From: a virus
Virus record (IMG/VR): IMGVR_UViG_3300025132_000288
Span: 1 to 24,321 of that record
Length of the DNA stretch: 24,321 nt
Reading direction: 5' to 3' (one strand)
Both the position numbers and the translations under genes were made by a program. Below, piece after piece: positions 1 to 24,321 of this stretch. Each line of letters starts with the position of its first letter. Position 1 is the first letter of the stretch. The notes below the pieces were generated by a model. The model ran no database searches and was not told where the DNA came from. It saw only the letters and a list, made by a program, of their open reading frames with translations.

Positions 1-1
1 A

Positions 2-658
2 GAAGCAGTTGAAGATAATCTATATGATAGTCTTTCAGCTCGTTATACTAAAGCTCTTGCTCGTTCAATGGCAAATACTAAGCAAGTTCGTGCAGCTAAT
101 GTTTTAAACAATGGCTTCAACGGTGCTTTCTTAGGTGGTGACAATCGTTCACTATTTGGTACAGCCGCTGGCGGTGCAGTTACTAATCACCCGTTGGTGA
201 GTGGTGGTACTAACAGTAATACACAAGCAACACCAACAGACCTTAACGAAACAGCATTAGAAAACGCAGTAATTCAAATTGCAGCGTGGACTGATGAAAG
301 AGGTCTATTGATTGCTGCTAAACCTCGCAAGATGGTAATTCCACCAGCTTTACAATTCGTTGCTACTCGTTTATTAGATACACAGCTGCGTACTGCAACT
401 GCTGATAACGACATCAATGCGTTAAGAACTAATGGTGCAATTCCAGAAGGTTATTCAGTAAATCACTTCTTAACAGATGGTGATGCTTACTTTTTAACAA
501 CTGACGTTCCTAACGGTATGAAGCATTTCGAAAGAACTGCTTTAACTACTTCTATGGACGGCGATTTCGACACAGGTAATGTAAGATACAAAGCCCGTGA
601 AAGATATTCATTCGGTTGGTCAGACCCACTAGGTATGTGGGGTTCACCAGGGGCATAA
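2..658 (+). CDS. Major capsid protein, C-terminal part (gene starts upstream)
   Basis: The frame is open from base 2, so this is the last 218 residues of a longer protein; an internal ATG at 68 is not the likely start. The segment has the look of an HK97-fold phage coat protein: a stretch on permitted values (KPRKMVIPPALQF) as in coat proteins solved by recombinant array, a domain ending in ERTALTTSMDGDFDTGN, and a C-terminus rich in aromatic and basic residues (VRYKARERYSFGWSDP). I recognise this C-terminal pattern from major capsid proteins of uncultured aquatic phages. It would form the icosahedral shell. The gene is followed directly by an intrinsic terminator, as expected for a very highly expressed coat gene. 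Capsid identity is fairly secure; the exact subfamily is not. Confidence 0.83.
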   Translation, partial: EAVEDNLYDSLSARYTKALARSMANTKQVRAANVLNNGFNGAFLGGDNRSLFGTAAGGAVTNHPLVSGGTNSNTQATPTDLNETALENAVIQIAAWTDERGLLIAAKPRKMVIPPALQFVATRLLDTQLRTATADNDINALRTNGAIPEGYSVNHFLTDGDAYFLTTDVPNGMKHFERTALTTSMDGDFDTGNVRYKARERYSFGWSDPLGMWGSPGA

Positions 659-670
659 TACCCCTTCCTG

Positions 671-707
671 AAAAACCCAGCTCCTCTCTGCTGGGTTTTT
701 CTTTTTT
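671..707 (+). terminator. Intrinsic terminator after the capsid gene
   Basis: AAAAACCCAG (671-680) pairs perfectly with CTGGGTTTTT (691-700) around a 10-nt pyrimidine-rich loop and is followed by C and six T residues. It lies 12 bp after the capsid stop codon and would end or attenuate the capsid transcript. Confidence 0.9.
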
Positions 708-711
708 ACGG

Positions 712-717
712 TATAAT
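712..717 (+). promoter_or_regulatory. Candidate -10 element (TATAAT) just after the terminator
   Basis: A perfect TATAAT starts four bases after the T-run of the terminator and ends six bases before the ATG at 724. There is no convincing -35 box at 16-18 bp spacing (the sequence there is part of the terminator hairpin) and no TGn extension, so activity is uncertain. If used, transcription would begin at or next to the ATG. The same T6-N4-TATAATA arrangement recurs at 1284-1300. Confidence 0.35.
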
Positions 718-723
718 ATAGGT

Positions 724-1065
724 ATGCAATATTTAATCGACATGTTTGGAGTTAGCGTTGTATGCATAGTCGCGTCTGTTATTGGCGGCTTTTGTAATTA
801 TAATGTTAAAAAGAATAAAGGTTTGACACCTCGTGGTGGACATATAAAATGGGCTATAGAACGTAAACGTGCTCGTATAGAATTTTTACTTTCTGTATTT
901 ATAGCAGCTGTTTCAGCTGAGTTCTTTGTACCACCTATTGTTAATCAATTTGACCTTCATATAACATTTTCTCCTGCTATAGCATTTTTTATTGGATATA
1001 GTGGTATGCGCTTAATCCCAATGATGGAACGGAAAGTATCTCAAGCTCTTGATAAGTTGGGATAA
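724..1065 (+). CDS. LydA-like holin (holin superfamily III type), 3 TM segments
   Basis: This 113-residue membrane protein has hydrophobic segments at about residues 4-23, 52-73 and 82-100. A basic loop containing KKNKG and IERKRAR separates the first two. The second half, RIEFLLSVFIAAVSAEFF followed by a glycine-containing last segment IGYSGMRLIPMMER, matches my memory of the LydA/Phage_holin_3_3 pattern, in which the final segment ends in G-x-x-G-x-R. Such proteins permeabilise the inner membrane or regulate lysis timing. I chose ATG 724 because the frame upstream runs through the terminator. There is no usable Shine-Dalgarno spacing (AGG ends one base before the ATG), so a leaderless transcript from TATAAT 712-717 is possible. 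It shares a terminator-bounded unit with pqqA and is far from the main lysis pair at 15401-16339. Confidence 0.65.
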   Translation: MQYLIDMFGVSVVCIVASVIGGFCNYNVKKNKGLTPRGGHIKWAIERKRARIEFLLSVFIAAVSAEFFVPPIVNQFDLHITFSPAIAFFIGYSGMRLIPMMERKVSQALDKLG

Positions 1066-1077
1066 ACTCATGATTAT
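1049..1077 (+). promoter_or_regulatory. Candidate sigma70-type promoter for pqqA
   Basis: TTGATA (1049-1054, 5 of 6 matches to the -35 consensus) is followed after exactly 17 bp by GATTAT (1072-1077, 4 of 6). Transcription would start near 1084 and include the whole leader hairpin before pqqA. It overlaps the last codons of the holin gene. A second perfect TATAAT lies at 1105-1110 without a good -35 box; a start from it would remove part of the hairpin's 5' arm. Confidence 0.35.
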
Positions 1078-1109
1078 GCTTAGTGCATAACTATAACTGA
1101 AAGATATAA

Positions 1110-1149
1110 TTCCTTTATCAGCACCATGCTGAAATCTAAAATAAAGGAG
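1110..1149 (+). promoter_or_regulatory. Leader hairpin that hides the pqqA ribosome-binding site
   Basis: TCCTTTAT (1111-1118) is the exact complement of ATAAAGGA (1141-1148), which contains the Shine-Dalgarno core of pqqA. Directly inside it, CAGCA (1119-1123) pairs with TGCTG (1127-1131) around a CCA loop, leaving a 9-nt bulge AAATCTAAA on the 3' side. The 8-bp outer helix can add a G-U pair at 1110/1149. The arrangement resembles a translational on/off element, such as an RNA thermometer or a protein- or ligand-gated leader. Function is inference; the pairing is seen in the sequence. Confidence 0.5.
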
Positions 1150-1156
1150 ATTTATC

Positions 1157-1231
1157 ATGCAATGGACTACACCTCAAGTAACTGAAATGCGTTTTGGTTT
1201 TGAAATAACTATGTACGTAATGAACAAATAG
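1157..1231 (+). CDS. pqqA: PqqA, precursor peptide of pyrroloquinoline quinone (PQQ)
   Basis: This 24-residue ORF begins MQWTTP and continues RFGFEITMY before ending MNK. It fits the PqqA family in length (22-29 residues), in the N-terminal W-x-x-P, in the R-x-G-F/L-E core and in the invariant Glu-x-x-x-Tyr pair, here Glu16 and Tyr20. In PQQ synthesis the radical-SAM enzyme PqqE, with the chaperone PqqD, links these two side chains; the linked residues are then excised and processed by PqqB and PqqC. The pattern is closest, from memory, to beta-proteobacterial PqqA. AAGGAGA (1144-1150) lies six bases before the ATG, an excellent ribosome-binding site, but it is enclosed in a hairpin. No other pqq genes are present, so the peptide would depend on host enzymes. 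A strong terminator follows. A chance match of this quality is very unlikely. Confidence 0.88.
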   Translation: MQWTTPQVTEMRFGFEITMYVMNK

Positions 1232-1260
1232 TTGTTAAAATAAAACCTCAAATTAACAAC
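1231..1260 (+). repeat. Inverted repeat directly after pqqA
   Basis: GTTGTTAA (1231-1238) and TTAACAAC (1253-1260) are perfect complements separated by 14 bases. The 3' arm ACAAC can instead pair with GTTGT (1290-1294) beyond the terminator core, so the two foldings compete. It may protect the short pqqA mRNA from 3' decay; regulation is speculative. Confidence 0.45.
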
Positions 1261-1266
1261 AAACTT

Positions 1267-1289
1267 AAAGGGACTTCGGTCCCTTTTTT
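1267..1289 (+). terminator. Intrinsic terminator with UUCG tetraloop after pqqA
   Basis: AAAGGGAC (1267-1274) and GTCCCTTT (1279-1286) form a perfect stem closed by the highly stable TTCG loop, with a T-run at 1284-1289. Flanking ACAACAAA (1256-1263) can extend the stem with TTTGTTGT (1287-1294) across a 3-nt bulge. It closes the holin-pqqA unit. Confidence 0.93.
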
Positions 1290-1293
1290 GTTG

Positions 1294-1299
1294 TATAAT
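1294..1299 (+). promoter_or_regulatory. Candidate -10 element (TATAAT) after the pqqA terminator
   Basis: A perfect TATAAT lies four bases after the terminator T-run, copying the layout at 702-718. There is no good -35 box. It would start transcription near 1306 and drive the structural genes from 1407 with a roughly 100-nt leader. Confidence 0.35.
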
Positions 1300-1339
1300 A
1301 CTAAAAAAACGTGTAATATTAATTATCTGGGAACATCCA

Positions 1340-1382
1340 GCTTATCAGACTGCCCCAGCAGACGCATACACGACGGATAAGC
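1340..1382 (+). other. Structured leader before the 1407 gene, relatively GC-rich
   Basis: GCTTATC (1340-1346) and GATAAGC (1376-1382) form a perfect 7-bp inverted repeat enclosing 29 bases, and CTGG/CCAG (1327-1330/1337-1340) forms a small stem just before it. The stretch 1328-1390 is less AT-rich than the flanks. It stays open in one frame (reading WEHPAYQTAPADAY) but has no start codon. It may be a leader structure or a remnant of a former gene. I recognise no known riboswitch. Confidence 0.35.
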
Positions 1383-1406
1383 TTAACTTTGTATGGAGAA
1401 ATAATT

Positions 1407-2003
1407 ATGGCTATAACCACATTTTCTGGTCCAGTCAGGTCCCTTGGAGGATTTGTACAAGACGGACAGAATAACGCAATTGATGCAACTGCTGCTTTAG
1501 ACGGTGGTGCACTTACTTTAACAGTTCTTCCTGTCGCAGCTTCAGCTGATGGCGTAACACCCGTTGTTGCATCTTCACCTGGACATGCAGGTAAAGAACT
1601 TACTATTACCGCAGATGGCGGTACATTCACATTACCAACAATCGTAGGTACTGTTGATGATGACCCATCAAACCCTAACCAAACAAATAATCTTGGCATG
1701 CAGTTTAGATTTACTGTATTAACTGATATTACTACTAACATTGTTGTTAACACTGGAGCGTTGACTGACGTAATTTATGGAACAATTAATTTCTGTGATG
1801 ATGCTAACGATGCAGGCGTAGCTGGATTTTTCCACACACCTGGTACAGCAAATGCAGTAACATTTAATGGTGGAACTCAAGGTGGAGATGCGGGGACTAC
1901 ATTTACTATGACAGCGATTGGCGCTGCGGCGTGGAAAATTGAAGGAGTTTCAGTATTTCCAACAGCTTCTGCACCAGCTACACCATTCTCAACTAGAGTG
2001 TAA
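1407..2003 (+). CDS. Capsid-associated virion protein, probable decoration or head protein
   Basis: This encodes 198 residues, acidic and rich in Gly, Ala, Thr and Val, without membrane segments or catalytic motifs. It starts FSGPVRSLGGFVQDG and ends with a short proline/alanine tail (ASAPATPFSTRV). The alternation of small and beta-branched residues suggests a beta-sandwich fold. I place the start at ATG 1407, with GGAGAA six bases upstream, rather than at the in-frame TTG 18 bases earlier. Position soon after the capsid gene and the composition suggest a protein on or in the capsid, as in related aquatic phages where a similar small gene follows the capsid gene. I do not recognise a named family. 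Confidence 0.7.
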   Translation: MAITTFSGPVRSLGGFVQDGQNNAIDATAALDGGALTLTVLPVAASADGVTPVVASSPGHAGKELTITADGGTFTLPTIVGTVDDDPSNPNQTNNLGMQFRFTVLTDITTNIVVNTGALTDVIYGTINFCDDANDAGVAGFFHTPGTANAVTFNGGTQGGDAGTTFTMTAIGAAAWKIEGVSVFPTASAPATPFSTRV

Positions 2004-2018
2004 TATAGGAGAAAAAAC

Positions 2019-2630
2019 ATGGCTTTAACAACAGATATATGGGCCGTCACTCCTAGTTTTTCAGCTACGTTATATAGAGCAGGCGCCGCTATTTCTGGCG
2101 CAGGCGATATAACATTATTAACTAATCAGCCTCTAGATAATGGGGCTGGTTATCAAATTCTATTTACTTGTGCAGGCGATGCAACTGCCGCTACATTTAC
2201 TATCACTGGATACAAGGTTGGGGATTTAACTCAGTCAGTAACCACTGAAACTGTAGATGGCGTTGATACCGACACTGCAACTTCCACAAACTATTATTCT
2301 AGAATTACTAGTATTTCTTCCGATGCAGCTGTAGCAACCAATGTAAGTATTGGTAATGCTATTGCTGATGGAACTGCTCTACCCAGAGCAAGAATGAAAG
2401 GATTTTATTTTGTAGGTTCTGCAGGAGCAGGTAGTGTTACATTAACCTTAAATGGTAATGCAGCATCAGATAGAGTTTTATTAAGTATAGCTACTCCAGC
2501 TGCAGTCGAGTCACAACAAATGGCTTTACCCGGTGATGGAATTTTAATTAACGGAACTGATGCACTTGCGTCATTTGGGGTCTTAACTCAAACAGCTGCA
2601 GTTACATCATTAACGGTATTCTGTGGATAA
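2019..2630 (+). CDS. Hypothetical virion protein, beta-rich
   Basis: The 203-residue product follows the 1407 gene by 15 bp with an AGGAGA ribosome-binding site, so the two are probably cotranscribed. It is rich in Thr, Ala, Ser and Gly, has only four Lys/Arg clusters of note, and reads as repeated short strands (for example FTITGYKVGDL and GSVTLTLNGNA), again suggesting an extracellular-type beta-sandwich. There are no signal peptide, membrane or enzyme motifs. Composition and position resemble its upstream neighbour, and it is probably a head or head-spike component. The function is inferred from context only. Confidence 0.65.
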   Translation: MALTTDIWAVTPSFSATLYRAGAAISGAGDITLLTNQPLDNGAGYQILFTCAGDATAATFTITGYKVGDLTQSVTTETVDGVDTDTATSTNYYSRITSISSDAAVATNVSIGNAIADGTALPRARMKGFYFVGSAGAGSVTLTLNGNAASDRVLLSIATPAAVESQQMALPGDGILINGTDALASFGVLTQTAAVTSLTVFCG

Positions 2631-2633
2631 ACT

Positions 2634-2741
2634 ATGGATGACAGCCCCAAACCTCAAGAAACCCCTCAAGAAGCTACTTCTGAAAAAGAGCGACTTGAGG
2701 AGCTTCGTCGATGGTTTGAAACACAATCAGATTGCGTATAA
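2634..2741 (+). CDS. Small charged peptide, 35 residues
   Basis: This ORF begins three bases after the 2019 gene ends and its stop overlaps the next ATG (TAATG at 2739-2743), the coupling used throughout this operon. It reads MDDSPKPQETPQEATSEKE, then an amphipathic stretch RLEELRRWFETQ. A proline-rich acidic N-terminus and a short helix are all that can be seen. There is no strong ribosome-binding site, and the gene may be translated by coupling. The product is unknown; the tight fit between its neighbours is the main support. Confidence 0.55.
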   Translation: MDDSPKPQETPQEATSEKERLEELRRWFETQSDCV

Positions 2742-2986
2742 TGGAAATGATAAAAATGGATGAATCGACGAAACACTTACTAGACGCTACGTCTATCTTC
2801 ACGGCTGTGGGCACAATGCTTTCATGGCTTCCTCATATGGCTTCACTATTTACTATTCTTTGGATGGGTATTAGAATTTGGGAAACCAAAACTGTACAAA
2901 GAATGAGAAGTAATAAAGCCAAAGCTATAATGCCAAAGGTTGAGAAACGAAAACCTGCAGCAAGTAGTAATAGGATGAAGAAGTAA
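2741..2986 (+). CDS. Small membrane protein, candidate class II-type holin
   Basis: This 81-residue protein has an acidic N-terminus (MDESTKHLLD), two hydrophobic segments at about residues 14-30 (ATSIFTAVGTMLSWL) and 32-47 (HMASLFTILWMGIRIW) split by a proline, and a very basic C-terminal tail. The two-segment hairpin with charged tail is the layout of class II holins, and similar short proteins ending the second segment in R-I-x-E-T-x-T-V-Q occur in aquatic podoviruses. The start at ATG 2741 overlaps the previous stop; a TTG nine bases upstream is less likely. It is the second of three holin-like proteins in the window. It could alternatively be a minor virion membrane protein. Confidence 0.6.
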   Translation: MEMIKMDESTKHLLDATSIFTAVGTMLSWLPHMASLFTILWMGIRIWETKTVQRMRSNKAKAIMPKVEKRKPAASSNRMKK

Positions 2987-3775
2987 ATGCCAACAGTAAG
3001 TAGTAAGCAGCAAAAGTTTATGCAAGCAGTGGCTAACAACCCCAAGTTTGCTAAAAAAGTAGGTGTTAAACAATCAATTGGACGAGAGTTCACTAAGGAG
3101 AAAGACATGAAAAAAGCAGTAAAGAAAATGAATATGGGTGGTAGAGCTATGGCAGACCGTGAAGGTAGAGCTATGGCAGCTGGGCGTTATGCTAATAACC
3201 CTATGCTAATGGCGGATGCACGTGGTCGCGCTGTGATGAAAAAAGGTGGTAAGGTTAAAAAAATGAGAAAAGGCGGTAACACTTCTCGTATGAATGAGCT
3301 TGAAGAATTAGGTCGCGTTGACGCAGAAAAAGGCTACACTGCTAAAGGCAAAAGAAATCTTCGAGACGAAAAGAAACGTGTAGTAAGAGAAATTAAAGGT
3401 TATAAAGCTGGCGGTTCTATTAAAGACAAAGAAGGTCGTGCTTTAGCTGAAAATAAACGTGGTATGTCTGCAGCTAAAATGGCAGATGCTAGAGGTAGAG
3501 CTATGAAAAATGGTGGTGCTACTAAAAAAGCTAAAGGCAAAGACAAACAAGGTTACAATGCTAGACTTGATGAGTCATTAGGTATGAGAAAAGGTAAAGC
3601 TTCAACTAAATCTCAATCATATAAATCTCGTCGTGATGAATCTAAAGGTGCTAAAAAAGCTGCAGGTAAAAGAGCTTATTCAGGCAATAAATCATCAGCT
3701 CAAGGACGCGGTAATGCATCTAAAAGAGCAGATGGAATTGCTAAAAAAGGTCACACACGTGGTCGTCACGTATAA
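2987..3775 (+). CDS. Highly basic low-complexity protein with GRAM/GG repeats
   Basis: The 262 residues are dominated by Lys, Arg, Gly, Ala and Met. The N-terminus KQQKFMQAVANNPKFAKKVG resembles small phage proteins of a DUF3008-like type. The middle holds a degenerate internal repeat: EGRAMA then MADARGRAVMKKGGK, repeated later as EGRALA then MADARGRAMKNGGA. Two further units carry R-L/R-D-E-S-x-G. The protein ends ADGIAKKGHTRGRHV, a motif shared with the ends of the proteins at 3787 and 18531. The ATG follows the previous stop directly. Strong positive charge and location among structural genes suggest a nucleic-acid-contacting virion or assembly protein. The function is unknown. Confidence 0.7.
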   Translation: MPTVSSKQQKFMQAVANNPKFAKKVGVKQSIGREFTKEKDMKKAVKKMNMGGRAMADREGRAMAAGRYANNPMLMADARGRAVMKKGGKVKKMRKGGNTSRMNELEELGRVDAEKGYTAKGKRNLRDEKKRVVREIKGYKAGGSIKDKEGRALAENKRGMSAAKMADARGRAMKNGGATKKAKGKDKQGYNARLDESLGMRKGKASTKSQSYKSRRDESKGAKKAAGKRAYSGNKSSAQGRGNASKRADGIAKKGHTRGRHV

Positions 3776-3786
3776 GGAGAAATAAA

Positions 3787-4635
3787 ATGGCAACACGAGA
3801 AGAACTTCAAAAACAAATAGCAACTTCTGAAAAAATGTTAAAGAGTAACGCCACTAATCCGCGTGCTAGACCTGGACTAAAAAGAAAATTAGAAAGACTT
3901 AGAAAAGATTTAAAAACCGCTAAACCTCAAGATAATGATGCTCAAGCACGGAAATTTTTAAGGATGAATCCTCGAGGTAGAACTGGACAAGCCGGTAAAA
4001 ATAAGATGGAAAAATTAGGTATCACTAAAGCAGATGTTGATAAAGTTCGACCTAATTATGTAAGAAATAACTCAATACCGGATGATAAAAAGCCTGTAGT
4101 TAAAAAGTCTGTAGATAAAAAGGTTAAAAAAACTAAATCAACAGACCCTAATAGAGGTAATAAAGTACCAGGTATTCATTCTTCAGAATATTTAACTACA
4201 ACTCCTAGACCTAAGATGGGTCAGGTTAATAAGACAGGTGCTGAAAGTAGAGGCGGAGGTGCAGATAGACCTAAAAAAGATACTGGTTCTACTATGCAAA
4301 AACTCTTTGGACCTAGTAAAGAAAAAGTAGAAATGGGTAAAGACCAAATGAAAAGAGCTCGTGCTTCTATGGGTATGAAAGATGGTGGTAAGGTAAAGCT
4401 GTGGGGTTCTTCTCAGAAGAACGCAGCTGCCGCAGCTAAAAAAATGGCAGAAGGCCGCGCACGAGCTAAAGCTAACAAAGGTAAGACACCGGCACCTCTT
4501 CCTTCATCAAGGCCTGTCGATAAAGCTATGGAAAGAACTAGAAAACCAAATATGAAAAAAGGTGGTAGAGTAAAAGGTAAATGCAAAGTAGATGGTATTG
4601 CTATACGTGGCAGAACTAGAGCTATGCATAAATAA
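3787..4635 (+). CDS. Highly basic protein with C-terminal DGIA motif
   Basis: The 282-residue product starts at ATG 3787 with AAGGAGA nine bases upstream. The first 50 residues are probably a charged helix or coiled coil (REELQKQIATSEKMLKSNA, then KLERLRKDLKTA). The rest is Lys/Arg-rich and poorly ordered, with two GG-K/R-V-K segments (MKDGGKVKLWG and MKKGGRVKGK). The end CKVDGIAIRGRTRAMHK is a variant of the motif at the ends of the 2987 and 18531 proteins. It overlaps the next small gene by one base. It is probably a virion-associated or assembly protein; no catalytic features are seen. Confidence 0.68.
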   Translation: MATREELQKQIATSEKMLKSNATNPRARPGLKRKLERLRKDLKTAKPQDNDAQARKFLRMNPRGRTGQAGKNKMEKLGITKADVDKVRPNYVRNNSIPDDKKPVVKKSVDKKVKKTKSTDPNRGNKVPGIHSSEYLTTTPRPKMGQVNKTGAESRGGGADRPKKDTGSTMQKLFGPSKEKVEMGKDQMKRARASMGMKDGGKVKLWGSSQKNAAAAAKKMAEGRARAKANKGKTPAPLPSSRPVDKAMERTRKPNMKKGGRVKGKCKVDGIAIRGRTRAMHK

Positions 4636-4757
4636 TGCGAGCTTCTCGTGGAATGGGGGCTATAATGCCTAGTAAATGTTGCAGTAAAGTATTATCACGC
4701 CCCTCTACTGTTAACAAAAAAAGGACAACTAGATGTCGACCAAGAAAAAGAAGTTAA
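4635..4757 (+). CDS. Small basic peptide, overlapping gene
   Basis: The ATG at 4635 overlaps the preceding stop (TAATG), and the frame runs 40 codons to a TAA at 4755-4757, overlapping the next gene by 25 bp. The start MRASRGMGAIMPSK matches a short N-terminal signature (M-R-x-x-R-G-M-G-x-I-x-P-S-K) that I recall from small genes in this position in aquatic phages. The rest is Arg/Lys-rich with two Cys residues at 15-16. The long overlap is unusual for this genome, so the C-terminal part may be degenerate or frameshifted. It is real by context and signature but weakly supported. Confidence 0.5.
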   Translation: MRASRGMGAIMPSKCCSKVLSRPSTVNKKRTTRCRPRKRS

Positions 4758-4927
4758 ATATTAAGAAAGCAATTAAAAAACCAGGGTCATTAAGAAAGTC
4801 TTTAGGTATTAAAAAAGGACAAAAGATTCCGGTTAAAACTTTAAACAAAGCTGCTAAAGCACCCGGAAAATTAGGACAAAGAGCAAGGTTTGCAAAAACT
4901 CTTAGAGGTTTAGGAAGAGGAAGATAA
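4733..4927 (+). CDS. Small basic conserved phage protein (L-G-x-x-x-G-x-x-I-P type)
   Basis: This encodes 64 residues, about 40 percent Lys/Arg. The core PGSLRKSLGIKKGQKIPVKT, followed by GKLGQRARFAKTLR, is a pattern I recognise from small basic proteins of many phages. It has a short leucine-glycine helix, a K-I-P turn and an R-A-x-F-A-x-x-L-R helix. AAGGAC at 4721-4726 is seven bases before the ATG. Such proteins are suspected to bind nucleic acid or be packaged, but I know of no defined function. The stop overlaps the next ATG. Confidence 0.75.
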   Translation: MSTKKKKLNIKKAIKKPGSLRKSLGIKKGQKIPVKTLNKAAKAPGKLGQRARFAKTLRGLGRGR

Positions 4928-5169
4928 TGGCTACAAATTTTAAAGCTCATATGATGTATGATAAGAAAACAGGGAAAGCTGTAAAAGCGCCTACTAAAGC
5001 TAAACACTTAGAATTAAAAGATAAAGGCTATGGTCACACTAAACCTAAAAAAATGAAAGCTGGTGGGTATGTAATTAGAGAAGACGATAAAAGAAGAAAA
5101 AAACAATTTGAAAAAGGTGGTCGCAATCTTTTTAATGTTGAGGATAGACAATATCTTAAAGGTAAATAA
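4927..5169 (+). CDS. Small basic protein ending DRQYLKGK
   Basis: This 80-residue, strongly basic protein is coupled to its upstream neighbour by a TAATG overlap. It contains MMYDKKTGKAVKAPTKAKH, a glycine pair KAGGYV and a charged helix (REDDKRRKKQFEKGG). Its last eight residues, DRQYLKGK, are the same as the end of the protein at 5865, and the DNA there is a 28-bp perfect direct repeat. No enzyme motifs are visible. It precedes the first adaptor-like gene and may be a small assembly or virion protein. Confidence 0.65.
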   Translation: MATNFKAHMMYDKKTGKAVKAPTKAKHLELKDKGYGHTKPKKMKAGGYVIREDDKRRKKQFEKGGRNLFNVEDRQYLKGK

Positions 5170-5170
5170 T
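5143..5170 (+). repeat. 28-bp direct repeat, copy 1
   Basis: The sequence from GATAGACAATATC to GGTAAATAAT is identical to 6153-6180. It encodes DRQYLKGK plus stop and runs one base past the stop codon. Both copies end at the boundary before the next gene. Confidence 0.9.
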
Positions 5171-5171
5171 A

Positions 5172-5855
5172 ATGGCTACAACTAATACACATGATTTTAA
5201 TTTAGATTTAAACTTGCTTGTAGAAGAAGCATTTGAAAGATGCGGAGCAGAGTTAAGAACAGGATATGATTTAAGAACAGCTACTCGTAGCTTAAACTTA
5301 CTAACTATTGAATGGGCTAACCGAGGAATTAACTTATGGACTGTAGAAACAGCCAGTATACCGTTAGTTGCCGGAACAGCCACTTACGATTTGCCCGCGA
5401 CTACCATCGACCTTATCAGCCAAGTCATAAGAACTGGAACGGGAACGGCTCAGTCAGATATAGCTATTACGAGGGTGTCAAATCCTACTTATGCTTCTAT
5501 TCCAAGTAAAAATGACACGGGCAGACCAATTCAAATTTATATAGATAGAAGAGGTCCAGAAGTTCCACAAGTTACAATGTGGCCTATTCCTAATGACACA
5601 AGTTATACTTTTGTTTATTGGTATTTAAAAAGAATGGCAGATGCAGGTACAGGTGTAAATACTCAAGATATACCATTTAGATTTTTAACTTGTATGGTAG
5701 CTGGACTTGCTTATTATTTATCTCTTAAACTTCCAGAAGCAGCGGCAAGAATACAATTTTTAAAACAAGAATATGAAGAGCAGTGGTTGCTTGCTTCTAC
5801 AGAAGATAGAGAAAAAGCTACTGAAATTATAGCTCCAAGAAATTATTACGTATAG
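5172..5855 (+). CDS. Head-tail adaptor-like protein (P22 gp4 / T7 gp11 type)
   Basis: The 227 residues begin with a helical region containing DLNLLVEEAFERCGAELRTG and RTATRSLNLLTIEWANRG, followed by a beta-rich middle (IPLVAGTATYDLPATTIDL, then VTMWPIPNDTSYTFVYWYL). The protein ends in two helices (LTCMVAGLAYYLSLKLPE and a charged one). This helix-beta-helix layout is typical of the ring proteins that bind the portal and join it to the tail in P22- and T7-like particles; I recognise it from aquatic podoviruses. The start ATG is three bases after the previous gene, and no second ATG is better. Assignment to adaptor is probable; gp4-like versus gp11-like cannot be settled here. Confidence 0.7.
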   Translation: MATTNTHDFNLDLNLLVEEAFERCGAELRTGYDLRTATRSLNLLTIEWANRGINLWTVETASIPLVAGTATYDLPATTIDLISQVIRTGTGTAQSDIAITRVSNPTYASIPSKNDTGRPIQIYIDRRGPEVPQVTMWPIPNDTSYTFVYWYLKRMADAGTGVNTQDIPFRFLTCMVAGLAYYLSLKLPEAAARIQFLKQEYEEQWLLASTEDREKATEIIAPRNYYV

Positions 5856-5864
5856 GAGATTAAG

Positions 5865-6179
5865 ATGGCAGAGAAAAAGAAAAAAACACTAAAGAAAAAA
5901 ATAAAAGATTTTTCTAATCGAAAAGCTAAAGAATATCAAAAAAGTGCGGCTACGAACTATAATGCTATTTTAGGAACAGACCCTTTTGCTGAAAAACAAT
6001 CAGAATTAGCACAATTTAAAGAGGGATTGTTATTAATTCCTAAACAAGCGCGACACGCGGTTATGCGAGGACTTAACAAAAAAATTAATACAAAAGCTGA
6101 AAGAAAAGCAGCTGGCTTAAATTATAAAAAAGGTGGTAAAGTTAAAATTGTAGATAGACAATATCTTAAAGGTAAATAA
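5865..6179 (+). CDS. Small basic protein ending DRQYLKGK (paralogous tail)
   Basis: This 104-residue basic protein starts with a long Lys-rich helix (KKKKTLKKKIKDFSNRKAK) and continues through ILGTDPFAEKQSELAQF, ending KKGGKVKIVDRQYLKGK. The end matches the 4927 protein, with identical DNA over the last eight codons and stop. AGGAGA precedes the ATG. The stop overlaps the next ATG. The placement between an adaptor-like and a zinc-ribbon protein suggests a minor virion component. No known family is recognised. Confidence 0.62.
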   Translation: MAEKKKKTLKKKIKDFSNRKAKEYQKSAATNYNAILGTDPFAEKQSELAQFKEGLLLIPKQARHAVMRGLNKKINTKAERKAAGLNYKKGGKVKIVDRQYLKGK

Positions 6180-6180
6180 T
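6153..6180 (+). repeat. 28-bp direct repeat, copy 2
   Basis: Identical to 5143-5170, spanning the last eight codons and stop of the 5865 gene. The two copies are about 1 kb apart, flanking the adaptor-like gene. Confidence 0.9.
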
Positions 6181-6547
6181 GGGTAATAAATATACTACTA
6201 ATAAAAATGCTATTGCAGACTGTGATGTTTGTGGTTTTCAATATAAACTAAAGACTTTAAAAAGTTTATTTGTAAGAGAAACACAAACTAATATATTAGC
6301 ATGTGACGAATGTTGGAACCCTGACCAGCCACAGAATTTACAAGGAATGTATCCTGTAGATGACCCACAAGCTGTAAGAAATCCAAGACCTGACCAAAGT
6401 TTTAATAATAACAACAGAACTGGGTCAAGAGATATACAATGGGGCTGGAATCCTATTGGTGGAGCAAGACCTCCAGCTAATGAGTTTACACCTAATAAAT
6501 TAGTAAGTTCAGTGGCAGTAGGAACTGTTACAATAACAATAACTTAG
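6179..6547 (+). CDS. Zinc-ribbon virion protein
   Basis: The 122-residue protein has two C-x-x-C pairs (Cys15/Cys18 in CDVCGF and Cys42/Cys45 in CDECW) 23 residues apart, a classic four-cysteine zinc ribbon. It is followed by a conserved linker GMYPVDDPQAVRNPRPD and a Thr-rich C-terminus. The ribbon-plus-linker arrangement is one I recall in structural modules of uncultured marine podoviruses. It probably stabilises the head-tail junction or tail rather than regulating genes, given the context. The ATG overlaps the previous stop by one base. No DNA-binding helix is evident. Confidence 0.72.
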   Translation: MGNKYTTNKNAIADCDVCGFQYKLKTLKSLFVRETQTNILACDECWNPDQPQNLQGMYPVDDPQAVRNPRPDQSFNNNNRTGSRDIQWGWNPIGGARPPANEFTPNKLVSSVAVGTVTITIT

Positions 6548-6556
6548 GAGAAAGAA

Positions 6557-6736
6557 ATGGCTAAACAAAACCAAACTAGAAAACCTAAATATAAAGGTAT
6601 ATATACACAACCTCAAGATGTGCCTGTACCTCATGTTGCAGGTTATCCAGAAGAAAATGTTAAAACATCTGGTGTAGTAACTCGTGGTAATGGTGCAGCT
6701 ACTAAAGGCACTAAAGCTCGTGGCCCATTAGCATAA
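6557..6736 (+). CDS. Small basic virion-module protein, 59 residues
   Basis: The ORF has a strong ribosome-binding site (TAGGAGA, six bases before the ATG) and lies between tightly spaced genes. The N-terminus is basic (MAKQNQTRKPKYKG), the middle is Pro/Val-rich, and the end VTRGNGAATKGTKARGPLA matches a short C-terminal signature (R-G-x-G-A-A-x-x-G-x-x-x-R-G-P) that I recall from small proteins next to adaptor genes in aquatic phages. Its function is unknown. It is short enough to be dropped by gene callers but is well supported. Confidence 0.8.
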   Translation: MAKQNQTRKPKYKGIYTQPQDVPVPHVAGYPEENVKTSGVVTRGNGAATKGTKARGPLA

Positions 6737-6745
6737 GGATAAATA

Positions 6746-7408
6746 ATGACTTATACAGAATTGGTGGCTCAGATTGAGTCTTACACAGAAAATTCATATT
6801 CAACAGTTGATGTAAATACTTTTATTACACAAGCTGAAAATAGAATATTCAACTCAGTTAATTTACCCGACTTAAGAAAAAACGAAACAGGAACTATTAC
6901 TTTAGGAAATAAATTTTTAAATTTTCCAGTTCCTTGGTTAGCGACTTATAGTTTAGCTGTTATTGATAATACAACAAACGAATATACTTTTCTTTTAAAT
7001 AAAGACGTTAACTTTATAAGACAATCTTTCCCAGACACTGATACCGCTCATTATGGGAAACCCCAATACTATGCTGTCTTTGATGATACAACTTTTATAC
7101 TCGGTCCTACGCCTGATAAAGGCTATGGCGCGGAACTTCATTATTTTTATTATCCTGAGTCTATTACTGTCGCCGCTGATGGTACTTCCTGGTTGGGTGA
7201 TAATTACCCTACCGCGTTATTATATGGGTCTTTATTAGAAGCAGGAGTATTCTTAATGACAGATGCAGAAAAAATGGGAATTATAGACCAACGATATAAA
7301 GAAGCTATGATAGAACTATTAGGTTTAGGAGAAGGTAAAAATACTCGCGATGCTTATAGAAGTGGACAAGCTAGAATACCCGTTAGAAATAGTCAAGGTC
7401 CTGCATAA
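6746..7408 (+). CDS. Phage adaptor protein (T7 gp11 / SU10-adaptor-like)
   Basis: This encodes 220 residues. The N-terminal helix-turn MTYTELVAQIESYTEN, then STVDVNTFITQAENRIF, followed by a beta-rich centre (ETGTITLGNKFLNFPVPW, then PQYYAVFDDTTFILGPTP), is a pattern I know from adaptor proteins of podoviruses. The C-terminal half has GAELHYFYYPES and two helices (LLYGSLLEAGVFLMTD, then the QRYKEAMIELL stretch). It is predicted to form a ring linking portal to tail. AAGGATAAATA precedes the ATG. Together with the 5172 protein it gives two adaptor-type rings, a common podovirus arrangement. Confidence 0.75.
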   Translation: MTYTELVAQIESYTENSYSTVDVNTFITQAENRIFNSVNLPDLRKNETGTITLGNKFLNFPVPWLATYSLAVIDNTTNEYTFLLNKDVNFIRQSFPDTDTAHYGKPQYYAVFDDTTFILGPTPDKGYGAELHYFYYPESITVAADGTSWLGDNYPTALLYGSLLEAGVFLMTDAEKMGIIDQRYKEAMIELLGLGEGKNTRDAYRSGQARIPVRNSQGPA

Positions 7409-7836
7409 TGGCATCTATTATACAAGGACTAACAAACACATTTATTGCTAAATCATTAGCTGGCGATATAGATTTTGATACTGATACTTTTAAAATAGCT
7501 TTATATACTAATGATGCTACTTTAGATGCATCAACTTCAGCTTATACAACAACTAATGAAGTAGTGGGAACAGGATATGTAGCTGGAGGAAATACATTAA
7601 CAGGAGCAACAGTAACACAAGATGATGATGCTGACGTTGTGTATGTCACATTTGATTCTCCAACTACTTGGACAGGGACATTTTCAGTTAGAGGAGCTTT
7701 AATATATGATAGTAGCTCTAGTAATTATAGTATATGTGTATTGGATTTTGGAGAGATAAAAACTATTACTTCTCAAACTTTAACCGTTACACTACCTGAA
7801 AATACAACAACAACAGCTCTTATTCGATTTGAATAG
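7408..7836 (+). CDS. Beta-rich virion protein (DTFKIALYT family)
   Basis: The 142-residue protein contains DTFKIALYTNDATLDAST, then TGYVAGGNTL, a central FSVRGALIYDSS and an end LDFGEIKTITSQTLTVTLP. This order of segments is widely conserved in phage virion proteins that I recognise but that lack a set function. The product at 9277 has a related arrangement. It is entirely beta-sandwich in appearance, without membrane or catalytic motifs. The ATG overlaps the stop of the adaptor gene by one base. It is probably a tail or head-surface component. Confidence 0.75.
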   Translation: MASIIQGLTNTFIAKSLAGDIDFDTDTFKIALYTNDATLDASTSAYTTTNEVVGTGYVAGGNTLTGATVTQDDDADVVYVTFDSPTTWTGTFSVRGALIYDSSSSNYSICVLDFGEIKTITSQTLTVTLPENTTTTALIRFE

Positions 7837-7847
7837 AAAGGGATAAA

Positions 7848-9275
7848 ATGACAGGTTTAATAGAGGGGATGGTTGGAAAAACCCCAGTAGTAAAAGTATC
7901 AAATGAAAGACCGATAGAAAAAGATTTATATAAAAAAATGTGGGAAATACCGGAATATAGAAAAGTTTCTCCCGGCGAAAAAATATCTCACATATTTTTA
8001 GAACAAGCTAAACCTAAAGCCGGGTCTAGTGTTATAGATTTAGGTTGTGGTACAGGACGTGGAGGATTAAACCTTGCATTTTTTGGAGGAATGGATGTAA
8101 CGTTGGTAGACTTTGCACCTAATTGTTTAGATGCAGATATAGTCCCAATGTTAGAAACACAAAAACATGTACTTAGATTTATAGAAGCAGATTTATCCGA
8201 ACCATTACCTGTTAAAGCAGCTTATGGTTATTGTACCGATGTGATGGAACATATTAGACCCCATCATGTGGATAAAGTATTAGATAATTGTTTAGATGCA
8301 GCACAACATGTATTTTTTGCTATTTCTACTGTAGATGATAAATTTGGGAAAGAAGTAGGACATAAATTACATTTAAGTGTTTTCCCTTATAAGTGGTGGT
8401 TAAAGAAGTTTAGAGATAGAAATTGTATTATTCATTGGTCAGAAGAACATGATGGCTCATGTTTATTTTATGTAAGTGCGTGGGTAGATGGAAAAGAAAT
8501 AGTTAATATTGGACAAGTAAATACAGACGCCGAAATACTAAAAGAAAATGTATCACATAACATTAAGCAAGGATTTTTACAGGTTCAACCTCATCCTACC
8601 AATGATTTAGAAGTTATGATAGTAGGAGGAGGACCTTCTTTAGAAGGACAGCTTGAAAAAATAAAGCAATTAAGGGCAAATGGTGTTAAACTTATAACTA
8701 TTAACGGTGCTTATAAATGGTGTATTGACAATGAGTTAACACCTTCAGCAATGGTAATGGTAGATGCACGTGAATTTAATGCTAGATTTGCTCAACCAGT
8801 AGTAGAAGATTGTAAATATTTTATAGCATCACAGTGTCATCCTAGTGTATTTAAAGATTTACCCAAAGATAGAACTTATATTTGGCATACACAGGCAGAA
8901 GAACATAATGAAGTATTAGCACAGCAATACGAAACTTGGCATCCAATACCAGGAGGCTCAACAGTTTTATTAAGAGCTATTCCTTTATTTAGAATGTTAG
9001 GTTTTAAACGGTTTCATCTATTTGGATGTGATTCATGTTTAGAAGAAAATAAGCATCACGCATATAAACAAACAGAAAATGATGGACAGTTAGTAGTTCC
9101 TGTAAACGTGGGCGGGAAAATATTTAACTGTAACCCTTGGATGGTATCCCAAGCTCAAGAATTTATCGACTTAATTAGAATGATGGGCGATGAAATGGAG
9201 TTAGAGATATATGGAGGGTTACTACGTCATATTTTAGAAACCGGTGCGTCATACACCGATATTAAGGAGATTTAA
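7848..9275 (+). CDS. Two-domain enzyme: SAM-dependent methyltransferase plus DUF115/MptE-like domain
   Basis: The 475-residue protein has an N-terminal class I methyltransferase domain with motif I SVIDLGCGTGRGG (residues 61-73), a following acidic strand end VTLVDFA (84-90) and motif IV-like CTDVMEHIRP (129-138). The C-terminal domain, from about residue 250, reads MIVGGGPSLEGQLEKIKQL (257-275), ITINGAYKW, then MVMVDAREF (302-310), YFIASQCHPSVF (324-335) and HLFGCDSCL (390-398). This is the pattern of DUF115/MptE-like proteins, nucleotide-sugar or pterin-related enzymes often found near glycan-modifying genes. It may modify a virion protein or surface glycan. AAAGGGAT precedes the ATG. Both domains look intact; the substrate is unknown. 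Confidence 0.8.
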   Translation: MTGLIEGMVGKTPVVKVSNERPIEKDLYKKMWEIPEYRKVSPGEKISHIFLEQAKPKAGSSVIDLGCGTGRGGLNLAFFGGMDVTLVDFAPNCLDADIVPMLETQKHVLRFIEADLSEPLPVKAAYGYCTDVMEHIRPHHVDKVLDNCLDAAQHVFFAISTVDDKFGKEVGHKLHLSVFPYKWWLKKFRDRNCIIHWSEEHDGSCLFYVSAWVDGKEIVNIGQVNTDAEILKENVSHNIKQGFLQVQPHPTNDLEVMIVGGGPSLEGQLEKIKQLRANGVKLITINGAYKWCIDNELTPSAMVMVDAREFNARFAQPVVEDCKYFIASQCHPSVFKDLPKDRTYIWHTQAEEHNEVLAQQYETWHPIPGGSTVLLRAIPLFRMLGFKRFHLFGCDSCLEENKHHAYKQTENDGQLVVPVNVGGKIFNCNPWMVSQAQEFIDLIRMMGDEMELEIYGGLLRHILETGASYTDIKEI

Positions 9276-9276
9276 C

Positions 9277-9753
9277 ATGGCAGCAACAGCATGGCAACTA
9301 TATAACAGTGCCAAAAAATATATAGGAGACGGTACAATTGATTTAGGTGCTGGTGTATATAAAATGGTTTTAGCAAAAGCTTCTAGTAATGCTTCTACAT
9401 TTACATTATCAGCTTATGGTGGCGGCGGCGCTTTAACTTCAGTAACTAATGAAATTGCAGCAGCAGGAGGATATGTTGCAGGCGGGCGAAATTTAGTCCC
9501 AGCAACAGGACAATGGGTAGTAGGAGCATCAGCTAAACAATATAAATTTACTATGTCATCTGTAGGCCTAGCATTTACAGCTTCTGGAGCTAATTTAGTT
9601 GATATTAAATATGCGATTATACGTAACTCTACTGGAGCAGCGGCAGGAAAACTTTTATGTTTCTGTCAGTTGTCAAGTTCTAATTTTACTGTAACTTCGC
9701 CTAATACATTAACAGTATTACCTGCTGCAACCGGCATCTTTACGTTAGCATAA
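9277..9753 (+). CDS. Beta-rich virion protein, distant paralogue of the 7408 product
   Basis: The 158-residue product begins MAATAWQLYNSAKKYIGDG and contains VYKMVLAKASSNASTFTLSA, then GGYVAGGRNL. These segments parallel FKIALYTNDATLDAST and GYVAGGNTL in the 7408 protein, in the same order, which suggests a shared fold. The second half is beta-rich, with DIKYAIIRNSTGA and CFCQLSSSNFTVTSP. I use ATG 9277, with AAGGAGAT eight bases upstream, in preference to an earlier in-frame ATG inside the enzyme gene. It probably forms part of the tail or fibre base. Confidence 0.7.
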   Translation: MAATAWQLYNSAKKYIGDGTIDLGAGVYKMVLAKASSNASTFTLSAYGGGGALTSVTNEIAAAGGYVAGGRNLVPATGQWVVGASAKQYKFTMSSVGLAFTASGANLVDIKYAIIRNSTGAAAGKLLCFCQLSSSNFTVTSPNTLTVLPAATGIFTLA

Positions 9754-9763
9754 GGAGTCATTA

Positions 9764-10345
9764 ATGGCTACTTGCGGCTGGGGACGAGGACCTTGGAGCT
9801 CAGCTGGTTATGGGCTTGGGTGTGTAATTACACCACCAGTAGGAGCATTGGCTCTTAGTGGGGCAGCACCAAGTTTACTTACAGGGGATGTAGTTACTCC
9901 AGGTGTAGGAGCATTAGCATTAGCATCAGTAGCACCTATAGTATTAGATGGCGAAATTATAACTACAGGTGTAGGAGCATTAGGATTAGCAGGAGTAGCA
10001 CCTAGTCTAGTAGAAACTGAAGTAATAACTCCAGGAGTGGGGGCATTAACTTTAGCTGGAGTAGCACCAAGTATATCTTCAACATCCATACTTACTCCGG
10101 GAGTTGGGGCTATAACAGTAGCAGGGTCAGTACCTCATGCACCTATAGGGAAGCTGATGGTTCCAGGTACTGCAGATTTAGTGCTTACAGGATATGCTCC
10201 TCAAGAAACAATAGGAATAGTAAGACAACCCGCCAGTGGCGCATTAACATTAACAGGGCAAGATGCCCCTATGATTAACAACCCAAATTGGGTTATAATA
10301 GATACTACTCAAGTCCCTGATTGGACAAAGATAGTTACAGGATAA
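9764..10345 (+). CDS. Virion protein built of 22-residue tandem repeats
   Basis: The 193 residues start with an aromatic/glycine segment CGWGRGPWSSAGYGLG and then run through six full and one partial 22-residue repeats of the type TPGVGALALAxVAPxxxxxE (residues 23 to about 170). The last three units are more diverged. A short tail containing NPNWVIIDTTQVPDW follows. Regular hydrophobic strands separated by Pro-Gly turns suggest a repetitive beta structure, suited to a shaft or fibre. AAGGAG precedes the ATG. The proteins around it are virion components, so a tail-fibre or tail-shaft role is likely but inferred. Confidence 0.7.
   Translation: MATCGWGRGPWSSAGYGLGCVITPPVGALALSGAAPSLLTGDVVTPGVGALALASVAPIVLDGEIITTGVGALGLAGVAPSLVETEVITPGVGALTLAGVAPSISSTSILTPGVGAITVAGSVPHAPIGKLMVPGTADLVLTGYAPQETIGIVRQPASGALTLTGQDAPMINNPNWVIIDTTQVPDWTKIVTG
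9830..10270 (+). repeat. Coding tandem repeats, 66-bp period
   Basis: Six full units and a partial unit of 66 bp encode the 22-residue protein repeat. The first four are close in sequence (GTAGGAGCATT recurs), later ones have diverged. Such arrays can change copy number by recombination. Confidence 0.75.
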
Positions 10346-10355
10346 GGAATAAAAA

Positions 10356-11390
10356 ATGTCAACATATTCAAATTTATCAATAGAATTAATAGGAACCGGT
10401 GAACAATCGGGTACATGGGGAACTACAACTAATACTAACTTAGGTACTGCAATGGAAGAAGCCATTGTTGGTACTGTAGACCAAGCAGTTACTACAGGTA
10501 ATACAGTACTTAGTTTAAATACAGGTTCTAACGCCACACAAACAGTTCGTCACTTACGTCTTAATCTTACTGGAAGTGCAGGAGGCTCAGGTAATTTGGA
10601 TATTCCTGAAGACGCTGCGGGTGGCTCTAATACATTTCAAAAAAGTTATATAATTAATAATGCTTCAAATACTGCTATAACTGTTAGACAAGATACATCA
10701 TCAGGTACTACAGCATTAGTTCCAGCTGGTAAATCAGTGTGCGTATATGCAGATGGTACAAACGTTGATTATGCAATTGATTATCTTAGTGGTTCAGTAG
10801 TTTCAAGTGATGTTGATATTAATGGTGGGGCAATTGATGGCACTGCAATCGGAGCAGCTACACCTAGCACAGGCTCATTTACAACACTAGCCGCATCAAG
10901 CACAGTTTCAGGAGCGGGATTTACAGCTCGGTTTGCTTCTCCAGGTCCTATTGGTGATGGAACACCTGGCACAGGGGCATTTACTACTTTAAGTGCAACG
11001 GGCAATGTTACACTTGGTGATGCTACAGGAGATAGTGTTACTTTTAATGCAGCTACAGCACCTACTCCCAACACTCTAGGTTTAGCCTTTACTGGAACGG
11101 GGGGTATAAAAGTACCCGAAGGTACAACAGGTGAAAGACCTACAGTTCAACAGGGTATGCTTAGATATAATTCAGATACAGATGAATTTGAGGGTTATGC
11201 AGATTCATCATGGGGAGCGATTGGAGGAGGAGCATCAGCAGGCGGTGCAATATATGAGAACACACAAACAATAGGCGAAAATTATACAATGACATCAGGT
11301 ACTAATGGACATAGTGTAGGACCAATTACTATTGATAGTAGTTATGCAGTTACTATTCCTGCAGGTAGCCATTGGTTAATATCAGCATAA
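10356..11390 (+). CDS. Tail fibre protein
   Basis: This encodes 344 residues. The N-terminus MSTYSNLSIELIGTGEQSGT, followed by WGTTTNTNLGTAMEEAI, is a well-known start for tail-fibre-like proteins in uncultured aquatic phages and probably anchors the fibre. A beta-sandwich follows (HLRLNLTGSAG, then SYIINNASNTAITVRQD). Next are collagen-like or triple-beta spacer units with TPSTGSFTTLAAS and TPGTGAFTTLSAT, and then a segment RPTVQQGMLRYNSDTDEFEG, typical of fibre shafts before a tip. AAGGAATA precedes the ATG. It is the first of a run of fibre genes and likely supports the following tip proteins. Confidence 0.78.
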   Translation: MSTYSNLSIELIGTGEQSGTWGTTTNTNLGTAMEEAIVGTVDQAVTTGNTVLSLNTGSNATQTVRHLRLNLTGSAGGSGNLDIPEDAAGGSNTFQKSYIINNASNTAITVRQDTSSGTTALVPAGKSVCVYADGTNVDYAIDYLSGSVVSSDVDINGGAIDGTAIGAATPSTGSFTTLAASSTVSGAGFTARFASPGPIGDGTPGTGAFTTLSATGNVTLGDATGDSVTFNAATAPTPNTLGLAFTGTGGIKVPEGTTGERPTVQQGMLRYNSDTDEFEGYADSSWGAIGGGASAGGAIYENTQTIGENYTMTSGTNGHSVGPITIDSSYAVTIPAGSHWLISA

Positions 11391-11404
11391 TTAAGGAGAT
11401 ATAA

Positions 11405-11938
11405 ATGGCAAACTCAATTAATTCAGTTACAACCGGCTCAGGAGGACTTGTTAGTTCAGCTAGCGGAACTGATGGAAAATTAGAAATTAAATCAGGCGGT
11501 ACTACAGTTGCTACATTTGGGACAACAGGAATAGAAGGTTATCCCCAATTTGTTAATTCAACAGAAAAAGTTACTGTAGCGGCAACAGCTGCAACTGGAA
11601 CAATTAATTATGATACTGGAACACAATCAGTTGTATATTATACATCTAATGCTGCGGGAGATTGGACAGTAAACTTTAGAGATTCTAGTGGTGCTACATT
11701 AAATTCAGTATTATCAACAGGGGAATCTTTAACAGTAGTTCATTTAGTAACTATAGGTGGTTCTGAATACAGAAATACAACAGTACAAGTTGACGGAAGT
11801 GGTATTACTCCAGAATGGCAAGGTGGTTCAGCACCTACAGAAGGTAATGCTAATAGTGTAGATTCATATACATATACAATAATTAAAACAGGAGATGCAG
11901 CATTTACAATACTTGCTGCTTTAGTTCAGTTTGCCTAG
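11405..11938 (+). CDS. Tail fibre protein, conserved beta domain (cassette copy 1, gene A)
   Basis: The 177-residue protein starts at an ATG with AAGGAGAT eight bases upstream. After a variable Gly/Ser-rich N-terminus, residues from about 57 (EKVTVAATAATGTINYD) to the end form a domain shared with the 13626 protein: a WTVNFRDSSG core, TVVHLVTIGG, then VQVDGSGITPEWQGG and a final TYTIIKTGDAAFTILA. It is probably a fibre domain assembling with the neighbouring glycine-rich tip. The gene's end overlaps the next start by eight bases, so expression of the pair is probably coupled. Confidence 0.75.
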   Translation: MANSINSVTTGSGGLVSSASGTDGKLEIKSGGTTVATFGTTGIEGYPQFVNSTEKVTVAATAATGTINYDTGTQSVVYYTSNAAGDWTVNFRDSSGATLNSVLSTGESLTVVHLVTIGGSEYRNTTVQVDGSGITPEWQGGSAPTEGNANSVDSYTYTIIKTGDAAFTILAALVQFA

Positions 11939-12791
11939 AACAAACCAAATAGCAGTTAATTCTGCCAGAGGATACGGGTTAAATAGTTCTACACCATATG
12001 TACCTGTAAACTATGCTTTTGAATATTTAGTTGTTGCTGGAGGTGGTGCAGGTCAGCAGGGTGGTGGTGGTGGTGCAGGTGGTTATTTAACTGCAACAAC
12101 AAGCACTATGACTCTCGGCACTACTATGACTGTAACTGTAGGGGGAGGTGGACCCGCAGTTTCAAATGGTGTTGATTCTGTTTTATCTGGTTCAGGTTTA
12201 AGTACAGTTACTGCAACTGGCGGAGGAACAGAAGGTGCTGCTGGTGGTTCTGGCGGTGGCGGTAGATATAATGGCACAGGTGGTTCTGGAACTGTCGGTC
12301 AAGGTAATGATGGTGGTGATGGTGGTGGCTCAAGTGGAAACTATCAATCAGGTGGTGGTGGTGGAGCAGGTGCAGCAGCAGTTAATGCAGCTAATTCTGG
12401 GTCACCAGCAGGAAATGGTGGAGTAGGTCTAGCATCAAGTATTACAGGTGCATCTGTATATAGAGCAGGTGGCGGTGGTGGTGGTTCAGATGCTACAACT
12501 GGAGGAGTTTCAGGTAATGGTCAAGGAGTAGGTGGTAATGGTGGTGGTGGAGATGGTATAAAAAATGCTGCTACACATGGTGCTTCAAATCCAGGAACAG
12601 CTAATACAGGTGGTGGCGGAGGTGGTAGAAATGGTGGTGCAGCATCAGGTGCTGGTCTAGGTGGTTCTGGAGTAGTTATTGTTAAACTTTCTACAGCTGA
12701 TTGGACAGGTACTCAAAGTGGAGCTAGTGCAAGCACATCAGGTGACTACACAATATTAACATTTAATGGTTCAGGAAGTTTTGTTGTATAA
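11931..12791 (+). CDS. Glycine-rich tail fibre tip/adhesin (cassette copy 1, gene B)
   Basis: The 286-residue product is about 40 percent glycine. It opens FEYLVVAGGGAGQQGGGGGA, has TMTVTVGGGG strands, a long region of Gly loops, and ends GGSGVVIVKLSTADWTG, then GDYTILTFNGSGSFVV. This is the glycine-rich domain pattern of phage fibre tips; polyglycine helices form receptor-binding loops in some phage adhesins. The start is TTG 11931, overlapping the previous stop by eight bases with no ribosome-binding site. It is supported because its first 16 residues align without gaps to the ATG-started 14109 paralogue (both reach a Tyr-Gly at 15-16). It probably contacts the host surface. Confidence 0.75.
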   Translation: MPRTNQIAVNSARGYGLNSSTPYVPVNYAFEYLVVAGGGAGQQGGGGGAGGYLTATTSTMTLGTTMTVTVGGGGPAVSNGVDSVLSGSGLSTVTATGGGTEGAAGGSGGGGRYNGTGGSGTVGQGNDGGDGGGSSGNYQSGGGGGAGAAAVNAANSGSPAGNGGVGLASSITGASVYRAGGGGGGSDATTGGVSGNGQGVGGNGGGGDGIKNAATHGASNPGTANTGGGGGGRNGGAASGAGLGGSGVVIVKLSTADWTGTQSGASASTSGDYTILTFNGSGSFVV

Positions 12792-12810
12792 TAAAAATTA
12801 AGGATAAATT

Positions 12811-13362
12811 ATGAGTTCAGTAAAAATATCAGGGGACACAAGTGGAGTTATAACTCTTGCCGCTCCAGCAGTAGCTGGAACAAATACAATAACATTGCCT
12901 GCAAGTACAGGCACAATTTCTTTAGGTGGGGTAACGCATTTAGGCACAATGACTACAACATCAGGTACAACTCAAACAATAACAGGATTAGATTTTACTG
13001 AGTTAAATTTATTAATTTTTGTTGTGGCACAAGTTAGTCATTCAGATACAGGTGGAAGTAGAAAATTACAAATTGGTATAGCAGGTAATGCAGATTTCGC
13101 AGTAGGTGATGCAGTAGCAAACGGTAATTGTTCTATAGGACAAATGATATTTGATTTAAGGTCAAATATAGGTCATTTCGCACAATCACCAGGTAACACT
13201 CCAATTACATCAGGTTCTGATTTTGTGGGTGGTGGTACAGGGCATTTACGATATAACATAGGAACAAATTTAAGGTCATCTTCTAGCACATCTGTTAGTT
13301 GTTCTTGGGAATCATCAGCTACATTTGATAATGGAAAAATAGAAGTTTATGGACTTAAATAA
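12811..13362 (+). CDS. Tail fibre-type protein with ITLPASTGTI N-terminus
   Basis: The 183-residue protein starts MSSVKISGDTSGVITLAAPA, then NTITLPASTGTI, a short N-terminal module shared by many phage fibre-associated proteins, followed by a beta-rich C-terminal domain (for example LGTMTTTSGTTQTITGLDF and SVSCSWESSATFDNGKIEV) ending YGLK. The C-terminal domain resembles carbohydrate- or host-binding jelly rolls in composition only. AAGGATAA precedes the ATG. It sits between the two copies of the A-B fibre cassette and could supply an alternative tip. Confidence 0.7.
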   Translation: MSSVKISGDTSGVITLAAPAVAGTNTITLPASTGTISLGGVTHLGTMTTTSGTTQTITGLDFTELNLLIFVVAQVSHSDTGGSRKLQIGIAGNADFAVGDAVANGNCSIGQMIFDLRSNIGHFAQSPGNTPITSGSDFVGGGTGHLRYNIGTNLRSSSSTSVSCSWESSATFDNGKIEVYGLK

Positions 13363-13371
13363 GGAATAATT

Positions 13372-13626
13372 ATGGCAGATAAAAATACAATAGTAACTAA
13401 CCATCCTGATGGAACTCAAACTACAGAAGTAGTAGATTGGACAGAAGAACAATTAGCAGCTCATGCAGAAGCAGAAGCTAATGCTTGGAAAGGTAATAGA
13501 CAATCAGCTTATCCATCATGGCAAGACCAATTAGATATGCAGTATTGGGATAGTGTAAATGGCACAACAACATGGGCTGATGCTATAGCAAAAGTAAAAG
13601 CAGATAATCCTAAAGGAGACACATAA
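13372..13626 (+). CDS. Tail fibre assembly/chaperone-like small protein
   Basis: This 84-residue acidic protein contains WTEEQLAAHAEAEANAW and a C-terminal YPSWQDQLDMQYWDSVNGTT, then WADAIAKVKADNP. The Y-P-x-x-x-D-Q-L-D-M-x-Y-W-D segment followed by W-x-x-x-I-x-x-V-K is found in small proteins encoded next to phage fibres (XkdW- or fibre-assembly-like). It may act as a fibre chaperone or minor fibre part. AAGGAATA precedes the ATG and the stop overlaps the next ATG by one base. Confidence 0.72.
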   Translation: MADKNTIVTNHPDGTQTTEVVDWTEEQLAAHAEAEANAWKGNRQSAYPSWQDQLDMQYWDSVNGTTTWADAIAKVKADNPKGDT

Positions 13627-14099
13627 TGAGTATTGTTATAAATGGAACTAATGGAGAAATAACTCCCCTTGCTACTTTTACAGGAACAACCTCTCAAGTA
13701 GGAATTAGTTTAGTATCAGGAATAGAAAAAGTAACAGTATCAGCTACGGCAGCTACTGGCACAATTAACTATGATGTAACTACTCAATCTAATTTATATT
13801 ACACAGCTAATGCAGCTGCTAATTGGACTGTTAATTTTAGAGCTTCTAGCGGAACATCTATGAATACAATGATGGCTGTTGGTGATTCTACTACAGTAGT
13901 TCATTTAGTAACTCAAGGTGGAACAGCTTATTATAATAATGCAGTTCAAGTAGATGGTTCATCAGTTACTCCAGATTATCAAGGTGGTACAGCGTGGTCT
14001 GGCGGAAATATTAATGGTATAGATGTGTATGTGTATGTAATTATTAAAACAGCAGACGCCACATTTAAAATCCTAGCTTCTCAAACACAATTTACATAA
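13626..14099 (+). CDS. Tail fibre protein, conserved beta domain (cassette copy 2, gene A')
   Basis: The 157-residue product is a paralogue of the 11405 protein: EKVTVSATAATGTINYD, a WTVNFRASSG core, TVVHLVTQGG, VQVDGSSVTPDYQGG and a final IIKTADATFKILA match segment by segment. The N-terminus is shorter (MSIVINGTNGEITPLATF). The ATG overlaps the previous stop. It probably has the same role as its paralogue, supporting the following glycine-rich tip. Confidence 0.75.
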   Translation: MSIVINGTNGEITPLATFTGTTSQVGISLVSGIEKVTVSATAATGTINYDVTTQSNLYYTANAAANWTVNFRASSGTSMNTMMAVGDSTTVVHLVTQGGTAYYNNAVQVDGSSVTPDYQGGTAWSGGNINGIDVYVYVIIKTADATFKILASQTQFT

Positions 14100-14108
14100 A
14101 GGTTTATT

Positions 14109-15020
14109 ATGGCTATTTTAGCAAGTAAGAGTGTTTCTTCAGCTTTAGCTTATGGTTTTAGTACAGTAGGTCGTAAACCTTATGATATTGACTATGTTGT
14201 AGTAGCCGGAGCAGGGGCTGGCGGTTCTCACAATGGTGCGGGCGGCGGTGCAGGCGGTGCTTTATATGCTACTTTAAGTAGTCCAGCTTTAGATACATCA
14301 GTTACAGTTACAATCGGCGGCGGTGGAGCTGGTTCAGCAAATGCAGGCGGCGCTAATGGTGTTAATTCTTCTATGTCTGGTTCAGGTATTGCAGTAACAT
14401 CTATTGGAGGCGGTGGAGGCGGTGCAGGTGCGACATCTACTGCTGGTAGTGTAGGTGGTTCTGGCGGTGGTTCATATGATGGAGTTGCTGGAGCTGCTGG
14501 AACAGTAGGACAAGGTAATGCCGGTGGTACAGGTACTGGAGCAGGTGGTCCAGGTGGTGGGGGTAAAGGTGCAGTTGGAGCAAATGGTGCTGGACACGCA
14601 GGTGGAGATGGTGGTGTTGGTGCCGTACCTTCATTTAGTTGGAATAGTTATTACTATGCTGGCGGTGGTGGTGGTAATGGATATTCACTAGCTGCAGGTG
14701 ATGGTGGTTCTGGCGGCGGTGGCGGCGGTGGAGCAGGCGGCGGTGGAGCTGCAGGTTCTGGAGGAACTGGAGGAACAGCTACCGGTGGTGCAGGAACAGC
14801 ATCTGGAACTGACCAAGGTGGTGCAGGCGCAGCTAATACAGGCGGTGGCGGCGGTGGAACAAGTAGGTCATCTAATGGAGGTGGAGCAGGAGGTTCTGGA
14901 GTAGTAGTGGTAAGATTAACAACTGCTGATTGGTCAGGAACTCAATCTGGAGCAAGCGCAGCTGTTTCAGGTGATTACACCATATTAACATTTAATGGTT
15001 CTGGAAGTTTTGTTGTATAA
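14109..15020 (+). CDS. Glycine-rich tail fibre tip/adhesin (cassette copy 2, gene B')
   Basis: The 303-residue protein is paralogous to the 11931 product. Both ends are conserved: YVVVAGAGAGGSHNGAGGGA at the start, and GGSGVVVVRLTTADWSG then GDYTILTFNGSGSFVV at the end. The middle (about residues 60-260) differs in loop order and length, with long Gly-Ala-rich runs such as GGSGGGGGGGAGGGGAAG. Here the start is an ATG with an AAAGG ribosome-binding site nine bases upstream. The conserved ends and variable centre fit a receptor-binding role with changing specificity. Confidence 0.77.
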   Translation: MAILASKSVSSALAYGFSTVGRKPYDIDYVVVAGAGAGGSHNGAGGGAGGALYATLSSPALDTSVTVTIGGGGAGSANAGGANGVNSSMSGSGIAVTSIGGGGGGAGATSTAGSVGGSGGGSYDGVAGAAGTVGQGNAGGTGTGAGGPGGGGKGAVGANGAGHAGGDGGVGAVPSFSWNSYYYAGGGGGNGYSLAAGDGGSGGGGGGGAGGGGAAGSGGTGGTATGGAGTASGTDQGGAGAANTGGGGGGTSRSSNGGGAGGSGVVVVRLTTADWSGTQSGASAAVSGDYTILTFNGSGSFVV

Positions 15021-15038
15021 ATATAATAGGAAAATAAT

Positions 15039-15401
15039 ATGGCACATTTTGCAAAAATAAAAGATGGTATTGTCGAATCAGTTATAGTAGTTAGTAATGA
15101 TATGATTTTAGATGAAAATAATGAAGAACAAGAAGCATTAGGTATAGCTTATATACATAACTTATATAATGACAATACTACTGTATGGGTACAGACTTCA
15201 TACAATAGTAACTTTAGAAAAAACTATGCTGGTGAAGGATATACATATGATGAAACAAGAGATGCTTTTTATGCCCCTCAACCTTATCCATCATGGACTT
15301 TAAATGAAACTACTTGTCAATGGGAATCACCAACACCTTATCCCGACAACGATGGGCATTACTCATGGGATGAAGATAATTTAAGTTGGGTTGAAGAATA
15401 G
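15039..15401 (+). CDS. Conserved phage protein of unknown function (MAHFAKI family)
   Basis: The 120-residue acidic protein starts MAHFAKIKDGIVESVIVVSN and contains WVQTSYNSNFRKNYAGEGYT, then PYPSWTLNETTCQWESPTPYP. I recognise this order from a widespread family in cyanophages and other aquatic phages, often near tail or structural genes. Repeated aromatic/proline segments suggest a compact beta domain. No function is established to my knowledge. Its stop codon overlaps the GTG start of the holin gene, so it is coupled to the lysis pair. Confidence 0.8.
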   Translation: MAHFAKIKDGIVESVIVVSNDMILDENNEEQEALGIAYIHNLYNDNTTVWVQTSYNSNFRKNYAGEGYTYDETRDAFYAPQPYPSWTLNETTCQWESPTPYPDNDGHYSWDEDNLSWVEE

Positions 15402-15883
15402 TGTTATCAATATTATCAGGAATTTTAGGATTTGCTACTTCAGGATTACCCAGTGTATTAAAGTTCTTTGAACAAAAAGGAGACAATGCACATGAAGAAG
15501 CTATGGCTAAACTTGAAATGGAAAGAGCTTTGGCAATGGCGGAAAAAGGATTTGCGTCCCAAGAAAAAATTGAAGAATTTAAAACTGAGCAAGTGGAAAT
15601 GGAAACATATGCTCAAGAAAGAGTCGCTCTCTACAAACACGACGAAAAATACGCGGAAAACGCATCTACTTGGGTTGTTAATTTGCGTGCTAGTGTTCGC
15701 CCCATTATCACCTATATTTTTGTTATTATTCTTTTGGTGGTCGATTTTGTAGGTTTATATTGGGCTATACAATCAGGTCATAATTATTCAGAAGCAATGC
15801 ATATTGTATTTAGTGATGAAGAAATGGCTATATTGGCATCTATTATTGGTTTTTGGTTTGGGTCGAGACATTGGGACAAATAA
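15401..15883 (+). CDS. Holin, 3TM gene-transfer-release type
   Basis: This encodes 160 residues: an N-terminal hydrophobic segment (about 3-22), a long charged helix (24-85, for example AMAKLEMERALAMAEKG), a second membrane segment (99-124, VRPIITYIFVIILLVVDF) and a third (142-155, MAILASIIGFWFGSRHW). The V-R-P-I-I-T-Y and F-W-F-G-S-R signatures match the family described as holin of three TMs for gene-transfer release (GTA_holin_3TM). It would open the inner membrane for the endolysin encoded next. The start is GTG 15401 overlapping the previous stop (TAGTG). Confidence 0.83.
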   Translation: MLSILSGILGFATSGLPSVLKFFEQKGDNAHEEAMAKLEMERALAMAEKGFASQEKIEEFKTEQVEMETYAQERVALYKHDEKYAENASTWVVNLRASVRPIITYIFVIILLVVDFVGLYWAIQSGHNYSEAMHIVFSDEEMAILASIIGFWFGSRHWDK

Positions 15884-16339
15884 GTGAAAATTTCAGAAAA
15901 AGGAATCGACTTAATAAAATATTTCGAGGGTGTTCGTGAAACACCTTATAAGTGTCCTGCTGGATATTGGACTGTTGGCGTTGGCCATCTTATCAGTCGT
16001 AATACTGTGTTACCTAGTGAATGGAATCGCACATTATCAACTGATGAAATAGATGCATTATTAAAAAAAGATTTAGAAAAATTTGAAAATGGAGTCCTTC
16101 GGTTATTACGTCCTTCTATACCAACACAATCTGAGTTTGATGCTTTGGTCAGTTTTAGCTTTAATCTTGGTTTGGGATGCTTTCAACGAAGTACAGTTCG
16201 CTCAGCGTTTAAGCGCGGTGATAAAAAAAGAGCTGGCGAAGTTCTTTTAAAGTATTGTAGAGCAGGAGGTCGTAAACTTAAAGGATTGATTAGAAGACGA
16301 TTTGCAGAGCATGCTCTGTTAATGTCAAAAGGAAAATAA
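15884..16339 (+). CDS. Endolysin, GH24 lysozyme
   Basis: The 151-residue protein has the T4/lambda-type muramidase catalytic layout: Glu15 in KYFEGVRETPY, Cys24 in place of the usual Asp, and Thr30 in CPAGYWTVGVGH, with the E-x8-C/D-x5-T spacing of the family. A later N-terminal-lobe helix and the conserved F-D-A-L-V-S-F-S-F-N-L-G segment follow, then a basic C-terminus. It cleaves the glycan strands of peptidoglycan. There is no signal peptide or SAR segment, so release depends on the holin. The start is GTG 15884, directly after the holin stop. Confidence 0.93.
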   Translation: MKISEKGIDLIKYFEGVRETPYKCPAGYWTVGVGHLISRNTVLPSEWNRTLSTDEIDALLKKDLEKFENGVLRLLRPSIPTQSEFDALVSFSFNLGLGCFQRSTVRSAFKRGDKKRAGEVLLKYCRAGGRKLKGLIRRRFAEHALLMSKGK

Positions 16340-18529
16340 ATGCCTCTTAATAAATTAAAATTTAGACCGGGTATTAACCGAGACCGTACTGATTTAGCTC
16401 AAATGGGTGGTTGGTATGATGGCAATATGATTCGTTTTCGAGACGGATACCCTGAAAAAATAGGCGGTTGGCAAGCAGCTACTATTAGTTCTTACGTAGG
16501 TGAAGCAACTAAACTATTTGTCTATTCAGTAGATACTGGAGCAGAACTTGCAGGTTTAGCTACTACTAAAAAAATATATATTCGTGCTGGTACAACTCTT
16601 TATGATATTACTCCTATCCGTGCAACTTATACTACTTCCACAACACCTTCTACAGATAATTGTTTTACTACTAATACTACCGCAGGTACTGAAGGGCAAG
16701 TATTAGTAACCCTTGCGGGACATGGTGCTACTACAGGTGATTATGTTACTTTTAGTGGTGCAGTGGCAGTTGGAGGTATTACAGCCGTACAACTTAATTT
16801 AGAGTTTGAAGTTACAGTTATTGATGGTAATACATTTACTATTGAAACTGCTGGAACAGCTACTTCAGCTGCTACAGGTGGTGGTACAGGAATTACTGCA
16901 GCTTTTCAAATAAATATTGGTGCAGATGCTTCAATAGCAGGTTATGGTTGGGGTGCAGGTACATGGAGTCGAGGAACTTGGGGTTCAGGCGCAACTACTC
17001 CAGCTATTGTTAATGTACGTCTTGTATTTATGGATAACTTTAACAATGACCTTATTTTTAACTTAAATGATGAAGGACCTATTTATTATTGGGATTATAG
17101 TGCAGGATTTTCCGTGAGAGCAGTTTTATTAAGTTCTATAGCAGGGTCAATTGCTGTACCTGCAAAAACAGAAAAAACTTTATTTTCTCCGAGTGGACAT
17201 TTATTAGCTTTAGGTGCAAGTGCTTATGACGAAACATCGACTGCGGGAGTATCTATTACAAGTATTACAAGTGCATCAACAACAGCTACTGTAACTACTG
17301 GAAGTGCTCATGGATTAGCTACTAATGATTGGGTTTATCTTTCTGGTCAAACTCCTCTAATGTATTCTGGAACTTATCAAATTACAGTAACCGGTACTAG
17401 CACTTTTACATACACTCTTTTAGCTTCTACCTCATCTCCAGCTGGTACAGCAGGAAGTTACCAAGCTGTAGATTACACAGGTGGTACCTTTGACCCTATG
17501 TTAATTCGATGGGCAGATGTAAATACAGATATTGGTCCAAAACCTGAAGTATGGAATCCAACGCTTGCTAACACAGCAGGATTCTTATTTGTTAAAGAAG
17601 GTTCTAGAATTATTACCGGTGCTAATGTAAGACAAGAAACCCTTATCTGGACTGATACTTCATTAAGTACATTACAATTTTTAGGTACTGCTGAAGTATT
17701 TGGGCTACAACTTTTATCAGGTGATACTAATATTATGGGACCTAATGCTTATGCAAGTGTTAATAATAATATGTATTGGATGGGTACAGATAACTTCTTT
17801 ATTTATGATGGTCGAGTTAATGTACTTAAATGTCCTTTATTAAGATATGTATTTGAAGATATTAATAGAGAGCAAGCTCAACTTGTATATGGTGGTACTA
17901 ATAAAGAATTTAATGAAGTAATATGGTTTTATTGTTCTGGGGGAGCTAGTCCTTCTACTGCTATTGACCGCTATGTAATATATAATTATAAAGATGATAT
18001 TTGGTATTATGGACAATTAAATAGAACTACTTGGATAGATGCTGGTATTAGTAGATTCCCATTAGCTACTTCTGGAGGTTATATATACTCACATGAAAAT
18101 GGGCCTAATGATGGACAACCTTTAGGGGCAGCACCAAACGCTATTAATTCTTATATTCAATCTGCTTTTATGGATATAGATGAAGGTGAATATTATATGC
18201 TAACTAAACGCGTAATTCCTGATGTAGATTTTACTACTTCACAAACAGTAAATCCTGTTACAGGAGCTACTATAGTTCCAGCTGTAGATATGCAAGTAGC
18301 AGTAAGTAAATTTCCAGGGGGAGCTACTTCTACAACAGATGTAGCAGGAGCAACATTAAATCGTGCAGTAACTACAACTACAGCAACAATAGACCAATAT
18401 ACTAATCAAGTATATGTAAGAGCAAGAGGACGACAAATGAATTTTAAAATATCATCAGATACTGTAGGTACTCAATGGCAATTAGGTGATGCTCGTGTAG
18501 ATGCTAAACCAGCAGGATTAAGAGGATAA
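16340..18529 (+). CDS. Large tail protein, stabilisation/nozzle type (P22 gp10 / T7 gp12-like)
   Basis: The 729-residue product starts FRPGINRDRTDLAQMGGWYD, then MIRFRDGYPEKIGGWQ, an N-terminal signature I recall from large tail proteins of aquatic podoviruses that resemble P22 gp10 or T7 gp12. The rest is beta-rich, with repeated Ig-like stretches (ITSASTTATVTTGSAHG, and VTLAGHGATTGDYVTF) and a propeller-like part containing WMGTDNFFIYDGRVNV. It probably forms the tail hub or nozzle below the adaptor ring. AAGGAAAA precedes the ATG, which follows the lysozyme stop directly. The assignment to a specific family is from memory. Confidence 0.72.
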   Translation: MPLNKLKFRPGINRDRTDLAQMGGWYDGNMIRFRDGYPEKIGGWQAATISSYVGEATKLFVYSVDTGAELAGLATTKKIYIRAGTTLYDITPIRATYTTSTTPSTDNCFTTNTTAGTEGQVLVTLAGHGATTGDYVTFSGAVAVGGITAVQLNLEFEVTVIDGNTFTIETAGTATSAATGGGTGITAAFQINIGADASIAGYGWGAGTWSRGTWGSGATTPAIVNVRLVFMDNFNNDLIFNLNDEGPIYYWDYSAGFSVRAVLLSSIAGSIAVPAKTEKTLFSPSGHLLALGASAYDETSTAGVSITSITSASTTATVTTGSAHGLATNDWVYLSGQTPLMYSGTYQITVTGTSTFTYTLLASTSSPAGTAGSYQAVDYTGGTFDPMLIRWADVNTDIGPKPEVWNPTLANTAGFLFVKEGSRIITGANVRQETLIWTDTSLSTLQFLGTAEVFGLQLLSGDTNIMGPNAYASVNNNMYWMGTDNFFIYDGRVNVLKCPLLRYVFEDINREQAQLVYGGTNKEFNEVIWFYCSGGASPSTAIDRYVIYNYKDDIWYYGQLNRTTWIDAGISRFPLATSGGYIYSHENGPNDGQPLGAAPNAINSYIQSAFMDIDEGEYYMLTKRVIPDVDFTTSQTVNPVTGATIVPAVDMQVAVSKFPGGATSTTDVAGATLNRAVTTTTATIDQYTNQVYVRARGRQMNFKISSDTVGTQWQLGDARVDAKPAGLRG

Positions 18530-18530
18530 T

Positions 18531-19295
18531 ATGGCTGAAAAAAAATACAAACTTCCAGCTCAAGTAAGAACTTTTTTAGAAACAGTAAAAGGTAAAAAAA
18601 GTAAAATTACTGAAAAAGATTTTACTAAAAAAGAAATTAATTTAATAAAAGAAGCTATAAAGCAAAGTCGAATACGAGGTAAAAAAGTCCGATACTTTGA
18701 TAATGATGGTGAAGTATTTAGGGACAGAAACAAAAAAGCAAGAACAAAAAATAAAGGGTCAGTACAATACAAAGATTATCCTAATGAAGCCAAACCTACA
18801 AATAGAATAGACGAACCATTCGGACGCGGCGATTATAATTTAGGGTCTAGTGGGGCTATAAGAAATACGCTAGGAAGATTTTCTTATGAAAAAACACCAG
18901 AAGGTAGATTAATAGCTCGTGATAATTATGATTTTAAAGATGATTTAGTAAAAGAATACGGAGTAAGACCTTCAAAAGATTATAAAAAAATGGGAACTTT
19001 AGGAAAAATAGGTACTATAGCTAAAGATACACTTTTTCCAAGACCAGATTCTTATAAGCCAAACCCATTAAAAGGGGTATCAACTTTACCTAGTAGAGTA
19101 GGAAGCGCTTTTATTGGAGATAAAGGTAGACCTGTAGAAATAGATTTAGGAGAAGCTCCAGAAGATTTTAAAAAAGGTGGTAAAGTTAAAAGAAAATTAA
19201 AAGTTAAAAGAAAACCTAAAGACGGTAGAATGAAAAAAGCTAAAGGCAGAGATGGTATAGCACAACGCGGTAAAACTCGTGGGAGAATGAGATAA
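18531..19295 (+). CDS. Basic protein with C-terminal DGIA motif
   Basis: The 254-residue, Lys/Arg-rich protein has an N-terminal helical region (KYKLPAQVRTFLETVKGKKS, then KKEINLIKEAIKQSR) and a middle with GDYNLGSSGAIRNTLGRFSY. It ends in a strongly basic tail with FKKGGKVKRKLKVKRK, then GRDGIAQRGKTRGRMR. The end matches those of the 2987 and 3787 proteins, which are 13-15 kb away. It lies between the large tail gene and small virion genes, and its stop overlaps the next ATG. A virion-associated or assembly role is likely; no enzyme motif is visible. Confidence 0.68.
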   Translation: MAEKKYKLPAQVRTFLETVKGKKSKITEKDFTKKEINLIKEAIKQSRIRGKKVRYFDNDGEVFRDRNKKARTKNKGSVQYKDYPNEAKPTNRIDEPFGRGDYNLGSSGAIRNTLGRFSYEKTPEGRLIARDNYDFKDDLVKEYGVRPSKDYKKMGTLGKIGTIAKDTLFPRPDSYKPNPLKGVSTLPSRVGSAFIGDKGRPVEIDLGEAPEDFKKGGKVKRKLKVKRKPKDGRMKKAKGRDGIAQRGKTRGRMR

Positions 19296-19477
19296 TGGCA
19301 CACGTTGTACAACCTAAAGCACCTAATTTAGTTTTACCTCCATTGGAGTATAGTGAAGACCAACAGAATCAATTACAGAACCAATTAAGATTATATTTTA
19401 ATCAATTAGATAGAGCACATTTAGACGAAATAACTAATTTACACACAAATAATGTTATGCATTGGATGGGGTTATAA
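19295..19477 (+). CDS. Small conserved phage protein, 60 residues
   Basis: The gene is bounded by one-base overlaps at both ends. The product has a proline-rich start (PKAPNLVLPPLEYSEDQQNQ) and a helix LQNQLRLYFNQLDR. This L-P-x-x-x-x-Y-x-x-x-x-x-N-Q-L-x-x-x-L-x-x-Y-F-N-Q pattern recurs in small proteins of aquatic phages. The role is unknown; it is probably a minor tail or virion part. Confidence 0.72.
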   Translation: MAHVVQPKAPNLVLPPLEYSEDQQNQLQNQLRLYFNQLDRAHLDEITNLHTNNVMHWMGL

Positions 19478-19827
19478 TGGCAGGAGAATTTCAAAATTTA
19501 ACAGGTAAAAAATTAGCAAGAGCAGCAGTTACTGCTACAATGGCTATTGTGTATGAAACTCCTGCAAATACACGGACTTATATTAAAGACATTATGGTAA
19601 CTAATCATAGTGGTTCAGGTGGTGGAGCAGGTAAAATTAGTATTCATGTTGTACCTGCAGGAAGTACAGCAGTAGCTGAAAATGTGATTATAGATGAATA
19701 TTCAGTAGCTAAACAAGAATATTTACATTGGTCAGGATTACAAATAACTGACCCTGGTGATACAATAGAAGTATTATCAGATGGAACAAATTTAACAGTC
19801 ACTATATCAGGGGCTGAAGCAGTATAA
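19477..19827 (+). CDS. Beta-rich virion protein, 116 residues
   Basis: I take ATG 19477 (overlapping the previous stop, TAATG) rather than an earlier in-frame ATG. The protein reads as an eight-strand sandwich with TRTYIKDIMVTNHSGSGGG, then KISIHVVPAGSTAV and DTIEVLSDGTNLTVTISG. The pattern of interfacial strand, NTS loop and glycine turns is common in small phage virion proteins that decorate heads or tails. No catalytic features are present. It closes the tail block; a promoter-like gap follows. Confidence 0.73.
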   Translation: MAGEFQNLTGKKLARAAVTATMAIVYETPANTRTYIKDIMVTNHSGSGGGAGKISIHVVPAGSTAVAENVIIDEYSVAKQEYLHWSGLQITDPGDTIEVLSDGTNLTVTISGAEAV

Positions 19828-19838
19828 AACGTTTTATA
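19823..19838. repeat. 16-bp perfect palindrome at the gene end
   Basis: TATAAAACGTTTTATA is perfectly symmetrical, includes the stop codon of the preceding gene (TAA, 19825-19827) and overlaps the -35 region of the promoter candidate at 19833-19861. It could be a binding site for a dimeric regulator, though AT-rich palindromes also arise by chance. Confidence 0.55.
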
Positions 19839-19861
19839 ACTAGGACGTTACATGGTATTAT
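19833..19861 (+). promoter_or_regulatory. Candidate extended -10 promoter before the ejection genes
   Basis: TTTATA (19833-19838, 4 of 6) and TATTAT (19856-19861, 5 of 6) are spaced by exactly 17 bp, with a TGG triplet directly before the -10 box giving an extended -10. This is the only sizeable gap in the tail-to-ejection part of the window. It would start near 19868 and drive the genes from 19888. Confidence 0.42.
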
Positions 19862-19887
19862 ACAACTTATATAAATAGGAATTAATT

Positions 19888-20904
19888 ATGTCATTAGGAA
19901 ATGTTTTAGGAGCAGCAGCTCCAATAGCCGCAGGATATTTTAGTGGAGGTGCATCTGGTGCGTTAGGAGGCACTTTTGGTTCTTATGCTCCAATAGCAGC
20001 AGGAGCTTTAACAGGAGCAGGTATTGCTGCTTTATCAGGAGATGACCCATTGATGGGTGCTGTTAGTGGTGGCTTAGGAGGCTATGGTGGTGGAAGTATG
20101 GCAACTGCAGCTCAAAGCGCAAAAGCCGCGGCTCAAGGCGCTATGACAGACGCAGCAGCTAATAAATTAGTTCAAGACCAAGCATTAAAACAAGCAGGTA
20201 CAGGAATTACTTCAGGCATACAAGGACCTACAGGACAATTAGGTGCTAACATGAATCAAACTATTTCTCAAAGTGGTCGGGCGTTTCCTAATATTGAAAC
20301 TCAAGGAGCTTCTCAAGGTGCAACAATTGGTCAAGCATATAAACCTGACTTTATGGCGACGACAACTGAAAACTTTAAAGTAGGAACCCCTGAATTTGGT
20401 ACAGACTACGGTTTCTCTGATGTTATAACACAATTAGGTGAAGGGGATACGACAAAAGGGGCTATAAAAACCGGTCTTAGCGCATTGCCAGTAGCAGCAG
20501 CAGCTTTTGAACCAGAATATGAAAGTTTTGATGAACAAATGAGTAAAGATAAATATGACCCATCGAGCCAACTTAATTTAAGTATGGATACAGGAATTGA
20601 TGAAGCTCTATCAAGAGATACAGGATTAAGACTTTTAGCTAATGGCGGATATTTAGATGGTGGTATGTTACCTGGTGATGGTATGAGTGATGATGTACCA
20701 GCTATGATAGATGGTTCACAACAAGCTGCACTTTCTCAAGGTGAGTTTGTAATACCAGCTGACGTAGTTAGTCATTTAGGTAATGGCTCTTCTGATGCAG
20801 GCTCTAAACGATTATATAATATGATGGATAAAATAAGAAAAGCTAGAACAGGAACAGAAAAGCAAGGGAAAGAAATTAATCCCGAAAGGTTTATGCCTCG
20901 TTAA
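19888..20904 (+). CDS. Internal virion (ejection-type) protein with conserved C-terminus
   Basis: This encodes 338 residues. The first 70 are very hydrophobic and Gly/Ala-rich (AAAPIAAGYFSGGASG, then SYAPIAAGALTGAGIAAL), as in proteins delivered into or through membranes. The C-terminal region, about 250-338, contains LANGGYLDGG, DGMSDDVPAMIDGSQQAA, LSQGEFVIPADVVSHLG and GSKRLYNMMDKIRKARTG. I recognise this as a widespread C-terminal module of virion proteins in aquatic podoviruses. AGGAATTA precedes the ATG. It is probably packaged inside the head and ejected with the DNA. The role of the C-terminal module is not known. Confidence 0.72.
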   Translation: MSLGNVLGAAAPIAAGYFSGGASGALGGTFGSYAPIAAGALTGAGIAALSGDDPLMGAVSGGLGGYGGGSMATAAQSAKAAAQGAMTDAAANKLVQDQALKQAGTGITSGIQGPTGQLGANMNQTISQSGRAFPNIETQGASQGATIGQAYKPDFMATTTENFKVGTPEFGTDYGFSDVITQLGEGDTTKGAIKTGLSALPVAAAAFEPEYESFDEQMSKDKYDPSSQLNLSMDTGIDEALSRDTGLRLLANGGYLDGGMLPGDGMSDDVPAMIDGSQQAALSQGEFVIPADVVSHLGNGSSDAGSKRLYNMMDKIRKARTGTEKQGKEINPERFMPR

Positions 20905-21317
20905 TGAAAACATCACTTGTTCCAAAGGAACATATTCCCGTAGTTTGGGATAGTATAAAAGAATATGCAGAAGGATGTGCTAAATATACTTTTGGTAGAT
21001 TTACTGCAGAAGATATGCTTAAAGGTCTTCTTACTAAAGACCAGCAATTATGGATTGCTTTTGATGATATAGGTATTCATGCTTTTTGGGTAACAGAAGT
21101 AATAGATTATCCTCAAACAAAAATATTAGTAATGCATTTTGTAGGTGGTAAAGATATAGAAAAGTGGCAAACAATTGGGTTATCCCAATTGCAAAAATTT
21201 GCAAGAGATACAGGCTGTATTAAGATAGAATCTTATGGTCGACCCGGTTGGGAAAAAATATGGAAAAAACAAGGGTATGTAAAAAGACTTGTGTTTTATG
21301 AATTACCAGTGGAGTAA
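20904..21317 (+). CDS. GNAT-like small protein of the ejection block
   Basis: The 137-residue protein starts at an ATG overlapping the previous stop. The segments LWIAFDDIGIHAFWVTEVID and TKILVMHFVGG, then LQKFARDTGCIKIESYGRPG (residues 96-115) and W-E-K-I-W-K-K-Q-G-Y, follow the strand-strand-helix order of a GNAT acetyltransferase fold, ending in a strand VFYELPVE. The usual acetyl-CoA-binding Q/R-x-x-G-x-G/A motif is not evident, so it may be catalytically inactive. Similar genes lie next to internal virion proteins in other aquatic podoviruses, suggesting a structural or assembly role. Confidence 0.65.
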   Translation: MKTSLVPKEHIPVVWDSIKEYAEGCAKYTFGRFTAEDMLKGLLTKDQQLWIAFDDIGIHAFWVTEVIDYPQTKILVMHFVGGKDIEKWQTIGLSQLQKFARDTGCIKIESYGRPGWEKIWKKQGYVKRLVFYELPVE

Positions 21318-21322
21318 TATAA

Positions 21323-22609
21323 ATGTTATTAAAAATAATACCAAATAAAATTAAAGTATGGCTAATTAAACACTTATATGCAGATATTGCATCAATGGGT
21401 GACGATGGAGATACCACACTAGCTCATGTTAATCTTAAAGAAGTTGCTATTCTTAAAGCTCACGGTGGTGCAGGTACTATAAACCCACGTACTGGACTTG
21501 TAGAGTTTAAAGGTAAAGGTGGTGGTGGTAGTAGTGCTCCAACAGAAACTAAATCTTATTCAACGGATTTACCAGAATACGCCAAACCTTTTTATGAAGA
21601 ACTATTAAAACAATCCGGTAAAGAAATATATGATACAGATGCTTTAGGAAAAGTTACAGGAATTAAAGGTGCGCCGGTTTATGGTGGAGATAGATTAGCT
21701 GGATTTACAGAAGACCAATTAAATGTTCAATCTGGGTTAAGAGGTATGATTCCTCGAAGCGAATTTGAAGAATCTATTACTGATACTGAAACATTAACGG
21801 GATTAGGTACTGGAGCAGCTACTACTGGATTAACAGCAGCAGGTGCTTATACTCCCAGTGCATTAGGCTCATTAGGTATGACAACTCCAGGTGAATTTGA
21901 TTCGGCTGCAGCTGCTAAATATATGAGTCCTTACCAAACTAATGTTACAGAGATGCTTCAAGCAGAAGCTAGGCGTGAGGCAGATATAGCAAAAGCTCAA
22001 AGAGGTATGGGAGCTATTAATAGAGGAACTTTTGATGGGGGTCGACAGGCTTTAATGGAAGGACAAGCAGACAGAGACCTACAAACACAGTTAGCTAAAA
22101 TAGGTTATCAAGGAAAAGAGTTGGCATTTAAAAATGCACAAGAACAATTTCAAAGAGATAGAGCTGCAGGGATGTCAGTAGAAGAAGCAAATTTAAAAGC
22201 AGAAATGGACCGACGTGCTCGTACACAACAAGGTGAACAGTTTGGTGTGGGACTACAAAAAGATTTAGGAATAGAAGGATTACGTTATGGTTTAGCAGGT
22301 GCTGGACAACAAAGTGATTTAGGTCTAGCAGAACAAAAATCTCAATTAGAATTATTACAAGCTCAAGCTGCATCAGGAGCTGAACAACAAGCACTTCAAC
22401 AAGAAATAGATAATATAGCGTACCAACAATTTATGGAAGAACAAGACGCTGCTAAAAGAAATCTTGAGTTTCAATCAAATATTTTACGTGGTACTGCAGG
22501 TGCATTAGGTTCTACTAATGTTCAATATGCTCCAGCTCCAAGTTTAGCTTCTCAAATTACAGGTATGGGTGTTTCCGGACTTGGTTTATATAATGCATTA
22601 AAGGGTTAA
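21323..22609 (+). CDS. Internal virion (ejection-type) protein, coiled-coil
   Basis: The 428-residue protein has a short hydrophobic/basic start, then GDDGDTTLAHVNLKEVAILK and GGAGTINPRTGLVEF (residues 26-62), a conserved N-terminal signature in such proteins. The middle is an extended helical region rich in Gln, Ala and Glu (for example EMLQAEARREADIAKAQRG, and ELLQAQAASGAEQQALQQE), predicted coiled coil. The end is a Gly/Ser-rich segment GMGVSGLGLYNALKG. A Met at residue 25 is an alternative start; GGAG nine or so bases before ATG 21323 supports the longer form. It is probably packaged in the head and forms part of the trans-envelope conduit at infection. Confidence 0.7.
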   Translation: MLLKIIPNKIKVWLIKHLYADIASMGDDGDTTLAHVNLKEVAILKAHGGAGTINPRTGLVEFKGKGGGGSSAPTETKSYSTDLPEYAKPFYEELLKQSGKEIYDTDALGKVTGIKGAPVYGGDRLAGFTEDQLNVQSGLRGMIPRSEFEESITDTETLTGLGTGAATTGLTAAGAYTPSALGSLGMTTPGEFDSAAAAKYMSPYQTNVTEMLQAEARREADIAKAQRGMGAINRGTFDGGRQALMEGQADRDLQTQLAKIGYQGKELAFKNAQEQFQRDRAAGMSVEEANLKAEMDRRARTQQGEQFGVGLQKDLGIEGLRYGLAGAGQQSDLGLAEQKSQLELLQAQAASGAEQQALQQEIDNIAYQQFMEEQDAAKRNLEFQSNILRGTAGALGSTNVQYAPAPSLASQITGMGVSGLGLYNALKG

Positions 22610-22612
22610 ATT

Positions 22613-24061
22613 ATGAATATTATTCAACAACAAGAATTAGCTAGAAACTCTAGTGAACAACAATTAATAGATTTAGCGTCTCAACCTAATCCTAGTATTA
22701 TACCTCCATATTTAGTTACAGGTGAATTGATGAGACGTAAGTCTATTCGAGAAAAGTTTGCTCAAGCTCCCCAACAATCTGTTTCTGAAGAAGTATTAAC
22801 CGAAGCTATACAAGAAAATCAACCTCAAGGTATAGGTGCGTTAACAGAAGATATGGCAACTCCAATGACTGCACCTCAAATGCCTCAAGAAGAAGTAATG
22901 ACTGAATCAATTAGTGAAACCGGTATAGCTAATTTACCTGCACCAAACATAGGACAGAACTATGCAGGTGGTGGAATTATAGGATTCCAACCAGGTGGGT
23001 ATGTATTTGACCCTTATGCAGATGGAGGGAAAGGTGGATATATTAATTCAAGTGGCGCAAAAGCTGTACCTTTTAATAAAGCAGGGTTACCCGCTCTTAC
23101 AGGAGCAGGATTAGCAGCTGAAGAAGCTCGGAAAAGAGCAAATGCCTTTGGTAAACAAATGCCTTGGTATAAATCATTAGGTAAAAAAGCTTTAGGATAT
23201 GTTCCGGGTATTGTTAAAAGAAACCCTTGGGTAGCAGGTGGGTTAGGAGTAGCAGGATTAATAGGATTAACAGGTGATGATGACGAACCAGAACTACCTC
23301 CAGTTCCTACGCTTCCAGCAAGTTTTTATAAACCAGAACCTGTAGATTACACTAAAGATATAGATTTTAGTGGTATGACAATAGAAGATACAGCAGCTTA
23401 TGGGGACAAAATGATGGAAGACCATAGAAACCGAATGGGAACAGACCCTTTTACTGCTAAACGTAATGAAAGATTAGCCGCACTTGAAAAAGATATTGGT
23501 AGTTCTGATGATGCTCTAAATATGGCTCTTATACGAGGTGGTTTAGGTATGGCTTCAGGAGAGTCTTCAAACTTTTTAACTAATTTATCCGAAGGATTAA
23601 CTAAAGGTGTAGATGCATATGTGGAAGAAGATGATAAACAACGTCAACGAGAAATAGATTTATTTACATTACAAAATCAAATAGCTCAAGCTGAAAGAGC
23701 TGAACAAGTAGCTATTGCTACTACAGGTACTAATAGTCAAGCTACTGCTGAAGCTAATAATAGAAAAGTAGAATTGAAAAAAATTGAGGCTCAACTTACA
23801 CAAGAACAACTTGATATACAAGCTGCAACTGCGGCTCAAAGTCCTAACAATATGATGTTAAAAATAATTCAACAAGTTGATAAAGTGATAGAAAAAGAAT
23901 TTCCTTATGGTACCACTTTAGATGCAGAAGGAGCTGCTAGAAAAGAAGCAAGAAAAAATCAACTTACACAGCAGTATATGGCACAATTAAATCTTGGTGG
24001 TGGGCAGGGGTATCAACCTACAACCGAAGAAATTACTTTACTTCAACAGTTTAGTAGCTAA
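22613..24061 (+). CDS. Internal virion (ejection-type) protein with membrane-like glycine segments
   Basis: The 482-residue protein starts LIDLASQPNPSIIPPYLVTG, followed by LMRRKSIREKFAQ, a helical N-terminal signature that I recall from internal virion proteins of aquatic phages. The middle has YAGGGIIGFQPGGYVF and a hydrophobic part (PWVAGGLGVAGLIGLTG, about residues 203-219). The C-terminal half is largely helical and Gln/Glu-rich (IDLFTLQNQIAQAERAEQ). AAGGGTTAAATT precedes the ATG. It probably joins the adjacent products in the ejected core. The stop overlaps the next ATG (TAATG). Confidence 0.68.
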   Translation: MNIIQQQELARNSSEQQLIDLASQPNPSIIPPYLVTGELMRRKSIREKFAQAPQQSVSEEVLTEAIQENQPQGIGALTEDMATPMTAPQMPQEEVMTESISETGIANLPAPNIGQNYAGGGIIGFQPGGYVFDPYADGGKGGYINSSGAKAVPFNKAGLPALTGAGLAAEEARKRANAFGKQMPWYKSLGKKALGYVPGIVKRNPWVAGGLGVAGLIGLTGDDDEPELPPVPTLPASFYKPEPVDYTKDIDFSGMTIEDTAAYGDKMMEDHRNRMGTDPFTAKRNERLAALEKDIGSSDDALNMALIRGGLGMASGESSNFLTNLSEGLTKGVDAYVEEDDKQRQREIDLFTLQNQIAQAERAEQVAIATTGTNSQATAEANNRKVELKKIEAQLTQEQLDIQAATAAQSPNNMMLKIIQQVDKVIEKEFPYGTTLDAEGAARKEARKNQLTQQYMAQLNLGGGQGYQPTTEEITLLQQFSS

Positions 24062-24321
24062 TGGCTAATCTTAAAGAAGCGTATGGTGCATTAAAAAATG
24101 CTCATGCTGCAGGAGATACTGCCGCTGCAACTAAAATAGCCGGAATTATTAACCGGATGCAACAATCACAATCACAACCTCAACAACCAACAGACTTTGC
24201 TGCTAACCCTCGACAATTACAAGATGGAGAGGGTAGTGATTTCTTGCGTGGCTTTGGACAATATACTGACCAATATGGTGGTATTATAGGCGGCGCTAAA
24301 ATGTTAGTTGGTAAAGCTACT
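24061..24321 (+). CDS. Large internal virion protein, N-terminal part (runs off the window)
   Basis: The frame is open for 87 codons to the edge, starting at an ATG that overlaps the previous stop. The opening LKEAYGALKNAHAAGDTAAA, then TKIAGIINRMQ, is the A-L-x-x-A-x-x-A-G-D-x-x-A-A-x-x-I-A pattern frequent at the start of large phage ejection or transglycosylase-containing proteins. A Gln/Pro-rich linker and GFGQYTDQYGGIIGGAKML follow. The gene probably encodes the largest ejection protein; this cannot be verified from the part seen. Confidence 0.6.
   Translation, partial: MANLKEAYGALKNAHAAGDTAAATKIAGIINRMQQSQSQPQQPTDFAANPRQLQDGEGSDFLRGFGQYTDQYGGIIGGAKMLVGKAT

Follow-up and report, generated by a model that had tools for sequence, protein, structure and literature searches.

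Phage-borne pqqA as a probable substrate-only auxiliary metabolic gene in viruses of aquatic methylotrophs

Introduction

Some phages retain a host gene that keeps the energy metabolism of the infected cell running, as cyanophages do with psbA, which maintains D1. Auxiliary genes of the psbA type encode enzymes or protein subunits, whereas the gene considered here encodes a peptide that is consumed as raw material for a cofactor. OM43/LD28 bacteria count among the chief consumers of methanol, a major one-carbon substrate in coastal seas and lakes. The window, which is the whole virus record of 24,321 bases that was analysed, contains a short ORF that the original prediction read as pqqA, the gene for the peptide precursor of PQQ. 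The locus raises the question of whether this ORF is PqqA, whether it belongs to the phage, and what a phage would gain from the substrate of a pathway without its enzymes.

Identity of the ORF

The ORF and its ribosome site are as follows.

1157-1231, plus strand: pqqA, 24-aa PqqA with Glu16 and Tyr20 in E-x-x-x-Y spacing (profile scores, decoy comparison)
1145-1150, plus strand: Shine-Dalgarno AGGAGA, 6 nt before the ATG (sequence)

The ORF has 24 codons followed by TAG and translates to MQWTTPQVTEMRFGFEITMYVMNK. W-T-T-P is at residues 3-6 and RFGFEITMY is at residues 12-20, which include E16 and Y20, the residues joined by PqqE (numbering as in PMC10906245). TIGR02107 matches the ORF with 43.8 bits (E 1.5e-11, cut-off 20) and PF08042, the Pfam PqqA model, with 43.1 bits (E 3.8e-11, cut-off 21.1); both matches span the full length of the model. 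An HMM made exclusively from host PqqAs gives the ORF 58.3 bits; with the same HMM, 15.1 bits is the highest score among 113,995 ORFs from 3.1 Mb of reversed DNA. A chance origin of the score is excluded. Besides passing the curated cut-offs and having Glu and Tyr four apart, the ORF is free-standing, falls in the range of about 20-30 residues and has a ribosome site. No PDB chain matching the peptide was found. The ORF is almost certainly PqqA, the precursor peptide of PQQ. The original prediction, which relied on these motifs and on a strong Shine-Dalgarno and pointed to the Pfam and TIGR families as a check, is therefore borne out by a strong match to both.

It had also been claimed that the phage carries the substrate peptide without pqqB-E, and this holds as well. 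With Acinetobacter proteins as queries, no pqqB, C, D or E was found in 335 viral loci (2.83 Mb), many of them on fragmentary contigs, and PqqE was above the cut-off in none of the 27 longer virus records; the absence is strong but not absolute. In hosts, pqqB, C, D or E is beside pqqA in just 16-21 of 120 loci (retrieved DNA up to 8 kb). Since host pqqA mostly lacks these genes nearby too, a phage pqqA without them can still be PqqA, and such a neighbourhood is a usual feature, not an obligatory one.

The phage and its pqqA unit

The contig also encodes a capsid protein, an endolysin and other virion genes, which marks it as a virus genome and not host contamination. The phage setting that was first proposed is confirmed by these genes and by the presence of pqqA in cultured phages. 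The features around pqqA, all on the plus strand, are listed below.

2-658, plus strand: major capsid protein, truncated at the 5' end by the edge of the contig (PHROG major head protein)
670-701, plus strand: intrinsic terminator after the capsid gene (terminator prediction)
724-1065, plus strand: small protein with a weak holin match (phrog_2359 holin, E 6.7e-5), the first gene between two terminators
1064-1112, plus strand: promoter-like block upstream of pqqA (from conservation; putative promoter)
1118-1132, plus strand: small hairpin TCAGCA-CCA-TGCTGA in the presumed 5' UTR (most relatives, with altered sequence)
1267-1292, plus strand: intrinsic terminator after pqqA, stem at 1267-1286 and then a T-rich tail (fold z-score -4.2)

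The terminators at 670-701 and 1267-1286 flank the weak-holin gene (724-1065) plus pqqA, and the one 3' of pqqA is present in most relatives. The promoter-like block consists of AAACTCATGATTATGCTTAG (1064-1083) and ATATAATTC (1104-1112), with TATAAT at 1105-1110. It is kept in 6 aligned capsid-clade sequences, and the AAACTCATGATTATGCTTAG element occurs once in the window. The block looks like a promoter for pqqA alone, and pqqA sits in its own small predicted transcription unit. The hairpin was considered as a special conserved structure of the pqqA 5' UTR and rejected; it recurs, but phage and host leaders fold similarly on average. No Rfam family overlaps the pqqA unit convincingly.

The window capsid protein shares 50-64% identity with its counterparts in Synechococcus phage MinM2, Pelagibacter phages HTVC023P/027P and Roseobacter phages CRP-901/902, and none of the listed phage records that share this capsid is among the PqqA matches. 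In IMG/VR, relatives with capsids 77-95% identical have a Methylophilaceae-type pqqA downstream of the capsid gene, mostly within ~0.6 kb, and many contigs with capsids 69-76% identical have a RLGFE[VI]TMYF-type PqqA ~1.4-2.2 kb downstream of it. The capsid gene anchors the window pqqA in this phage lineage. Retrieval by capsid similarity gave 80 loci, with pqqA in six of the closest; the remaining loci have no pqqA in the available DNA, which is often short. One relative (L254, capsid 86%) is without the PqqA ORF and retains the flank, including a 22-nt stretch that matches the window pqqA exactly at its last codons and 3' flank, as would be expected after a loss of the gene. Since a close relative has this flank without the ORF, pqqA seems to be dispensable.

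Hosts and host PqqA

The window PqqA resembles that of the Methylophilaceae in length, W-T-x-P start, E-M-R-F-G-F-E-[VI]-T-M-Y core, VMNK end and Shine-Dalgarno. It differs by an extra Gln at position 2 and by Ile17 where hosts have Val; the window gene is also in a viral genome, in single copy, with pqqB-E not nearby. The window pqqA DNA matches 149 of 150 Methylophilaceae genomes and is ~80-86% identical in the best places, and the match covers little beyond the ORF and ribosome site. From the PqqA type, the DNA similarity and the cultured methylophages that carry PqqA, we infer that the host belongs to the Methylophilaceae, in agreement with the aquatic methylotroph that had been predicted.

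Methylophilaceae genomes have 1-12 copies of pqqA (17 genomes). Cultured members have been described with 3-12 pqqA copies and one set of the other pqq genes, bar one exception (PMC4109929). The availability of PqqA is reported to be rate-determining in Methylovorus MP688, in Ge 2015 as cited in PMC11317620. Some Methylophilaceae genomes (L021, L024, L072, L080, L086, L101) have a tandem second pqqA ~200 bp from the first. This second copy has a VCN[KR] ending, which is common to some phage copies.

Distribution among phages

A tblastn search over 50,697 phage records results in 12 PqqA matches. Nine of these are Methylophilales/Methylophilaceae phages and one is a metagenomic podovirus; the other two carry the label Acinetobacter phage. 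The nine are the cultured methylophages P19250A, MEP301, Venkman, MEP401/402 and four Melnitz variants; tblastn returned no other isolate phage with PqqA among the 50,697 records. The term "all methylophages" refers to all nine returned by tblastn. MEP431-434, Venkman EXVC038S, MG-MtP1 and RSA-MfP1 exist in the taxonomy, perhaps outside the collection searched, and are not among the PqqA matches, and HIM624-A is a partial genome. The nine have an intact PqqA, like the window; unlike it, they belong to other phage lineages, have pqqA at other genome positions and leave it unannotated, with no gene called at the locus or a hypothetical ORF called on the opposite strand.

Acinetobacter phage MD-2021a was rejected as a PqqA phage. 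The record that was opened (CAKLQF020000010.1, L008) is a bacterial chromosome where it was read, with mod, ent, ppk and a pqqA-pqqBCDE operon, and is apparently mislabelled. The second, smaller MD-2021a record is counted among the 12 matches by its label alone.

In IMG/VR, a pattern scan for the FGFE motif gives at least 120 stretches and a RLGFE scan gives 111, with PqqA-like short ORFs in 111/111. The total is more than 230 stretches with PqqA, from at least four phage lineages and with two PqqA types; the scans use degenerate DNA patterns, are not dereplicated and would miss very divergent PqqA. Most contigs fell together in a loose shared-gene network, and a stricter cut was adopted for grouping. 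The resulting groups are P19250A/MEP301/Venkman, MEP401/402, the Melnitz-like phages, the window lineage and others. The position of pqqA varies by group; in some it follows the capsid gene or closes a gene block, in others it is near recombination genes or beside tRNAs. Repeated gain of pqqA by phages is the simplest reading of this pattern. The second phage PqqA type is carried by L352-L462, including one 340-kb virus record.

The original prediction called the gene one of an unusual kind, which, if taken as rare, does not stand: with nine cultured methylophages and more than 230 IMG/VR stretches, phage pqqA is evidently common. The prediction had left open whether phage pqqA is described elsewhere, and it is, once: a viral PqqA has been published for Lake Baikal VP_266 (PMC7678222). 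In addition, a 2026 paper counts viral pqqA, pqqD and pqqE as phosphorus-cycling genes of reservoir sediments (PMC13188868). Text term searches of the papers on Venkman, MEP301, MEP401/402 and Melnitz found no mention of PqqA as an auxiliary gene, and the readable marine OM43 phage papers report no methanol-oxidation or PQQ-synthesis gene. The generality of phage pqqA appears to be unreported in the open-licence PMC literature searched. In all nine methylophage records found, a 24-codon gene missed by standard gene callers would supply a link to methanol oxidation and PQQ.

Selection on phage pqqA

In the capsid clade, pN/pS is 0.22 for pqqA and 0.18 for the capsid gene; across phages it is 0.31 at positions outside the search pattern. 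The window pqqA is under purifying selection in its relatives. In a search that left the codons of Glu16 and Tyr20 free, 105/105 distinct phage sequences encode E and Y, and these two codons have synonymous changes only; the result applies to sequences that have the surrounding motif. Loss of this conservation in related phages would have counted against the original prediction, and both residues are invariant.

These data bear on two other explanations. One is that host pqqA was captured without benefit, or that host DNA contaminates the virus contigs. The gene is tiny and was seemingly gained and lost, as in the relative that has the flank without the ORF. However, pqqA is in cultured phage genomes, recurs in at least four lineages and is under purifying selection. 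Arg12 is encoded by AGA in 32/114 phage copies and in 1/109 host copies; therefore the phage copies are long-term residents and not contamination. Incidental carriage is very unlikely.

The other is that phage PqqA is a decoy or competitor, which would occupy PqqD/PqqE, lower host PQQ, and shift metabolism or weaken competing functions. No enzymes accompany phage PqqA, and PqqA binds PqqD tightly in M. extorquens (Kd 0.39 uM, PMC10906245), so that an excess could compete. A blocker would not have to keep both of the cross-linked residues, yet 105/105 do so with no nonsynonymous change, which disfavours a decoy that cannot be processed; a fully functional substrate would add product and not block. 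Phages with their own methanol dehydrogenase also carry PqqA (3300025120_009955; VP_266, PMC7678222). A blocking role is improbable. On the sequence evidence, the window pqqA is a genuine, selected phage gene, and its predicted processable peptide is kept in many unrelated aquatic phages.

Proposed role in infection

The window pqqA lies within a virus genome, has a host homologue and is retained under selection, and it is quite probably a substrate-only auxiliary metabolic gene that feeds host PQQ synthesis. The phage would express PqqA strongly during infection, and host PqqD and PqqE would cross-link Glu16 to Tyr20 of the phage peptide. Host proteases and PqqB/PqqC would then complete PQQ. 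The extra PQQ may keep PQQ-dependent methanol dehydrogenase (XoxF/MxaF) supplied with cofactor, and virus production would then be powered by methanol oxidation. The peptide alone could suffice because one PqqA is consumed per PQQ, while the enzymes act as catalysts and stay in the cell. Methylophilaceae hosts, like the phages, multiply pqqA and not the enzyme genes. This suggests that phages supplement a component that limits host energy metabolism.

PqqA is found together with methanol oxidation genes in two T4-like viruses. The IMG/VR contig 3300025120_009955 encodes PqqA and a 624-aa XoxF methanol dehydrogenase, for which the best PDB match is XoxF 6oc5 (668 bits). It also encodes a formate-dehydrogenase-like protein (named from sequence), ribonucleotide reductase, a tail assembly chaperone and GroEL. 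On this contig (L478 5989-7863, 7943-10783), XoxF, the formate-dehydrogenase-like protein, curli-like genes and PqqA make up a small methylotrophy module. Lake Baikal VP_266, a predicted methylophage, has a methanol dehydrogenase plus PqqA, and its viral PqqA was proposed to raise PQQ for methanol oxidation (PMC7678222). The window has a viral PqqA as well; it differs from VP_266 in being of a podovirus-type lineage with PqqA alone in the available sequence.

The absence of pqqB-E, the multicopy host pqqA, the reported rate-determining PqqA supply and the co-occurrence with XoxF, taken together, favour the feeding role. The original prediction offered two roles, and the processable copies and the XoxF-carrying PqqA phage favour feeding PQQ synthesis and make blocking it the less likely one. 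Some points stand against feeding. PQQ and methanol dehydrogenase are stable, and extra cofactor may have little effect within one lytic cycle. The close relative L254 does without the gene, and other relatives in the window lineage carry the second PqqA type (RLGFE); both also count against it.

The phage copy might instead maintain PqqA after host shut-off with no net rise in PQQ. The host-like sequence, the promoter-like block and terminator of its own, and the position downstream of the capsid gene in the window lineage are consistent with such a replacement. The sequence reads the same for a replacement and for a boost, however, and other methylophages place pqqA near recombination genes or tRNAs, so the timing is probably not uniformly late. 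Replacement of the supply is unlikely. Phage PqqA, or the PQQ derived from it, could also act in lanthanide handling or as a signal and not as a dehydrogenase cofactor. Orphan pqqA copies of M. extorquens respond to lanthanide form, and a part in the uptake of lanthanides has been tentatively suggested (PMC11317620). Nothing in the phages points there, and the co-occurrence with XoxF favours the cofactor, though XoxF is itself lanthanide-dependent; such a role is extremely unlikely.

Beyond the window, feeding of PQQ synthesis by a host-matched pqqA alone is reasonably likely to be a general phage tactic. The gene is in at least four unrelated lineages, with probably at least two PQQ-making host groups; the enzymes are left to the host, and within the window lineage the two PqqA types are distributed as if the peptide were swapped on a change of host. 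Phage pqqA would be a different sort of auxiliary gene, one for a substrate and not an enzyme, and peptide-sized phage genes may be overlooked. Its presence in cultured methylophages makes it a testable question whether infection raises PQQ and methanol oxidation.

Other elements in the window

The window has two additional elements outside of the pqqA unit. The first, at 7848-9275, is a protein of 475 aa that matches methyltransferases weakly in its N-terminal part and has a long unassigned C-terminal part. The second is a predicted pseudoknotted RNA leader at 1327-1400 on the plus strand, between pqqA and the gene at 1407, with the invariant core ACTGCCCC[AG]GCAGACG and no convincing Rfam match. 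Its three helices are fully paired in 18/18 distinct sequences and covary, with CTGGG/CCCAG against CCGGG/CCCGG in one helix and CATACA/TGTATG against ATGCAA/TTGCAT and ATATAC/GTATAT in another. The helix of the CATACA/TGTATG type abuts the ribosome site of the next gene, and the leader may control the translation of a phage gene as an element that has no name yet.
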